A stretch of 64,000 nt of DNA from Marivivens sp. LCG002 (GTDB lineage: Bacteria > Pseudomonadota > Alphaproteobacteria > Rhodobacterales > Rhodobacteraceae), in assembly GCF_030264275.1 (NCBI RefSeq), contig NZ_CP127165.1:1910001-1974000 (forward strand), in the 5' to 3' direction. The position numbers were made by a program, and so were the translations under genes. Positions 1 to 64,000 of the stretch are shown here, in pieces. The notes under the pieces were generated by a model. It did not search any database, was not told where the DNA came from, and saw nothing but the letters and a program-made list of their open reading frames with translations. The first letter of the stretch is position 1. Each line of letters begins with the position of its first letter.

Positions 1-167
1 GCCGCTTCCGCCTCTTCACGGCTCGGGAGCCGTTCAAGATCAGGCGAGTGAAGGTTCATGTGCGGGTCCCCCTGCTCATCAGTGGCACCCTTTATATCGA
101 GCCCACGCGACAGTTTTTCAACGAATGCGAAGGGTATACGCTTCAAACCGTCACTTGGATCACTCAT
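1..167 (-). CDS. N-terminal part of an unidentified protein, cut by the window edge
   Basis: An open frame begins with ATG at 167 on the minus strand and runs off the left edge after 55 codons. The start follows an AGAGGA ribosome binding site that overlaps the metZ stop codon region, so the gene is 9 bases downstream of metZ and probably cotranscribed. An internal methionine at about residue 37 (context HMNLHSPDLE) could be an alternative start. The visible residues end in SREEAEA, which faintly recalls the start of a GTP cyclohydrolase, but the fragment is too short for any family call. Confidence 0.6.
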   Translation of the reverse strand, partial: MSDPSDGLKRIPFAFVEKLSRGLDIKGATDEQGDPHMNLHSPDLERLPSREEAEA

Positions 168-176
168 TGTTATCCT

Positions 177-1355
177 CTAGGCGACATCAAGTGCATTAAG
201 AAGATCACGCAACAGGTCTTCGGGGTCTTCGAGTCCGCAGGATACACGCACGAGACCCGGAGTGATACCCAAAGTGTCCTTCTGCTCCTGAGGAAGACGC
301 TGGTGCGTGGTGGTCGCTGGATGGGTCACGATGGATTTGCTGTCAGCAAAGTTGTTGGAGATCGTGAAAACTTCGAGCGCGTTGAGGAACTTGAAGCAAG
401 CCTCCCGCCCGCCCTTCACCTCGATCGCAAAGACGGTTCCAGCAGCCTCGGCCTGACGCGAGGCGAGCGCATACTGTGGATGCGACGGATGACCGGGATA
501 AACGACCCGCGACAGTTTGGGATGGTTCTCGAGCGCGTCCACCAATTTCAGGACGGTCGCGGTTTGCGCCCGCACGCGCAGATCAATGGTATCGAGTGAT
601 TTGAGCATGACCCAAGCGTTAAAGGGGCTCATCGCGCCGCCCGTATGCTTGAGATAGGCCTCGACTGGACCACGCACCAAGTCGCGCTTGCCAAGGATAA
701 TACCCCCAAGGCAGCGCCCTTGCCCGTCCACGTGCTTCGTGGTCGAATAGACGATAAGGTCTGCTCCTGCCTCGGCTGCATAGCTGTAGACAGGGGTTGC
801 CATAGCGTTATCGCAGACGACGAGCGCTCCGTTGGCATGCGCCAGATCGCAAACCGCCTTGAGATCAATGACTTCGAGTGTCGGGTTCGAGATGCTTTCG
901 CAGAACACCAGACGGGTATCGGGGCGAATGGCGGCTTTCCATGCGTCAAGGTCGCGACCATCCACCAGCGTGATTTCGACACCGAACCGCGCAAGGACGT
1001 CCTCAAGAATATATAGGCAAGAGCCGAAAAGTGCGCGGGACGAGACAACATGATCCCCCGCCTTCAAAAGCGACATCAGAGCGCCATTGACCGCAGCCAT
1101 ACCCGAAGCGGTCGCAAACCCGGCCTCTACCCCTTCGAGATCGGCAAGACGGTCTTCGAGCATCGCAACCGTCGGGTTGCCATAGCGGGCATAGATGAAC
1201 TCATCCTCGCCCAGTTTGACGAACCGCGCTTCGGCTTGCTCGGCGGTTTCGTAGACGAAACCTTGGGTCAGGAACATCGCTTCGCTCAGCTCGTTATATT
1301 GGCTGCGGCGGATGCCCGAATGAATTGCGCGGGTCCGTTTGCTCCAGTTCGTCAT
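177..1355 (-). CDS. metZ: O-succinylhomoserine sulfhydrylase (MetZ)
   Basis: A 392-residue Cys/Met-metabolism PLP enzyme of normal family length. It converts O-succinylhomoserine plus sulfide to homocysteine in cytosolic methionine synthesis. The PLP lysine is K207 in YSTTKHVDGQG, and the upstream CESISNPT and VCDNAMATP segments are typical of the cofactor pocket. The ATG at 1355 follows AAGGAA at a 9-base spacing. The leader holds a SAM-II-type aptamer and a terminator hairpin, so S-adenosylmethionine feedback is expected. MetZ rather than MetY or MetB is inferred from overall sequence and the leader; close relatives can be hard to separate by eye. Confidence 0.93.
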   Translation of the reverse strand: MTNWSKRTRAIHSGIRRSQYNELSEAMFLTQGFVYETAEQAEARFVKLGEDEFIYARYGNPTVAMLEDRLADLEGVEAGFATASGMAAVNGALMSLLKAGDHVVSSRALFGSCLYILEDVLARFGVEITLVDGRDLDAWKAAIRPDTRLVFCESISNPTLEVIDLKAVCDLAHANGALVVCDNAMATPVYSYAAEAGADLIVYSTTKHVDGQGRCLGGIILGKRDLVRGPVEAYLKHTGGAMSPFNAWVMLKSLDTIDLRVRAQTATVLKLVDALENHPKLSRVVYPGHPSHPQYALASRQAEAAGTVFAIEVKGGREACFKFLNALEVFTISNNFADSKSIVTHPATTTHQRLPQEQKDTLGITPGLVRVSCGLEDPEDLLRDLLNALDVA

Positions 1356-1379
1356 GTCCCAAGTTCCTTACAACAAAAA

Positions 1380-1407
1380 GCCTCGACACCGGCAAAGGTA
1401 TCGAGGC
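1380..1407 (-). terminator. Rho-independent terminator in the metZ leader
   Basis: On the minus strand an 11-base-pair stem (GCCTCGATACC with GGTGTCGAGGC, one G-U pair, six-base loop) is followed directly by TTTTTGTT. It lies after the SAM-II-like aptamer and before the metZ ribosome binding site, so it can act as an attenuator rather than an end-of-gene terminator. Confidence 0.85.
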
Positions 1408-1417
1408 TCACCCTCTT

Positions 1418-1470
1418 CCCTTTTTAGCGGCTTGTTTAACGTGGCCCGCAATCCGGTTCAAATCGCCACG
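1418..1470 (-). promoter_or_regulatory. SAM-II riboswitch aptamer upstream of metZ
   Basis: Read on the minus strand the segment has a P1 stem CGTGGC/GCCACG enclosing GATTTGAACCGGATTGC, then GTTAAAC and the 3' pseudoknot strand GCTAAAAAGGG. These match, in order, the conserved blocks of the SAM-II (metA) riboswitch of alphaproteobacteria. It lies about 60 bases before the metZ start, with a terminator hairpin between. SAM binding would reduce metZ expression. Confidence 0.88.
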
Positions 1471-1566
1471 CTGCGCAATTACTCTCTTGCAAGAAATTGG
1501 TCAAGGAAAAGGCCTTGCCTCCAGCGCGGCTTGCGCCATGCTGTGCCCGACAAAAAGGAGAGACAA

Positions 1567-2271
1567 ATGTCCACCCCGATCGACCTTTATTTCTGGCCGA
1601 CACCGAACGGCCACAAGATCACCATTGCGCTCGAAGAGATGGGGCTGCCCTATACCGTGCACCTTGTGAACATCGGCGCAGGCGATCAGTTCAAACCCGA
1701 TTTCCTCAAGATCGCTCCGAACAACAGGATGCCCGCGATAATCGACCATGACGGCCCCGACGGCGCGCCGATTTCCGTTTTCGAGTCGGGTGCGATCTTG
1801 CAGTATCTGGGGCGCAAAACTGGAAAATTTTATGGATCGACCGAGCGCGAGCGGGTCAACATCGAGCAATGGCTCATGTGGCAGATGGGCGGCGTCGGCC
1901 CGATGGCGGGTCAGGCACATCACTTCCTCAAATACGCCCCAATGATGGACCCGCCCCAAGTGCTCCCCTATGCCCAAGACCGCTACCGCAACGAGGTGGG
2001 GCGTCTTTACGGCGTTCTGGATCGCCAGCTCGAAGGCAAAGCCTTTGTCTGCGGAGACGAGATCACCCTTGCCGACTTTGCGATTTTCCCTTGGGTCAAA
2101 GGATGGGAAGGCCAACAGCAGGACATCACCAAGATCCCGAACGTCAAACGCTGGCTCGATACGATGTTTGCACGTCCCGCGGTCGAGCGCGGCCTTGCCG
2201 TGAACGCCGAGGCGCGTCAGGCCAGCTATAGCAAAGAACAGATGGACCTTTTGTTCAAAGGCAAGAAGTAA
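1567..2271 (+). CDS. yfcG: YfcG/YghU-type glutathione S-transferase (disulfide-bond oxidoreductase)
   Basis: A 234-residue cytosolic protein with an N-terminal thioredoxin-like domain (PTPNGHK near residue 12, PNNRMPAI near 60, FESGAILQYL near 77) and an all-alpha C-terminal domain (WQMGGVGPMAGQ, ITLADFAIFPWV). These blocks match the Nu-class GST YfcG, which reduces small disulfides using glutathione and has little classical transferase activity. The ATG at 1567 is chosen over upstream in-frame codons because AAAAAGGAGAGACAA precedes it. It diverges from metZ and converges on yciB 25 bases later. Confidence 0.9.
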   Translation: MSTPIDLYFWPTPNGHKITIALEEMGLPYTVHLVNIGAGDQFKPDFLKIAPNNRMPAIIDHDGPDGAPISVFESGAILQYLGRKTGKFYGSTERERVNIEQWLMWQMGGVGPMAGQAHHFLKYAPMMDPPQVLPYAQDRYRNEVGRLYGVLDRQLEGKAFVCGDEITLADFAIFPWVKGWEGQQQDITKIPNVKRWLDTMFARPAVERGLAVNAEARQASYSKEQMDLLFKGKK

Positions 2272-2296
2272 CGATAAGCGGGGCTTTGACCCCGTT

Positions 2297-2896
2297 CTAC
2301 TCGGGCTGCTCGATAAGATACTTCTGGAGCATGACGATCTGGCTCCAGAGGAACACGAATGTCACGGCGGGAAAGGCAAAAGTCTCGATAGTGACCCAAG
2401 TCTCCTCACTCATGGTGCGCCAGACGATCTCGTTCCCGATGGCAAGCGCTGCAAAGAGAGCCGTGACACGGCGCGTGAGCTTCATCCAGCCCTCGTCCTG
2501 CATTGGGAGAAACTCTTCCATGACGTATTTGAGATAGCTGCGCCCCCGCAACAATCCGATCCCGAGTAGCACGGTGAAGAGACCATAGACGATGGTGGTC
2601 TTCATCATAAAGAAGGTCTTGTCGTTGAACCAAGCGGTGAGACCCCCAAAGAAAATCACCATAAAAGCGGTGAAAATCTGCATTCGGCTCAGCTTGCCGG
2701 TCAAAGCCCAAAGCGCGCCCATCGCCGCCAAAAGCACAGGGACAAAGACGATGGTCGCCATGATGAAGCCCGAATACTCGGTCCCCGCGATGGTGAAGGT
2801 CTTTTCCTTGATCTTCAGGTAAAGGACAAAGAACGCGACCGTCGGTCCGAGTTCGAGAATTTGCTTGAGGATCGGATTGATTGGTTTTTGCGACAT
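2297..2896 (-). CDS. yciB: Septation-related inner-membrane protein YciB/IspZ
   Basis: A 199-residue protein with about six hydrophobic segments. LELGPTVAFFVLY near the N-terminus, FNDKTFFMMKTTIVY in the middle and GNEIVWR near the C-terminus are hallmarks of the YciB (intracellular septation protein A) family, which influences envelope integrity and division. The ATG at 2896 follows GGAGAACCCG. It is the last gene of a minus-strand run ftsY, EamA transporter, yciB, with an 11-base gap to the transporter gene. Confidence 0.92.
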   Translation of the reverse strand: MSQKPINPILKQILELGPTVAFFVLYLKIKEKTFTIAGTEYSGFIMATIVFVPVLLAAMGALWALTGKLSRMQIFTAFMVIFFGGLTAWFNDKTFFMMKTTIVYGLFTVLLGIGLLRGRSYLKYVMEEFLPMQDEGWMKLTRRVTALFAALAIGNEIVWRTMSEETWVTIETFAFPAVTFVFLWSQIVMLQKYLIEQPE

Positions 2897-2907
2897 CGGG
2901 TTCTCCT

Positions 2908-3855
2908 TCAGCCCCCTAATTCCACGATCACAGCTCCGATGGCAATCAGACTCATAAGAAAGAGCCGTCTCGGCCCGACTTTTTCGCCTAGGATAAACCA
3001 ACCGATCAAGGCCGCGAACACGGTCGAGGTTTCGCGCAAAACAGCGGCTTCACCGACTTTATCGAGCCTTGTGGCGAGCATCACGCCGCCAAAGCTGATC
3101 CAGCCAAGGAACGCACCGCTAAGCCCGCGCCATGCGAGCGCTTTGAAGGGCGCTTTGATCGGCGTCTTGCGATGCCGAAGAAGTGCAAGGACGGGAAAGT
3201 CGAAAGACGACAAAAAGAAGAACCAAGCCAGAAAGGTAAAGGCATTCTCGGCCACACGAATGCCCCAAGCGTCATAGGTCGTGTAAACCGCCACCATAAA
3301 TCCACAGGCCAGCGCCCAGATCAGCCCGATCCTCAGGGCTTGTTTGGCGATCTTCTCTTCGCTTAGGTTCCGAAGCGCAAGCAGCAGGATACCGCCCGAA
3401 AGGCATGCGACCCCGATCCATTGAACGCCCGTGAAATGCTCGTGGAAAAAGATCGAGGCGGCCGCAACCGTCACCAATGGCCCCGTGCCACGCACGACCG
3501 GATAAACCACAGTATAAGCTGCCTTTTCATAGGCGCGCGCCATCGTGATCTTGTAAACGAGGTGGATGAGCGCCGCCCCGAGTAGGATGACCAGATCGCG
3601 CAATCCCGGCGCGGGAACAAAAAACAGGACGACGGGGAGCGTGATGACGAAAAAGCCTGCGTCGATCACCGCACGCGAAAGCCAAGGATCGAAACGCCCT
3701 TTTTGCAAGGCCCCGAATAGCGCATGGGCGACCGCCGCGGTAAGAGCGAGCAAACTGGCAAGCCGCGCACCTTCGGGCGTCCCAGCCAGCGAAATCAGAT
3801 AATCACCCAAAGTAAAGGCCTTTTGGCAGGGGTGCTCCGGACCGAGTGCGTCCAT
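2908..3855 (-). CDS. EamA/DMT-family transporter
   Basis: About 315 residues with two EamA-type halves of roughly five transmembrane segments each. The second half ends with the usual GAVIVELGG-like hydrophobic helix. Family members export amino acids, nucleotides or other small metabolites, and the substrate cannot be read from sequence. The start is uncertain: ATG at 3855 has a GTG directly before it and no strong ribosome binding site, and the first 30 residues precede the first membrane helix. It lies between ftsY (21 bases upstream) and yciB (11 bases downstream), so it is probably cotranscribed. Confidence 0.85.
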   Translation of the reverse strand: MDALGPEHPCQKAFTLGDYLISLAGTPEGARLASLLALTAAVAHALFGALQKGRFDPWLSRAVIDAGFFVITLPVVLFFVPAPGLRDLVILLGAALIHLVYKITMARAYEKAAYTVVYPVVRGTGPLVTVAAASIFFHEHFTGVQWIGVACLSGGILLLALRNLSEEKIAKQALRIGLIWALACGFMVAVYTTYDAWGIRVAENAFTFLAWFFFLSSFDFPVLALLRHRKTPIKAPFKALAWRGLSGAFLGWISFGGVMLATRLDKVGEAAVLRETSTVFAALIGWFILGEKVGPRRLFLMSLIAIGAVIVELGG

Positions 3856-3876
3856 CACACCGGCGATTTGAAAGAA

Positions 3877-5019
3877 TCATTCCAGCCCGACGAGGGCCTT
3901 GGCGAATTCCTCGGGATCAAAGGGGGCAAGATCGTCGATCTGTTCACCCACGCCAATTGCATGGATCGGAAGACCGAACTTATCAGCAAGCGCCACAAGG
4001 ACGCCGCCTTTTGCCGTTCCATCAAGCTTGGTCATCACAAGACCCGACACGTCTGCAAGCTTTTGGAACACGTCAACCTGATTGATCGCATTTTGGCCCG
4101 TCGTCGCATCAAGCACGAGAAGCGTATTGTGTGGCGCTTCGGGGTCTTTCTTGCGGATCACGCGCACGATCTTGGACAGCTCTTCCATCAAGTCCTGACG
4201 GTTTTGCAGTCTGCCTGCGGTATCGATCAGCAACAGGTCGGCGCCATCGGCTTGAGCCTTGGTCATCGCATCAAAGGCAAGCGAGGCAGGATCAGAACCT
4301 TCGGGCGCAGTCAGAACGGGCACACCTGCGCGATCACCCCAGACCTGAAGTTGCTCGACGGCTGCTGCGCGAAAGGTGTCCCCCGCCGCGATGACGACCT
4401 TTTTGCCCGCAGCGCGGAATTGGCTGGCGAGTTTTCCGATTGTCGTGGTTTTGCCTGCGCCGTTTACACCGACGATCAGAACAACCTGAGGCGTCTTGGC
4501 ATAGAGAGGCAGGGGTCGCGCCACGGGTTCCATGATCCGCGTCACTTCGTCTGCCAAAAGCTGTTTGATCTCTTCAACCGAGAGCTTCTTGCCCAAGCGG
4601 CCCTCGGCCATATTGGCCGTTACGCGCAGTGCGGTATCCACACCCATATCCGCGCTGATGAGCAGTTCTTCGAGCTGTTCGAGCATGTCGTCGTCGAGCG
4701 TGCGGCGCACAACGGTTTTCTGCTCGGCACCTCCGAAAAGACGGCCGAGAATACCCTTTTTCTCGGGCTCGCCCGAGGCTTTGGGCGTGTCGGGGATCAC
4801 CGGCTGCACTGCAATCGCAGGGGCAGGCTCGACAACCGGAGGGACAATCTCGATGGGCTGGGATGCTTGCGGCTCCTGATCTGCCGTTGTCTCGGGCTCG
4901 GGTGCAGAAGATGCAGCCTCCTCGATGACGCCCCCATCATCCACGATGCTTTCCAGACCTTGGTCGATCTTGGACGATGACTTTGTCAGACGATCTTTAA
5001 GCTTCTTGAAAAACGACAT
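3877..5019 (-). CDS. ftsY: Signal recognition particle receptor FtsY
   Basis: A 380-residue SRP GTPase. An acidic, Pro/Ala-rich A region (residues 30-85) precedes the N domain and the G domain, which shows GVNGAGKTTT (about 184-193), DTFRAAA, DTAGRLQN and TKLDGTAKGG. The C-terminal GVGEQIDDLAPFDPEEF is typical of FtsY. It docks ribosome-SRP complexes at the inner membrane for cotranslational insertion by SecYEG. The ATG at 5019 gives MSFFKKLKDRL, a normal amphipathic FtsY start. Confidence 0.97.
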   Translation of the reverse strand: MSFFKKLKDRLTKSSSKIDQGLESIVDDGGVIEEAASSAPEPETTADQEPQASQPIEIVPPVVEPAPAIAVQPVIPDTPKASGEPEKKGILGRLFGGAEQKTVVRRTLDDDMLEQLEELLISADMGVDTALRVTANMAEGRLGKKLSVEEIKQLLADEVTRIMEPVARPLPLYAKTPQVVLIVGVNGAGKTTTIGKLASQFRAAGKKVVIAAGDTFRAAAVEQLQVWGDRAGVPVLTAPEGSDPASLAFDAMTKAQADGADLLLIDTAGRLQNRQDLMEELSKIVRVIRKKDPEAPHNTLLVLDATTGQNAINQVDVFQKLADVSGLVMTKLDGTAKGGVLVALADKFGLPIHAIGVGEQIDDLAPFDPEEFAKALVGLE

Positions 5020-5160
5020 CGGGGCCCTTCACGTATTTGCTAGGTATCACCTACTCCTTCACGCTGGTTTTTTAAAGTCCAACTGCGCAACTCTATTCCC
5101 TCTCGCCCCACGCGTCTTGCGGTGGTAAAAATCAGTTAGAATTCGCCAAGGACTTTCGGG

Positions 5161-6168
5161 ATGTATCTTTTTGCTATCGCCTCGCTCGCGCCGATCCCCT
5201 TTCTTTGGGGGGCTGCCATGTTCGGAGGATGGCTGACCGTGCTTGCGCTGATCGTGATTACCGTCGGAGTTATGGCTCTCGATGAGGGAGTCGCACGAAG
5301 CGGCCCCGAAGGCTCGGAAGAGGACATCGAGTGGGCCGACGCGCTGTCCATGCTCTTGGCCCAAGTACATTTCATCACACTCGCCCTTGTGGTCTATTCT
5401 TTGGCCAAGGGGGATTGGGCAATCTGGGAGAAGATTTTTCTTTTCTTTGCAGCGGGTCAGTATTTTGGCCAAGTCAGCAATTCCAACGCCCATGAACTGA
5501 TCCACCGAAGCACGCGCCTCCTGAATGGGCTCGGGCGGCTTGTGTTCATTTCCCTGCTTTTCGGGCATCACGCCTCGGCACATCCTTTGGTTCATCACAG
5601 ATTTGTCGCCACCGATGACGACCCCAACTCAGCACGGCTGGGTGAAAGTTTTTACCATTTTGCAAAGCGCGCTTGGAAAGGCTCGTTTCTCAAAGGACTG
5701 GAGGCAGAAAGCGAACGCCGCTCACGCGCAGGCAAATCCCGCTTGACCCACCCCTATGTCGGCTACATCGGCGGCGCCTTGGCCTTTGCTATCGGCGCAG
5801 TCCTGATCGGAGGACCGGCGGGGCTTTTTTGGTATGTGCTTCTTGCAGGAAATGCGCAGATGCAGCTTTTGCTTTCGGATTATGTGCAGCACTACGGTCT
5901 TCGCCGTGCCGAGATAGATGGAAAGCTTGAACCTGTCGGACCCCAGCACAGCTGGAATACCCCGCATTGGTTTTCCTCGGCGTTGATGCTCAATGCGCCG
6001 CGCCACTCGGACCATCATGCGCATCCCGCAACGCCTTATCCTTTGCTGCGACTCGGAGATGTTCCGATGTTGCCGCGCTCGCTGCCGTTCATGGCAACCC
6101 TCGCGCTCTCGCCCAAACGGTGGCGCAGGGTGATGGACCCGCTTGTTCAGGACTGGACACGCGCGTGA
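5161..6168 (+). CDS. alkB: AlkB-type membrane alkane/fatty-acid monooxygenase
   Basis: A 335-residue integral-membrane di-iron hydroxylase. The eight-histidine signature is visible: HELIH at 111-115, HHASAHPLVHH at 136-146 followed by VATDDDPNSARLGE, and NAPRHSDHHAHP near 278-289. Family members hydroxylate terminal methyl groups of alkanes or related chains with rubredoxin and rubredoxin reductase as donors; neither is encoded nearby. The protein is shorter than the Pseudomonas enzyme (about 400 residues), as is common in Rhodobacterales. Its stop overlaps the GTG start of the next gene. Confidence 0.88.
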   Translation: MYLFAIASLAPIPFLWGAAMFGGWLTVLALIVITVGVMALDEGVARSGPEGSEEDIEWADALSMLLAQVHFITLALVVYSLAKGDWAIWEKIFLFFAAGQYFGQVSNSNAHELIHRSTRLLNGLGRLVFISLLFGHHASAHPLVHHRFVATDDDPNSARLGESFYHFAKRAWKGSFLKGLEAESERRSRAGKSRLTHPYVGYIGGALAFAIGAVLIGGPAGLFWYVLLAGNAQMQLLLSDYVQHYGLRRAEIDGKLEPVGPQHSWNTPHWFSSALMLNAPRHSDHHAHPATPYPLLRLGDVPMLPRSLPFMATLALSPKRWRRVMDPLVQDWTRA

Positions 6169-6551
6169 GCCTCAGGCCCCTCATCCTCTTTGCGGGGCTT
6201 GGCCTCTCTGCGGCCGAAGCGCAAACCCTCCTGAGCGGGGATGCTTTCGATGCCTATACAGCTGGCAAAACGTTCCTCTTCGGCCACACAGACCAAGGCG
6301 ACTATGGCGCCGAGCAATATCTTCCGGACCGACACATTCTTTGGTCCAATCTCGACGGCACCTGCGACGGTGGGACATGGTTCGACAACAACGGCCAAAC
6401 CTGTTTCTTTTATGATCACAGCCCTTATTTACAGTGCTGGAACTTCTACCTCGAAGACGGCGAGCTCACTGCGGAATTTCTGGGCGTGACCAGTGGCTCT
6501 CCGTTCTACACGGTGAATGAGACCGACGAGCCGCTAAGCTGCACACCCTAG
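6165..6551 (+). CDS. Small exported protein of unknown function
   Basis: A 128-residue frame that begins at GTG 6165 in a GTGA overlap with the alkB stop, so translation is probably coupled. The start gives a Sec signal peptide (LRPLILFAGLGLSAAEA, cleavage before QTLL). The mature part has four cysteines and aromatic-rich segments (GTWFDNNGQTCFFYDHSP). This looks like a family of small periplasmic proteins with no assigned role. The frame overlaps the end of xseA by four bases tail to tail. Confidence 0.7.
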   Translation: MSLRPLILFAGLGLSAAEAQTLLSGDAFDAYTAGKTFLFGHTDQGDYGAEQYLPDRHILWSNLDGTCDGGTWFDNNGQTCFFYDHSPYLQCWNFYLEDGELTAEFLGVTSGSPFYTVNETDEPLSCTP

Positions 6552-8104
6552 AAGAGCGACCCCTGTTCTGGCTCTTTGGGCTTTGTTTTGCCTTTGGTGG
6601 CAGCCCCCCCGAGCGCAAAGCGTCCATCGCTGAACTCGATCTCTAGTGCACCTGCTTCTTTGGCGGCTTGCGCCGATGTGATCACATGATCACACGAGCG
6701 CACCACGGCATAGCCCCGCTTAAGCGTTTCGGTATAGCCCAAGGTTTCGCGCAGGCGGTCCAAGGCTTCGAGCCTTGTCCGACGATCATCAAGCAGACGC
6801 CGCGCACGGTCGCTCAATCGACGCAAGAGCGTTTCGAGCTTGTCGTTCCCTCGTGCAATCTGTGCATCAAGTTCGCGCGGGCGCAGGCCCCTCGCCGTCT
6901 GATCAAGCCGCCGCCCCTTGTCCGCATTCGCACGCGCCAAGGCGGGCGAGAGGCGGTCAGAGAGGCCCTTGAGGACGCGCTTTTCCTCGGCAATGCGCCG
7001 CGACAGCACCTGAGGACGCAGGGCTCCCGAGGTGCGGCTCAACAAGAGCGCCTTTTGCCCGTTACCGGACCGCAGCGCAGCAGGGAGCTTTTCGGCCAAT
7101 ACGTCAAGCCTTTGACGCGGCCCCTCTAGGATCGCATCCTGCTTGGGTAATCCGCGGGACAAATCCGAAAGCCGCTGGCGCCGCATCTGGAGGCTGCGCG
7201 TCACGCCGCCCGCAAGCCGCACGCCTTGGTTCTCGGTCCACGACAAAAGATCAAGCCGCACCGGCACCGCCATCTCCGCCGCAGCGGTCGGGGTCGGTGC
7301 GCGTCTATCCGATACGAAATCAATGAGGGTCGTGTCCGTCTCGTGCCCGACCGCAGAAATCAGGGGAATCTCGGATGCCGCCGCAGCACGCGCAACAATC
7401 TCTTCATTGAAGCCCCAAAGATCCTCGATCGACCCGCCACCACGTGCCACGATCAAAAGATCGGGCCTTGGCAGCGAACCACCCGGCGTCATGCGATTAA
7501 AGCCCTCGATCGCTGCGGCAACCTGCGGTGCGCAAGACGCCCCCTGCACCGCCACAGGCCAAACCAGAACCTTGCGCGGGAAGCGATCCCGCAAACGGTG
7601 AAGGATGTCACGGATGACGGCACCCGATGGCGACGTCACCACCCCGATAACTTCCGGCAGAAAGGGAATCGCTTTTTTCCGCTCGGGTGCAAAAAGCCCC
7701 TCCGCCTGTAGAAGGGCTTTGCGCTTCTCCAGCATCGCCATGAGCGCGCCGGCACCTGCAGGTGCGATATCGTCGATCACCATCTGGTATTTGGACTGAC
7801 CCGGGAAGGTGGTGAGTTTCCCCGTTGCGATCACCTCCATTCCCTCTTCGGGCCGATGGGTCAAAGCCTGCGCCCGCCCTTTCCAGATTACACTGGCCAG
7901 AACAGCACGGTCGTCCTTTAGATCCAGGTAAAGATGCCCCGACGAAGGCCGCGACACGCGCCCGACCTCGCCGCGCACGCGGACATAGGCAAATTCCGTC
8001 TCGATCGACCGTTTGACTGCGCCGCTGATCTCGGACACCGAGAACTCGGGTGCATTGCTTCCGGTGCTGCCTTGCGGCTCTGGATCTTCGAATAGGTCGC
8101 TCAT
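6548..8104 (-). CDS. xseA: Exodeoxyribonuclease VII large subunit
   Basis: A 518-residue protein with an N-terminal OB-fold (about 15-110, including VRGEVGRVSRPSSGHLY) and the catalytic XseA domain, including VVTSPSGAVIRD, VARGGGSIEDLWGFNEE and SAVGHETDTTLIDFVSDRRAPTP in pieces. The coiled-coil and a GYAVVR C-terminal part follow. With XseB it degrades single-stranded DNA. ATG at 8104 is preferred to an upstream in-frame ATG because it gives the usual MSDLFEDP start. It diverges from purD. Confidence 0.95.
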   Translation of the reverse strand: MSDLFEDPEPQGSTGSNAPEFSVSEISGAVKRSIETEFAYVRVRGEVGRVSRPSSGHLYLDLKDDRAVLASVIWKGRAQALTHRPEEGMEVIATGKLTTFPGQSKYQMVIDDIAPAGAGALMAMLEKRKALLQAEGLFAPERKKAIPFLPEVIGVVTSPSGAVIRDILHRLRDRFPRKVLVWPVAVQGASCAPQVAAAIEGFNRMTPGGSLPRPDLLIVARGGGSIEDLWGFNEEIVARAAAASEIPLISAVGHETDTTLIDFVSDRRAPTPTAAAEMAVPVRLDLLSWTENQGVRLAGGVTRSLQMRRQRLSDLSRGLPKQDAILEGPRQRLDVLAEKLPAALRSGNGQKALLLSRTSGALRPQVLSRRIAEEKRVLKGLSDRLSPALARANADKGRRLDQTARGLRPRELDAQIARGNDKLETLLRRLSDRARRLLDDRRTRLEALDRLRETLGYTETLKRGYAVVRSCDHVITSAQAAKEAGALEIEFSDGRFALGGAATKGKTKPKEPEQGSLF

Positions 8105-8207
8105 AGCGTCTTTGTGCGATATGGAGCGCGCACAGGCAACACCCCACGCTTGCCCATTTTGCCCAAGGCCACTAGGAAGGCCCAAGATTTACCAGAGGGC
8201 ACGAGAC

Positions 8208-9470
8208 ATGAATATCCTGATCCTTGGCAGCGGCGGGCGCGAACATGCACTGGCTTGGGCTGTAAAGCAAAACCCGAAATGTGACAGACTGATCGTTGCG
8301 CCGGGCAATGCCGGGATCGCAAGCATCGCCGAATGTGCCGATATCGACATTCTCGACGGCGGCGTGGTCTCAGGTTTCGCATCGGATAATGCGATCGATT
8401 TCGTCATCGTCGGCCCCGAAGCCCCGCTCGCAGCAGGCGTTGCCGATCAACTGCGTGATGCAGGCTTCACCGTCTTCGGTCCCTCGGCTGCCGCCGCGCG
8501 CCTCGAAGCCTCCAAAGCCTTCACCAAAGCGATTTGCGACGCGGCGAATGCCCCCACCGCCGCCTATGCGCGCTTTACTGAAAGCGCCCCCGCCAAGGCC
8601 TATATCAAGGATCAAGGCGCTCCCATCGTGGTCAAGGCCGACGGGCTTGCAGCAGGCAAAGGTGTGATCGTCGCGATGACCGAAGCCGAGGCCCTTGATG
8701 CGATCGACGATATGTTCGGCGGCGAATTCGGCTCAGCCGGCGCAGAAGTCGTAATCGAAGAATTCATGGAGGGCGAAGAGGCCTCCTACTTCATTCTCGT
8801 CGATGGCGAGACGGTGATTCCCATCGGAACCGCTCAGGACCACAAACGCGTCGGCGACGGCGATACCGGCCCCAACACCGGCGGTATGGGCGCTTACTCG
8901 CCCGCGCCCGTGCTCTCGGAAGAGATCGCGGCCAAAGCCCTCAATGAAATCGTTATTCCAACAATGAAGGTCATGAAGGACCAAGGCACACCCTATCAAG
9001 GCGTTCTTTATGCAGGTCTCATGATCAAGGATGGTCAGCCGCGCCTCGTCGAATACAATTGCCGCTTCGGCGACCCAGAATGCCAGGTTCTGATGATGCG
9101 CCTCGGGGCTCAGGCACTGGATCTCATGCTCGCCTGTGCCCAAGGCCGCCTCTCCGAAATCAAGGCAAACTGGGCTGACGATCATGCCCTGACCGTGGTT
9201 CTGGCTGCGGACGGCTATCCCGGCACCTACAAGAAAGGCACCGAAATTCGCGGCCTCGATGCCCTACCCGAAACCTCGTCGGAATATACCTTCCATGCGG
9301 GCACCATCGCAAAAGACGGCGCGATCCTCGCAAACGGCGGCCGCGTTCTCAATGTGACAGCCCGCGGCGCAACCCTGCAAGAGGCGCGTGACCGTGCTTA
9401 TGCGATGGTCGACCGGATCGATTGGCCCGAGGGCTTTTGCCGCAAAGACATCGGCTGGCGCGCCCTCTAA
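8208..9470 (+). CDS. purD: Phosphoribosylamine-glycine ligase (GARS)
   Basis: A 420-residue ATP-grasp ligase catalysing the second step of purine synthesis, joining glycine to phosphoribosylamine. Visible motifs are MNILILGSGGREHALAW at the start, FVIVGPEAPLA, VKADGLAAGKGVIVA (ATP binding), GPNTGGMGAYSPAP and YNCRFGDPECQ (metal and substrate). The ATG at 8208 is chosen because it matches the conserved N-terminus. A repeat and a bidirectional terminator lie directly downstream. Confidence 0.97.
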   Translation: MNILILGSGGREHALAWAVKQNPKCDRLIVAPGNAGIASIAECADIDILDGGVVSGFASDNAIDFVIVGPEAPLAAGVADQLRDAGFTVFGPSAAAARLEASKAFTKAICDAANAPTAAYARFTESAPAKAYIKDQGAPIVVKADGLAAGKGVIVAMTEAEALDAIDDMFGGEFGSAGAEVVIEEFMEGEEASYFILVDGETVIPIGTAQDHKRVGDGDTGPNTGGMGAYSPAPVLSEEIAAKALNEIVIPTMKVMKDQGTPYQGVLYAGLMIKDGQPRLVEYNCRFGDPECQVLMMRLGAQALDLMLACAQGRLSEIKANWADDHALTVVLAADGYPGTYKKGTEIRGLDALPETSSEYTFHAGTIAKDGAILANGGRVLNVTARGATLQEARDRAYAMVDRIDWPEGFCRKDIGWRAL

Positions 9471-9474
9471 CTTG

Positions 9475-9530
9475 CCTTTGTGCCCCAAATATCCCGGGGG
9501 GAGCGCCAAAGGCGCGGGGGGCAGAGCCCC
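9475..9530 (+). repeat. GC-rich dispersed intergenic repeat, copy 1
   Basis: The segment beginning CCTTTGTGCCCCAAATATCC, passing through GCGCCAAAGGCGC and ending GGCAGAGCCCC reappears in inverted orientation at 40482-40540 with only a few differences. The internal GCGCCAAAGGCGC is a small palindrome. It lies just after the purD stop. I recall similar CGGGATATTT-bearing elements in intergenic DNA of this order. Confidence 0.8.
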
Positions 9531-9541
9531 CTCTCCCATCA

Positions 9542-9572
9542 AAAAAGCCGCTCCTTTTCAGGGCGGCTTTTT
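9542..9572. terminator. Bidirectional terminator between purD and carD
   Basis: AAAAAGCCGC pairs with GCGGCTTTTT around an 11-base loop. The A and T runs make it usable in both directions, ending purD on plus and carD on minus. Confidence 0.85.
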
Positions 9573-9594
9573 CAATCTTCAGACATGATCGGGC

Positions 9595-10101
9595 TTAAGC
9601 CGCACGGCCCATCAGCACCGAGTCGATCTCTTTGGCCGCAGCCTGTTCGTCATTGCCGCCGACAGCAGCAATCTCGCGGGTCAAACGCTCGAGAGCGGCT
9701 TCATAAAGCTGACGCTCGGAATAGGATTGCTCGCGCTGGTCATCTGCACGGTGCAGATCGCGCACAACCTCGGCGATGGCGATCAGATCACCCGAGTTGA
9801 TCTTCTGTTCGTATTCCTGAGCGCGGCGCGACCACATGGCCTTTTTCACTTTGGCCTTGCCCTTCAGAGTTTTCATCGCATGCGCGACGATATCTGGGGA
9901 CGACAACGAACGCATGCCCACATCGGTCGCCTTATTGGTCGGCACACGAAGGGTCATTTTGTCCTTTTCGAAGGAAATCACGAAAAGTTCGAGCTCAAAG
10001 CCAGCCACTTCCTGCTTTTCGATCGAAACGATCTGACCCACACCATGAGCGGGGTATACAACAAACTCGTTCGGGCTGAATTCGTTCTTCTTCTTGGTCA
10101 T
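9595..10101 (-). CDS. carD: CarD-family transcriptional regulator
   Basis: A 168-residue protein with an N-terminal RNA-polymerase-interacting Tudor-like domain (FVVYPAHGVGQIVSIE near 14-29) and a helical DNA-binding C-terminal domain (MWSRRAQEYEQKINSGD near 95). CarD/CdnL binds the RNA polymerase beta subunit and stabilises open complexes at rRNA and growth promoters. The ATG at 10101 follows AAAGGAAGGA. It is monocistronic between two terminators. Confidence 0.94.
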   Translation of the reverse strand: MTKKKNEFSPNEFVVYPAHGVGQIVSIEKQEVAGFELELFVISFEKDKMTLRVPTNKATDVGMRSLSSPDIVAHAMKTLKGKAKVKKAMWSRRAQEYEQKINSGDLIAIAEVVRDLHRADDQREQSYSERQLYEAALERLTREIAAVGGNDEQAAAKEIDSVLMGRAA

Positions 10102-10224
10102 AACGGTCCTTCCTTTGGCACCCGTCAGACGACAAGACAACCGTCCGGAAAAGATGATTTCCGGCGGCGTTTTGTAGCGTTTGGCGGTTAAGACACTGGC
10201 AACATTTGTATTTCTTATAGCACA

Positions 10225-10276
10225 AAAACCGGCCCATCGAAAGTGCCGCGCTGCAGCACCGTCAAAGGCCGGTTTT
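10225..10276 (-). terminator. Terminator after fdxA
   Basis: A perfect ten-base inverted repeat AAAACCGGCC/GGCCGGTTTT encloses about 32 bases that contain a second small hairpin (GTGC/GCAC). On the minus strand the outer stem runs into TTTTTGTG. It separates fdxA from carD. Outside this element I saw only the leader of carD in the 10102-10348 gap. Confidence 0.75.
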
Positions 10277-10348
10277 CATAATAGTTTCAAGCTCATGCGC
10301 TTACGGAGAGAGGCGAATCACGCCATCTGCAGCGAATCAGGGCCGGTA

Positions 10349-10684
10349 TCAGTTACCTTCGCCAGCCTTGGCAGAGAAAAGATCGATCTTGCCAGGCTTG
10401 CCGTCCATCTCTTCTGCACCCGGCAGAGGGTCTTTCTTGACCGTGATGACGGGCCATTGCTCGGCGTATTTGCGGTTGAACTCAACCCACTTTTCCATAT
10501 CCGGCTCGGTGTCCGGACGAATTGCGTCTGCAGGGCACTCGGGCTCGCACACACCACAGTCGATGCATTCATCGGGATGGATCACGAGCATGTTCTCACC
10601 CTCGTAGAAACAATCCACAGGGCAAACCTCGACGCAGTCGGTGTATTTACAGGCGATGCAGTTGTCGTTGACGATGTAGGTCAT
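10349..10684 (-). CDS. fdxA: Seven-iron ferredoxin FdxA
   Basis: A 111-residue electron carrier. Cys9, Cys17 and Cys50 fit a [3Fe-4S] cluster, and Cys21, Cys40, Cys43 and Cys46 fit a [4Fe-4S] cluster, as in Azotobacter ferredoxin I. An extra Cys12 is also typical. The ATG at 10684 gives the family start [17 protein letters not shown]; an upstream ATG nine codons earlier is less likely. It is the last gene of the helicase/S4 run, 48 bases after the S4 gene, and ends at a terminator. Confidence 0.95.
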
Positions 10685-10732
10685 AGTCTTTTCCTGATGC
10701 TTTCGGGGCACTAGCTAGGACAGCTTGGCGGA

Positions 10733-11122
10733 TCATTCAAGCGTGAAAGGGTCTACCTTTGCTCGAAGCGCATCCATGTTCCGTCTCTCGCGCTTTCCCG
10801 GTTTGCCTTTCCCATCGAAGGACGGATTGGCAGGAGATTTTTCCTCGGGCGGCGGCGAAAGATCTTCGTAAAGGGCCTTCGCTTCGGGTGCGGGACCGCG
10901 TCTTTCCCCAAGGGCAAGGATTCGGACGATCTTCACGTCCCCTTCTTTGACAAAGGTCAGCACGGCCCCCGGTCCGACCTGACGTGCAGGTTTGCTGATC
11001 GGGGTGCCGTCGATGCGGACCTTTCCCTCCGAGACGATCTTTGTGGCAAGGCTGCGCGTTTTAAAAAAACGCGCATGCCAGAGCCATTTGTCGATCCGGA
11101 TGGAGCCTTCCGCCTCGGCCAT
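10733..11122 (-). CDS. S4-domain RNA-binding protein, Hsp15-like
   Basis: A 129-residue protein with an S4 fold at residues 8-70 (IRIDKWLWHARFFKTRSLAT, VRIDG, KPARQVGPGAVL) and a basic, low-complexity tail (KGKPGKRERRN). Hsp15/HslR binds 50S subunits carrying nascent chains. Its ATG overlaps the stop of the helicase gene (TAATG), so translation is coupled. The tight link with an RNA helicase suggests a joint role in RNA or ribosome handling, which is inference. Confidence 0.88.
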   Translation of the reverse strand: MAEAEGSIRIDKWLWHARFFKTRSLATKIVSEGKVRIDGTPISKPARQVGPGAVLTFVKEGDVKIVRILALGERRGPAPEAKALYEDLSPPPEEKSPANPSFDGKGKPGKRERRNMDALRAKVDPFTLE

Positions 11123-13857
11123 TACTTAGTTTTGAAACCGGAAAGAGCGGCTGCGAACGGATTATCGGGGTCGATCGTCTTTTCGCGCTTGGGCTTGGCC
11201 TCGAACTTCTGAGGCTTGGTATTGCCTTCGGGCTTGCGCCCTTTGCCGCCTTTGCCCTTACCGCGCGGACGCTCGCCTTGGGGGCGTTCGCCCTGCGGCT
11301 TGCCACCTTCACGGCGACCACCCTGAGGACGGGCCTGACGCTGCGGGCGTGCGCCCCAAGTGAAGGTGTAGAAGACCTCCATTTCAGCGGGTTCTGCCGC
11401 TTCCGGTGCAGCCTCTACGACGGGCTCGGCCGCAACCTCGGACGCCTCACCCTCTGCGGGGGCAGCGGTCTCGGTCGCCTTGACCTTGGCTCGTTCGCCT
11501 TTTTCGGCCTTGTAGCCGAGACCCTGCATAAGGTCCGCGAACTGCTCGAGGGTCATGCCTGTAATGGAAAGCATGTCGGCGTTGGCTTCAAAGCCACCAC
11601 GGCTGTCTTTATCACGAAGCATATCGGCAAGACGTTCGAGCATGTCGATACGGATCGCACGTTCCCCCGCAGCGCGGTATCCCGCCATTGCGAAATAGCC
11701 CGGCGCCATATCCTTGAGCGCGGGAACAGTCACAAGACCCGGCGGCGGTGCTTCGGGGAATTCATCCAACTTTTGCGCAAGCGACCAAAGCACGAGACGC
11801 AGGCGCGTCGGAGCGGGCTTGAGCAGGAGCGGCATGAAAACGGTGAACTGACCAAAGCGCACGCCATGTTTGCGCAGTGCGCCGCGTGCTTCTTGATCGA
11901 GGGTCTTGACCTCTTCGGCAACATCCCCGCGCGGCACGATGCCGAAGCCTTCGCCCAAGCGGAAGGCGAATCCGCGTGCAAGACCCGTCAGGGTTTCATC
12001 ACGCTGCATGTTGAGCATCGGCTCGAACAGAGCGGCGACCTTGCGGTCGATGAAGTGCTGGAGACGGCGCTGGACCTTGGTCGCCACATCGTCGCCTGCT
12101 TCTTCGTCGACGAAAGCAACGACCTGCGGCTTGAGCGGGTCTGCACCGGCAACGAGCTTGCCCACAGCCTGATCGCCCCACATGAGGCCACCCTGCTCGG
12201 TAAAATCAATCTCGGTATCGGGAGAATTATAGAAGCGGTCAGCGCGCAGGTTGAACTGCGGCACCAATGCCTGAACCGAAGCTTGACGGAGGGTCTTTGC
12301 TTCATCGGGGCTTCCGGTTTTATCCATGCGGAAACGGAACCCTTCCAACCGACCGACGAATTCGCCGCCGACGGTCACTTCACCATTATCGTTTACTTCG
12401 GCCACAAGGCCCTCCTTCTGCTTGAGCCGGCGAAGGAGAACACTCGTCCGCCGGTCCACAAATCTTTGGGTCAGGGCATCATGCAATGCATCTGACAGGC
12501 GATCTTCTACAGCGCGAGTTTGCTCGCGCCAATGGGATTCGTCCTGAACCCACCCATTGCGTTGCGCAACGTAGGTCCAAGTTCTGATATAGGCGAGCCT
12601 TTTCGACAATGTGTCAATGTCGCCGTCGGTCCGATCGATGCGTTTGACCTGCCGCGCGAACCAGTCGCGGGGCACATGGCCGTGCTGGTGCAGAAAGTTG
12701 AACAAGTCCCGCAACAGGTTCGCATGTTCCCCCGAGGAAATGCCGCGAAAGTCGGGGACGCGGCACACATCCCACAAGAGTTTGACCGAGGGGCCATCGC
12801 TGGCCCGCGCCATAACTTCCGCATCCGCCGAGAGAGCCTTGAGCGCCAAAAGGTCATCTGCCTCGCGCATCCGAGACAACCAGATATCATCGGTGCGTTG
12901 CTCCAGCGTGCGGATCAGTCGCGGCACCGAACCGAATTCGAGCCGTGAGTTGCGCCAATGGAGTTTGTTGACGGGGCGGAACTGGTGTTCCTCAATGGAT
13001 TTGACCACCTCGTCATCAAGCTCGGGAGCCTCGCCCGTCACGCCGAAGGTGCCGTGGCTCATATGTCGTCCCGCGCGGCCCGCGATCTGACCAAGCTCTT
13101 GCGGCTCGAGATAGCGCATGCGCCGCCCGTCGAATTTGGTGAGCGAGGAAAAAGCGACATGATCGATATCGAGGTTGAGCCCCATCCCGACGGCATCCGT
13201 CGCCACAAGGTAATCTACATCACCGTTCTGATACATGGCGACCTGAGCGTTGCGGGTCCGCGGGCTCAACGCCCCCATAACGACCGCTGCGCCACCCTTG
13301 GTGCGCCGCAACAGCTCGGCAATCGCATACACATTATCAACAGAAAAGCCGACAATTGCGGCTCTTCCGGGCATCCTACTTATCTTTTTCGAACCTGAAT
13401 AGGTAAGTGTCGACATCCGCTCGCGCTTATGGAACTGCGCTTTGGGGACCAATGCGGCAATTGCGGGACGCATGGTATCGGCGCCCATAAAAATCGTTTC
13501 AAGCCGTCCGCGGGCGTGCAACAGACGGTCGGTGAACACATGGCCCCGCTCGGGGTCAGAGCAGAGCTGGATCTCGTCTACGGCCAGAAAATCGACCATC
13601 ATGCCTTCGGGCATGGCTTCGACGGTGCAGACCCAATATTTGACGCGGGGCGGAACGATGCGCTCTTCCCCTGTAACCAGTGCCACGACAGACGGGCCAC
13701 GAAGCGCCACGATCTTGTCGTAGACCTCACGCGCCAAAAGCCGAAGCGGGAGCCCGATGACCCCCGTCTGATGCGCAAGCATCCTCTCGATCGCGTAATG
13801 GGTTTTGCCGGTGTTCGTCGGCCCGAGCATGGCCGTAATCCGGGAAGGCAAAGTCAT
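11122..13857 (-). CDS. SUV3-like superfamily 2 RNA/DNA helicase
   Basis: A 911-residue helicase. Walker A is GPTNTGKT at 12-19, motif II is DEIQ at 94-97, and the motif V and VI region holds ATDAVGMGLNL and GQIAGRAGR. The middle part resembles the SUV3 helicase of the mitochondrial degradosome. The last 120 residues are low complexity: an Ala/Glu stretch then an Arg/Gly/Lys-rich tail likely to bind RNA. It sits between a TPR protein (28 bases upstream) and the overlapping S4 gene. It probably remodels RNA; the exact target is unknown. Confidence 0.88.
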   Translation of the reverse strand: MTLPSRITAMLGPTNTGKTHYAIERMLAHQTGVIGLPLRLLAREVYDKIVALRGPSVVALVTGEERIVPPRVKYWVCTVEAMPEGMMVDFLAVDEIQLCSDPERGHVFTDRLLHARGRLETIFMGADTMRPAIAALVPKAQFHKRERMSTLTYSGSKKISRMPGRAAIVGFSVDNVYAIAELLRRTKGGAAVVMGALSPRTRNAQVAMYQNGDVDYLVATDAVGMGLNLDIDHVAFSSLTKFDGRRMRYLEPQELGQIAGRAGRHMSHGTFGVTGEAPELDDEVVKSIEEHQFRPVNKLHWRNSRLEFGSVPRLIRTLEQRTDDIWLSRMREADDLLALKALSADAEVMARASDGPSVKLLWDVCRVPDFRGISSGEHANLLRDLFNFLHQHGHVPRDWFARQVKRIDRTDGDIDTLSKRLAYIRTWTYVAQRNGWVQDESHWREQTRAVEDRLSDALHDALTQRFVDRRTSVLLRRLKQKEGLVAEVNDNGEVTVGGEFVGRLEGFRFRMDKTGSPDEAKTLRQASVQALVPQFNLRADRFYNSPDTEIDFTEQGGLMWGDQAVGKLVAGADPLKPQVVAFVDEEAGDDVATKVQRRLQHFIDRKVAALFEPMLNMQRDETLTGLARGFAFRLGEGFGIVPRGDVAEEVKTLDQEARGALRKHGVRFGQFTVFMPLLLKPAPTRLRLVLWSLAQKLDEFPEAPPPGLVTVPALKDMAPGYFAMAGYRAAGERAIRIDMLERLADMLRDKDSRGGFEANADMLSITGMTLEQFADLMQGLGYKAEKGERAKVKATETAAPAEGEASEVAAEPVVEAAPEAAEPAEMEVFYTFTWGARPQRQARPQGGRREGGKPQGERPQGERPRGKGKGGKGRKPEGNTKPQKFEAKPKREKTIDPDNPFAAALSGFKTK

Positions 13858-13885
13858 TTTTCGTCCCCGGTGGGGGGATCGGGCG

Positions 13886-14449
13886 TCAGAGCGTCCGACC
13901 CTCTTGTTGCAGTTCCAGCCGCTCTACGGCTTCGTTGATCCCCGGGGCTGCGGGCGCAAGCTCCAGAATTTGGCGATACACCTCGAGTGCGTCGTCTTCT
14001 CTGTCGATCTGTTCGAGGATCATCGCGAACCCGGACAGAGCACCGAAATGGCGCGGCTCAAGGATCAAAGTCTGACGGATGTCTTCCAACGAGAGGCCGA
14101 ACTCGTCAAGGAGATAAAACGCCGTCGCTCTTCCGTTATAGGCTTCGGCAAAATCTGGCGCATGGTCGATGGCAGCGGAAAAATGCTCGACCGCGGTCTG
14201 GAAATCACCCTTATCGATCGCATCCTGACCACGCCGCAGCAAAAGATCGATAGCCGCAGATCCGCTTTTGGACCATTCCTCACCGATCTGGCGCTCTATG
14301 CCGAGATAGGTCGAGGCATCCGCTTCCTTGAGCTGGCGAAACAACTCCTCCAGACGCGCTGCGTCTGCCGCATTTGCCGCTACGGCAGATGTGCAGAGGA
14401 CGACAAGTGCCGCAACGATATGTTTGAAAGAGTTTCCCAAGGTGCTCAT
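13886..14449 (-). CDS. Exported TPR-repeat protein
   Basis: A 187-residue protein with a signal peptide (HIVAALVVLCTSAVAANA, cleavage before ADAARL) and about three TPR units (DFQTAVEHFSAAIDHAPDFAEAYNGRATAFY, in two parts, and EDDALEVYRQILELAPAAPG). TPR proteins act as periplasmic protein-protein scaffolds. The start is ATG 14449; ATG 14467 with a GGAG upstream is an alternative that adds six residues. It is probably cotranscribed with the helicase gene and diverges from the SCP2 gene. Confidence 0.83.
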   Translation of the reverse strand: MSTLGNSFKHIVAALVVLCTSAVAANAADAARLEELFRQLKEADASTYLGIERQIGEEWSKSGSAAIDLLLRRGQDAIDKGDFQTAVEHFSAAIDHAPDFAEAYNGRATAFYLLDEFGLSLEDIRQTLILEPRHFGALSGFAMILEQIDREDDALEVYRQILELAPAAPGINEAVERLELQQEGRTL

Positions 14450-14519
14450 AACAATGAATGTAGCCATTGCGGCGGCAATCTCCAGAGGGAGTATGCCAGA
14501 AACAACGAAAGGACACGAC

Positions 14520-14810
14520 ATGAGCGATATCGTCAACGGAGCCGTAGAAGCCCTCAATGCCAAACTCGGCGGCCAAGGCTTTGACGGAACCGCAAAATTC
14601 GTCATCGACGGCGAAGGATCGATCATCCTTGATGCAAGCGGTGCGCGCGCGGGCGATGACGCTGCAGATGTCACCCTGACCGCTACGGCCGAAACATTTC
14701 AGGCCATTTTCGAGGGCGACGAGAATCCGACCACCGCTTTCATGACCGGCAAACTCACCATCGACGGTGACATGGGCGCCGCGATGAAACTTGCTGGAAC
14801 GCTCGCCTGA
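14520..14810 (+). CDS. SCP2 sterol-carrier-domain protein
   Basis: A 96-residue single-domain SCP2 protein. ADVTLTATAETFQAIFEG and AFMTGKLTIDGDMGAAMKL are the conserved lipid-pocket blocks. Such stand-alone proteins bind fatty acids, acyl-CoA or other lipids in the cytosol. The ATG follows AAAGGACACGAC. It lies one base before the start of a lysophospholipase-like hydrolase, so the pair probably work together on lipids. Confidence 0.9.
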   Translation: MSDIVNGAVEALNAKLGGQGFDGTAKFVIDGEGSIILDASGARAGDDAADVTLTATAETFQAIFEGDENPTTAFMTGKLTIDGDMGAAMKLAGTLA

Positions 14811-14811
14811 T

Positions 14812-15747
14812 ATGACAACAGCACCGTTTTTCACCGAAATCGCAGAAGCCCCGAGCGGCGCCGAAAGTCATTGGATGACGGCCTCTGATGGGGTGCGCCT
14901 GCGTGTTGTGCACTGGCGCGCGCAAGCGGCCAAGGGAACGGTGCTGCTCTTTCCCGGACGGACGGAATATATCGAGAAATACGGACGCGATGTTGCGCTC
15001 CTTACCGAGGCAGGTTTTGCCGTCGCGGTCATTGATTGGCGGGGCCAAGGGCTTTCCGATCGGTTATCCGCGCCTGAGTATATCGGCCATGTGGAGCGCT
15101 TTCTCGACTTTCAAAAGGATGTGCGCGCCCTTTGTGAGCATGTAAAGGCCGTAGACCTCCCCGCTCCGCTCTATCTGTTGGCCCATTCCATGGGCGGTGC
15201 AATCGGACTTCGTGCGCTCCATCTGGGGCTTCCCGTCAAAGCTGCCGCCTTTTCCGCACCCATGTGGGGCATCGAAATGCCCTCCGCATTGCGCGTTTTT
15301 GCCCGCGTTGCCTCGACTTTTGCCTGTCTGGTCGGTCGAGGTCACAACCTAGCTGCAGGGCGCGAAACCGAGACGGTCGTGATGCACGGCGAATTCATGG
15401 ACAATGCTCTTACGAACGATCTCGAGCAGTGGGGCTATATGCGGGATCAGGCCAATGCCCATCCCGAGCTGACGCTTGGTGGCCCATCCTATCGCTGGAT
15501 TCTTGAGGCGATGAAAGAAACCGACGCCCTCTCGCGGCTCGCACCGCCCAAGGTGCCGACCGTGACCTTTCTCGGAGATCAGGAAGCGATCGTCGACGCC
15601 GAGCGTATCCGCTCCAAAATGGCAGAGTGGACGGATGGCACGCTTGTGCCCCTTAGGAACGCAAAGCACGAAACGCTCATGGAGCTCCCCGTAACACGCG
15701 GTTTTGTTTTCAAGACGATCATCGCGCACTTTGCGGCACATCCCTAG
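14812..15747 (+). CDS. pldB: Alpha/beta hydrolase, lysophospholipase (PldB-like)
   Basis: A 311-residue serine hydrolase of the monoacylglycerol lipase/lysophospholipase type. LFPGRTEYIEKYG near 50 supplies the oxyanion region, and the nucleophile elbow is AHSMGG near residue 125. Candidate acid and base residues are D in FLGDQEAIVD and H in NAKHETLME. There is no signal peptide, so it is cytosolic. The ATG starts one base after the SCP2 stop codon. Lysophospholipase versus monoglyceride lipase cannot be settled by eye. Confidence 0.85.
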   Translation: MTTAPFFTEIAEAPSGAESHWMTASDGVRLRVVHWRAQAAKGTVLLFPGRTEYIEKYGRDVALLTEAGFAVAVIDWRGQGLSDRLSAPEYIGHVERFLDFQKDVRALCEHVKAVDLPAPLYLLAHSMGGAIGLRALHLGLPVKAAAFSAPMWGIEMPSALRVFARVASTFACLVGRGHNLAAGRETETVVMHGEFMDNALTNDLEQWGYMRDQANAHPELTLGGPSYRWILEAMKETDALSRLAPPKVPTVTFLGDQEAIVDAERIRSKMAEWTDGTLVPLRNAKHETLMELPVTRGFVFKTIIAHFAAHP

Positions 15748-16040
15748 ACCGACGAAAAACACCCGATGGCGGAGCCGTGGACCCCGATGTCCAAAAGGCC
15801 GATTTGAGATTCAACGCAAAGCGAGAAGTAGCCCGCTGTCGGAAGATACACCACGCGGTAATCGCCATCCGTGCGCGTAACAGCCCAGCATTTCTGGACG
15901 ATCCCACCGCTGAAATTGACAGACCTCAACCTTGGGGTCACGCGGGCCGAGACGAAATGCGTGACATTCGGATCGGTCGGATCAGAGCCTTCGACCTCTG
16001 CATCAAGCAAGGCTTCGATCTCGTTGGCGCTGATGGTCAT
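15744..16040 (-). CDS. Conserved-looking hypothetical protein
   Basis: A 98-residue frame with a strong ribosome binding site (AAAGGGAGAAGAGC before ATG). The N-terminal MTISANEIEALLDAEVEG is helical and the rest is rich in beta-type segments (WAVTRTDGDYRVVYLP, GYFSLCVES). I do not recognise a family. It ends four bases inside the opposing hydrolase gene and lies 23 bases after a small zinc-ribbon gene on the same strand. Confidence 0.65.
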   Translation of the reverse strand: MTISANEIEALLDAEVEGSDPTDPNVTHFVSARVTPRLRSVNFSGGIVQKCWAVTRTDGDYRVVYLPTAGYFSLCVESQIGLLDIGVHGSAIGCFSSV

Positions 16041-16063
16041 GCTCTTCTCCCTTTAGTCCTTGC

Positions 16064-16264
16064 CTATCCAGCAAACGACCAACGCTTGAGAATATCAAGC
16101 GCCTTGGCTCGATCGAGTGCGTCCGTTACTGCTGATGGCTGTGCAAAGTCGTAACCGAACGTCTCTTCGAACTCGCAAGCGAGGCACGAGATCTTCTGAC
16201 TCGTATAGGTGACATCCGCTGATCCGCAGTCAGGGCAAATTGCCGTTACATCATCATTATACAT
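16064..16264 (-). CDS. Small zinc-ribbon-like protein
   Basis: A 66-residue frame whose ATG follows GGAGAGGAACATGCG. It holds CPDCG near residue 10 and CLACEF about 20 residues later, a CxxC-x(n)-CxxC arrangement that suggests a structural zinc site. The C-terminal half is helical (DALDRAKALDILKRW). It may bind DNA, RNA or a protein partner. It is the first gene after the pntAB terminator and precedes the 98-residue hypothetical gene. Confidence 0.65.
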   Translation of the reverse strand: MYNDDVTAICPDCGSADVTYTSQKISCLACEFEETFGYDFAQPSAVTDALDRAKALDILKRWSFAG

Positions 16265-16328
16265 CGCATGTTCCTCTCCCCCCGAAGCTAGTGCCACGGC
16301 GAGAGGCGTCGAGTGTATAGCCAAAGAA

Positions 16329-16354
16329 AAAGCCCCGCCGAATAGCGGGGCTTT
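16329..16354 (-). terminator. Terminator after pntB
   Basis: A perfect ten-base stem AAAGCCCCGC/GCGGGGCTTT with a six-base loop runs into TTTCTTTGG on the minus strand, 20 bases past the pntB stop. Confidence 0.9.
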
Positions 16355-16374
16355 CCAAGGACCTTGAAGGGTCT

Positions 16375-17850
16375 TTACTGGATCTTGGTCAGAAGCTCGT
16401 CGAGCGACTTCTTGGCGTCGCCATAGAACATACGGGTGTTCTCTTTGTAGAACAGCGGGTTCTCGATACCCGAATAGCCCGTGCCTTGACCACGCTTGGA
16501 AACAAACACCTGCTTGGCCTTCCAGCACTCGAGAACCGGCATGCCTGCGATGGGCGAGTTCGGGTCCTCTTGTGCGGCGGGGTTCACGATGTCGTTCGAA
16601 CCGATGACGATTGCAACATCGGTCTCGGGGAAGTCCTCGTTGATTTCGTCCATTTCCAGAACGATGTCATAGGGAACCTTGGCCTCAGCGAGAAGCACGT
16701 TCATGTGGCCCGGAAGACGGCCCGCAACGGGGTGGATCGCGAAGCGGACGTTCTTGCCCTTGGCACGCAGACGCTTGGTCAGTTCGGAAACCGACTGCTG
16801 AGCCTGAGCAACAGCCATGCCGTAACCCGGAATGATGATGATGTTGTCAGCATCTTCCAGAGCAGCGGCAACACCGTCGGAGTCGATAGCCACCTGTTCG
16901 CCCTCGACTTCCATCGCGGGACCGGTGGTGCCACCAAAGCCGCCGAGGATCACCGAGATGAACGAACGGTTCATCGCCTTACACATGATGTAGGACAGGA
17001 TCGCACCCGAAGAACCAACCAGCGCACCCACAACGATCAGAAGGTCGTTGCCGAGCGAGAAGCCGATCGCAGCTGCAGCCCAACCCGAGTAGGAGTTCAG
17101 CATCGACACCACGACGGGCATGTCGGCGCCGCCGATCCCCATGATGAGGTGATAGCCGATGAAGAGCGCAGCAAGCGTCATGATTGCTAGCGCGAGGAAG
17201 CTACCCGACTGGAAATACCAGACAAGGCAAAGCACCGAGATAATCGCGGCGCCCGCATTGAGGAAATGACCACCGGGAAGCTTTTCGGCTTTGGAGGTCA
17301 CTTTGCCCGCCAGTTTGCCATAGGCAATAACCGAACCCGTAAAGGTCACAGCACCGATGAAGATGCCGAGGAACAGTTCGACGCGAAGGATGTTCTGTTC
17401 GACCGGGGTCTTGTGCGCAAGAAGTTCAGCAAAGGCACCAAGGTGCATTTCGTGGAACATTTCCATGCGCTTGGCTTCGGTGAGCGTGGACGAAATCGTG
17501 GACATAGCCTCGATGACGTTCGCTAGTTCGAAGTGCGCGATAAACCCGACGAAGACGGCGGCAAGACCGACGAGCGAGTGCATCGCGGCGACAAGCTGCG
17601 GCATCTCGGTCATCTGGACCTTTTTCGCGACATAGGTGCCGATGATACCGCCACCGATGATCAGAAGGACCGAGAGGACCCAAAGACCCTTGCCCGGACC
17701 GACGAGCGTTGCGGCAACGGCCAGAGCCATACCGACAATGCCATACCAAACAGCGCGCTTAGCACTTTCCTGACCCGACAGACCGCCAAGAGACAGGATG
17801 AAGAGGACAGCTGCGACCACATAGGCCGCGGTAGTGAATCCGAATTCCAT
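16375..17850 (-). CDS. pntB: NAD(P) transhydrogenase subunit beta
   Basis: A 491-residue inner-membrane subunit of the proton-translocating transhydrogenase, which uses the proton gradient to reduce NADP+ with NADH. About nine membrane helices fill the first 290 residues. The C-terminal NADP-binding domain III has [30 protein letters not shown] and [15 protein letters not shown]. It is 13 bases after pntA and ends at a strong terminator. Confidence 0.96.
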
Positions 17851-17863
17851 GATCCTCTACTCC

Positions 17864-19435
17864 TTACGACTTCTGGAACATCGCAAGCATGCGACGCGTA
17901 ACAAGGAACCCACCGAAGATGTTGATGCCAGCCATAAAGACGGACAACGCGGCGAGAATGATGACGAGGAACGAGCCCGACCCGATCTGCATCAGAGCAC
18001 CGAGGATGATGATCGACGAAATCGCGTTGGTCACGGCCATCAGCGGTGTGTGCAGCGAGTGCGACACGTTCCAGATCACCTGGAAGCCGATAAAGACCGA
18101 GAGCACGAACACGATGAAGTGCTGCATGAACGAAGCAGGTGCATAAAGACCCGCGAGAAGCATCAGGGCACCACCGACGCCAAGCAGGATAACCTGCTGA
18201 CGGGTTTGAGCCTTGAATGCTGCGGCTTCGGCGGCCTTTTTCTCTTCAGGCGTGAGCTCTTTGGGCTTTTCCTTGGATTTGGCGGCAATCGCAGCAACCT
18301 TGAGCGGCGGCGGCGGATAGGTCACGGCACCGTTGTGGGTCACGGTCGACGAACGGATCACATCGTCTTCCATGTTATGGTTGACCACACCGTCCTTGTT
18401 CGGGGTGAGGTCGGTCATCATGTGACGGATGTTGGTCGAGTAGAGCGTCGAAGCCTGAGCCGCCATACGCGACGGGAAGTCGGTATAGCCGATGATGATC
18501 ACACCGTTGTCGGTTACGATCCGCTCGTCTGCTTTTGTCAGCTTGCAGTTGCCACCCTTTTCGGCAGCAAGGTCGACGATGACAGAACCGGGTTTCATGG
18601 CCTGAACCATGTCTTCGGTCCAAAGCTCGGGGGCTTCGCGGTTCGGGATCAGCGCGGTGGTGATCACGATATCGACTTCGGGTGCAAGCTCGCGGAACTT
18701 CTTGAGCTGGGCTTCGCGGAACTCGGGCGATGAGACCGACGCATAACCGCCCGTCGCAGCGCCGTCCTGCTGTTCCTCTTCGAAGTCGAGGTAAACGAAC
18801 TCGGCACCCATCGATTCAACCTGTTCGGCCACTTCGGGGCGAACGTCGAATGCATAGGTGATCGCACCAAGCGAGGTTGCGGTGCCGATGGCGGCAAGAC
18901 CTGCCACACCTGCGCCCACGACAAGAACCTTGGCGGGGGGCACTTTACCTGCAGCCGTCACCTGACCGGTGAAGAAGCGGCCGAAGTTGTTACCCGCTTC
19001 GATTACGGCACGATAGCCAGCGATGTTTGCCATGGACGACAGAGCGTCCATCTTCTGGGCCCGCGAGATACGGGGGACCATTTCCATCGCGATCACGCTT
19101 GCGCCCTTTTCGGCGGCAAGCTTCATCAGCTCTTCGTTTGCACCGGGGTTGAAGAACGAAATCAAAAGCTGCCCTTCGCGGAGCTTTTTGACCTCGGCAT
19201 CGGTGGGAACGCGCACTTTGGCAACGATGTCTGCGGCCTTGAACAGAGCGGCTGCAGTCTTGACGACCTCGACACCTGCCTCCTGATACATCGCATCCGA
19301 GAAGCCGGCATTCGCACCGGCACCGGATTCGATCACGCACTCATAGCCAAGTTTCTGCAAATCCCGCGCAGAGGCGGGAGTCATCGCCACGCGGTTTTCA
19401 CCGGCGATAATCTCTTTAGGTGCACCGATTTTCAC
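17864..19435 (-). CDS. pntA: NAD(P) transhydrogenase subunit alpha
   Basis: A 523-residue subunit carrying NAD-binding domain I ([20 protein letters not shown] at the start, [17 protein letters not shown] near 170) fused to about four membrane helices in the last 130 residues. This is the single-chain alpha form of enterobacteria; many alphaproteobacteria split it in two, so the fusion is worth noting. A Lys/Glu/Pro-rich linker ([15 protein letters not shown]) joins the two parts. It is the first gene of the pntAB operon. Confidence 0.96.
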
Positions 19436-19564
19436 GGACTGTCCCCCTTGTTGTTCAACTTCAAAACCGAATTAACCAAAGCAATTTTATTTCACAAGCA
19501 ACCATTGCGGCTTTCCGCAAGTTATAGCGCTAACGTCTCGCCCCCGAGGCTTTTCAGACCGCAT

Positions 19565-20014
19565 TCAGAGCCAACGGCGGGTTTTCTGACAGTATCGCGC
19601 GAAATCCGCGTGGAACTTGCGACGAAGCCGGTTTTCCTCGGGAATGACAAATCGCCGTTCGATCACCCACAAAAATCCCGGCACCAAGAGCAAAGCGACA
19701 GGCACGTCGAGCCAGAGGATCACGCCGACAAGAACAAGGATATCGCCAAGATAAATGGGGTTCCTGCTTCTCGAGAATATGCCTGACTGAACAAGACGGT
19801 CTGCATCGCGATGGGGCACGAACGTCGTCTTCTGGCGCTGCATTTCATAAACAGCAAGCAACATCAGGATGATGCCCCCGCCGATCAGAATACCCGCGAC
19901 AAGCTGCGTGATCGGGTGATCCAAACTCAGCCCCCAAGGGTCGATTTTGTTGAAGGTATAAGCCAAAGCAATAAACCCAGCGAGCCATACGGGCGGAATA
20001 TCAGTCCACTTCAT
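19565..20014 (-). CDS. Isoprenylcysteine carboxyl methyltransferase-like membrane protein
   Basis: A 149-residue protein with four hydrophobic segments and the family signature SRNPIYLGD near 85, EENRLRRKF and ARYCQKTRRWL at the C-terminus. This places it with ICMT/PEMT-like membrane methyltransferases that use S-adenosylmethionine. The bacterial substrate is unknown, and lipids or quinone-like molecules are possible. The ATG follows GGAAGGGACG. It lies 129 bases upstream of pntA and diverges from kynU. Confidence 0.85.
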   Translation of the reverse strand: MKWTDIPPVWLAGFIALAYTFNKIDPWGLSLDHPITQLVAGILIGGGIILMLLAVYEMQRQKTTFVPHRDADRLVQSGIFSRSRNPIYLGDILVLVGVILWLDVPVALLLVPGFLWVIERRFVIPEENRLRRKFHADFARYCQKTRRWL

Positions 20015-20123
20015 GAAAACGTCCCTTCCAAATGCGACCTAAAACGGTCAAATCGTTATCCCGCCGCCGATCTGGACAGCGCCGAACCACGGACTAAGCT
20101 GCACCTCAAAGCAGGAGACTACA

Positions 20124-21317
20124 ATGTCGAATTTCAAAGCGCGCAAAGAGATGTTCCACCTTCCGGACGGGATGATCTATCTCGACGGAAACTCGCTCGG
20201 CCCCCTTCCCAAGAATGCCGAAGCCTGCATGACGCGGACCATGCGCGACGAGTGGGGCGATATGCTCATCACGGGTTGGAACCGTGCGGGGTGGATGGAC
20301 AAGCCCAAAGCGCTCGGGGATCGGATCGGGCGCTTGATCGGGGCAGAAGAAGGTCACGTGGTTCTGGGGGATACTCTCTCGATCAAGGTTTACCAGGCGC
20401 TTGCCTCCGCACTCGAAATGCGTCCCGACCGCAAGGTGATACTGAGCGACAGCGGCAACTTTCCTTCCGATCTTTATATGGCGCAAGGACTGATCGCATC
20501 GCTTGGCCGTGGTCACGAACTTAGGGTCGTCGCCCCCGAAGACATCGAGGCCCATATCACGCCCGAGGTCGCCGTCACCCTGATCACCGAAGTGGATTAC
20601 CGCACAGGCCGCAAGCACGACATGGCGGCTTTGACGGCAAAAGCGCACGAGGTCGGTGCTCTGACCATCTGGGATCTTGCACACTCTGCCGGTGCATTCC
20701 CTGTCGAACTGGCCGCAGCAGGGGCGGATTTCGCCGTAGGATGCACCTATAAATATCTCAACGCAGGACCGGGTGCGCCCGCATTCATCTATGTCGCGCC
20801 GCGTCACGCCCAAACCGCGCGTCCCGCCCTTTCGGGATGGCTTGGCCACCGCGCGCCCTTTGCCTTTGAACAGGACTATCGCGCTGGCGATGGTATCGAA
20901 CGGATGCGGGTCGGCACACCGCCCATTCTTGCTTTTGCTGCGCTAGAAGCCGCGCTCGATATCTGGGACGAGGTCGACATGGACGCCCTAAGAGCGCAAT
21001 CGCTTGCGCTCACGGATCGGTTCATCCACGGGATCGAAGCCGCCTGCCCCGATCTTCTGCTGCAAACCCCGCGCGACCATGCCATGCGCGGCAGTCAGGT
21101 GTCCTTTGCGCATCCCCATGGATATGCCGCAATGCAGGCAACCATCGCCCAAGGAGTGATCGGCGATTTTCGCGCCCCCGACATCATGCGGTTCGGTTTT
21201 ACCCCGCTCTATATCGACGAACAGGACGTCGATCTCGCTGTCGAAAAGATCGCCGCAGTGATGAAAGAAAAGCTCTATGAACGCCCAGAATTTCAGGTTC
21301 GCGCTGCGGTGACGTAA
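20124..21317 (+). CDS. kynU: Kynureninase
   Basis: A 397-residue PLP enzyme that cleaves kynurenine or 3-hydroxykynurenine to (hydroxy)anthranilate and alanine. Typical blocks are YLDGNSLGPLP near 19, SGNFPSDLYMA, WDLAHSAGAFPVEL and the PLP-lysine segment GCTYKYLNAGPGAPAF. The ATG follows GCAGGAGACTACA. No tryptophan dioxygenase or formamidase gene is in the window. The next genes on the strand encode a molybdenum hydroxylase, 96 bases away. Confidence 0.95.
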   Translation: MSNFKARKEMFHLPDGMIYLDGNSLGPLPKNAEACMTRTMRDEWGDMLITGWNRAGWMDKPKALGDRIGRLIGAEEGHVVLGDTLSIKVYQALASALEMRPDRKVILSDSGNFPSDLYMAQGLIASLGRGHELRVVAPEDIEAHITPEVAVTLITEVDYRTGRKHDMAALTAKAHEVGALTIWDLAHSAGAFPVELAAAGADFAVGCTYKYLNAGPGAPAFIYVAPRHAQTARPALSGWLGHRAPFAFEQDYRAGDGIERMRVGTPPILAFAALEAALDIWDEVDMDALRAQSLALTDRFIHGIEAACPDLLLQTPRDHAMRGSQVSFAHPHGYAAMQATIAQGVIGDFRAPDIMRFGFTPLYIDEQDVDLAVEKIAAVMKEKLYERPEFQVRAAVT

Positions 21318-21413
21318 GCGTTTCCCAACGTAAACCACCACGGTGATATCTTCCTTTTCGTCGCCGAGGCCCTATCTTTATGACCAAACGAATTGCGCCC
21401 CGTGGAGGACAGC

Positions 21414-21878
21414 ATGGCTACAACTCTGACGATTAATGGCAAACGACATAGCGTCGAGCTTCCCGACAACGTGCCCCTGCTTTGGGTTCTTAGGGATGAA
21501 ATCGGCCTCACGGGCACCAAATTCGGTTGCGGTGTGGCCGCATGCGGCGCGTGCACGGTGCAGATCGACGGCGAAGCGGTGCGGTCCTGCCAAGTCGCAT
21601 TGGCCGATGTTTGGGGCGAAGTCACCACGATCGAAGGCATGGGAACCCCTGAAAACCTCTCGATCCTGCAGCGTGCGTGGGTCGATCATCAGGTTGCGCA
21701 ATGCGGTTATTGCCAGTCGGGCCAGATCATGCAGGCCGCCGCTCTTTTGGCCAGCAACCCCGAGCCGACCGACGACGATATCGACGATGCCATGCAGGGC
21801 AACCTCTGCCGCTGCGGCACCTATCCCCGTATCCGCGCCGCCATCCATGACGCCGCATCCAAGATGAAGGGAGCCTAA
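21414..21878 (+). CDS. iorA: Two [2Fe-2S] subunit of an IorAB-type molybdenum hydroxylase
   Basis: A 154-residue protein with a plant-type ferredoxin cluster ([13 protein letters not shown] near 38-50) and a C-terminal helical cluster ([13 protein letters not shown] and [11 protein letters not shown]). It passes electrons from the Mo centre. The ATG at 21414 follows GTGGAGGACAGC, so the upstream in-frame codon is not used. It is three bases before the large subunit gene. Substrates of the family include isoquinoline and other N-heterocycles and aldehydes. Confidence 0.92.
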
Positions 21879-21881
21879 GCC

Positions 21882-24113
21882 ATGGCGAGCCTCAAGAAAA
21901 TCGCGCGTCGCACATTTCTGATCGGATCGGCCGCCGTTGTGGGCGGGGTCGCCTTTGGTGTCTATAAACTTGAACAAGACCCCAAGAACCCGCTGGTCTC
22001 TCGCGAGGGGGCGACCGCGCTCAATCCCTTTGTCATCATCAACGAAGACGGCGTGACACTGATCGCGCCGCGCGCCGAAATGGGCCAAGGCGTGCACACC
22101 ACCCTTCCTGCACTGATCGCAGAAGAACTCGATGTGGCATGGCAGGACATCCGCGTCATGCATGGTCCGGGGGCAGCGGCCTATTACAACGGGGCGCTTC
22201 TCGGCAAGGCGCTCCCCTTCCTTGATTACAAGGTCGGACCGATCAAAGAGGATATGCGCCAATTCGTGGGCCAAGCCGGCAAGCTTGTCAGCCTTCAGGT
22301 TACGGGCGGCTCCACCTCGACCGCCGATGCCTATGAACGCTTTCGCGAGGCGGGCGCGACGGCCCGCGAAACGCTCAAACTTGCTGCGGCCAAACGGCTT
22401 GGCGTCGATGTCTCTTCGCTCAAGACGGAAAACGGGAACGTGATTGCGCCAGACGGCACGCTGCTGTCCTATGCCTCGCTCGCGGTAGAGGCCGCGCAGA
22501 TCGAACCACCCAAGGTCGAACTGCGACCCGCATCGGATTGGAAATATCTGGGCAAGTCCATGCCCCGCACCGACATGATCGGCAAATCCACAGGCACGGC
22601 GACCTTTGGCGTGGATGTGCGGCTTGAAGGCATGAAATTCGCCACAGTCCGCATGAGCCCGAAACGGGGCAAGATGCTTTCCTTTGATGCCAGCGACGCG
22701 ATCTTGATGGATGGTGTCGAACAGATCATCGACCTTGGCGACGGCATTGCGGTCATCGGCTCGAACACCTGGCTCTGCATCCAGGCGGCCGAAGCGGTCG
22801 AGATTGTGTGGGACGATGCGACCCATTCGCAAAGCACCGAGAACGCCTTTGCTCAAATCGAAGCCGCGTTCGGAACCGAGGCCGACATCACGCGCGATGA
22901 AGGCAATGTCGAAAAGGCGCAGGACGGGATCGAAGTCACAGCCGAATACCGTGTGCCCTATCTCGCCCACGCCACGATGGAACCTCTGAACGCAACCGCG
23001 CTCTATACGGGCGATGCGCTCACCATCTGGTGCGGCAATCAGGGTCCCGTTCTTGTCCAGCGCAATGCCGCTGCCGCTGTCGGGCTCGACGCAAGTCAGG
23101 TGACCGTGAACACCACCCTCATGGGCGGCGGTTTTGGACGTCGCGGTGAAACCGACTTTGCCGTAATTGCCGCGCGCGTGGCCCGCGAAGTGCCCGATGT
23201 TCCGGTTCAGGTCACATGGTCGCGTGAAGAGGACATGCGTCACGATTTCTATCGCCCCGCCGCAATCGGACGCTATCGCGGTGTGGTCAAGGACGGAGCC
23301 GCCGTTCTTCTCGATGGCCGCGTTGCAGCGCCTTCGGCATCGCAACAAGCGATGAAGCGATGGATGGGACAGGACCCAGTCGGTCCTGACAAAGAACTCG
23401 GGGCCGGCGGTTTCGATCAGCCCTATGCCATCCCGAACTATCGCTTCGGCACCCATATCGCGGACGCTCGGCTCCCTGTCGGGTTCTGGCGCTCAGTGAG
23501 TGCGTCCTTCAACGGCTTTATGTTCGACAGCTTCATGGATGAAATGGCGCATGCTGCGGGCGCCGATCCGCTTGCCTTCCGACTTGCGGCGATGGGTGAC
23601 GAACACGAGCCCTCTCGCAAGGTGCTCGAAAAGGTTGGTGAAATGTGCGGCTGGACGGGTCAGACCCCCCAAGGGGTCGGGCGCGGTGTCGCCTTTACCA
23701 GCTCGTTCGAAACCCCCGTCGCCACAGTCGTCGAGATCGTCGATCAGGGTGGCAAAATCCGCCTCAACAAAGTCTGGATGGCCTGTGATGTGGGCGTTGC
23801 ACTGGACCCCTCGATCATCAAAGCCCAACTGACAGGCGGCGCGATTTTCGGTCTCAGCGCTGCCATTTTCGGCGAAATCACAATTGCCGAAGGGGCAGTC
23901 GAGCAGTCGAATTTCTATGACTACGAGCTTTTGCGGATGCATACCGCACCGAGTTTCGAAGTTGAAATCCTTCAGAACAAACCGATCGTCAGCGGGATCG
24001 GCGAACCCGGAACGCCACCCTCGATCGCTGCGCTTGCGAATGCCGTGTTCGACCTGACGGGGGAAAGACCTCGTGAACTCCCTCTCGTAAAATCCTTCGA
24101 TTTTCTAGCTTAA
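21882..24113 (+). CDS. iorB: Molybdopterin-binding large subunit, IorB-type oxidoreductase
   Basis: A 743-residue xanthine-oxidase-family subunit. The N-terminus KIARRTFLIGSAAVVGG is a twin-arginine signal, so the complex is probably exported folded to the periplasm. Repeated segments around APRAEMGQGVHTT, LMGGGFGRRGETDF and GIGEPGTPPSIAAL fit the Mo-cofactor pocket; the last holds the catalytic glutamate. The small subunit lacks an export signal and would hitchhike. The donor acceptor chain (often a cytochrome) is not encoded nearby. The substrate is unknown. Confidence 0.92.
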   Translation: MASLKKIARRTFLIGSAAVVGGVAFGVYKLEQDPKNPLVSREGATALNPFVIINEDGVTLIAPRAEMGQGVHTTLPALIAEELDVAWQDIRVMHGPGAAAYYNGALLGKALPFLDYKVGPIKEDMRQFVGQAGKLVSLQVTGGSTSTADAYERFREAGATARETLKLAAAKRLGVDVSSLKTENGNVIAPDGTLLSYASLAVEAAQIEPPKVELRPASDWKYLGKSMPRTDMIGKSTGTATFGVDVRLEGMKFATVRMSPKRGKMLSFDASDAILMDGVEQIIDLGDGIAVIGSNTWLCIQAAEAVEIVWDDATHSQSTENAFAQIEAAFGTEADITRDEGNVEKAQDGIEVTAEYRVPYLAHATMEPLNATALYTGDALTIWCGNQGPVLVQRNAAAAVGLDASQVTVNTTLMGGGFGRRGETDFAVIAARVAREVPDVPVQVTWSREEDMRHDFYRPAAIGRYRGVVKDGAAVLLDGRVAAPSASQQAMKRWMGQDPVGPDKELGAGGFDQPYAIPNYRFGTHIADARLPVGFWRSVSASFNGFMFDSFMDEMAHAAGADPLAFRLAAMGDEHEPSRKVLEKVGEMCGWTGQTPQGVGRGVAFTSSFETPVATVVEIVDQGGKIRLNKVWMACDVGVALDPSIIKAQLTGGAIFGLSAAIFGEITIAEGAVEQSNFYDYELLRMHTAPSFEVEILQNKPIVSGIGEPGTPPSIAALANAVFDLTGERPRELPLVKSFDFLA

Positions 24114-24281
24114 GGAAGTCTGAGCCCTAAAACCGAGAACAATCGACCCGTTACCAGTTTAGTATTCTTAAATTGGTCACATTTAGGCCCAAGTCGCAAC
24201 ACGCGGGCCAGCTACCAATTCACCAAAGTAATTACTGGTGGCACTCATGCGCATTGAGTCGCCATTGCAATGGAGATTTGG

Positions 24282-27122
24282 ATGCCAAACGGGTATCGGA
24301 TAACACTTGGGAGCAACCGAGAACTCAACTCGGGGGACTCATCGACCGCGAGCACCTCCAGTTTTACATCCTATTCCACCATCGGCAGCGGCACCCTTAG
24401 CTATTTCTATTTCTTTCCGCAGTCGGTCACGGGCACCTACTATCTCGGCACCGATCTCGAGGTCTATTTCGTCCCCGACAGCAACCCGCCGTTTGGCGCG
24501 ATCAACTTTCAGGTCGGCACCGCTCCCTCTCCCACGTTCCAACTTTATGAAGGTTCGGCCAGCGACGAGACCTATACCGACGACAACGACAGTGCCTTTA
24601 TTTTCGGGGATGGCGACGTCAGCGGGATTAACTCGGGCAAAGACACGATCTATGCCAACGGCGGGAACGATACGGTCCTCACAGGGGACGGCGGCGACGT
24701 CATTTTTGGGGGATCGGGCGCCGATACCCTTGATGCGGAATCCGGCAATGACTTTGTTTCAGGCGGCACCGAGAATGACACGATCTTCGGAAGTGCAGGT
24801 AACGATGTCCTCTTCGGGGACGGCGGGAGCGATACGATCGACGCAGGGGCCGACACCGATACCGTCTTCGGCGGGAGCGGGTCCGACAGCATCAGTGGCG
24901 GCGATGGCGACGACGCACTTTACGGCGGCGGTTATGACGTAGGCGCGACCGAGCACCTTGCATGGAACCTCCAGTCGGGTTCGGTGACGGGCGGCTTTAC
25001 CCAAGATACTGGCAATATCCGCGTTACCTTCTCCTATGAGGACAGCAACGGCGGGCTACTCGATGATGCCGTCATCGACACAACCCAGCAATATGTCGGC
25101 GCGCAGCCCTATAACCAGAACTCTAGCCTTCGCCTTGACGGTGACGCGCTCACCAATACGAACACCACGACCTCCCGCTCGACGCTGACCTTCAACGCGG
25201 ACAGCGGCAGCGGGGTCACGAACGAAGTTGCGAACGTCAATTTCCGGATCAACGACGTCGACTGGGAAAGTCTGGATCACCGCGACCAGATCATCGTCTA
25301 CGCGTACGACGCCAACAACAATCCGGTCCCCGTCAACCTCACGCTCGGCGGCGCGGATGTTCTGACCAACGGCAACACCGTCACAGCGAATGATGCGGTA
25401 GACGATCCCAATACCGTAGGCGGCTCGGTCCTTGTCGAAATTGCGGGCCCCGTCCATCGCGTTGTCGTCGAATTCAGAAACGTCGGCGTCGGCTTCCAAG
25501 GCGTCTGGCTCACCGACGTCTATTACAACTCGCTCTATCCCGCCACGGATGCCGCCGATACGATTTATGGCGGCAACGGGAACGACGTCATCGACGGCGG
25601 GCTTGGCGCGGACCAGATCTTTGGCGATGGCGGCAACGACACCATTTACGGTGGCGATGGCAACGACAGCATCAATTACGGCTTCGGCAACGACATCGTC
25701 TATGGCGGTGCGGGCGATGACTTTATCGACGATTTGGGTGGGGAGGACTCCACCCCCGATGCGAGCACTGTCTATGGCGGCACGGGCAATGACTTTATTG
25801 CCGGTAGCTCGGGCGGCGACTCGCTTTACGGCGGCGACGACAACGACACCATCTTCGGCGACAGCGGCAACGATTACATCGATGCGGGTAACGGCAACGA
25901 TACCGTTTACGCTGGCAACGGCGAAGATACGGTCTATGGCGGTGCCGGCATCGACACGCTTTACGGCGCGAGCGGCAATGACATCCTCTATGGCGGCGAT
26001 GGCGCCGACAGGATCGAAGGCGGCTCGGAAGCCGATACGATTTACGGCGGAGAAGGTGCCGACAGCATCGACGGCGGCACAGGCAACGACTGGATCAATT
26101 ACGGCGCGGGCGGCGACCTCGTCTATGGTGGTGACGGCAACGATTTTATCGACGATACGGACCAAGCCGCGACTAATGACGCTGCAACGATCTACGGTGG
26201 CGCTGGCAATGACTTTATCTACGGCACTGCCGCCGGTGACACGATCTACGCAGGTGTCGGCTTCGACTCGATCTATAGCGAACTCGGCAACGACGAAGTC
26301 CACTTCGGCGAAGGCGACTATGTCGATGGATCGGATGGGGATGATCTCTTCATCTACGACGGCACGGACGAAACGGGTAACTTTGCGACGACCATCTATG
26401 GCGGCGAAGGCGGCGAGACCAACGGCGACACGCTCCAGCTCGGCTTTTGGGCCGATATGTCGACGCTTACGATCACCAATCCGAATGACAATGCTGCGGG
26501 GTTGTCGGGCTCGATCATGCTCGACAACGGCTCGATCCTCTATTTCAACGAGATCGAGAATATCATCTGCTTCGTGCCGGGCACCCTGATTGCAACACCC
26601 CGCGGCCCCCGAGCGATCGAAACGCTCAAGGTCGGGGACTATGTGATAACGCGGGACCACGGCCCCCAACCGATACGCTGGATCCAAAGTCGAAAAGTGC
26701 CCGCGCTGAACAATCTCGGACCGATCCGCATCCGCAAAGGCGTGATGGACGGGCAGCAACGCGACCTCATCGTCTCGCCACAGCACAGGATTCTGTTCCA
26801 AGGCTATAAGGCCGAGCTTCTTTTCGGAGAGCGCGAAGTTCTCGTATCTGCGCGGCACCTTGTGGATGGCGTTGATATCATCGAGGAAACGCTCAAAGAA
26901 GTCACTTACGTGCACATGCTCTTTGACCGTCACGAAGTGATCTATGCCGAAGGCGCGGCGACCGAGAGTTTTCACCCCGGTGAAAGTTCGATTTCGGGGA
27001 TCACGGATCAGGCCCGCGACGAGCTTTTCCAGATATTCCCAGAGCTTAGAAGCCTTCCGTCATCCTATGGTCAGACGGCGCGGCGCTGCCTACGACAGCA
27101 CGAAGCAACCCTGTTGATCTAG
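24282..27122 (+). CDS. Large RTX calcium-binding protein with C-terminal Hint domain
   Basis: About 946 residues. Residues 1-108 are a beta-rich head; 109-215 and 426-720 are GGxGxDxUx-type RTX nonapeptide blocks; 216-425 is a non-repeat, probably beta-sandwich domain. From Cys763 (CFVPGTLIATPRG) a Hint domain runs to about 905 with SPQHRIL as its second block; no C-terminal His-Asn splice site is seen, so protein splicing is unlikely. Such proteins usually leave by type I secretion, but no exporter genes are here. ATG 24282 has GGAG six bases before it; ATG 24270 is an alternative. The 168-base gap upstream holds AGTAATTACT at 24227-24236, a palindrome. Confidence 0.85.
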   Translation: MPNGYRITLGSNRELNSGDSSTASTSSFTSYSTIGSGTLSYFYFFPQSVTGTYYLGTDLEVYFVPDSNPPFGAINFQVGTAPSPTFQLYEGSASDETYTDDNDSAFIFGDGDVSGINSGKDTIYANGGNDTVLTGDGGDVIFGGSGADTLDAESGNDFVSGGTENDTIFGSAGNDVLFGDGGSDTIDAGADTDTVFGGSGSDSISGGDGDDALYGGGYDVGATEHLAWNLQSGSVTGGFTQDTGNIRVTFSYEDSNGGLLDDAVIDTTQQYVGAQPYNQNSSLRLDGDALTNTNTTTSRSTLTFNADSGSGVTNEVANVNFRINDVDWESLDHRDQIIVYAYDANNNPVPVNLTLGGADVLTNGNTVTANDAVDDPNTVGGSVLVEIAGPVHRVVVEFRNVGVGFQGVWLTDVYYNSLYPATDAADTIYGGNGNDVIDGGLGADQIFGDGGNDTIYGGDGNDSINYGFGNDIVYGGAGDDFIDDLGGEDSTPDASTVYGGTGNDFIAGSSGGDSLYGGDDNDTIFGDSGNDYIDAGNGNDTVYAGNGEDTVYGGAGIDTLYGASGNDILYGGDGADRIEGGSEADTIYGGEGADSIDGGTGNDWINYGAGGDLVYGGDGNDFIDDTDQAATNDAATIYGGAGNDFIYGTAAGDTIYAGVGFDSIYSELGNDEVHFGEGDYVDGSDGDDLFIYDGTDETGNFATTIYGGEGGETNGDTLQLGFWADMSTLTITNPNDNAAGLSGSIMLDNGSILYFNEIENIICFVPGTLIATPRGPRAIETLKVGDYVITRDHGPQPIRWIQSRKVPALNNLGPIRIRKGVMDGQQRDLIVSPQHRILFQGYKAELLFGEREVLVSARHLVDGVDIIEETLKEVTYVHMLFDRHEVIYAEGAATESFHPGESSISGITDQARDELFQIFPELRSLPSSYGQTARRCLRQHEATLLI

Positions 27123-27895
27123 ACAGCCCTTGCGTAATCCCGTGCGCGGCGCTTGGCGGCAAATTCATACGTTGCCTTGCCGAACGCTTCAAACAGCGGG
27201 CGCGAGACGGGATCATTCGCGGCATTCCACTCGGGATGCCACTGAACCGACATCGTAAATCCGGGTGCATCCTTGATATAGAGCGCCTCGGGCGTGCCGT
27301 CGGGTGCATAGCCGTCGATCACGACGCGTGCCCCTGCGACTTTGATCCCCTGCCCGTGCAACGTGTTGGTCAACACCTCGCGCGCACCGAACAGGGAATG
27401 GAACGGCCCGTTTTCGGTCAGCGTGACGATATGGCGAAGCGCGAATTTTTCTTCGAGCGTGCCATCGGGCGGCATTCTGTGATTGTCGCGTCCCGGAAGG
27501 TCACGAATTTCGGGATAGAGTGAGCCGCCCATAGCGACGTTCACTTCCTGAAACCCACGGCAAACACCCAAAAACGGTTGCCCGCGTTCAACACAGGCCC
27601 GCACCAAGGGAAGCGTGATCGCATCGCGGCTCCGGTCAAAGATCCCGTGGGCAGGCGTTTCCTCTTCGCCGTATTCCTCGGGATGAACGTTGGGCCGACC
27701 GCCGGTCAGCAAAAATCCATCACAGGTTTCAAGCAGTTCCTCGACCGAAACGATCGAAGGGTCCGCAGGAATGATCATCGGCAGGCATTTCGAAACGTTG
27801 GACACTGCGCAGGAATTCATGGTTCCGCCTGCGTGGGTCTCGTATTCTTCATTGATCAGCGTAGCGTTCCCGATGATGCCGACGACTGGGCGCAT
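27119..27895 (-). CDS. Gamma-glutamyl-GABA hydrolase-type class I amidotransferase (PuuD family)
   Basis: A 258-residue peptidase C26 protein. The nucleophile is Cys in FLGVCRGFQEVNVA near 115, and the base/acid pair is in SVQWHPEWNA near 228. DGFLLTGGRPNVHPEEY near 60 is also typical. PuuD enzymes hydrolyse gamma-glutamyl-GABA in putrescine breakdown. The other candidate gamma-glutamylation genes are 18 kb away. It overlaps the RTX gene by four bases tail to tail. Confidence 0.9.
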   Translation of the reverse strand: MRPVVGIIGNATLINEEYETHAGGTMNSCAVSNVSKCLPMIIPADPSIVSVEELLETCDGFLLTGGRPNVHPEEYGEEETPAHGIFDRSRDAITLPLVRACVERGQPFLGVCRGFQEVNVAMGGSLYPEIRDLPGRDNHRMPPDGTLEEKFALRHIVTLTENGPFHSLFGAREVLTNTLHGQGIKVAGARVVIDGYAPDGTPEALYIKDAPGFTMSVQWHPEWNAANDPVSRPLFEAFGKATYEFAAKRRARDYARAV

Positions 27896-28055
27896 TTGCT
27901 CGTTTCTCCTTGCTCTTGGTCAAAAGTAACGCGTCACCAACGCATTGGAAAGCCCCAGCGCCGCAGGGTCACAGAGAGTTTGGCGCCGCCGCGTTCGTGA
28001 TGAAAACTTCGGCAGGTTCCCAACTATGTGTTGCCGAAAGTCACAAAGCATGAAA

Positions 28056-28075
28056 ACTTAGCTACATGGCTAAGT
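28056..28075. promoter_or_regulatory. Inverted repeat over the ArsR start codon, probable auto-operator
   Basis: ACTTAGC and GCTAAGT flank a six-base spacer that contains the ATG of the ArsR gene. The seven-base arms are perfect. ArsR regulators often bind such short repeats near their own promoter. No ribosome binding site is evident upstream, which would fit a leaderless message. Confidence 0.6.
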
Positions 28076-28419
28076 ATGATTCCTCGCTCGATGTCATTTT
28101 CACCGCTTTGGGCGATCCGACGCGTCGCGGAATCCTTGCGCGACTTGGCCAAGGCCCCGCGAGTGTGACCGAACTTGCCGAAGATTATGACATCAGCCTA
28201 CCGAGCTTTATGGGACACCTGCGCAAGCTCGAAGACGCCGGATTGATCACCTCGGAGAAGCAGGGGCGTGTGAGAACCTGTGCTCTCAACCCCGAGGCTA
28301 TGGGGCCCGCCACCGATTGGCTCGATGAACAAAGGAACCTTTGGGAAGCGCGGCTCGATCGATTTGAAGACTATGTTATCAACCTTATGAAAGAGCGCCA
28401 GAATGGACCTCAATCCTGA
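28066..28419 (+). CDS. ArsR-family transcriptional regulator
   Basis: A 117-residue winged-helix repressor. FTALGDPTRRGILARL near 12-27 and the recognition region SLPSFMGHLRKLEDAGLI near 44-61 are diagnostic. There is no cysteine metal-binding pair, so it is probably of the non-metal type that is often found beside SRPBCC (AHSA1) proteins. It overlaps the first SRPBCC gene by 17 bases, making a three-gene operon likely. Confidence 0.93.
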   Translation: MAKYDSSLDVIFTALGDPTRRGILARLGQGPASVTELAEDYDISLPSFMGHLRKLEDAGLITSEKQGRVRTCALNPEAMGPATDWLDEQRNLWEARLDRFEDYVINLMKERQNGPQS

Positions 28420-28882
28420 AACCGACCTCCACTTTACCCGCACCCTTCCCGTGCCTGCGGCGCTCGTCTACGAATGCTGGACCCAGCCCGAGCATATCAA
28501 GAATTTCTTCGTCCCCCGTCCCCACAAGGTGACGAGCGCCGAACTCGATGTGCGCGTGGGCGGACGTTTCAATACGACCTTTGATGTCGACGGCAATGTA
28601 ATGGAAAACAACGGGGTCTACCTCGAAGTCGTGCCGAACGAAAAACTGGTCTTTACAGATACTTATTCCGAAGGTTGGAAGCCCGCAGCGGAACCGTTCA
28701 TGACAGCGATCCTGCTTCTCAAGGATCATGGGGACGGCACTTGCGACTATACCGCGATTGCCCGTCACCGCTCGGCCGACACTGCCAAACAACACGAGCA
28801 GATGGGCTTTTATGACGGTTGGGGCACGGTCGTCGACCAGCTCGTCGAATACGCCCAGACCTTGTTGGCGGAACGTGCATGA
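28403..28882 (+). CDS. SRPBCC (AHSA1-like) protein, first of two
   Basis: A 159-residue START/SRPBCC-fold protein. TRTLPVPAALVYECWTQPEHIKNFF near the N-terminus (shown here in its recognisable form, split by family blocks) and VGGRFNTTF, then GFYDGWGTVVDQLVEY at the C-terminus, are typical. The fold is a ligand pocket or chaperone-activator module. The function is unknown, but these genes commonly travel with ArsR regulators. Its stop overlaps the ATG of the second copy. Confidence 0.87.
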   Translation: MDLNPETDLHFTRTLPVPAALVYECWTQPEHIKNFFVPRPHKVTSAELDVRVGGRFNTTFDVDGNVMENNGVYLEVVPNEKLVFTDTYSEGWKPAAEPFMTAILLLKDHGDGTCDYTAIARHRSADTAKQHEQMGFYDGWGTVVDQLVEYAQTLLAERA

Positions 28883-29319
28883 GCACCGCGCGCACCATGA
28901 CACTGACAAGGCGTTTTGAAGCGCCTTGTGACGTGGTTTTCGCGGCTTGGACCGATCCCGAAGCAATACCGCAGTGGTTTGGCCCCGAGGGGTTCCACTG
29001 TGAAACGGTCGAGATCGACCTTCGCGAAGGCGGCCAATGGATTTTCGAGATGGTGGGGCTTGGGATGCGGTTTCATAACCGCCATCGCTATACGCGGATC
29101 GTTCCGAACGAGCGGATCGAATTCATGATGGATGATGGCGACAACGACGCCGCTCCGATGGAAGTGACGGTGCTGATGACCCCCGAGGGCAGCGGCACCC
29201 GGCTCACCCATTCGGTGGTTTTCCCCTCGCTCGAGGCGCTTCAGGCGGCCAAGGATTACAAAGCCGAAGAGATGGGCCAGACGACACTATCCAAGCTCGC
29301 GGCCTTTATCGGCGCCTAG
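28879..29319 (+). CDS. SRPBCC (AHSA1-like) protein, second of two
   Basis: A 146-residue paralogue of the preceding protein. [18 protein letters not shown] and [11 protein letters not shown] are the family blocks. The ATG lies in an ATGA overlap with the stop of the first copy, so translation is coupled. It ends opposite a small DUF2256 gene with a four-base overlap. The role is unknown and a lipid or hydrophobic ligand is possible. Confidence 0.87.
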
Positions 29320-29468
29320 CTCTTGCCCTTGCGCAGGCCCCGACATTTGTCCGAGCAATAGCGGACCTCGTCCCACACCTTGGCCCATTTCTTGCGCCAG
29401 GTAAAAGGACGCCCGCAGCTCGGACAAAGCTTTGTCGGCAAATCGGATTTCTTGATCATCTTTCCCAT
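29316..29468 (-). CDS. DUF2256 small zinc-finger-like protein
   Basis: A 50-residue protein with [19 protein letters not shown] and [14 protein letters not shown], two CxxC pairs that probably bind zinc. This pattern defines DUF2256, a family of unknown function. The start at ATG 29468 gives MGKMIKKS; the Met at residue 4 is the usual family start and is possible. No neighbour gives a clue. Confidence 0.85.
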
Positions 29469-29598
29469 GTCGCCAGAGCTAGGCTCACGCTTTGGTAGGA
29501 CAAGGAAATATTTTGTTGTTAGCGCTCTCTCGCGTCTTGCGGCATCACCGAGGCGGCCATAACGTCGGCCCAATCAATGATACCAGACGGAGACGACT

Positions 29599-32151
29599 GT
29601 GAAAGACGCAAGCCCCCAGACGATCTATCTCAAAGACTATACGCCGCCCGCCTATCTGGTGGAGAAGGTAGATCTGACCTTTCGTCTTGCGCCAAGCGCC
29701 ACGCGGGTGCTGAGCAAAATTTCCTTCAAGCCAAACCCCGCATCCCAAAGCCGCGACTTCTTTCTCCATGGCGAGCAGCTCAAACTGATTTCGGCCAAGA
29801 TCGACGGCAAGAGCATCACGCCCGAAGTCGTCGAAGGCGGGATCAAAGCGGATGTTCCCGATGCTCCGTTCATTTGGGAAGCCGAGGTTGAAATCGATCC
29901 CGCTGGCAACACGGCGCTCGAGGGGCTTTATATGTCGGGGGGCATGTATTCGACCCAATGCGAGGCCGAGGGCTTTCGCAAGATCACATTCTATCCCGAT
30001 CGTCCCGATGTGCTCGCGCCGTTCTCCGTTCGGATCGAAAGCGATATGCCTGTTCTTCTCTCGAACGGGAACAAGGGCGCGATGGGCGACGGCTTTGCCG
30101 AGTGGCACGATCCTTGGCCCAAACCCGCGTATCTTTTCGCGCTGGTCGCAGGCGATCTTGTGAACCATCCCGACACATTCACAACGATGTCGGGCAAAGA
30201 GGTCGAGTTGAACATCTGGGTGCGCAAGGACGACATCGGCAAATGCGCCTTCGGGATCGACGCCCTCAAACGGTCGATGAAATGGGACGAAGAGGTCTAT
30301 GGCCGCGAATACGATCTTGATATCTTCAACATCGTTGCGGTGGATGATTTCAACATGGGCGCCATGGAAAACAAAGGGTTGAACATTTTCAACTCCTCCT
30401 GCGTTCTGGCCAGCCCTGCCACATCGACAGATGCGACCTTCGAACGGATCGAAGCCATCGTCGCGCACGAGTATTTCCACAATTGGACGGGTAACCGCAT
30501 CACTTGCCGCGACTGGTTCCAGCTTTGCCTCAAGGAAGGTTTGACCGTTTTCCGCGATCAGCAATTTACAGGCGACATGCGCAGCCACGCGGTCAAACGG
30601 ATCGACGATGCCCAGCTTTTGCGCAGCAATCAATTCAAAGAGGACGCAGGCCCCCTCGCCCATCCCGTCCGCCCCGAGAGCTTTGTCGAGATCAACAATT
30701 TCTACACCGTGACCGTCTATGAAAAGGGTGCGGAAATCATCGGGATGCTCAAGCGGCTTGTCGGTGACGAAGGGTATGCCAAAGCGCTCGATCTCTATTT
30801 CGACCGCCATGACGGGGACGCGGCCACCATCGAAGACTGGATCAAGGTCTTCGAGGATGCGACAGGCCGCGATCTGAGCCAATTCAAGCTCTGGTATTCG
30901 CAAGCCGGCACGCCCCGTCTCAAGATCCGTGAAGAGTGGAACGACGCCACCTTTACGCTCCACATCGCCCAAGAAACGCTCCCGACACCCGGTCAACCGA
31001 ACAAAGTGCCGCTGGTGATCCCCGTGGCGGTCGGGCTTTTGGGGGCGAACGGTGACGAAGTCGTCCCGACCCAAATCCTCGAACTGACCCAAGCCGAACA
31101 GAGCTTTAGCTTTAGCGGGCTCGGCTCTCGCCCGATCCCGTCGATCCTTCGGGATTTTTCGGCACCTGTGATCCTTGAACGCGAACAGTCCGCCGAGGAA
31201 CAGGCCTTCCTACTCGCCCATGACACCGACCCGTTCAACAAATGGGAAGCGGGCCAGCTGCTTGCCCGTGACGTGCTTTTGGCCATGATCGAGAGCGGGG
31301 ACACCGACGACAAAGGGTATATCGATGCGCTCCGCCGTGCGCTGCGCGACGAGTCCCTCGATCCCGCCTTCCGCGCCAAACTCCTTGCTCTTCCGACGGA
31401 AGAGGCGCTCTCAATCGCACTTGCCGCGCGTGGCGTTGTGCCTGATCCCGATCTTATCCATGAACAGCGCGAAGCTTTCAGGCTCTCGATTGCCCAACAT
31501 GCTTTGATCGAACTGTCCAACATCTATCTGATCCATCAGGTCCATGGACCCTATGCGCCTTCAGCGGAGCAGGCGGGCAAGCGCGCGCTCACAAATGCGG
31601 CGCTCAACTTCATCAGCCTTGTGGATGGCGGTGCGGCTGCAACCTCGCAGTTTGCGGGTGCCGACAACATGACCCAGGAATACGAGGCACTTTGCGCGCT
31701 TCTTCGTATCGACGCAGGGCAGGAAGAGCTTTTGAGTTTTGCAGACAGCTGGAAAGACGACCGCCTTGTGATGGATATGTGGTTCCGTGCCCAAGTCGCC
31801 TGTGCCAATCCCGCGGACGCCGTGGCCATCGCACGCAATCTGGCGCGCCACAAAAAATTCGATTGGAAAAACCCGAACCGCTTCCGCGCCGTTTTCGGCG
31901 CTTTGGCCATGAACCACGCGGGCTTCAACGCCATAGACGGATCGGGCTATGACCTTCTTGCGGACTGGCTGATCAAGCTCGATCCTGTGAACCCGCAGAC
32001 CACTGCGCGGGTTTCGGGCTCGTTCCAAAGCTGGACCCGCTACGATGAGGACCGCAAGGCAAAGGCCGAAGCGGCTCTGACGCGCATCAAATCCACACCG
32101 AACCTGAGCCGCGACACCACCGAGATGGTGACGCGACTTCTTTCGAAATAA
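29599..32151 (+). CDS. pepN: Aminopeptidase N (M1 family)
   Basis: An 850-residue cytosolic zinc aminopeptidase of normal PepN length. The substrate motif GAMEN is at 254-258 and the zinc site is HEYFH at 290-294 with Glu313. The C-terminal half is the helical PepN-type domain. It trims N-terminal residues from peptides. The start is GTG 29599 after GACGGAGACGACT. An ATG 20 bases earlier is in another frame. It is followed 18 bases later by an MFS gene. Confidence 0.95.
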   Translation: MKDASPQTIYLKDYTPPAYLVEKVDLTFRLAPSATRVLSKISFKPNPASQSRDFFLHGEQLKLISAKIDGKSITPEVVEGGIKADVPDAPFIWEAEVEIDPAGNTALEGLYMSGGMYSTQCEAEGFRKITFYPDRPDVLAPFSVRIESDMPVLLSNGNKGAMGDGFAEWHDPWPKPAYLFALVAGDLVNHPDTFTTMSGKEVELNIWVRKDDIGKCAFGIDALKRSMKWDEEVYGREYDLDIFNIVAVDDFNMGAMENKGLNIFNSSCVLASPATSTDATFERIEAIVAHEYFHNWTGNRITCRDWFQLCLKEGLTVFRDQQFTGDMRSHAVKRIDDAQLLRSNQFKEDAGPLAHPVRPESFVEINNFYTVTVYEKGAEIIGMLKRLVGDEGYAKALDLYFDRHDGDAATIEDWIKVFEDATGRDLSQFKLWYSQAGTPRLKIREEWNDATFTLHIAQETLPTPGQPNKVPLVIPVAVGLLGANGDEVVPTQILELTQAEQSFSFSGLGSRPIPSILRDFSAPVILEREQSAEEQAFLLAHDTDPFNKWEAGQLLARDVLLAMIESGDTDDKGYIDALRRALRDESLDPAFRAKLLALPTEEALSIALAARGVVPDPDLIHEQREAFRLSIAQHALIELSNIYLIHQVHGPYAPSAEQAGKRALTNAALNFISLVDGGAAATSQFAGADNMTQEYEALCALLRIDAGQEELLSFADSWKDDRLVMDMWFRAQVACANPADAVAIARNLARHKKFDWKNPNRFRAVFGALAMNHAGFNAIDGSGYDLLADWLIKLDPVNPQTTARVSGSFQSWTRYDEDRKAKAEAALTRIKSTPNLSRDTTEMVTRLLSK

Positions 32152-32169
32152 CTCTGAAAGCTGCAAAAA

Positions 32170-33303
32170 ATGCCTGATTACTCAGCAACTGCCCCTGCGC
32201 GTCTTGCCACGCGGCTTGCGTTTTTCGCAGCGGGCTTTGCAATGGCCTGTTGGGCCCCTCTTATTCCTTTTGCCAAGGAAAACATCGGCGCGGACGAAGC
32301 GACTTTGGGCCTCTTATTGCTCTGCATCGGGATCGGCTCTCTCATTGCGATGCCCTTGACGGGATGGCTTGCCGCGCGCAGCGGTGCCAAGCCGATGATC
32401 CTGATCGGTGGGTTCGGACTTGCGCTTGCTCTGCCGTTTCTGATTGCAGCACAGAGCCTTTGGCTCTTGGCGACCCTTCTTCTCTTTATCGGCGCCTTCT
32501 TGGGCACCATCGACGTGTCGATGAACATTCACGCGGTCGAAGTCGAGAACACAGAAGATCGGCCTTTGATGTCGGGCTTTCATGCCCAATTCAGCATCGG
32601 CGGCTTTGCTGGGGCTACGCTCATCACCTATCTTCTGTCTCGCGGGGTCGAAGCCCAAGTCGCCATCCTCGTCGGCGGGGCAATCACATTTGCGGTCATG
32701 GCCTTCGCCGCGCCGCGCTTCCTCAAGGCAAAGGGCGGTGATCCCGTGCCATTTGCTCTTCCCAAGGGGATCGTCGTTCTCTTGGCTGCGCTGACGGCGA
32801 TCACCTTCCTCGTCGAAGGCGCAATCCTCGATTGGAGCGCTCTGCTTCTTGTCGAACGCCAGATTACACCTGTCGAACAGGCTGGCACCGCCTATATCCT
32901 CTTCTCGATCGCGATGGTGATCGGCCGTCTCACAGGGGACAAAGTGGTCGCCGCGCTCGGCGGGTTCCGCATTCTGCTTCTTGGGGGCCTTTTGACCGCT
33001 GTGGGGCTGGCCATGACGGTTCTCATGCCTTGGCCGATCGCCTCGCTCGCGGGCTTTCTCCTTGTCGGGATCGGGGCGGCGAACATCGTGCCTGTTCTTT
33101 TCTCGGCGGCGGGCAAGCAAAAGATCATGCCGGCAGGGATGGCCATCGCTTCAGTAACAACCACGGGCTATGCAGGCATCCTCATGGGCCCTGCAATTAT
33201 CGGCTTTGCGGCGCAAATCATCACCCTCCCGCTTGCCTTTGGCTTGCTGGCCCTGATGATGCTCGCGATCCCGCTCTCGGCGCGCGTTGCGACGAAACGC
33301 TAA
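32170..33303 (+). CDS. Major facilitator superfamily transporter
   Basis: A 377-residue carrier with about 12 membrane helices. FFAAGFAMACWAPLIPFAKE at the start and TGWLAARSGAKP, the loop 2-3 signature, are visible, as is FLGTIDVSMNIHAVEVE. It resembles the YbjJ-type MFS group, whose substrates are poorly known. It is downstream of pepN by 18 bases and upstream of modA by 73 bases. Whether it is cotranscribed with modABC is not clear. Confidence 0.88.
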   Translation: MPDYSATAPARLATRLAFFAAGFAMACWAPLIPFAKENIGADEATLGLLLLCIGIGSLIAMPLTGWLAARSGAKPMILIGGFGLALALPFLIAAQSLWLLATLLLFIGAFLGTIDVSMNIHAVEVENTEDRPLMSGFHAQFSIGGFAGATLITYLLSRGVEAQVAILVGGAITFAVMAFAAPRFLKAKGGDPVPFALPKGIVVLLAALTAITFLVEGAILDWSALLLVERQITPVEQAGTAYILFSIAMVIGRLTGDKVVAALGGFRILLLGGLLTAVGLAMTVLMPWPIASLAGFLLVGIGAANIVPVLFSAAGKQKIMPAGMAIASVTTTGYAGILMGPAIIGFAAQIITLPLAFGLLALMMLAIPLSARVATKR

Positions 33304-33376
33304 GTCAGATCAGAGCATTACAGCTTGCGCGGGCGCAGGGGGGCGATATGGTCAAGGCAACCCGAAAGGAGCCAAG

Positions 33377-34150
33377 ATGAAGCCCCTCGCGCCCGCGCTG
33401 TTAGGTCTCGCCCTCTGGGCGACGCCTGTGATTACATCGGCCCAAGAGCCGCTGATCGCCGCCGCATCGGTGCTCAAATTCGCGCTCGACGACATTGCCA
33501 CGGCCTATGAGGCGCAAACAGGCCAAGCCTTGCGGATTGCCTATGGCTCCACGGGTAACTTTTCCGCCCAAATTCGCGAAGGCGCACCCTTTGATCTTTT
33601 TCTGGCGGCGGATGAAGCCTTCATCCTAGGCCTTGCCGAAGAGGGTCTCACCCGTGACCAAGGGGTCATCTATGCATCGGGTCGCCTTGCTATGCTCACC
33701 CCCAAGAACGGCGCTTTGGCCGCTAGCGCTGACCTTTCCACTCTTGCCATCGCGCTCCAACAAGGCGAGCTTGGCCGCTTTGCCATCGCAAGCCCCGTGC
33801 ACGCCCCCTATGGTATGCGCGCCCAAGAAGCGCTGGAACACCAAGGGCTTTGGGACGACATCCAAGACCATCTGGTCTTTGGCGAAAACGTGAGCCAAGC
33901 CACCCAGTTCGCCATTTCAGGGAACACCGACGGCGGGATTGTCGCTTATGCATTGGCGCTTACGCCCGAAGTGCAGGCACAGAGCAACTTTGCCTTGATC
34001 CCAGCAGAGTGGCACGCCCCGCTCCATCAGCGCATGGCTCTGCTGCCCGATGCCTCCGCCGAAGCAGAGGCTTTTTACGCCTATCTTCAAAGCGACGCGG
34101 CGCGGGAGGTGTTTGTCTCCTATGGCTTTGCGGTCCCCGAGAGTGAATGA
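33377..34150 (+). CDS. modA: Molybdate ABC transporter substrate-binding protein
   Basis: A 257-residue exported protein with signal peptide (LAPALLGLALWATPVITSA, cleavage before QEP). AAASVLKFALDDIATAY and YGSTGNFSAQIREGAPFDLFLAADE are the ModA anion-binding blocks. The ATG at 33377 follows AAAGGAGCCAAG. It overlaps modB by four bases. Molybdate binding is supported by the modBC neighbours. Confidence 0.93.
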   Translation: MKPLAPALLGLALWATPVITSAQEPLIAAASVLKFALDDIATAYEAQTGQALRIAYGSTGNFSAQIREGAPFDLFLAADEAFILGLAEEGLTRDQGVIYASGRLAMLTPKNGALAASADLSTLAIALQQGELGRFAIASPVHAPYGMRAQEALEHQGLWDDIQDHLVFGENVSQATQFAISGNTDGGIVAYALALTPEVQAQSNFALIPAEWHAPLHQRMALLPDASAEAEAFYAYLQSDAAREVFVSYGFAVPESE

Positions 34151-34818
34151 TGGACTGGCAGGCGCTGAACCTCTCGCTCCTCCTCGCGGCTCTGACCGCA
34201 GCTATTCTGGTGCCTGTTTCCGTTTTCGTCGGGCGACGCCTTGCCCTTAGCAAGAGCAAGAGCCTCCCCGTTATCGAGGCGCTTATCGCGCTTCCCCTCG
34301 TGCTTCCTCCGACGGTCTTGGGGTTCTATCTTCTGACCGCGTTTGGCAAAGGCTCTCCGCTCGGGGAGCTGTGGCAAACCGTTTTCGGTCATTCGCTGGC
34401 CTTCTCCTTCGAAGGGCTGCTGCTTGCCTCGATCATCGTGAACATCCCCTTTGCGATGCAGCCCATCCAGCGCGGTTTTGAGGCCGTGCCGCAAGAGCTT
34501 CGCGATGCGGCTGCCTGTTCAGGCATGTCGCCGCTTGAAACCCTGTGGAAGATCGAACTCCCGCTTGCGTGGCCCGCTGTCCTGACGGGCGCGGTTCTGA
34601 CCTTCGCCCATACCCTTGGGGAATTCGGTGTGGTCCTGATGGTGGGCGGCGCAATCCCGGGTGAAACCAAAACCATCGCCATCTCGATCTATGACAAGGT
34701 CCAGAGCTTTGATGCCCGATCTGCCGCAGAAATGTCGGCAGTGCTCTTGGCGGTTTCGGTCACGACCATCACGCTGACATTCCTTATGTCGCGCAAAATC
34801 GGGCGGCGTTTGTCATGA
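34147..34818 (+). CDS. modB: Molybdate ABC transporter permease
   Basis: A 223-residue inner-membrane permease with five to six helices. The EAA loop is DAAACSGMSPLETLWKIELPLAWP near 140, including the conserved Ala and Gly. LPLVLPPTVLGFYLL is typical of ModB. The ATG overlaps the modA stop and its stop overlaps the modC start, so the three genes are translationally coupled. Confidence 0.95.
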   Translation: MMDWQALNLSLLLAALTAAILVPVSVFVGRRLALSKSKSLPVIEALIALPLVLPPTVLGFYLLTAFGKGSPLGELWQTVFGHSLAFSFEGLLLASIIVNIPFAMQPIQRGFEAVPQELRDAAACSGMSPLETLWKIELPLAWPAVLTGAVLTFAHTLGEFGVVLMVGGAIPGETKTIAISIYDKVQSFDARSAAEMSAVLLAVSVTTITLTFLMSRKIGRRLS

Positions 34819-35879
34819 CGCTTTTCATTCGCCTCAAAGCCCAAGCGCCCATCCCGCTTGACCTCTCTTTTTCGGTCGAGGCAGGGCAAATCCTCGCGCT
34901 CGTCGGCCCATCAGGATCAGGTAAATCGACGGTGCTGCGGAGCATTGCGGGACTCTATCACCCCGAAGAGACGACGATCACTGTCAGAGGGAAAGAGTGG
35001 CGCGATATGGCCCCACACAAGCGGCGTGTGGGAATGGTTTTCCAGAATTACGCGCTTTTCCCGCATCTGACGGCACGCGGGAATGTCTGCGCCGCGCTCG
35101 ACGAGAAAGGCATGGATGCGACGAAAGAAGCAAATCGCCTGCTCGACCTTGTGGGCCTTGGCGACATGGCCGAACGGCGGCCTGCCGAACTCTCGGGCGG
35201 GCAACAACAGCGTGTCGCAATCGCTCGCGCACTCGCCCGAAAACCCGATGTCCTCCTCCTTGACGAGCCTTTTTCTGCGGTGGATCGACCGACACGCGAG
35301 AGCCTTTATGCAGAAATCGAGGCACTCCGCAGTGAGCTTTCAATGCCTGTCGTTCTCGTCACCCATGACATGGACGAGGCACAGCGGCTTGCCGACCGTA
35401 TGGCGGTCATAGATCAGGGGCGTCTTGTCTGCCAAGGAAGCCTTGCCGAGGTCGCCTTGGACCCCAAGGCGATGCGCGTTCTGGGGCTTCGCCAGACGGG
35501 GGCCGTTCTCACTGCAAAAGTCGCAGCACACGATACCGACGGGATCACGCGGCTTGCTCACCCAGCCGGCGCACTCTTTGTGCCGCAAATCCGCGAAGAT
35601 ATTGGAACCGAGGTCAAGCTCCGCCTCTTGGCGCATGATGTGATGCTGGCGAACGCGCGCCCCACAGGCATTTCGGCGCTGAATATCCTTGAGGGTAAAG
35701 TGGTCTCCATCGCCTTTGGGGATGGGCCCGGCGCGATGGTGCATGTAGATGCAGGCGGCGAGATCCTTTTGGCGCGGATCACGCGGCGCTCGGTCGCCTC
35801 GCTCGGGCTTGTCGAAGGGTCCGCATGCTTTGCGGTGCTCAAATCTCTCGCCATCGCCAGAGATCGCGTTCACCGTTAA
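34815..35879 (+). CDS. modC: Molybdate ABC transporter ATP-binding protein
   Basis: A 354-residue ATPase. Walker A GPSGSGKST near 34, Q-loop VFQNYALFPHL, signature LSGGQQQR and Walker B VLLLDEPFSAVD are all intact. The last 65 residues (SALNILEGKVVSIAFGDG) are a molybdate-binding TOBE/Mop domain. It powers uptake for Mo-cofactor enzymes such as the IorAB-type hydroxylase 12 kb away. A bidirectional terminator follows at once. Confidence 0.96.
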   Translation: MTLFIRLKAQAPIPLDLSFSVEAGQILALVGPSGSGKSTVLRSIAGLYHPEETTITVRGKEWRDMAPHKRRVGMVFQNYALFPHLTARGNVCAALDEKGMDATKEANRLLDLVGLGDMAERRPAELSGGQQQRVAIARALARKPDVLLLDEPFSAVDRPTRESLYAEIEALRSELSMPVVLVTHDMDEAQRLADRMAVIDQGRLVCQGSLAEVALDPKAMRVLGLRQTGAVLTAKVAAHDTDGITRLAHPAGALFVPQIREDIGTEVKLRLLAHDVMLANARPTGISALNILEGKVVSIAFGDGPGAMVHVDAGGEILLARITRRSVASLGLVEGSACFAVLKSLAIARDRVHR

Positions 35880-35882
35880 AAG

Positions 35883-35908
35883 AAAAGGCCGGAGCAATCC
35901 GGCCTTTT
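35883..35908. terminator. Bidirectional terminator between modC and DUF2842
   Basis: An 11-base perfect stem AAAAGGCCGGA/TCCGGCCTTTT with a GCAA tetraloop is followed by T or A runs on both sides. It ends modABC on plus and purA-DUF2842 on minus. Confidence 0.93.
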
Positions 35909-35911
35909 GTC

Positions 35912-36148
35912 TTAGTGCTTGTCGTCGCTCGGTGCGTCGGGATCAGCGCGACCGATCCCTTTGAACACCCATTTGAACGGGATCGCCCAGAGAATACCGA
36001 GGATCACATAAATCGCCAGCTCAACCAAAATCGACGGCGTGCGATCGAAGAGATTGATGATGGAAACGGCGACAACCACATAGGCCGGCATCCCCACCAC
36101 CAAGATCAACAGCGCAAGGCGCTTTCTGGTTTTGTATGACAGCGCCAT
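35912..36148 (-). CDS. DUF2842 inner-membrane protein
   Basis: A 78-residue protein with two hydrophobic helices (LALLILVVGMPAYVVVAV and LAIYVILGILWAIPFKW) ending in a charged tail. This matches DUF2842, a family of alphaproteobacteria with no known role. Its ATG shares bases with the purA stop (TGATG), so translation is coupled to purA. Confidence 0.88.
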   Translation of the reverse strand: MALSYKTRKRLALLILVVGMPAYVVVAVSIINLFDRTPSILVELAIYVILGILWAIPFKWVFKGIGRADPDAPSDDKH

Positions 36149-37443
36149 CAGTCTGCAAACGGGTCCGTGACAAGGATCGTGTCATCGCGCTCGGGCGAGG
36201 TCGACAAAAGCGCGACAGGGCACTCGATCAGTTCCTCGATGCGGCGGACATACTTGATTGCCGCAGCAGGAAGATCTGCCCAAGAGCGGGCGCCTTCGGT
36301 CGACTCGGACCAGCCTTCGATCTCTTCATAGATCGGGGTGCAACGCGCCTGTTGATCCGCAGCGGTCGGAAGGTAATCAATCCGTTCGCCATCAAGGTCG
36401 TAAGCCACACAGATCTTGAGCGTGTCAAAACCGTCGAGCACGTCGAGCTTGGTCAGCGAAATGCCGTTGACGCCCGAGGTTGCACAGGTCTGACGAACAA
36501 GAGCCGCATCGAACCAGCCGCAGCGGCGCTTGCGGCCCGTCGTGGTGCCGAACTCGTGGCCACGGGTCCCGAGACGCTCACCATCGGCGTCAAGAAGCTC
36601 GGTCGGGAAAGGACCTTCGCCGACGCGGGTGGTATAGGCTTTGACGATACCGAGGACATAATCAATCGCACCCGGCCCCATGCCGACGCCCGTCGCGGCC
36701 TGACCTGCGATCACGTTCGACGAAGTCACAAAGGGATATGTGCCGAAGTCGATGTCGAGAAGAGCGCCCTGCGCCCCTTCGAAAAGGATACGCTTGCCCG
36801 CTTTGCGCTTTTCATTGAGCACTTTCCAGACAGGAGCGGCATAAGGAAGGATCAGCTCGGCGACTTCGCGCAGCTGCGCAATCAGCGCATCGCGGTCGAT
36901 CTCTTCGATGCCGAGGCCCTTGCGGAGCGGGTTGTGGTGCTGGAGCGCGCGGTCGACGCGGGCTTCGAGGGTGGCCGCATCGGCAAGATCGGCAACGCGC
37001 ACAGAACGGCGACCGACTTTGTCTTCGTATGCCGGCCCGATACCGCGGCCCGTCGTGCCGATCTTGGTGCCTGCGCTGGCGATTTCTTCGCGGGCGCGGT
37101 CCAACTCACCGTGGAACGGCAGGATCAGCGGCGTGTTTTCCGCAATCATCAGGGTTTCGGGCGTGATTTCGACGCCTTGGCCACGGATCGTTTCGATTTC
37201 TTTCACGAGGTGCCAGGGATCAAGGACAACACCGTTGCCGATCACCGACAGCTTGCCACCGCGCACAACACCCGAAGGGAGCGCATGGAGCTTGTAGACC
37301 TTGCCGTCTACGACGAGCGTGTGGCCCGCGTTGTGACCGCCTTGAAAACGAGCGACGATATCCGCGCGCTCGGACAGCCAGTCCACAATCTTGCCTTTAC
37401 CTTCGTCACCCCACTGGGCGCCGACGACGACAACGTTAGCCAT
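36148..37443 (-). CDS. purA: Adenylosuccinate synthetase
   Basis: A 431-residue GTP-dependent ligase of AMP synthesis from IMP and aspartate. [21 protein letters not shown] at the start (residues 1-20) is the P-loop and IMP site. GGHNAGHT near 37, [11 protein letters not shown] and [13 protein letters not shown] are also conserved. The ATG at 37443 follows GAGGAGACTCAGGT. The leader holds GTTTCC/GGAAAC at 37496-37512, a weak inverted repeat, and no other obvious control element. Confidence 0.97.
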
Positions 37444-37558
37444 ACCTGAGTCTCCTCGTATTTCTGGCGTCAAACCCGCGTCCGTATAGCGAGCCGTTTC
37501 CACACAGGAAACCGCTATTTGCATCAAACGGTGACGGAGCGATCAATTCTGGGGAAAA

Positions 37559-38119
37559 TCAGAGTGCAGCGGTTGAAATCAGCGACGACAGGTCGCGCCA
37601 ACCATAGGCGACTTCGTCCACAGGAGCGTTTCGGTCATCCGAACCTTGAGCGGCAAGTGACTCGCCGCCTCTTGCCTCATAGAACCCACGTGCCCCCAGA
37701 TTTTGCTCCAGAACCCAGACAGACATGCCCTCATGGCCAAGACCGAGCGCCTCGCTCGCACAGGCTTGAAGAAGCGCCGACCCGATTCCCTGCCTTTGAG
37801 CGGTTTCGAGCAGATAGATCGCGGTCAATTCGGAGGTGAACCCGCGATCTTCGAGCGTGTTATCCCGCTGTAGACCGAAAGAGGCAAAGCCGACGACTTC
37901 CCCTCCGGTCTCGCACAAAAAGACTTTACCCTGCCCGCTTTCCTCGAGTGCGGTGAGAATCCGTGTCCATCCGCCGGTGCGTTCAGGCACAGTCATACGC
38001 TCGATAAGACCATCGGGCACAATGCCTTTATAGGTGGTTTTCCAAGAGGAAACCTGAACTTCCGCTATAGCGGTGGCATCGCGGAGGACGGCGGGACGGA
38101 TTTCGAAGTTTTGGGTCAT
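37559..38119 (-). CDS. GNAT-family N-acetyltransferase
   Basis: A 186-residue acetyltransferase. IRPAVLRDATAIAEVQVSSW near the start and LTAIYLLETAQRQGIGSALL, the acetyl-CoA-binding motif A, identify the GNAT fold. The acceptor is unknown. The ATG at 38119 follows ACAGGTGAC. It diverges from secG and ends 115 bases upstream of purA on the same strand. Confidence 0.88.
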   Translation of the reverse strand: MTQNFEIRPAVLRDATAIAEVQVSSWKTTYKGIVPDGLIERMTVPERTGGWTRILTALEESGQGKVFLCETGGEVVGFASFGLQRDNTLEDRGFTSELTAIYLLETAQRQGIGSALLQACASEALGLGHEGMSVWVLEQNLGARGFYEARGGESLAAQGSDDRNAPVDEVAYGWRDLSSLISTAAL

Positions 38120-38251
38120 GTCACCTGTGTTCCAGAGCAACAAGACGAGCGCAAGTGCGCATAAATCGTGACATGCTTGAAACTGGGGGGTTGCGGCCTT
38201 TGCCACATGCCTCTAGATACCCAGCGTTCACGAAAGGCAAAAGGCAGCCCG

Positions 38252-38620
38252 ATGGAAAACGTCGTTCTCGTCATCCACCTCATCCTCGCACTGTGCCTCA
38301 TCGGCATTGTGTTGATGCAACGCTCTGAAGGGGGCGGTCTCGGCATCGGCGGTGGCAGCGGTGGCGGCCTTGTTTCTGCGCGTGGCGCGGCAACCGCTTT
38401 GAGCAAAATCACTTGGGCACTTGCTGCGGCCTTTATCTGCACCTCGATCGGTCTGACCATCATCGCCGCCGAAAAATCGGCCGGTGCATCGGTTGTAGAT
38501 CGCCTGATCGATGCCGCCCCTGTCGAAGCGCCCAGCGCCGAGACCGGCAATGCACTTGGTTCGGATCTTCTTCCGCCGAGCGCCGACAGCGACGCACCGC
38601 TTCTTCCCAGCGGAAACTAA
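38252..38620 (+). CDS. secG: Preprotein translocase subunit SecG
   Basis: A 122-residue protein with two membrane helices (NVVLVIHLILALCLIGIVL and ITWALAAAFICTSIGLTII) joined by the glycine-rich loop RSEGGGLGIGGGSGGGL typical of SecG. A Pro/Ser/Asp-rich tail follows. It assists SecYE. The ATG follows AAAGGCAGCCCG. A weak TAACCGG/CCGGTTA hairpin lies between it and pyrG at 38667-38699. Confidence 0.93.
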   Translation: MENVVLVIHLILALCLIGIVLMQRSEGGGLGIGGGSGGGLVSARGAATALSKITWALAAAFICTSIGLTIIAAEKSAGASVVDRLIDAAPVEAPSAETGNALGSDLLPPSADSDAPLLPSGN

Positions 38621-38792
38621 CCACAAAGGTTAGTCTCTCTAGGCTTATAGCCAACAGCATATTGAGTAACCGGTTGCGTAAACGGGGCGAATCCGGTTAT
38701 ATTTAAATCCCGTGAGTATGCGGCTTTGCGAGAATCGTTTCGCCGCGAAACTACCTTTTAATTCGATCGTAAATCACGGGGGTCGCCAACCG

Positions 38793-40436
38793 ATGGCACG
38801 TTTCATTTTCATTACGGGTGGTGTGGTTTCGTCCCTCGGCAAAGGTCTTGCTTCTGCAGCACTGGGCGCTTTGCTACAGGCACGTGGCTACTCGGTTCGC
38901 CTTCGTAAGCTTGACCCCTATCTCAACGTCGACCCCGGCACGATGTCGCCTTTTGAACACGGCGAAGTATTTGTGACCGATGATGGTGCCGAAACCGATC
39001 TCGACCTCGGCCATTACGAACGTTTCACCGGTGTGGCCGCACGCACGAGCGACTCGATCTCTTCGGGCCGCATCTATTCGAACGTGCTCGAAAAAGAGCG
39101 CCGCGGCGACTATCTCGGCAAAACCATTCAGGTGATCCCGCATGTGACCAACGAGATCAAAGACTTCATCGCGACGGGCGAAGACGAAGTTGATTTCATG
39201 CTCTGCGAGATCGGCGGCACCGTCGGCGATATCGAAGGGCTTCCTTTCTTTGAAGCCATACGCCAGTTCATCCACCAGAAAGAACGCGGCCAGTGCATTC
39301 TGATGCACCTCACCCTTCTGCCCTATCTGGCAGCTTCGGGCGAGCTCAAGACCAAACCGACACAGCACTCGGTCAAAGAGTTGCAATCCATCGGTCTTGC
39401 ACCCGATGTGCTTGTCTGTCGTTCCGAACAAGTCATCCCCGAGCGCGAGCGCGAAAAGATCGCCCTCTTCTGCAACGTCCGCAAAGAGCACGTTGTTCCC
39501 GCCTATGACCTCAAGTCGATCTACGAAGCGCCCCTCGCCTATCACGAGCAGGGCCTCGATCAGGCGGTTCTCGATTGCTTCGGCATTGCCCCGGCGCCCA
39601 AGCCGAACCTTGCCCGCTGGCTTGATGTGCAGGACCGCATCCACAACACCGACGGCGAAGTGAATATCGCCATTGTCGGCAAATACACCCAGCTTGAAGA
39701 CGCCTATAAGTCGATCAAAGAAGCCTTGGTTCATGGCGGCATGTCGAACCGCGTCAAGGTCAATGTGAACTGGGTCGATGCCGAAGACTTCGACCGCGAA
39801 GACGTGGGCGAGCGCCTTTCTGGCTATCACGCGATCCTTGTTCCGGGTGGCTTTGGCGAGCGCGGGACGGAAGGCAAGATCAAGGCGGCGCAATTCGCCC
39901 GCGAACGCAAGATCCCCTATCTCGGAATTTGCCTCGGGATGCAGATGGCCGTCATCGAAGCCGCGCGCAATGCCGCCGGTATCGACAAAGCCGGCTCCGA
40001 GGAATTCGACCATGAAGCGGGGCAAAAGCGTTTCGAGCCCGTGGTCTATCACCTCAAGGAATGGGTGCAAGGCAACCACACCGTGACGCGCAAAGCCGAT
40101 GACGCAAAGGGCGGCACCATGCGTCTTGGCGCCTATAATGCAACGCTTCTCGAAGGGTCGCGCGTCGCCGAAGTCTATGGCACCACGAAAATCGAAGAGC
40201 GTCACCGTCACCGTTATGAAGTGGACGTGAAATACCGCGAAAAGCTGGAAGCTGCAGGGCTTTGCTTCTCGGGGATGTCGCCTGATGGCAGCCTTCCCGA
40301 GATCGTGGAATGGAAGGACCACCCGTGGTTCATCGGCGTCCAGTTCCACCCAGAACTCAAGTCGAAGCCGTTCCAGCCGCACCCGCTTTTTGCGGACTTC
40401 GTGCGTGCGGCGGTCGAGACCTCGCGTCTGGTATAA
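38793..40436 (+). CDS. pyrG: CTP synthase
   Basis: A 547-residue enzyme that makes CTP from UTP, ATP and glutamine. The N-terminal synthetase domain shows [20 protein letters not shown] and [18 protein letters not shown]-like blocks. The C-terminal glutaminase has [15 protein letters not shown] near 380 and [11 protein letters not shown] near 518, giving Cys-His-Glu. ATG 38793 gives the conserved [11 protein letters not shown] start. Confidence 0.97.
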
Positions 40437-40445
40437 AGATCAAGG

Positions 40446-40467
40446 CGGCGCTCTCGGGCGCCGTTTT
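40446..40467 (+). terminator. Terminator after pyrG
   Basis: CGGCGC pairs with GCGCCG around a six-base loop and is followed by TTTT. It lies ten bases past the pyrG stop. Confidence 0.75.
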
Positions 40468-40481
40468 CATGTGCAGGATCA

Positions 40482-40540
40482 GGGGCTCTGCCCCTCTGCG
40501 CCTTTGGCGCATTCACCCCGGGATATTTGAGGCACAAAGG
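40482..40540 (-). repeat. GC-rich dispersed intergenic repeat, copy 2 (inverted)
   Basis: Read on the minus strand it begins CCTTTGTGCCTCAAATATCC, contains GCGCCAAAGGCGC and ends GGCAGAGCCCC, like copy 1 at 9475-9530 apart from a few substitutions and small indels. The end of the element on the plus strand (CACAAAGG) lies six bases before the rlmJ ATG and can serve as its ribosome binding site. Confidence 0.8.
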
Positions 40541-40546
40541 CAAGGC

Positions 40547-41329
40547 ATGCTGTCCTATCAACATATCTATCACGCAGGCAATCTGGCGGATGTTCATAAA
40601 CATGCGCTCCTTGCTTGGGTGATCGACTATATGATCCGCAAGGATAAGCCTCTGACCTATATGGAAAGTCACGCGGGGCGCGGGCTTTATGATCTCGGCT
40701 CCGAGGCGGCGCTCAAAACGGGCGAGGCCGCCAGCGGGATCGAAATGGTCGAAAGGCGCGGCTGGTTCGAGGCGCAGCATCCCTATGCTCGAGCGCTTGC
40801 AGCTGTCAGATCGAAGAACGGCGCGCGGACCTATGGTGGATCGCCGTTGATCGCGGGCGAGCTTCTTCGGGACACCGACCCGATCCGGCTTGTCGAATTG
40901 CATCCGCAAGAGCACGCGGCCCTTGTCGCTGCCATGGCCCCCTATCGTGCCATTGTCGACAAGCGCGACGGTCTTGAACTTGTCAATTCGATTTGCCCGC
41001 CCGATCCACGGCGCGGTCTTCTTTTGATCGATCCGTCTTACGAGCGCAAAGACGAATACCAGATCATGGCCGAGGTTCTTCCCAAGATCGCCCGCAAATG
41101 GCCTGTCGGGGTCATGATCCTGTGGTATCCGATCCTTTCGAGCGCTTTGCATCGCCCGATGGTCACCGCCTTGCGGCGCGCGCTCCCCGAGGGGGTTGTT
41201 CATGAGGTGGGGTTCCCGCCTGCACGCGAAGGGCACCGAATGACGGGATCGGGACTTTTCGTGGTGAACCCGCCGTTCGGGTTCGACGCCGAGGCCGCAC
41301 GGCTTTCACGGCTTTTTGCGGCACTCTGA
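40547..41329 (+). CDS. rlmJ: 23S rRNA (adenine-2030-N6)-methyltransferase
   Basis: A 260-residue methyltransferase. YQHIYHAGNLADVHKH at the start, YMESHAGRGLYDL near 40 (SAM-binding loop) and LLLIDPSYE near 158 (catalytic motif IV) identify RlmJ. It methylates A2030 of 23S rRNA. The ATG at 40547 immediately follows the dispersed repeat, whose last bases provide the purine-rich ribosome binding site. Confidence 0.92.
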   Translation: MLSYQHIYHAGNLADVHKHALLAWVIDYMIRKDKPLTYMESHAGRGLYDLGSEAALKTGEAASGIEMVERRGWFEAQHPYARALAAVRSKNGARTYGGSPLIAGELLRDTDPIRLVELHPQEHAALVAAMAPYRAIVDKRDGLELVNSICPPDPRRGLLLIDPSYERKDEYQIMAEVLPKIARKWPVGVMILWYPILSSALHRPMVTALRRALPEGVVHEVGFPPAREGHRMTGSGLFVVNPPFGFDAEAARLSRLFAAL

Positions 41330-41376
41330 ACCGAGCAGCGCTAGGCAAGCGCCGTGTTACGGCCTATCTATGCGCT

Positions 41377-41826
41377 ATGTTCGCAGATTTGATCCGGCGT
41401 TTGACCGCCCCCGCCACTTCTCTTGATACGCTCGACACCAAACGGGCGCTTGGTGCGCTTCTTGTGCGGGTCGCACGCACCGACGGGCACTATGATCCCG
41501 AAGAAAAAGCTCTGATCGATCAAGTGTTTGTTGAGGAATTCGGCTTTGACGCGGCCGAGGCATCTGCGCTTCGGAGTGAGTGCGAAACACTTGAGGCAGA
41601 GGCCCCCGATACGGTGCGCTTTACCAAGGCTCTCAAGGACAATGTCGCTTATGAAGCCCGCGCGGGATTGATCAAGGCGATGTGGCGCATCGTTCTTGCC
41701 GACGGAAGCCGTGATTCTGGCGAGGATGCCTTGATGCGGATGATTGCGCCGATGCTCGGACTGACCGATCAGGAAAGCCATCGCTTGCGCCTTGAGGTTG
41801 CGCAATCCGCCGCGTCTCAACGCTAA
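41377..41826 (+). CDS. TerB-family protein
   Basis: A 149-residue all-helical protein. ALGALLVRVARTDGHYDPEEKALIDQVF near 27-54 (recognisable as the TerB acidic metal-binding stretch, here referred to by position) and LADGSRDSGEDALMRMIA near 108 repeat the acidic DG.x.xxE pattern. TerB proteins bind Ca2+ and are linked with stress responses and tellurite resistance, but stand-alone members have no known job. No other ter genes are present. Confidence 0.85.
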   Translation: MFADLIRRLTAPATSLDTLDTKRALGALLVRVARTDGHYDPEEKALIDQVFVEEFGFDAAEASALRSECETLEAEAPDTVRFTKALKDNVAYEARAGLIKAMWRIVLADGSRDSGEDALMRMIAPMLGLTDQESHRLRLEVAQSAASQR

Positions 41827-41920
41827 ATATCCCTATCCGGCCAAGTAACGGAGAGTATGAGCAAAATTCGCCGAAAAAATGATCAAGAATGACGTTTCGT
41901 CGCTGCGTCACCTGATATAA

Positions 41921-41932
41921 ATATTGCAATAT
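41921..41932. promoter_or_regulatory. Palindrome in the promoter region of the ABC transporter operon
   Basis: ATATTGCAATAT is a perfect 12-base palindrome in an AT-rich stretch 50 bases upstream of the first transporter gene. TATAAA lies just before it. It may be an operator, but no regulator is encoded beside it. Confidence 0.35.
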
Positions 41933-41981
41933 CATCGGAATTCTTTTCCTACTTGGTCAAATTTCGAAGGACGTTTTTGCT

Positions 41982-42758
41982 GTGACCTCCCAGACCCCCG
42001 TGATCGAGATCCGCAATCTGCACAAGGCTTACGGGAGTCTTGAGGTGCTCAAGGGCGTGGATATCGTCGCGCCCCGTGGGCATGTGGTGTCGCTGATCGG
42101 CTCGTCGGGCTCGGGTAAATCCACGCTTCTGCGCTGCTGCAATCTACTTGAAGACAGTCAGAAGGGCGAAGTGATTTTCTCGGGCGAGCCTGTGCGCTGG
42201 AAAGGCGAAGGTGCAAACCGCCGCCCCGCCGACGCAGCACAGATCAAGCGCATTCGCACCAATCTTTCCATGGTGTTCCAACAGTTCAATCTTTGGTCCC
42301 ATATGACGATCCTCGAGAATGTGATGGAAGCGCCCCTCACCGTTTTGGGCCGCGCCAAGGCCGAAGTCGAAGCCTCGGCCCGCGCCTATCTCGAGAAAGT
42401 CGGGATCGGCGACAAATGCGACGTCTATCCCGCGCAACTCTCGGGCGGCCAGCAACAGCGTGCCGCGATCGCCCGTGCGCTCTGTATGGAGCCGCAAGCC
42501 ATCCTCTTTGACGAGCCGACCTCTGCTCTCGATCCCGAGCTGGAGCAGGAAGTCGTAAAAGTGATCAAAGACCTCGCGAATGAAGGGCGCACGATGATCA
42601 TCGTGACCCATGACATGCGCATGGCCGCCGATGTCAGCGACCATGTGGTGTTTCTTCATCAGGGGAGGATTGAAGAGGAAGGCGACCCCGCTACCCTCTT
42701 CGGCACCCCAAAGACCGAACGGCTCAAACAGTTTCTATCCGCGACTGTGTCGGCCTGA
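41982..42758 (+). CDS. Polar amino-acid-type ABC transporter ATP-binding protein
   Basis: A 258-residue ATPase of the HisP/GlnQ type. Walker A is GSSGSGKST near 38, signature LSGGQQQRAAIARAL, Walker B ILFDEPTSALDPEL, and the H-loop is VTHDM. It energises uptake with the binding protein and two permeases that follow. The start is GTG 41982 after GAAGGA at a wide spacing; the next candidate is not obvious. The downstream GlnA and oxidase genes point to an amine or amino-acid substrate. Confidence 0.93.
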   Translation: MTSQTPVIEIRNLHKAYGSLEVLKGVDIVAPRGHVVSLIGSSGSGKSTLLRCCNLLEDSQKGEVIFSGEPVRWKGEGANRRPADAAQIKRIRTNLSMVFQQFNLWSHMTILENVMEAPLTVLGRAKAEVEASARAYLEKVGIGDKCDVYPAQLSGGQQQRAAIARALCMEPQAILFDEPTSALDPELEQEVVKVIKDLANEGRTMIIVTHDMRMAADVSDHVVFLHQGRIEEEGDPATLFGTPKTERLKQFLSATVSA

Positions 42759-42781
42759 CAAAAACCAACAGGAGAAATCCA

Positions 42782-43507
42782 ATGAAAAAACTGATTTTGA
42801 CGACTGCACTCGTTGCGCTCTCCGCCGGCGCAGCATTCGCAGAAAGCCACTCTGTCGTCCGTCTGGGCACCGAGGGCGCCTACCCTCCGTATAACTTCCT
42901 CAACGACAAGGGCGAAGTCGACGGCTTTGAACGTGTTCTGGGCGACGAGCTTTGTGCACGCGCCGAGCTGACCTGCGAATGGGTCACGAACGACTGGGAC
43001 TCGATCATTCCGAACCTCGTTTCGGGCAACTATGACGTGATCATCGCCGGTATGTCGATCACCGAAGAACGCGATCAGGTTATCGACTTCTCGGACCCCT
43101 ACACCCAGCCCGATCCGTCGGCTTTCGTCGCGATGTCGGATGGTGTTGATCTTGCAGGCGGTGTGATCGCTGCGCAGTCGGGCACCATTCAGGCCGCCTA
43201 TGTGGCCGCTTCGGGTGCAACGCTCCTTGAATTCGCAACCCCCGAAGAATCCGTCGCTGCCGTCAAGAACGGTGAAGCCGATGCGGTTCTGGCCGACAAA
43301 GCCTATCTTCTCCCCATCGCGGACGAGGATGCAGAGCTTTCGATCGTCGGTGAAGACGTTCTGATCGGTGGCGGCGTGGGTCTCGGACTTCGCGAGAGCG
43401 ATGGCGAGCTGAAGGCCAAGTTCGATGCGGCAATCCAGTCCATGAAGGCGGATGGCTCGCTCAACAAGCTCATCGAAGAATGGCTGCCGGGTTCGGCACT
43501 GTTCTAA
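42782..43507 (+). CDS. ABC transporter substrate-binding protein, amino-acid type
   Basis: A 241-residue exported protein of the SBP_bac_3 fold. The signal peptide is KKLILTTALVALSAGAAFA with cleavage before ESH. GTEGAYPPYNFLNDKGEVDGFE near 30 and IIAGMSITEERDQVIDFSDPY are family hallmarks. HisJ/ArgT-like proteins bind basic amino acids; the true ligand is unknown. The ATG follows ACAGGAGAAATCC. A stem-loop follows the stop and probably raises its level above the permeases. Confidence 0.93.
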   Translation: MKKLILTTALVALSAGAAFAESHSVVRLGTEGAYPPYNFLNDKGEVDGFERVLGDELCARAELTCEWVTNDWDSIIPNLVSGNYDVIIAGMSITEERDQVIDFSDPYTQPDPSAFVAMSDGVDLAGGVIAAQSGTIQAAYVAASGATLLEFATPEESVAAVKNGEADAVLADKAYLLPIADEDAELSIVGEDVLIGGGVGLGLRESDGELKAKFDAAIQSMKADGSLNKLIEEWLPGSALF

Positions 43508-43516
43508 GACAGACAA

Positions 43517-43540
43517 GGGCGGCGGGCTGTCCCGCCGCCC
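43517..43540 (+). terminator. Strong GC hairpin after the binding-protein gene, possible attenuator
   Basis: A perfect ten-base stem GGGCGGCGGG/CCCGCCGCCC with a CTGT loop lies ten bases after the stop. It has only a short T stretch after it, so it more likely stabilises the upstream message or partly terminates than ends the operon. Confidence 0.55.
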
Positions 43541-43645
43541 CCTGATTTTCGGACTGATCCCATTTTTGACTTTTGCGTAGATCCGGCCTCGCTTGATACG
43601 GCGAAGTGGTTTGCTTGCTACCTTACGACGGGCAAGCACCTGTCT

Positions 43646-44443
43646 TTGTATTGGTCATTTGGAACCGTCCTTTTGCTTCTCGCGATTACGGCACCCGTCG
43701 CGCTTGCTCTGGGTTTTGGTGGCGCGAGTGCGGCGAGAAGCGCCTTTGCACCGCTCCGTCTTGTCGGCAAAACCTATATCGCGATTGTCCGCGGCGTCCC
43801 CGATATCGCGTTTTTCCTTTTTTTCGTCATTGCCTTGGACCAAGGGTTCGAGTGGCTGCGCCATCAGGTGAAGTGCCCCGACTGGGATCAGCCGATCCGC
43901 CAAGGAAATGACTTCATTGTTTGCGCTGCTGCCAAACTTCCGCTGTCGAATGCGCCGCAATGGATCCACGAGGTCTATGGCTTTTCGCTTGCGGTGATCA
44001 CATTCGCCATCGTGTTCGGTGCTTTTGCCGCCAACGTCCTCTTCGGCGCGATGCGGGCTGTGCCCCATGGCCAGATCGAAACAGCCCTTGCCTATGGCAT
44101 GACCCAACGCCAAGCCTTTTGGCGCGTGCTGGTCCCGCAAATGTGGGTTTATGCACTCCCCGGGCTCTCGAACCTCTGGATGGTTCTGATCAAATCGACA
44201 CCGCTTCTCTTCCTTCTCGGGGTCGAAGACATTGTTTATTGGGCCCGCGAACTTGGCGGCACCAAGACGCCGCGCTTTACCGAATACCCGCATGGCAACT
44301 GGCAGATGTGGTATTTCCTCGGGCTTTTGGTGTTCTACCTTTTGTTCACCCGCGTCTCGGAGGTCTTCTTTGACCGCCTGATGAAGCGCCTCTCTCATGG
44401 GCAGGCCACGACCGCAGGCGAAGCACAGAGGAAAGCGGCATGA
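43646..44443 (+). CDS. ABC transporter permease, amino-acid type (first)
   Basis: At least 265 residues from TTG 43646, with about five helices and the EAA loop ETALAYGMTQRQAFWRVLVPQ. The reading frame is open upstream to the stop of the binding-protein gene, and residues such as DPASLDTAKWFACYLTTGKH before the TTG look like real sequence of this family. No ATG, GTG or TTG exists there, so the true start may be a rare codon such as ATT 43562. The permease is longer than usual because of a periplasmic insert near residue 65 to 110. Confidence 0.82.
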   Translation: MYWSFGTVLLLLAITAPVALALGFGGASAARSAFAPLRLVGKTYIAIVRGVPDIAFFLFFVIALDQGFEWLRHQVKCPDWDQPIRQGNDFIVCAAAKLPLSNAPQWIHEVYGFSLAVITFAIVFGAFAANVLFGAMRAVPHGQIETALAYGMTQRQAFWRVLVPQMWVYALPGLSNLWMVLIKSTPLLFLLGVEDIVYWARELGGTKTPRFTEYPHGNWQMWYFLGLLVFYLLFTRVSEVFFDRLMKRLSHGQATTAGEAQRKAA

Positions 44444-45246
44444 GCTGTTGGGATGTCATCGCAGACTATGGCCTACGCTCGCTCGGGATCGGCGAACGGC
44501 TTTTGCCGAAATCCGACTTTACGATCTGCCAACAGGTCGTGCTTATCGGCTCGGGGATGATCTGGAACATCTACTTCGGCGTTCTGGCTATTGTGGCCGG
44601 CTTTTTCCTTGCGACTGCCGTTGCACTGGGCAAAGCGGCGCGCTCGCCGATTCTGCGCAAACTCTCTGAGTGGTTCATCTTCGTGTTCAGAGGCTCGCCG
44701 CTCTTTATCCAGTTCTTCTTTGCTTATTTCCTGTTTCTGTCGCTCAAAGGTGTGTTCCCCATCCTGTCGCCGCTGACCTCGGCTTCGCTGGGTGCGCTGA
44801 TCGTGCTTTTCCTCAATACCTCGGCCTATACAGGTGAAATCTTCTATGGGGCGCTGCAGTCGATCCCCAAAGGCGACGTCGAAGCCGCTGACGCCTATGG
44901 CATGACGGGATGGGCGCGGTTCAAGCGGATCATATGGCCGACAATGCTCCGCCTTGCTTGGCCCGCTTATACGAACGAGGCGATTTTCCTCTTTCATGCC
45001 ACGACTTTGGTCTTTTTCTCGGGCTTCCCCGCCTCGCAGCAAAAGGGCGACGCGCTCTATTACGCGAACTATTTCGCGGACAAGACCTTCAACCCTTTTA
45101 TCCCCTATCCCATTCTTGCCTGTTATTTCATCCTTCTGACTCTGATCGTGATCGGTTTGTTCGGTCTGGTGAACGCTCGGCTCAATCGGCACCTGCCGCA
45201 GGGTCAGAAAAGCAAAATTCGCTTGCGCCTTAAACTGATCAGGTAG
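44440..45246 (+). CDS. ABC transporter permease, amino-acid type (second)
   Basis: A 268-residue permease with a start that overlaps the previous stop (ATGA). The EAA loop is EAADAYGMTGWARFKRIIWP. FVFRGSPLFIQFFFAYF is typical of HisQ/M-like proteins. It pairs with the first permease to form the channel. The next gene starts 150 bases later after a spacer with an inverted repeat. Confidence 0.93.
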   Translation: MSCWDVIADYGLRSLGIGERLLPKSDFTICQQVVLIGSGMIWNIYFGVLAIVAGFFLATAVALGKAARSPILRKLSEWFIFVFRGSPLFIQFFFAYFLFLSLKGVFPILSPLTSASLGALIVLFLNTSAYTGEIFYGALQSIPKGDVEAADAYGMTGWARFKRIIWPTMLRLAWPAYTNEAIFLFHATTLVFFSGFPASQQKGDALYYANYFADKTFNPFIPYPILACYFILLTLIVIGLFGLVNARLNRHLPQGQKSKIRLRLKLIR

Positions 45247-45340
45247 TATCAATTAAATATGATCAAATTTTTGGGGACAGCTACATCCCGAAATCTGTTT
45301 GATCTGAAAGGTAATCTGGGCCAAGGGCATGGACCATTCA

Positions 45341-45361
45341 GCGCATACATTGGGTATGCGC
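45341..45361. promoter_or_regulatory. Eight-base inverted repeat upstream of the first glutamine synthetase gene
   Basis: GCGCATAC and GTATGCGC flank a five-base spacer, 36 bases before the glutamine synthetase ATG. The arms are perfect. The length and symmetry fit a dimeric repressor site. The AT-rich TTAAATATGATCAAATTT about 85 bases before it may be part of the promoter. No regulator is beside it. Confidence 0.5.
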
Positions 45362-45396
45362 CTGATCTGGAGTCTGCCCTGCCCGACAGGTGAGAC

Positions 45397-46731
45397 ATGA
45401 AAAACTGGCTATTGGAGCGGCCTGAGGTTCGCAGCATTCGCTGCGGCGCTTCTGACTTGAACGGAATTGCACGTGGAAAGCGCGTTCCCGTTCGCTTTAT
45501 CGATAAAATACTTTCCGACGGGATGCGCTTCCCGCTTTCTGTGATGAACCTCGATGTTTGGGGAGAGGATGTCGAAGACAGCCCCCTCGTCTTCGAGATC
45601 GGCGACCCTGACGGGATATTACGTCCGACCGAACGTGGTTTTGTGCCGATGCCTTGGCTTTCGACACCCGCGGCGCTCTTGCCGCTCTGGATGTTCACCG
45701 AAGACGGCAACCCCTATGACGGCGACCCGCGCCATGCCCTCGCTGCGGTTCTGGATCGTTACAAGGCGCTCGGCCTGACCCCCGTGGTTGCGACCGAAAT
45801 GGAGTTTTACCTTGTCGACGACAGCGGCAAGGAAATCCGCCAACCCAAGAGCCCGCGCTCTGGCAAACGGCGTCCCGGCGCCGAGATGCTCTCTCTGCGC
45901 GCGCTCGACAGCTTCGACCTCTTCTTCAACGAGCTTTACGATGCTTGTGAAGCGATGGACATTCCCACAGACGCAGCAACCTCCGAAGTGGGGCTTGGCC
46001 AGTTCGAGATCAACTTGATGCATGTCGAAGATGCTCTCAAAGCGGCCGACGACGCCTATCTCTTCAAGATGCTCGTGCGCGGCTTGGCCCGCAAACACGG
46101 CATGGCGGCGTCCTTTATGGCAAAGCCCTACGAGGACTATGCCGGCAACGGGATGCATGTGCATTTCTCGGTCGTCGATAAAGACGGGAACAACGTTTTC
46201 GCAGACGGTAGCTATGAAGGCTCGCCGATCCTCAAACAGGCGATTGCGGGCTGTCTCAAGGGGATCAAGGATCTTGCTTTGATCTTTGCACCGCACGGCA
46301 ATTCCTATCAGCGCCTTGTTCCCGAGAGCCACGCGCCGACCGGCATCTGCTGGGCCTATGACAACCGGACGGCCTCTGTGCGTGTTCCGGGCGGAAGCCT
46401 CAAGGCCCGCCGCATCGAGCACCGCGTTGCAGGGGGGGATGTGAACCCCTATCTCTTTCTCGCGGCTGTTCTGGGTTCCGCACTCATCGGGATCGAAGAC
46501 GGCCTTACGCCGCCGCCGCCGATTTCTGGCAACGCCTACGAGCAAGAGATCGACCAGATCCCCGATACATGGGAAGACTCGATCAAGACCTTCGAGGCAA
46601 GCCAGTTCGCACGCCGTATTTTCTCGGAACGTCTGATCGAAAACCTCGTGATGACCAAACAACAAGAGCACCACTATCTCTCGGAACTGTCGACCGAAGA
46701 GCAGTTGGATCTTTATCTCGATACGGTCTGA
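45397..46731 (+). CDS. PuuA-like glutamine synthetase family protein (first)
   Basis: A 444-residue gamma-glutamyl ligase. The glutamine synthetase residues are in ATEMEFYLVDD, SEVGLGQFEINL (two Glu), GNGMHVHFSV (His), YDNRTASVRVPGG (Arg) and RRIEHRVAGGDVNPYL (Glu-Arg). All metal and phosphate positions look intact. The family joins glutamate to amines such as putrescine, spermidine or small alkylamines. The upstream transporter would provide the amine. PuuA is the nearest named model; the substrate is unknown. Confidence 0.88.
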   Translation: MKNWLLERPEVRSIRCGASDLNGIARGKRVPVRFIDKILSDGMRFPLSVMNLDVWGEDVEDSPLVFEIGDPDGILRPTERGFVPMPWLSTPAALLPLWMFTEDGNPYDGDPRHALAAVLDRYKALGLTPVVATEMEFYLVDDSGKEIRQPKSPRSGKRRPGAEMLSLRALDSFDLFFNELYDACEAMDIPTDAATSEVGLGQFEINLMHVEDALKAADDAYLFKMLVRGLARKHGMAASFMAKPYEDYAGNGMHVHFSVVDKDGNNVFADGSYEGSPILKQAIAGCLKGIKDLALIFAPHGNSYQRLVPESHAPTGICWAYDNRTASVRVPGGSLKARRIEHRVAGGDVNPYLFLAAVLGSALIGIEDGLTPPPPISGNAYEQEIDQIPDTWEDSIKTFEASQFARRIFSERLIENLVMTKQQEHHYLSELSTEEQLDLYLDTV

Positions 46732-46792
46732 GTGGTCTTGCCGCCTTGGCGCGGCGAGACTACCTTTATCCTATCTACCTATTAGGTGACTC

Positions 46793-47491
46793 ATGAAAAT
46801 CGGTATCCTGCAAACAGGACACTCTCCCGATACGCTCCGCAACACTTTGGGTGATTACGAGCATCTTTTCCACAAACTCCTCGGCAGCGGGGATTTTGAA
46901 TTCGAAACGTTCAATGTCGTCGATATGGAGTTTCCATCGTCGGTAAACGACTGTGACGGCTGGCTTCTGACGGGCTCGAGACACGGGGCCTATGAGGATC
47001 ATCCGTTCATTCCGCCTCTCGAAGCCTTTATCAGGGACGCCTATGCCGCTCATGTTCCGATGGTCGGCATCTGTTTTGGCCATCAGATCATCGCCCAAGC
47101 GCTCGGCGGCAAGGTCGAGAAATTCCAAGGCGGCTGGGTTGTCGGCCGACAAACCTATGACTTGGACGGGCAAAAAGTGGCGCTGAACGCTTGGCATCAG
47201 GACCAGGTGGTCGTCCGCCCCCAAGGCGCAACGGTTGTCGCCTCCAACGAGATGTGCGAGAACGCTGCACTTGTTTATGACGACCGGATTTTCACGGTTC
47301 AGGCACACCCTGAATTTCGCTCCGACTATATCGAGGGCCTTGCCACCACGCGCGGCCCCGGCGTTGTCCCAGATCCCCTCCTCGAACGGGCGCTGAACAA
47401 CCTCGACAAACCCACCGACAACGACTTGCTCGCGCGTCGGATTACAGACTTTTTCAAGACGAAAGCATCTTCACATGAGCGACTGGACTGA
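46793..47491 (+). CDS. Class I glutamine amidotransferase
   Basis: A 232-residue triad amidotransferase: Cys in GICFGHQIIAQAL near 86, His and Glu in VQAHPEFRSDY near 170. It is closer to the GuaA/YfeJ type than to PuuD in its WLLTGSRHGAYEDH start. Members hydrolyse gamma-glutamyl bonds. It sits between two PuuA-like genes and overlaps the second by 17 bases. It may hydrolyse the gamma-glutamyl product or intermediates, which is inference. Confidence 0.87.
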   Translation: MKIGILQTGHSPDTLRNTLGDYEHLFHKLLGSGDFEFETFNVVDMEFPSSVNDCDGWLLTGSRHGAYEDHPFIPPLEAFIRDAYAAHVPMVGICFGHQIIAQALGGKVEKFQGGWVVGRQTYDLDGQKVALNAWHQDQVVVRPQGATVVASNEMCENAALVYDDRIFTVQAHPEFRSDYIEGLATTRGPGVVPDPLLERALNNLDKPTDNDLLARRITDFFKTKASSHERLD

Positions 47492-48833
47492 AAACCTCCC
47501 CGAAGCGGCCAAAGACTATTTGGCCGGACGGCGACTGGATGAAGTCGAATGTATCGTCTCGGACCTTCCCGGCATTGCCCGCGGCAAAGCGGTTCCTGCG
47601 ACCAAATTCGCACGTCAGGAGTATTTCCATCTCCCTGACAGCATCTTTTACCAAACGATTACCGGCGAATGGGGCGATGCCGCAGGCGACGAAGGCTTTA
47701 TCGAGCGCGATATGATCCTGCGCCCCGATATGGAAACCGCCACCGCAGCGCCCTGGACGGGAGACCTTACGCTTCAGGTGATCCATGACGCCTATGACCG
47801 CAAGGGCCGCGCGATCGAATATTCGCCGCGCAATGTGCTCAAACGCGTTGTCGAGCTTTATCGCAAGCAAGGCTGGGAACCCGTTGTCGCGCCCGAGATG
47901 GAATTCTATCTCGTGGCCCGTAACCTTGATCCGGCCAAGAACATCGAGCCGATGATGGGCCGCTCTGGGCGTCCTGCCGCCGCACGTCAGGCCTATTCGA
48001 TGACGGCAGTGGACGAGTTCGGTCCCGTGATCGATGACATCTACGACTTTGCCGAAGCCCAAGGGTTCGAGATCGACGGCATCACCCAAGAAGGCGGTGC
48101 GGGCCAGCTCGAGATCAACTTGCGCCACGGCGACCCTGTCAAACTCGCCGACGAAGTGTTCTTCTTCAAACGCCTGATCCGCGAAGCGGCGATGCGTCAC
48201 AATTGTTTCGCCACCTTTATGGCCAAGCCGATTGCCGACGAGCCGGGTAGCGCGATGCATATCCACCATTCGGTGATCGACATCGAGGATGGCACAAACA
48301 TCTTCTCCGGCCCTCAAGGCGGCGAGACGGATGCGTTCTTCCACTTCATCGGCGGCCTTCAGAACCATCTTCCGAGTGCGATTGCGGTTCTTGCGCCCTA
48401 TGTAAACAGCTATCGGCGCTATGTCCGCGATCATGCGGCTCCGATCAACCTGATGTGGGGACGCGACAACCGCACCACGGGTATTCGCGTTCCGCTCTCT
48501 GGTCCGTCGTCCCGCCGCGTTGAAAACCGCCTTGCGGGGATGGACTGCAACCCCTACCTCGGGATCGCGGCGTCGCTCGCTTGCGGCTATCTCGGGCTCA
48601 TGGAAGAAAAACGCGCAGGCCCTTCGTTCAAGGGCGACGCTTATGAAGGCGAGGAAGATATTCCCCGCGTCATGGGCGATGCGCTTGATCTCTTTGAGGA
48701 GGCAAAAAAGCTGCACGAGGTCCTCGGGCCAGAGTTCGCGCGTGTCTATTCCATCGTCAAACGCAACGAATACGAAGAGTTCCTTCAGGTGATCAGCCCA
48801 TGGGAACGCGAGCATCTTTTGCTGAATGTATGA
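47475..48833 (+). CDS. PuuA-like glutamine synthetase family protein (second)
   Basis: A 452-residue paralogue of the previous ligase. APEMEFYLVA, GGAGQLEINLRHGD, GSAMHIHHSV, GRDNRTTGIRVP and RRVENRLAGMDCNPYL hold the catalytic positions. The start overlaps the amidotransferase gene and its stop overlaps the oxidase ATG, so the three are coupled. It lies closest to gamma-glutamylpolyamine synthetases. Why two ligases are needed is unknown; they may act on different amines. Confidence 0.88.
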   Translation: MSDWTENLPEAAKDYLAGRRLDEVECIVSDLPGIARGKAVPATKFARQEYFHLPDSIFYQTITGEWGDAAGDEGFIERDMILRPDMETATAAPWTGDLTLQVIHDAYDRKGRAIEYSPRNVLKRVVELYRKQGWEPVVAPEMEFYLVARNLDPAKNIEPMMGRSGRPAAARQAYSMTAVDEFGPVIDDIYDFAEAQGFEIDGITQEGGAGQLEINLRHGDPVKLADEVFFFKRLIREAAMRHNCFATFMAKPIADEPGSAMHIHHSVIDIEDGTNIFSGPQGGETDAFFHFIGGLQNHLPSAIAVLAPYVNSYRRYVRDHAAPINLMWGRDNRTTGIRVPLSGPSSRRVENRLAGMDCNPYLGIAASLACGYLGLMEEKRAGPSFKGDAYEGEEDIPRVMGDALDLFEEAKKLHEVLGPEFARVYSIVKRNEYEEFLQVISPWEREHLLLNV

Positions 48834-50140
48834 TGGGCTCCGCTCTTCATCTGAATGACAAAGAGGCCCAGTTTCCGCCAAGCTGGTATGCCGCAACGGC
48901 CGCAATTCCCCCTGAACGCCCCCGATTGAAGGGACGGATCAAAGCCGATGTCTGCATCATAGGGGCGGGTTACACAGGTCTTCATGCGGCCCTCACCTTG
49001 CGAGAGCGGGGTCTCTCGGTCGTCGTCCTGGAGGCTCACCGCGCAGGTTGGGGAGCTTCGGGACGCAATGGCGGCCAAGTCGGATCAGGCTATAACAAAG
49101 GTCCGATGTGGCTTGAACGGCACGTTGGCAAAGCCGAAGCACGGCTCTTGTGGGACCTGTGCGAGGACAGCAAGGCTCTTGTGCGCGAGAGTGTTGAACG
49201 TTTTGCTCCGGATGCCCTTTATAAACCGGGGGTCGCCCACGGCGTTCAAAGCGCCCGAGAGTTCGAACACCTCAAGCGCGAGACCGAGCATCTCGCGCAG
49301 CATTACGGCTACACCCAAACGGAGCTCTTCGCGGGCGATGAATTTCGGGACCTTGTGAAAACACGCCTCTACCAAGGCGGGACACTGGATCACGGCGCGG
49401 GGCATATCCACCCGCTACGCTATGCCTTGGGTCTCGCCTCTGCCGCTGCCACCGCAGGCGCCCAGATCTTCGAGCGCTCCGAGGCGCACCACATCGAACA
49501 GGGCAAGACGCTCCGCGTGCAAACCGCACAGGGGCATGTCGAGGCGGATCATCTGATCCTTGCGGGCAACGGTTATCTGCCACAGATCGAAAAGCACTAT
49601 GCCGCGCGGGTCATGACGGTGAACAGTTTTATTGGGGCGACTGCGCCTCTTGGCGATGCTGCCAAAGAGGTGCTCTCGCGCGATGTGGCGGTCTATGACG
49701 ACAGCAATGTGGTCAATTACTTCCGGCTGTCCGAGGACGGGCGCTTGCTCTTCGGAGGCCGCGCCAATTACTCGGTCAAGTTCCCCAAGGATATGGGCAC
49801 AAAGCTCCATCGCCGCATGGCAGCGATGTTCCCGCAGATCTCGGATATTCCGTTCGATTATATCTGGGGCGGGACGCTTGGCGTGACCTATACCCGGCTT
49901 CCCGCAGTTTTGCGCGTTGCGCCCAATATCGTCGCGGCGGGCGGCTATTCTGGCCAAGGTGTCGCTCTATCCGGTCTTGCAGGAAAGGTGATGGCCGAAG
50001 CCGTCGCAGGGCACGCGCAAAGGTTTGATACGCTTGCGCTCTTGCCAACGGTCCCCCTCCCCAGAGGTCAGATGACAAGAGCTGCTCTTTTGACGCTCGC
50101 AATGAGCTGGGCCACGCTGAGAGACAGGATCGGTCTCTAG
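48830..50140 (+). CDS. PuuB-like FAD-dependent amine oxidoreductase
   Basis: A 436-residue DAO-family flavoenzyme. The FAD site is CIIGAGYTGLHAALTLRERG near 41, followed by WGASGRNGGQV. GGYSGQGVALSGLAGKVMAE near 380 is the second FAD contact. PuuB oxidises gamma-glutamylputrescine to the aldehyde. The ATG at 48830 overlaps the ligase stop (ATGA). An aldehyde dehydrogenase (PuuC) is missing from the window. Confidence 0.9.
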   Translation: MMGSALHLNDKEAQFPPSWYAATAAIPPERPRLKGRIKADVCIIGAGYTGLHAALTLRERGLSVVVLEAHRAGWGASGRNGGQVGSGYNKGPMWLERHVGKAEARLLWDLCEDSKALVRESVERFAPDALYKPGVAHGVQSAREFEHLKRETEHLAQHYGYTQTELFAGDEFRDLVKTRLYQGGTLDHGAGHIHPLRYALGLASAAATAGAQIFERSEAHHIEQGKTLRVQTAQGHVEADHLILAGNGYLPQIEKHYAARVMTVNSFIGATAPLGDAAKEVLSRDVAVYDDSNVVNYFRLSEDGRLLFGGRANYSVKFPKDMGTKLHRRMAAMFPQISDIPFDYIWGGTLGVTYTRLPAVLRVAPNIVAAGGYSGQGVALSGLAGKVMAEAVAGHAQRFDTLALLPTVPLPRGQMTRAALLTLAMSWATLRDRIGL

Positions 50141-50152
50141 CGTGATCCGCTT

Positions 50153-50707
50153 TTATTTGCCCATCTTGGACAATTTGGTCTGAAGCTCGGCAAGCTGCTT
50201 CTTGATCGCATCAAGATCATCGCCCGTGGACTCGCCGTCGGTGGCGGGTCCCGAGCTTCCCATAAAGTTGCCCATTCCACCGGTCATGGCCTTGAAGAAT
50301 GCCGCTTGCTGCGCCTGCATTGCCTCAAAACCCGGCATCTTGGCCATCGGGCTGGCCTTGGCCATGTTTTCCATCATCTTGGACTGTCCCTCCCGCAGCA
50401 TCTCGAAGGACGCAGCAAGGAACTGGGGCACCACAGAGGAGGCTTGCGAGGTGTAGGAGCGCACCAGATCGGTGAGCACGTCCACAGGCAAAACACTTTC
50501 GCCGCGGCTTTCATGTTCGGCAATGATTTGAAGGAGATATTGGCGGGTCAGATCATCGCCGGACTTGAGATCCACAATCTGCACTTCGCGGCCTTCGCGA
50601 ATAAAGCTCGCGATGTCTTCGAGGGTCACATAATCGCTTGTCTCGGTATTATAGAGACGGCGGCTTGCATAGCGTTTGATGAGTAGCGGTTTGTCTTTAT
50701 CGGCCAC
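50153..50707 (-). CDS. phaR: Polyhydroxyalkanoate synthesis repressor PhaR
   Basis: A 184-residue repressor. The DNA-binding accumulation-regulator domain is LIKRYASRRLYNTETSDYVTLEDIA (residues 9-33 region). The PHB-binding helices follow, and the C-terminus is a Leu-rich coiled coil (LDAIKKQLAELQTKLSKMG). PhaR binds both PHB granules and DNA near phaP. The start is GTG 50707 after GGGAGGACCCA. It is downstream of phaP, beyond a terminator. Confidence 0.94.
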   Translation of the reverse strand: MADKDKPLLIKRYASRRLYNTETSDYVTLEDIASFIREGREVQIVDLKSGDDLTRQYLLQIIAEHESRGESVLPVDVLTDLVRSYTSQASSVVPQFLAASFEMLREGQSKMMENMAKASPMAKMPGFEAMQAQQAAFFKAMTGGMGNFMGSSGPATDGESTGDDLDAIKKQLAELQTKLSKMGK

Positions 50708-50766
50708 TGGGTCCTCCCGAAGCTGTGCGGCATTGCAGAAAGCCTATGCTGCCTTCGCACAAAAAG

Positions 50767-50794
50767 AAAGGGTGAGCTTTGCAGCTCACCCTTT
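50767..50794 (-). terminator. Terminator after phaP
   Basis: A perfect 12-base stem AAAGGGTGAGCT/AGCTCACCCTTT with a four-base loop is followed on the minus strand by CTTTTTGTG. It separates phaP from phaR, so phaR has its own promoter or relies on read-through. Confidence 0.93.
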
Positions 50795-50853
50795 GCACTT
50801 TTTCCAATCCAATCAGGGAGGAGGGAGGAGTTGGATCGGAAGGGACTTTGCGA

Positions 50854-51303
50854 TTACTTCGCAGCAGCCGTTGCTTTCTTGGCAACAGCGGTCATTTCTT
50901 CGCCGGCCTTCTTCGCAGCTGCAGTCATGTCTTCGGTCATGGTCTTGCCAGCGGACATCATCAGCTCGAGGGTCTCGGTCTGAACTTTCTTGGCGATTTC
51001 AGCGAAAGCAGCCATGTGCTCTGCAGCCGACTCAGCCGAAGCAGAAGCGAAATCGGTAACCGACTTGGCGTAGTCAGCGGGCTCGGCCTTTGCTTTGGAA
51101 ACTTCGGTTACCTTTGCAAGGGTGTCCTGGGTCCACTTTGCCGAAAGGTCGGTCGACTGCTTTGCAGCAGCGATAGCGACTGCCGACATCTTTTCTGCGA
51201 GAGCTGCCTGAGCTTTGTAGGCATCTTCCATAGCTTTGGTGTCAACCGGGAAAGCACCCATGACGTCTTTGAACATAGCGGTGAAGTCTTGAGTCTTAGC
51301 CAT
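50854..51303 (-). CDS. phaP: Phasin (PHA granule-associated protein)
   Basis: A 149-residue, alanine- and lysine-rich, almost wholly helical protein typical of phasins, ending in repeated AAKKA units. It coats polyhydroxybutyrate granules. The ATG follows GAAAGGTAAGTAAA. The 140-base promoter region upstream holds three CTGC-N3-GCAG sites, the known form of PhaR operators. Strong expression with PhaR control is expected. Confidence 0.92.
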   Translation of the reverse strand: MAKTQDFTAMFKDVMGAFPVDTKAMEDAYKAQAALAEKMSAVAIAAAKQSTDLSAKWTQDTLAKVTEVSKAKAEPADYAKSVTDFASASAESAAEHMAAFAEIAKKVQTETLELMMSAGKTMTEDMTAAAKKAGEEMTAVAKKATAAAK

Positions 51304-51370
51304 TTTACTTACCTTTCAGAACCTGCGGCGTCTGTGCCGCTTTACGTTTGTCTTGGTAAGAATATGCATG

Positions 51371-51381
51371 CTGCAGTGCAG
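51371..51381. promoter_or_regulatory. PhaR-type operator, site 1 of 3
   Basis: CTGCAGTGCAG, a CTGC-N3-GCAG inverted repeat, 68 bases upstream of the phaP ATG. The form matches reported PhaR sites in Paracoccus and Rhodobacter. Confidence 0.75.
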
Positions 51382-51397
51382 CAAATCAAGTATTTTT

Positions 51398-51408
51398 CTG
51401 CGATGCAG
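51398..51408. promoter_or_regulatory. PhaR-type operator, site 2 of 3
   Basis: CTGCGATGCAG, a CTGC-N3-GCAG repeat centred 27 bases from site 1. Confidence 0.78.
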
Positions 51409-51419
51409 CAAGAAAAATT

Positions 51420-51430
51420 CTGCATCGCAG
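51420..51430. promoter_or_regulatory. PhaR-type operator, site 3 of 3
   Basis: CTGCATCGCAG, a CTGC-N3-GCAG repeat centred 22 bases from site 2 and just past the phaC stop codon. Confidence 0.75.
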
Positions 51431-51443
51431 TATTTTCAAATAC

Positions 51444-53261
51444 TTAGCTACCGGACTTCTGACCGCCAAGTGACTTAACGTAAGTTCCGGGTGCATCTGC
51501 AAGCACAGGATGAGTGGAATCACCCGGAGTTCTCGCGGGTATCTGCCCCCCTGCCCGATTCTGGAGCCACTCGTTCCAAAGCGGCCACCATGAGCCCTCG
51601 TGCTGTTCGGCACCTGCTTTCCAGTCTTCGGGCGACAGGCTGAGGTCGGAATTGGTCCAATGGCCGTATTTGACCTTGGTCGGCGGGTTCACGATCCCTG
51701 CGATATGGCCGCTTCCCGAAAGAATGAAGGTCTTGTCCCGAGAACCCATCTTTTGCACGCCGCGATAGGACGAACGCCAAGCGGCAATATGGTCGGTGTC
51801 ACATGCGATCGCGCAAAGCGGGACTTCGACCTCGGAGAGGTTCACATCATGGCCGCAAATCCGGAAGGTCTCGGCAGCGAACTCGTCTCTCTGGCAAAGA
51901 CCGCGAAGGTATTCGACGACCATTTTGGCAGGAAGGTTCGTGCCGTCCCCGTTCCAATAGAGAAGATCGAACGCAGGCGGTGTCTCGCCCATCATGTAAT
52001 AGCGGATTGCAGGTTTATAGATAAGATCGTTCGAGCGCAGGAACGAGAACGTGCGCGACATGTAGAAACTGTCGAGAACACCCGTCTTGTTCGCCTCGGC
52101 CTCGATCCCGTTGACAAAGTCGTCCGTCAAGAAGACCCCGACTTCGCCCTGATCGGAAAAATCCGTCAAGGTGGTGAAGAAGGTGGCGGAATTGACCGAA
52201 GTATCCCCTCTTTGCTTCATCAAAGCGAGCGTGAGAGACAGCGTCGTGCCTGCAATGCAATATCCTACGACATTGATCTGTTCGACGCCGCAGATGGATT
52301 TCACCTCGCGTATCGCGGTCAGATAGCCGTCTTCGACATAGTCATCCATGCCGACCTGTACATAGCTTTCGTCGGGGTTCACCCACGAAACGACAAAGAG
52401 CGTATAGCCCTGATCGACGATCCATTTGATCAAGGAGTTCTGCGGCTTTAGGTCGAGAATATAGAAGCGGTTGATCCACGGCGGGAAGATCAACAAAGGC
52501 ATCTCGTGAACGGTCTCGGTGGTCGGGCTATATTGGATCAGCTCGAACATGTGGTTACGGAAAACCACTTTGCCCTTTGTCGTCCCGATATTCTCGCCCA
52601 CCGAAAACGCGGATTTATCCGCAAGTGTGACCACCAATTCGCCGTTGTTGGCCTCGAGATCCTGAACGAGGTTTTCAAGTCCGTCGATAAGGCTCTGTCC
52701 CTCGGTCTCGATCGCGCGCTCAAGTGCGTCGGGATTGGTGCCGAGGAAATTGGTGGGGGCCATCATATCCATGATCTGCTGACCGAAATACTGGAGCCGC
52801 TTGCGCTCCACCTCCGTCACGCCCTCCATTTCGGCCAAAGCGGCCTGCATGGTTTGGGTGCCGATCATATATTGCTGTTTGAGGTAGTTGAAATAGGGGT
52901 GCGTTTTCCAAAGTGGATTGGTGAAACGGCTATCGTCGGGCGTTTCGTCGACAGGCGCTTCGAGCTTGCCTTGGGCAAGGAGCGTTTGCGCCTCGATGAA
53001 ATGCTTCACGGATTTGCCCCAATACTCGAGTTGCTGCTCGAAAACCTTGGCAGGATTGTGAATCATTTCGTTGAAATAGGCCGCACCGGCCTTGAGATAG
53101 AGCTCCTGTGACGGGCCTTGGAGATCGATCGGGACCTCTCGCTTGTGCGTCAGAACGTGGGCGATGCGCTGGCTAAGCTGCTCAACTCTTTGGAGATTCG
53201 CCTCGAAACGGGCTCTCGCTTCGGAGCCTGCGTCATCTTCGACCAAATCATTAGTTGTCAT
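51444..53261 (-). CDS. phaC: Class I polyhydroxyalkanoate synthase
   Basis: A 605-residue PHA polymerase. The lipase-like box is VVGYCIAGTTL with catalytic Cys, and Asp and His lie in TDFSDQGEVG or later DTDHIAAW and GSGHIAGIVNPP. HPYFNYLKQQYMIG near 105 and FPPWINRFYILDLKPQNS are class I blocks. It polymerises 3-hydroxybutyryl-CoA. The ATG at 53261 follows GGGGAGGGCCGT. It diverges from phaZ, and phaP follows on the same strand. Confidence 0.96.
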   Translation of the reverse strand: MTTNDLVEDDAGSEARARFEANLQRVEQLSQRIAHVLTHKREVPIDLQGPSQELYLKAGAAYFNEMIHNPAKVFEQQLEYWGKSVKHFIEAQTLLAQGKLEAPVDETPDDSRFTNPLWKTHPYFNYLKQQYMIGTQTMQAALAEMEGVTEVERKRLQYFGQQIMDMMAPTNFLGTNPDALERAIETEGQSLIDGLENLVQDLEANNGELVVTLADKSAFSVGENIGTTKGKVVFRNHMFELIQYSPTTETVHEMPLLIFPPWINRFYILDLKPQNSLIKWIVDQGYTLFVVSWVNPDESYVQVGMDDYVEDGYLTAIREVKSICGVEQINVVGYCIAGTTLSLTLALMKQRGDTSVNSATFFTTLTDFSDQGEVGVFLTDDFVNGIEAEANKTGVLDSFYMSRTFSFLRSNDLIYKPAIRYYMMGETPPAFDLLYWNGDGTNLPAKMVVEYLRGLCQRDEFAAETFRICGHDVNLSEVEVPLCAIACDTDHIAAWRSSYRGVQKMGSRDKTFILSGSGHIAGIVNPPTKVKYGHWTNSDLSLSPEDWKAGAEQHEGSWWPLWNEWLQNRAGGQIPARTPGDSTHPVLADAPGTYVKSLGGQKSGS

Positions 53262-53283
53262 ACGGCCCTCCCCACCATACATT

Positions 53284-53295
53284 TTGCACATGCAG
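53284..53295. promoter_or_regulatory. Degenerate PhaR-like site between phaC and phaZ
   Basis: TTGCACATGCAG reads CTGC-N4-GCAA on the minus strand, one base from a CTGC-N4-GCAG site. It lies in the 105-base divergent promoter region of phaC and phaZ. It could let PhaR control both, but a chance match is possible. Confidence 0.3.
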
Positions 53296-53366
53296 CATCG
53301 CCTTGGGTCGTGGGCCTAGGCGCAAGCTGAGTCGGGTTCAGCCCGCACCACAAGGAGACGTCGCAA

Positions 53367-54632
53367 GTGAAGTATATGTACACATACGACTTGATGGAAA
53401 GTGTTCGTAACACAAACCAATGGCTTGGCGCATCCGCGCGCGCATTTGCCGCGTATCCGGGGATGTCCGCGATGGCCAATCCTTTTGTGGAGTGGGTCGG
53501 AGCTTGGGGCGAAGTCACCGAGCGCACGTTCGAGCGCATGGTCGTCAAACCCGACTGGGGTATCCCTTCCATTTCCATGAGTGACGGCAAGGACCACCTT
53601 GTGCAGGTGGAAAAGGTGATCAAACGCGATTTCGGTGACCTGATCCATTTCAAGGTCGTGGGCCGCAAACCGCTCGCGCGCCGTATTCTGCTTGTCGCTC
53701 CGATGTCGGGCCACTATGCGACCCTCCTTCGCAAGACCGTGATTTCTCTACTGCCCGATTGTGAAGTCTATATGACGGACTGGCACAACGCCCGCGATAT
53801 CCCCGTGAGCGCAGGCAAGTTCGATGTCGAGGATTATACCCTCTATCTCGTTGACTTCATGAAGCATTTGGGCAGCGATCTCCATGTGATCGCGGTTTGC
53901 CAGCCTGCTCCGCTCACTCTGGCGGCAACGGCCTATCTTGCCGAAGAAGACCCCAAGGCCCAGCCGCGTTCGCTCACCCTGATCGGTGGTCCCATCGACC
54001 CCGAAGCGAACCACACCGAAGTCACCGACTTTGGCCGCTCTGTGACCATGGGCCAGCTTGAACAAACGATGATCCAGCGGGTCGGCTTCAAATACGCAGG
54101 CGTGGGTCGTCTCGTTTACCCTGGTCTCCTGCAGCTGGCGTCGTTCATTTCGATGAACGCCGACAAGCACACCAAAGCGTTCCAGGACCAGATCTTCCGC
54201 GCCGCCAAGGGTGCGGCCTCGGATCATGACAAGCACAACGTCTTTTACGACGAGTATCTTGCCGTGATGGACATGACCGCGGAATTCTATCTCTCGACCG
54301 TCGAGCGTGTTTTCAAAAACCGCGAGATTGCGCGCAATGCTTTTACCGTGGCCGGACGTCCCGTGGATATCTCCAAGATCACGACCGTCGCCGTGATCAC
54401 GGTCGAAGGCGAAGAGGACGACATCTCGGCACCAGGACAGTGCAAAGCAGCGCTCGGTCTTTTGACGGGTCTCCCCGAGGACAAGAAGGCCGCGCATCTC
54501 GAGCCGGGCGCAGGTCACTACGGGATTTTTGCGGGCAAAAGCTGGCGGAACAACATCCGCCCGTTGGTCCTTGAATTCATCGACGCGAATTCGGCCCCGA
54601 AAAAGCCGCACGTGGTGGCGACAAGCGCCTGA
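53367..54632 (+). CDS. phaZ: Intracellular polyhydroxybutyrate depolymerase
   Basis: A 421-residue intracellular depolymerase. The nucleophile region is IAVCQPAPLTLAA near 175 with a Cys rather than Ser, as usual for this class. LLVAPMSGHYATLLR and VYMTDWHNARDIPVSAG are conserved blocks. The C-terminal EPGAGHYGIFAGKSWR holds the catalytic His. It mobilises granules to 3-hydroxybutyrate. The GTG at 53367 has AAGGAG before it; an ATG three codons later has poorer spacing. Confidence 0.94.
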   Translation: MKYMYTYDLMESVRNTNQWLGASARAFAAYPGMSAMANPFVEWVGAWGEVTERTFERMVVKPDWGIPSISMSDGKDHLVQVEKVIKRDFGDLIHFKVVGRKPLARRILLVAPMSGHYATLLRKTVISLLPDCEVYMTDWHNARDIPVSAGKFDVEDYTLYLVDFMKHLGSDLHVIAVCQPAPLTLAATAYLAEEDPKAQPRSLTLIGGPIDPEANHTEVTDFGRSVTMGQLEQTMIQRVGFKYAGVGRLVYPGLLQLASFISMNADKHTKAFQDQIFRAAKGAASDHDKHNVFYDEYLAVMDMTAEFYLSTVERVFKNREIARNAFTVAGRPVDISKITTVAVITVEGEEDDISAPGQCKAALGLLTGLPEDKKAAHLEPGAGHYGIFAGKSWRNNIRPLVLEFIDANSAPKKPHVVATSA

Positions 54633-55343
54633 TCACCTGAGAACGAGCGGCTGCCGCATGAACGACCGGAGCAATTCGGTCGTGGCTTGCGGCTGATCGA
54701 GTAAGGGCACATGCCCTGCCCCCTGCACCACTTCGAGTTTGGCATAGGGGATCAATTCAGCCATGAATTCATGCCGTTTGCGCGGGGTGACACCGTCTTC
54801 GTCCCCGCACATCACCAGGACGGGCTGCTTGATCTTGCGCGAGGTCCCCTGTTGGTCTTTGCGGCGCTGGAACGCGCGGAGCTGGCGCACCGTTGCATCC
54901 GTTCCATTGGCACGGGCCATCGTAATGACCTTGGTGATCCCGTCGTTGCGGGTGTTACCCCCCACGAACCACCCTTTCGAGACGTTTTCCCGCACAACAT
55001 CTTCCAGTCGTCCGGCCTTGATCGAAACGATCTGGGTCTCTCTTGCGGCGGCATCCTGAGGCGTATCCGCAAGCGGCGTCGCTCCGATCAGAGCAATCCG
55101 CGTGACCCGCTCGGGGGCACGGCGCAATACTTCCAACGCAACCGCACCGCCGAGACATTGCCCGACAAGCGCGAATTTCATCGGCGCGGCCGATAGGATC
55201 TCGGAGGCCATTTCTTCGATCCGCTCGTGTGTGGACGTCGGAGCGATCATCACGGACATATCGCGCCCCAAAGCGGTCATCTGGGTGGCAAAAACCCGCG
55301 CGTCACAAAACAATCCTGGAAGGAACAACAATGGCTCAGCCAT
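54633..55343 (-). CDS. Alpha/beta hydrolase with cysteine in the nucleophile position
   Basis: A 236-residue cytosolic hydrolase. The elbow reads VGQCLGGAVAL near 84, so the usual Ser is replaced by Cys; the codon TGT is clear. Asp in MCGDEDGVTP and His in GAGHVPLLDQP complete the triad. Cys is also used by PhaC and intracellular PhaZ, so this may act on PHA oligomers, which is inference. It ends back to back with phaZ, one base apart. Confidence 0.85.
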   Translation of the reverse strand: MAEPLLFLPGLFCDARVFATQMTALGRDMSVMIAPTSTHERIEEMASEILSAAPMKFALVGQCLGGAVALEVLRRAPERVTRIALIGATPLADTPQDAAARETQIVSIKAGRLEDVVRENVSKGWFVGGNTRNDGITKVITMARANGTDATVRQLRAFQRRKDQQGTSRKIKQPVLVMCGDEDGVTPRKRHEFMAELIPYAKLEVVQGAGHVPLLDQPQATTELLRSFMRQPLVLR

Positions 55344-55491
55344 TGGCGCCCCCTCGCGTCAAATACTGCATCTTAACCCCGTCTTATGTCTTTCTGACAT
55401 TTTGAGGGGATGATACACGGCTCGATTGCATTGAAAAGCGCAACTCTTCGCAATCACGGGAAAATTCTTCGAGAGTGGCGAATTGGTTGCC

Positions 55492-56232
55492 CTAGACCCG
55501 CGACAGAACCTTGGTCACGCTATAGCTTATGAGCGAGAGGCATTCTGGCGTTGAAAAACGATGATCCGCGCCTTTGACGAGAGTCAGGCGCACATCATCC
55601 CCTTGGGCATGATCCAAGAGACGGATGGCGACCGATTGATCGACGTCAGCATCGGCAGTGCCTTGGAGAAAGCGCACTGGAAACGGCAGCGCCAGAGGAG
55701 AGCGGAGCACCAGCCGATTGCGCCCCTCTTCGATCAAACGCTTTGTGATGATGTAGGGATCGCCATATTCCGAAGGCAAGGCAACTTTGCCATTGCTTTC
55801 CAATTCGGCCTTTTGGGCGGCACTGAAACCGTTCCACATACTGTCTTCGGTGAAATCGGGCGCTGCGGCGATGGTCACAAGACGCGCCACCTTTTCTGGC
55901 ATCTCGCGCGCGACAAGAAGTGAAATCCAACCGCCCATCGAAGAACCGACGAGCACGGCAGGTCCTTCTAACAATGAGAGGGCCGCGCAGGCATCCTCGA
56001 ACCAGTCGCCGATCGCGCCGTCTTCGAAATCCCCCTCACTCACGCCATGACCCGAATAGTCGAAGCGCAGGAAAGCACGGCCTTGGGCTTTGGCCCAGTC
56101 TTCGAGATGGATCGCCTTGGTGCCTTCCATATCCGACTTGAACCCGCCGAGGAAAACGACTGCAGGCAAAGCCCCGTCGGTATAGTTGTAAGCGATACGG
56201 CGGCCCTGCGGGGTGGTCAGAAAGTCAGTCAC
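55492..56232 (-). CDS. Alpha/beta hydrolase (ABHD10/thioesterase-like)
   Basis: A 246-residue serine hydrolase. FLGGFKSDMEGTKA near 28 and the elbow VGSSMGGWISLL near 98 resemble mitochondrial ABHD10 and bacterial palmitoyl-thioesterase-like proteins. Asp in GTADADVD and His in GADHRFST are the likely partners. The start is GTG 56232. It diverges from thrS. The substrate is not known. Confidence 0.85.
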   Translation of the reverse strand: MTDFLTTPQGRRIAYNYTDGALPAVVFLGGFKSDMEGTKAIHLEDWAKAQGRAFLRFDYSGHGVSEGDFEDGAIGDWFEDACAALSLLEGPAVLVGSSMGGWISLLVAREMPEKVARLVTIAAAPDFTEDSMWNGFSAAQKAELESNGKVALPSEYGDPYIITKRLIEEGRNRLVLRSPLALPFPVRFLQGTADADVDQSVAIRLLDHAQGDDVRLTLVKGADHRFSTPECLSLISYSVTKVLSRV

Positions 56233-56450
56233 GGATCAAATACCTTTTGTCTGGTTCTGGGACAGTGACACCATAAACGGCCCCACGGTGACAAGGGTCA
56301 CAGTCGCAAAAGTCACATTTACAAGGGATAATCTTGGGCGCGGCAACTTCGAGACTTGACGTCGCCGAGTGTCAGCGCCAAGAAACAGCCCGAACATATT
56401 ACCCGCAACCGGGCGTTCCGTGGGCGCCAAACTGACGAGGAGCTAGGCCG

Positions 56451-58397
56451 ATGAGCCAGATTTCCCTTACATTTCCCGATGGCAATTCGCGTTCCTATGA
56501 CGCAGGTGTCACCCCTGCCGAAGTCGCGGCATCCATTGCCACCTCTCTGGCCAAGAAAGCCATTTCCGCGCAAGTGAACGGCAAGCACTGGGATCTCCAG
56601 TGGCCGATCCACGAGGATGCGCAGATCGCTATTAACACGATGAAGGACCCTGCCCCCGCTCTGGAGCTGGTCCGTCATGACCTCGCGCACATCATGGCGC
56701 GCGCCGTGCAAGAGATTTGGCCCGATGTCCAAGTCACGATCGGACCCGTCATCGAAAATGGCTGGTATTACGATTTCGACCGCAAAGAGCCCTTTACGCC
56801 CGAAGACCTCGCCGTCATCGAAAAGAAGATGCGCGAGATCATCAACAAGCGGGACGATGTGCGCACCGAGGTCTGGGACCGTGACCGCGCGATCCAGCAC
56901 TACAAGGACAAAGGCGAGCCCTATAAGGTCGAGCTGATCGACGCGATCCCCGGCAACGAGCCGCTGCGCATGTATTGGCACGGCGAGTGGCAGGATCTTT
57001 GCCGTGGTCCGCACCTTCAGAACACGGGCCAAGTGCCTGCGGATGCGTTCAAGCTCATGAGCGTGGCCGGTGCCTATTGGCGCGGCGATTCAAACCGTGC
57101 ACAGCTCCAGCGGATCTACGGTGCGGCTTTCCTCAACAAAGAAGACCTCAAGGCCTATCTGACCCGCCTTGAAGAAGCCGCGAAGCGCGATCACCGCAAG
57201 CTCGGCAAGGAAATGGACCTCTACCACATGCAGGAAGAGGCCCCCGGTCAGGTATTCTGGCACCCGAACGGCTGGACGGTTTATACCACGCTCCAAGACT
57301 ACATGCGCCGCCAGCAGCGCCGCGATGGTTACGTCGAGGTGAACACGCCCCAAGTGGTGAACCGTAAACTCTGGGAAGCGTCGGGCCATTGGGAGAACTA
57401 TCAGGAAAACATGTTCATCGTCGAAGTGGACGAGGATCATGCCCGTGAAAAGACCGTGAATGCGCTCAAGCCGATGAACTGCCCTTGCCACGTGCAGGTG
57501 TTCAACCACGGCCTCAAATCCTATCGCGATCTTCCATTGCGGATGGCCGAATTCGGCTCGTGCAACCGCTATGAACCCTCGGGCGCATTGCACGGGATCA
57601 TGCGTGTGCGCGGCTTTACGCAAGACGATGCGCATATCTTCTGCACCGACGACCAGATCGAATCCGAAACGAAAAAGTTCATCGAATTCCTCTCCAAGAT
57701 TTACGACGACCTCGGCTTCCATAACTGGAAGATCAAACTCTCGACCCGCCCTGAAAAGCGCGTCGGCAGCGATGAAAGCTGGGATCGTGTCGAAGCGGCC
57801 TTGGGCGATGCCTGCAAAGCCGCCGGCTATGATTATGAAATCCAGGAAGGTGAAGGCGCGTTTTATGGCCCCAAGCTCGAGTTTGTTCTGACCGACGCCA
57901 TCGGCCGTGACTGGCAGTGCGGTACGCTTCAGGTGGACCCGAACCTGCCCGAGCGTCTCGATGCGAACTACATCGGGCAGGACGGCGCAAAGCACCGTCC
58001 CGTCATGCTCCACCGCGCGGTGCTCGGCTCGTTCGAGCGTTTCATCGGCATTCTGATCGAAGAGCATGCGGGTAAATTCCCGTTCTGGCTCGCGCCGCGT
58101 CAGGTCGTCGTTGCTTCTATCGTCTCTGATGCCGACAGCTATGTGCATGAAGTGGTCGAGATGCTCAAAGCCAAGGGCATCCGCGCCGAAGCTGACACAC
58201 GCAACGAAAAGATCAACTACAAGATCCGCGAGCACTCGCTCGGCAAGGTTCCTGTGATCTTCGCAATCGGTGCGCGCGAAGTCGAAGAGCGCACGGTGTC
58301 GGTGCGCCGCCTTGGGGAACAACAGACCTCGGTGCGCTCTGTCGAAGAAATGGTCCAAGAGCTTGCCGCCGAGGCAACGCCGCCCGACCTTCGTTGA
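56451..58397 (+). CDS. thrS: Threonine-tRNA ligase
   Basis: A 648-residue class II synthetase. An N-terminal TGS domain (residues 1-62) is followed by the editing domain ([11 protein letters not shown] near 75 and [12 protein letters not shown]) and the catalytic core with [10 protein letters not shown] (zinc Cys), [21 protein letters not shown] and YGPKLEF. The C-terminal anticodon domain ends in PPDLR. The ATG follows GAGGAGCTAGGCCG. The 218-base upstream gap holds only GTGAC/GTCAC at about 56288; I found no attenuator. Confidence 0.97.
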
Positions 58398-58418
58398 TCA
58401 AAACATCATAAACGACTG

Positions 58419-58446
58419 AAAAGGCGCACTTAAAAGTGCGCCTTTT
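58419..58446. terminator. Bidirectional terminator after thrS
   Basis: A 13-base perfect stem AAAAGGCGCACTT/AAGTGCGCCTTTT with a two-base gap has T and A runs on both sides. It ends thrS. Its minus-strand arm overlaps the last codons of the small membrane-protein gene, so that gene ends inside its own terminator. Confidence 0.9.
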
Positions 58447-58798
58447 CTTCATCGGGCTTACCCGCGGCAATCGCAAGAAGCCCGCCAAGCCCCGCCATCC
58501 CGATGGGGAACATCGTTGCAAAGTTGAAGCCGAAGGCGCCATACATCGCCAAGGCCGAGACGAGCATCAGCACTCCGCCCCAAAGGGCCCGCGCCCGCGC
58601 CATTCCACCCCCTGCAATTGCCAAGAGCGGAGCAAGGAAACTCGCCGCTTTGATAAACTCGGGGTTGGTCACGAAACCGAAAGCCTCTCCGACCTCCTGA
58701 TAGCTTTCGGTGAGTGAGACGTAGCCATAGCTCACAAAGCCGACGACCACTCCGATCAATCCGGCAAAAATCCCTAGCATCAGTGCGGCGTTGCGCAT
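58430..58798 (-). CDS. Small integral-membrane protein of unknown function
   Basis: A 122-residue protein with four hydrophobic helices (MLGIFAGLIGVVVGFVSYG, FLAPLLAIAGGGMA, WGGVLMLVSALAMYG and MFPIGMAGLGGLLAIAAG). I do not recognise the family. The last residues EEKAHF and the stop are inside the terminator hairpin shared with thrS. The start codon is ATG 58798 with GGAG-like bases before it. Confidence 0.75.
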   Translation of the reverse strand: MRNAALMLGIFAGLIGVVVGFVSYGYVSLTESYQEVGEAFGFVTNPEFIKAASFLAPLLAIAGGGMARARALWGGVLMLVSALAMYGAFGFNFATMFPIGMAGLGGLLAIAAGKPDEEKAHF

Positions 58799-58847
58799 CG
58801 CGGTCTCCTTCTTGGGGCGTTTAGGTCACATAAGTGCGGCGCATGGA

Positions 58848-59174
58848 TTATCCAAGCAGTGCGTCCTGAACATCTTTCTTCCAGCCGAGATAAAGCCGTC
58901 CCTCGTGTTCGATCACGGGACGTTTCATTAGCGTCGGGTGGAGGGCCAACACTTCGGCGGGTGGCATGGCTTTTTCCACATCGGACAACCCCCGCCAAGT
59001 GGTCGAAGCCCGATTGATCGCCGCATCGCCAAAGGCCGCGAGAATGGCAGAACGGTCTGCATCGGTCAGCCCATCCGCGCGAACGTCGATCACCTCGGGC
59101 GCGTGTCCGTTTTCTGCCAAAGCTTTGAGCGATTTGCGGCAAGTGTCACAGGTTTTCAGTCCAAAAAAGCGCAT
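58848..59174 (-). CDS. ArsC/Spx-family thioredoxin-fold reductase
   Basis: A 108-residue protein of the ArsC/YffB/Spx fold. The N-terminal FFGLKTCDTCRKSLKAL has CxxC, RGLSDVEK and HPTLMKRPVIEHEG are the other conserved blocks. The absence of an ars operon makes arsenate reduction unlikely; redox regulation or an unknown reduction is more likely. The ATG at 59174 follows GGAGAAA. It diverges from cspA across 172 bases. Confidence 0.88.
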   Translation of the reverse strand: MRFFGLKTCDTCRKSLKALAENGHAPEVIDVRADGLTDADRSAILAAFGDAAINRASTTWRGLSDVEKAMPPAEVLALHPTLMKRPVIEHEGRLYLGWKKDVQDALLG

Positions 59175-59214
59175 TTTCTCTCCATTTTCCGCTATTTGAG
59201 GGAAAAGTAGTGCC

Positions 59215-59232
59215 AATGACAAGGTTGTCATT
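59215..59232. promoter_or_regulatory. Eight-base inverted repeat between the ArsC-like gene and cspA
   Basis: AATGACAA and TTGTCATT flank GG. The arms are perfect. Located in the divergent promoter region, about 40 bases before the ArsC-like ATG, it is a candidate repressor site. Confidence 0.4.
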
Positions 59233-59346
59233 TGCGTTTTGAGAATCCGTGCTAAGCTTTTGGATAGGGCTTTTGGCGAGGAAGGTTCTCGCTCATTTTT
59301 TGGCCTCGACCCTTGTTCAGGGTCAAACGACAAAGGAGAGACGGGA

Positions 59347-59556
59347 ATGCCCAGCGGCACCGTAAAATGGTTCAATACAACAAAAGGTTACGGCTTTATT
59401 GCACCTGATGGCGGCGGCAAAGACGTATTCGTCCACATTTCTGCCGTCGAGCAATCGGGTCTGACCGGACTTGCCGACAACCAGAAAGTGGAATTCGAGC
59501 TTATCGAAGGGCGCGACGGACGCCAAATGGCAGGAAGCATCAAAAAAGCGGACTGA
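59347..59556 (+). CDS. cspA: Cold-shock protein
   Basis: A 69-residue CSD protein. [20 protein letters not shown] holds RNP-1 and [10 protein letters not shown] holds RNP-2. It binds single-stranded RNA or DNA and melts RNA structure. The ATG follows AAAGGAGAGACGGGA. The 172-base leader region has GACCCT/AGGGTC at 59308-59324, a small hairpin near the ribosome binding site, which fits thermo-regulated cspA leaders. Confidence 0.95.
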
Positions 59557-59590
59557 TCGTTCCTCCGCACTGCCAGAACTACCACTTGCA

Positions 59591-59619
59591 CAGGGCCCGC
59601 TTTCAAAGCGTCGGCCCTG
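59591..59619 (+). terminator. Terminator-like hairpin after cspA
   Basis: CAGGGCC pairs with GGCCCTG around an inner CGCTTT/AAAGCG stem, followed by CGCCCTTTTC. It lies 34 bases past the cspA stop. The T run is short and offset, so the call is moderate. Confidence 0.6.
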
Positions 59620-59708
59620 CGCCCTTTTCGGGAGCCTATGTTTCTGGCTTGGACTCGGGCGCGGCTCGGCCTACAAATACCCCGACACTTGGATTGGGGG
59701 ACCCTCGC

Positions 59709-60542
59709 GTGCAGCAGTATCACGACGCCTTGCGCACTGTTCTTGAAAAGGGCGACGTTTCAACGGATCGGACTGGAACGGGAACCGTCTCATACTTCGG
59801 GCTACAGGCACGTTATCCGCTCTCGGACGGCTTTCCTTTGGTCACGACCAAAAAGCTGCACCTCAAATCCATCATCCATGAGCTGCTCTGGTTCCTCGCA
59901 GGGGACACCAACATCAAATATCTCAAGGATAACGGGGTTTCGATCTGGGACGAATGGGCCGATGAAAACGGCGATCTCGGCCCCGTCTATGGCCGCCAGT
60001 GGCGCGATTTCCCCCAGCTCATCGAAGCAGGAAAAGACGCAAGCGGTCATCCGATCTTTCATCGTGGCAGCGTGGACCAGATCAAGACCCTCGTCGAGAC
60101 GATCAAGCAAAGTCCCGACAGCCGCCGTCTTGTGGTTTCGGCGTGGAATCCGGGTGAAGTCAAGGACATGGCACTCCCGCCTTGCCACACGCTCTGGCAG
60201 GTCAAGATCAACGGCGGTAAACTCCACCTTCAGCTTTATCAACGCTCGGCTGATATGTTCCTCGGGGTCCCGTTCAACATCGCCTCCTATGCGCTCTTGC
60301 TGAAAATGCTCGCCCATGTAACGGGCTATGAAGAGGGTGACTTCGTCCACTCGATCGGCGACGCCCATATCTATTCCAACCATATGGAGCAGGTGAAGTT
60401 GCAGCTTTCGCGCACGCCCAAGCCGCTCCCTGAGGTGCGGATCAAACGCAAGGTGACATCGCTCTTCGACTTCACTTTCGATGACTTCGAAGTCATCGGT
60501 TATGATCCCGACCCAAGCATCAAAGCACCGGTGGCCGTATGA
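59709..60542 (+). CDS. thyA: Thymidylate synthase
   Basis: A 277-residue enzyme turning dUMP to dTMP with methylene-THF. The catalytic Cys is in LPPCHTLWQ near 155; [11 protein letters not shown] near 20 and [19 protein letters not shown] are conserved. GTG 59709 gives the normal start [15 protein letters not shown], and GGGGGA precedes it, so longer in-frame starts are not needed. The stop overlaps the folA ATG. Confidence 0.95.
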
Positions 60543-61021
60543 TCTCTCTTGTTGTTGCCCGAGCCCGCAATGGAGCCATCGGACGTGAAAACACGATCCC
60601 GTGGCATGCGCCCGAAGATCTCAAGTTTTTTCAACGCGAAACCTCGGGCGGCGTCATCATCATGGGCCGCAACACATGGGACAGCCTCCCCTTCAAGCCG
60701 CTCAAGAACCGCGTAAACCTTGTGGTGTCGTCGAAAGGCGTGCCCGAAGCGGAATTCGTCTATCCCTCGCTCGAGGCGGCCATCGCCGCCGCCCACGCAA
60801 TGGGCCATCGGCGGATTTACGGCATCGGGGGCGCGGGTATCTATCGTGAGCTCTTGCCCAAAGCAGACCGGCTTTTGATTACCGAAGTGGATATGGACGT
60901 GCCTGATGCAGACACGTTCTTTCCCGAAATCGAGGTCGCAGACTGGCACGAAGTGGGACGGCACACCCTGCGCGACGAGGGCCCGCGCTGCGAGCTTGTC
61001 GAACTCCTCCGTAGGGTCTGA
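60539..61021 (+). CDS. folA: Dihydrofolate reductase
   Basis: A 160-residue [31 protein letters not shown] in the N-terminal part (referred to here by its parts [12 protein letters not shown] and EDLKFF), [17 protein letters not shown] and [13 protein letters not shown] are diagnostic. It regenerates tetrahydrofolate after ThyA. The ATG overlaps the thyA stop (ATGA), the classic thyA-folA pair. Confidence 0.96.
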
Positions 61022-61109
61022 CCCCTATATCTAGGCGATTAGTGAGATTTATTTCCACATAGCGTAGTTTTTTGGGGTTGCAGGGGCGATTCTGCTGCCA
61101 GCTCTGGTT

Positions 61110-61122
61110 GACAGACTCTGTC
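61110..61122. promoter_or_regulatory. Inverted repeat and promoter-like box upstream of the lipoprotein gene
   Basis: GACAGACTCTGTC is a perfect 6+1+6 inverted repeat. It overlaps TTGACA at 61108-61113, a consensus -35 element; a weak AAATGT lies 17 bases later. This is the best promoter candidate for the TbpB-like/Slam-like pair, and the repeat could be its operator. Confidence 0.45.
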
Positions 61123-61168
61123 ACTCGGGCAAATGTGCCTCAACCCAAACGGATACAGAAACATACCT

Positions 61169-62218
61169 ATGTATAGTCGCATCATTTGCCTTGCCGCAGC
61201 GCTTCCTTTATTTGCAGCGGGCTGCACCGCGACCAATCCGCTTGCGGACGATCTTGCCAGCTTGCTCAACACGGGTGGTGAGCCATCTGCAAATGGCGAC
61301 AGCGATGGGATTACCATATCGGGAACGACGCTCTCACCTGCAACCACAAATGCGAATGGTGTCGAGCAGATCATCCGCTACGAAGCGTCGGACAGCGGCT
61401 TTGGCGGCCTGTCTCGCGGGTTTACCTATGTGTCGGTAAACGACACCATCGTGATCGACAACATCGCGTTTGACGGTGGAAACGTCTACACTCGCGGGAA
61501 CCCTGTAAGTCAGGTGAACAATTACGCCGTCTACGAGGGTGATGCGACTGCACTTGATCCATTGACCGGCAAGACAATCCCCCAGGTCACGAATTACCGC
61601 GCCCTCATTGGCTTTAGCACCAACCGAGTAGATGGAGCCCCGCGCTCGGCCTTTGCGATCAACCGCACCGGCGGTTACGTCCAGTATGGCTTTGGCGGGT
61701 TTGTGTATCAACGCGTTGGCGGCGTGACCATGCCGACAAGCGGTCAAGCCGTGTTCGAAGGGGATTATGCGGGGATGCGCGTCTTTGACACGCGTGGCGG
61801 TCTCGAGTTTACCGAAGGTGATATTCAGCTCGTTGTCGACTTCAATGACTTCAACAGCGGCGCAACCATCAACGGCGAGATCACCAACCGTCGCGCCTTT
61901 GATATTGACGGTAACCTCATTACACTCGGCGGGACCGGCAACCTCGTATTGCCGGACTTGCGCATCACAGTTGCAAAAGATGACGTAGGAATTGCAGCAA
62001 ACGGTGAAGTCTCGGGAACGATCGGTTCGGTGAGTATTTCCACGGGCGGCGCAGCGCAGGCCTATGAAACCGGCAAGTATTATGCGATCCTTTCGGGCGA
62101 CGCCACAAGCGCGGCGGACGGTGGGGAAATCGTCGGGATTGTGGTTGTTGAATCCACCGACCCGCGCTTTACTGGGGTAAAGGCACAAGAAACGGGCGGC
62201 TTTATCGCCTATCGTTAA
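61169..62218 (+). CDS. TbpB-like (transferrin-binding-protein-like) surface lipoprotein
   Basis: A 349-residue lipoprotein. The start ATG 61169 gives MYSRIICLAAALPLFAAGC, with the lipobox FAAGC and lipid Cys19; ATG 61133 would weaken the signal. Disordered residues 20-60 form a likely surface tether. The C-terminal half has GFGGFVYQRVGG, GQAVFEGDYAGMRV, FTEGDIQLVVDFNDF and INGEITNRRAF, which match the eight-stranded barrel of the TbpB/factor-H-binding-like family. It lies 12 bases before the Slam-like gene, a known cargo-transporter arrangement. The ligand is unknown. Confidence 0.72.
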   Translation: MYSRIICLAAALPLFAAGCTATNPLADDLASLLNTGGEPSANGDSDGITISGTTLSPATTNANGVEQIIRYEASDSGFGGLSRGFTYVSVNDTIVIDNIAFDGGNVYTRGNPVSQVNNYAVYEGDATALDPLTGKTIPQVTNYRALIGFSTNRVDGAPRSAFAINRTGGYVQYGFGGFVYQRVGGVTMPTSGQAVFEGDYAGMRVFDTRGGLEFTEGDIQLVVDFNDFNSGATINGEITNRRAFDIDGNLITLGGTGNLVLPDLRITVAKDDVGIAANGEVSGTIGSVSISTGGAAQAYETGKYYAILSGDATSAADGGEIVGIVVVESTDPRFTGVKAQETGGFIAYR

Positions 62219-62230
62219 GATCGGCGGGCT

Positions 62231-63622
62231 ATGGTTTTTCGTTCACTCTTTCTGGCATTTTTATGCGCGGCATCGTCGGGCTTTGCCCAAAGCGTTGAGT
62301 TCACGCCCGAAGAAGCAAGAGAAGTCGCCATCGCAGCGGTCAACGCAGGTGATTTTGCAACCGCTCATCAGCTGTCCGACGTCCTGCTACAGCGCAATGC
62401 CAAAGACGTTTCCGCTCTGATCGTGCGTGCACGTGTCGCGATTGCCTTGGGGGATTTCGAGGACGCCGAAACCCTTGCGGGCAGCGCGTTTTCCCTCTCG
62501 AGCAATGAACATGTCCGCTTTGCGGCGGCGCGTGTCGTCGCCCTCGCTCATGCCAATCAAAACGAATTCACCCGTGCGCAATTCTGGCTCCGTCGCGCAA
62601 GGCAGGTCGCGCCCGATGCCGATGCCCGCGCACTTGCCGCGCAGGATTTCAGGATCGTGGCCGCGCGCAATCCGCTCTCTGTCTCGTTCAGTTTCGGGAT
62701 CAGCCCGAGCAATAACGTGAACAACGGGAGTTCCAATTCTCGGGTGGTTGCGCCCGATTGGGCCAATTTTCTCAAATCGTTTCTGGGGAGCAGTGCGGTC
62801 GTCGGGGATGTTGTCGATCTCTCTGCCGGATCGCAGGCCATCAAAGGCTTCAATATCCAAGCGGGGCTCAGCCTTGGCTATACTCTCGGCCAAACGCCGA
62901 CCTCACGCACGACGCTCACCTTTGGGGCAAGCGCAAATCAGGTGGTCTTTACCGCAGCAGAGAAGGCCGCAAATCCTACCATCGATCCTCGGGCCTATTC
63001 GACGCAAAGTCTGAGCTTCGGTCTTGATCGCGTGTGGGCCGCCGATGATGGCGGTTACTATGCCATCTCGCCCGAAGTCTCGCAGGTCTGGTATGGCGGC
63101 TCGATCTTGCAACAGAGCCTTGCCCTCGACGCCAAGCGCTTTTGGGCGATTGACGAGCGCAACGGTTTTACCCTCCTGCCGCGGTATGAATTGACGCGAT
63201 ATCCCGCAAGTTCGGACCAAAGCCAGGCATTTGGCGTTTCCGCCCAATGGCAACATGTGCTCGAAACGGGTGGCAGGCTCGGGTTTGATGTCACTACGAG
63301 CAAAGTCAGCGCAAAAGATCCTCTCAAAGCGAGCTTTGGCGGTGGTATTTCGGTTTCGTATTCCCACCCCGCTCCGGTCTTTGGCCTCGATATTTCGGGA
63401 ACGGTGGGGCAAAGCTGGCGTCGGTTCGAAGGCTGGAACGGCGGCGCAGGCACACGTTCGGACGCGACTTTCAACATCGGGCTTGATGTCGCCGCCCCCA
63501 AAGCCGAGATTTACGGCTTTGTCCCTGTCATGAGCCTGAGCGGAAGCGCGACGCAAAGCGACCGCGATCTTTACGACAAGACGGTCACGAGCATCGGTCT
63601 CAATTTCCGATCCGCTTTCTAA
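62231..63622 (+). CDS. Slam-like outer-membrane protein (TPR plus DUF560 barrel)
   Basis: A 463-residue protein with signal peptide (FRSLFLAFLCAASSGFA, cleavage before QSV). Residues 24-150 are TPR-like helical repeats (AVNAGDFATAHQLSDVLLQ and AIALGDFEDAETLAGSAFSL). From about 150 (SVSFSFGISPSNNVNN) to the end, alternating aromatic strands ending in LNFRSAF indicate an outer-membrane barrel. This matches surface lipoprotein assembly modulators. The upstream lipoprotein would be its cargo. Confidence 0.78.
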   Translation: MVFRSLFLAFLCAASSGFAQSVEFTPEEAREVAIAAVNAGDFATAHQLSDVLLQRNAKDVSALIVRARVAIALGDFEDAETLAGSAFSLSSNEHVRFAAARVVALAHANQNEFTRAQFWLRRARQVAPDADARALAAQDFRIVAARNPLSVSFSFGISPSNNVNNGSSNSRVVAPDWANFLKSFLGSSAVVGDVVDLSAGSQAIKGFNIQAGLSLGYTLGQTPTSRTTLTFGASANQVVFTAAEKAANPTIDPRAYSTQSLSFGLDRVWAADDGGYYAISPEVSQVWYGGSILQQSLALDAKRFWAIDERNGFTLLPRYELTRYPASSDQSQAFGVSAQWQHVLETGGRLGFDVTTSKVSAKDPLKASFGGGISVSYSHPAPVFGLDISGTVGQSWRRFEGWNGGAGTRSDATFNIGLDVAAPKAEIYGFVPVMSLSGSATQSDRDLYDKTVTSIGLNFRSAF

Positions 63623-63651
63623 AAGACACTTGAACTCGGGCCACGAAACGC

Positions 63652-63679
63652 CAAACTCCTGAGCACACACAGGAGTTTG
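63652..63679 (+). promoter_or_regulatory. Hairpin covering the gloA ribosome binding site
   Basis: CAAACTCCTG pairs perfectly with CAGGAGTTTG around an eight-base loop. The 3' arm contains AGGAG, the ribosome binding site of gloA, whose ATG follows three bases later. There is no T run, so this is not a typical terminator. It may limit gloA translation. Confidence 0.65.
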
Positions 63680-63682
63680 ACG

Positions 63683-64000
63683 ATGCCTTTGAAATACCTT
63701 CACACCATGGTGCGTGTGCTCGATCTTGAGAAATCCATCGCGTTTTACGAATTGCTCGGCCTGCGCGAAACCCGCCGCTCGGAAAGCGAAGGCGGACGTT
63801 TCACGCTCGTTTTCATGGCGCCTCCGGGTCAGGAGGAATGCCCTGTCGAGCTAACCTATAACTGGGATGGGGATGACGGGCTACCTTCTGACAGCCGTCA
63901 TTTTGGACACCTCGCCTATGCGGTCGACAACATCTATGAGACCTGTCAGCACCTGATGGATAACGGTGTCACGATCAACCGACCGCCGCGTGATGGCCGG
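63683..64000 (+). CDS. gloA: Lactoylglutathione lyase (glyoxalase I), cut by the window edge
   Basis: An open frame of 106 residues runs off the right edge. YLHTMVRVLDLEKSIAFYE at the start has the metal-ligand His; CPVELTYNWD carries the next ligand Glu; FGHLAYAVDNIYETCQHL holds another His. These match glyoxalase I, which detoxifies methylglyoxal with glutathione. The full protein is usually about 130-145 residues, so 25-40 residues are missing. The ribosome binding site is in a hairpin. Confidence 0.92.
   Translation, partial: MPLKYLHTMVRVLDLEKSIAFYELLGLRETRRSESEGGRFTLVFMAPPGQEECPVELTYNWDGDDGLPSDSRHFGHLAYAVDNIYETCQHLMDNGVTINRPPRDGR

Follow-up and report, generated by a model that had tools for sequence, protein, structure and literature searches.

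Near the end of a 64,000-nucleotide stretch of DNA from Marivivens sp. LCG002 (hereafter the window), a lipoprotein gene and the transporter gene that follows it very probably form a unit for surface display, of the Slam or type 11 secretion (T11SS) kind and made up of two genes. The case draws on the families of the two proteins, their adjacency, the shared history of both genes, an empty form of their chromosomal site and one cargo replacement. In the mechanism we propose, the lipoprotein would be exported, lipidated at Cys19 and taken to the outer membrane. The transporter, with periplasmic TPRs and a membrane-embedded SlipAM barrel, would recognise the C-terminal TbpB-type barrel of its cargo and then hand the lipoprotein over to the cell surface, where homology predicts it to be exposed. 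Ligand contact would probably fall to the upstream half of its single lobe, and the ligand may vary between species. The unit, placed at a fixed chromosomal site by a thymidylate synthase and a glyoxalase gene, would evolve as a cassette.

The locus is of a kind already known, and probably belongs to the T11SS loci that Grossman et al. 2025 (PMC12282271) call "marine cluster 3", the assignment being by locus content, not by network clustering. As in the available sections of that paper, it consists of a transporter, an adjoining lipoprotein with a C-terminal barrel, and glyoxalase and thymidylate synthase neighbours. Unlike most relatives, it has ThyA and dihydrofolate reductase (DHFR) in place of ThyX, and the genome has no DUF1194 match (E<=0.001). 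For T11SS in Rhodobacteraceae and Slam surface lipoproteins in Roseobacter, the same paper was the literature found; in its available sections, all seven verified T11SS transporters fall in cluster 1, outside marine cluster 3. Added here are the presence of a cargo gene upstream of 112 of 123 transporters, the apparent passenger character of the neighbour genes, the agreement of cargo and transporter trees, and one replacement of the cargo.

Table 1. Features of the cargo-transporter locus and its flanks (window coordinates).
Feature	Position	Strand	Basis
Cargo lipoprotein gene, 349 aa, predicted single-lobe Slam/T11SS-type cargo	61169..62218	+	ORF, lipobox, family-profile match to window protein and relatives
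Predicted lipoprotein signal peptide and Cys19 (lipobox LFAAGC)	61169..61225	+	read from sequence; Cys19 invariant in 63-sequence alignment with starts chosen by lipobox
C-terminal TbpB_B_D-like barrel domain, residues 168-349	61670..62215	+	hhalign, 63-sequence profile vs 21 TbpB_B_D domains
Putative Slam/T11SS outer-membrane translocator gene, 463 aa	62231..63622	+	ORF; hhalign vs 27 SlipAM proteins; PF04575 in family members
Predicted periplasmic TPR region, about residues 33-132	62327..62626	+	Pfam TPR_19, ANAPC3, TPR_MalT matches
Predicted SlipAM-type outer-membrane barrel, about residues 150-463	62678..63619	+	barrel part alone vs SlipAM proteins
Flank: thymidylate synthase ThyA and dihydrofolate reductase	59586..61021	+	Pfam PF00303, PF00186
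Flank: glyoxalase family (gloA-like) gene, cut by window end	63683..64000	+	Pfam PF00903; full gene in L001

The listed lipoprotein ORF begins at 61133, and a start at 61169 sets the lipobox at the right distance, with Cys19 at 61223-61225 and the stop codon at 62216-62218. The transporter ATG lies 12 bases after this stop and opens a protein with a hydrophobic, signal-like N-terminal stretch (read by eye). The preliminary description of this DNA had reported just these parts, a lipobox lipoprotein followed after 12 bases by a protein with a signal peptide, TPRs and a barrel, and each was found in its place, the two barrels through profile homology; its host is indeed an alphaproteobacterium, of the genus Marivivens. 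The description had also called the unit self-contained, which holds as far as the searches went. The window genome (3.16 Mb, 2 contigs, 99.96% complete) has one match to the transporter profile (best 6 of 15 candidates scored; a single-protein search also gives one) and one to the cargo profile (best 9 of 11 candidates scored).

For the window lipoprotein itself, Pfam and NCBIfam searches return nothing at E<=10. Its family profile aligns with 21 TbpB_B_D domains over residues 168-349 (hhalign E 1.4e-8, probability 95.5%; all hhalign E-values given here are those of single comparisons), against E 0.76 for the reversed profile, and this profile match bears out the TbpB-like barrel domain named in the preliminary description. 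The N-terminal half gives no match to TbpB_B_D (E 0.54), and a second barrel lobe was not seen. One relative, L017, exceeds the TbpB_B_D cut-off as a single sequence (30.4 vs 26 bits), and at E<=0.01 only 3 of the 63 cargo family sequences match TbpB_B_D and 11 match FHBP_C, which would explain why domain-based searches miss this family. Cys19, within the lipobox read by eye in the window protein, aligns in all 63 sequences, partly by construction. With its lipobox, its C-terminal barrel of the TbpB_B_D type and the SlipAM gene beside it, the window lipoprotein has the predicted features of a Slam-dependent, T11SS-type cargo. It differs from TbpB proper, the transferrin-binding protein, in having 349 residues and one barrel lobe where TbpB has two, and in that the 7 neighbour genes scanned include no TonB-dependent receptor.

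In the window transporter, TPR_19 is matched above its cut-off (26.6 bits, cut-off 25), and SlipAM (PF04575, DUF560) reaches 18.8 bits over residues 407-463, short of its cut-off of 22. In the transporter family, 58 of the 62 members match SlipAM at E<=0.01 (and, in a first alignment, 14 of 14 at E<=1), and the family profile matches 27 SlipAM proteins drawn from other Pseudomonadota genomes with a profile-profile E of 9e-45 (hhalign). The Slam-like identity that the preliminary description had proposed is thus recovered at the level of the family. Both parts contribute: the barrel alone gives E 8e-36 (reversed control 0.017) and the TPR part E 8.5e-8. A whole-genome SlipAM search returned nothing at E<=0.001 and carries low weight, its control being silent in all 14 genomes; a PDB sequence search with the transporter profile returned TPR matches alone, and the PDB sequence searches otherwise and PHROGs gave nothing useful. 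The SlipAM barrel and N-terminal TPRs place the transporter, on sequence grounds, among the Slam / T11SS outer-membrane proteins, for which cargo translocation would be the expected function. It is highly improbable that the protein is instead a PgaA-like polysaccharide exporter or a general assembly factor with the lipoprotein as its partner. The NCBIfam PgaA model does match it weakly (16.2 bits, cut-off 366.65), but over residues 20-125 alone, which are the TPRs, whereas the barrel by itself matches SlipAM proteins, and no polysaccharide gene occurs among the 7 neighbour genes scanned.

Slam proteins carry TPRs ahead of a SlipAM barrel. This domain order is given in part in the available text of PMC5449769, and the translocation of TbpB by Slam1, with Skp as the holdase, has been reconstituted (PMC9090332, available sections). 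The window pair resembles the Slam1-TbpB system of Neisseria and Moraxella in having a SlipAM translocator with TPRs and a predicted lipidated cargo with a TbpB-type barrel. It differs in its one-lobed cargo, in having no TonB receptor among the neighbour genes scanned, and in that TbpB transport by Slam1 has been reconstituted whereas the function of the window pair is predicted from its genes. Another counterpart is found in Xenorhabdus, where the transporter of the lipoprotein NilC is NilB. As described in the available text of PMC9100927, a DUF560 transporter there serves a surface-exposed lipoprotein cargo; the likeness is one of description, not of sequence, and the NilC system, unlike the window pair, has a role in host colonisation.

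The pairing of cargo and transporter recurs across the family, too regularly for a chance arrangement. Both profiles were searched in 246 family genomes, with at most 6 (transporter) and 9 (cargo) candidates scored per genome. Strong transporter matches were those at E<=5.5e-68, a line set by us that lets through some matches truncated by contig ends and leaves out weaker matches and fragments beneath it. Among the matches listed, 123 strong transporter matches occur in 120 genomes, and in the 112 cases named above a cargo match lies upstream on the same strand, as in the window, the distance between match ends being -7 to 410 bases (median 44); the adjacency pointed out in the preliminary description is common to most of the sample. 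Conserved transporter motifs served to choose a further set of 80 named loci, and a cargo match is present in 77 of them, one of which (L130) is in pieces. The available sections of PMC12282271 give 31 predicted cargo ORFs for 145 cluster 3 transporters (0.21 each) and name three options for the missing cargo: encoded elsewhere, under the similarity threshold, or lost. Whether barrel cargo had been lost in marine cluster 3 was a question left open in 2025; most transporters sampled here have cargo next door, and it is the second of these options, cargo falling under sequence thresholds, that the present counts bear out. One example is Pseudooceanicola marinus LMG 23705, given as lacking cargo in the available text of PMC12282271. 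Its locus (L069), with the gene order ThyX, cargo, transporter, glyoxalase, contains an intact cargo ORF of 342 aa, located 139 bases ahead of where the transporter likely starts.

Eleven of the 123 strong transporters have no adjacent cargo match, two of them being adjoined by another lipoprotein: in G106 (same locus as L065) an upstream lipoprotein ORF scores marginally against the cargo profile (10.1 bits, E 0.012), and beside G149:C65 a lipoprotein ORF lies on the opposite strand. ThyX-like ORFs directly adjoin the transporter in G090 and G224 (by eye). Surrounding sequence was read for ten of the eleven; in the other, G193, the transporter begins 146 bases from a contig end. The three named loci without cargo are L066, which is cut off by a contig end at its start, L126, in which ThyX is the immediate neighbour of the transporter, and L065, with the marginally scoring lipoprotein ORF described for G106. 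Lipoprotein ORFs of other kinds beside the transporter (L065:4241-4924, same as L140; L142:2036-2857) may be alternative or diverged cargo. In a Marivivens metagenome assembly (L130:1795-4450) both genes are broken up into several reading frames, by decay or assembly error. Cargo-profile matches away from any listed transporter, some of them partial, occur in G270, G251, G089, G152 and G179 and are possible orphan cargo, and another genome of the same family (G374) has one SlipAM match to 11 for TbpB_B_D, which may mean that many cargo proteins share a transporter.

The chromosomal site of the pair is conserved. Of 54 named loci with full flanks, 48 have ThyX, 4 have ThyA with DHFR, 49 have glyoxalase, 41 have DUF1194 and 40 have MarR. 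The window ThyA and DHFR genes lie on the strand of the pair; in the four ThyA-bearing relatives they lie on the other strand. Among the matches listed, 89 of the 246 genomes have no transporter match. The empty site was sampled in 18 of 20 listed genomes without a transporter, 17 of which (G086 aside) again had none among the matches listed when the search was repeated and a larger number of candidates scored. In 14 of these 18, thyX and gloA are direct neighbours in divergent orientation, 75-1022 bases apart, compared with gaps of 2570 and 2584 bases in two genomes with the pair; three of the remaining four have no ThyX match, and one has thyX and gloA on different contigs. In 12 of the 18, DUF1194 shares the strand of gloA and is less than 1 kb away from it. 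Because thyX and gloA adjoin, and DUF1194 stays near gloA, where there is no transporter, the neighbour genes look like passengers of the site. The association of these transporters with one-carbon metabolism and DUF1194, as reported, is best explained by a common site, which accounts more simply for the folate, glyoxalase and DUF1194 genes found near them.

These observations bear on the proposal that the true substrate of the transporter is DUF1194 or another protein, and that the lipoprotein is a periplasmic accessory, which we consider very unlikely. In the available sections of PMC12282271, DUF1194 is found near 102 of the 145 cluster 3 transporters, compared with 31 cargo ORFs. In our 246 genomes its link to the transporter is weak (present in 102 of 120 genomes with a strong transporter match and 93 of 126 without; odds ratio 2.0, p 0.04). 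Besides persisting by gloA at transporter-less sites, DUF1194 is absent (E<=0.001) from 16 of the 112 genomes with the pair, that of the window included. In the trees of 41 loci in which DUF1194 served as a faster control, the partial correlation is 0.745 between cargo and transporter (0 of 1000 permutations as high), 0.205 between DUF1194 and transporter (14 of 1000) and 0.005 between DUF1194 and cargo (451 of 1000). DUF1194 is not favoured as an alternative substrate at the window locus, although the residual correlation of 0.205 with the transporter stays.

The lipoprotein, as the preferred substrate, also agrees with the transporter in the larger comparison of tree distances, which used the 50 of 80 named loci with a usable cargo start, a long enough ThyX and a glyoxalase. 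The correlation is 0.64 between cargo and transporter, 0.14 between cargo and ThyX, 0.23 between cargo and glyoxalase, and 0.34 between the transporter and either flanking protein. Given ThyX and GloA, the cargo-transporter partial correlation is 0.62, a value reached in 0 of 2000 permutations. Such agreement fits a matched pair or a pair that moved together, the two not being separated by it.

Within the genus, the pair is far more divergent than its flank, identities between the window and six other members being 29-35% for the transporter and 26-47% for the cargo, vs 78-88% for glyoxalase. In two Marivivens species (G006 and G005), the mature cargo alone has been replaced. Synonymous divergence between them (dS, from our own Nei-Gojobori script) is 0.35 for ThyX, 0.37 for the transporter, 0.24 for glyoxalase and 0.29 for DUF1194, vs 2.2 for the cargo, which is 55% identical. 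Measured in 200-base windows, DNA identity stays at 84-99% along the locus but drops to 47-62% over the mature cargo, and windows straddling the cargo ends have 71-72%. The only other low values are in the final windows, as the alignment ends. Both the lipobox and the linker that follows it are almost unchanged. This was the one clean cargo replacement among eight close pairs (ThyX dS<=0.39; three share members). In L105 and L122 both genes of the unit have raised dS (0.86 and 0.75, vs 0.25-0.28 in ThyX, GloA and DUF1194), and an exchange of the whole pair is possible. L099 and L106 were dropped as a replacement case: the background is also distant (GloA dS 1.27, DUF1194 dS 3.02) and the ThyX piece is unusually close. 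The other five close pairs have no jump (cargo dS 0.14-0.53 vs ThyX 0.11-0.27). Further close relatives were sought in another genus, that of G253, which has no genus mates among the matches listed.

On the strength of the G006/G005 replacement and the empty site, we tentatively read the locus as a surface-diversity cassette of marine Rhodobacteraceae, a reading that is quite possible and to which we do not fully commit. The site between thymidylate synthase and gloA would be either empty or occupied by the pair, and the displayed part of the cargo, sometimes the whole pair, would be exchanged between species by recombination while the signal peptide, linker and transporter stay. If so, the displayed protein would face a variable partner (phage, grazer, competitor or algal host) and not a constant nutrient, and the one-carbon metabolism and DUF1194 links would come from passengers of the site. 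The two Marivivens species, with different cargo and a transporter that is 90% identical, provide a natural test of what the transporter recognises.

A variable partner would fit the divergence of the cargo better than iron or haem. The preliminary description had suggested an iron or haem carrier as one possible ligand, a suggestion that found no support here. We judge it unlikely that the lipoprotein, in the manner of a haemophilin or TbpB, binds haem or an iron carrier and feeds a TonB receptor. Verified T11SS cargo of cluster 1 does include haemophores and metal-binding proteins (PMC12282271, available sections), but the same sections describe TonB receptors as rare, and haem and iron uptake as lacking, near cluster 3. 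None of the 7 neighbour genes scanned in the window genome encodes a TonB receptor. Histidine is absent from the window lipoprotein, with no His column above 45% in the 63 family sequences, and its two cysteines are Cys7 in the signal peptide and Cys19, the predicted lipid-bearing residue. In favour of iron, a 15-base perfect palindrome of the form TGA-N9-TCA (TGACAGACTCTGTCA, 61109-61123) lies 60 bases before the lipoprotein start, and presumably resembles an iron-responsive box. Yet it is not conserved, the window being its sole carrier among 76 upstream regions (the window and 75 relatives, the full form occurring in 0 of the 75). An iron box was dropped as an explanation: by our arithmetic, chance gives about five TGA-N9-TCA and about one perfect 7-pair palindrome in the same amount of sequence. 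The TGA-N9-TCA form was found in 5 of the 75 relatives (300 upstream bases each), one of which (L088) carries it near the same place with 5 of 7 pairs.
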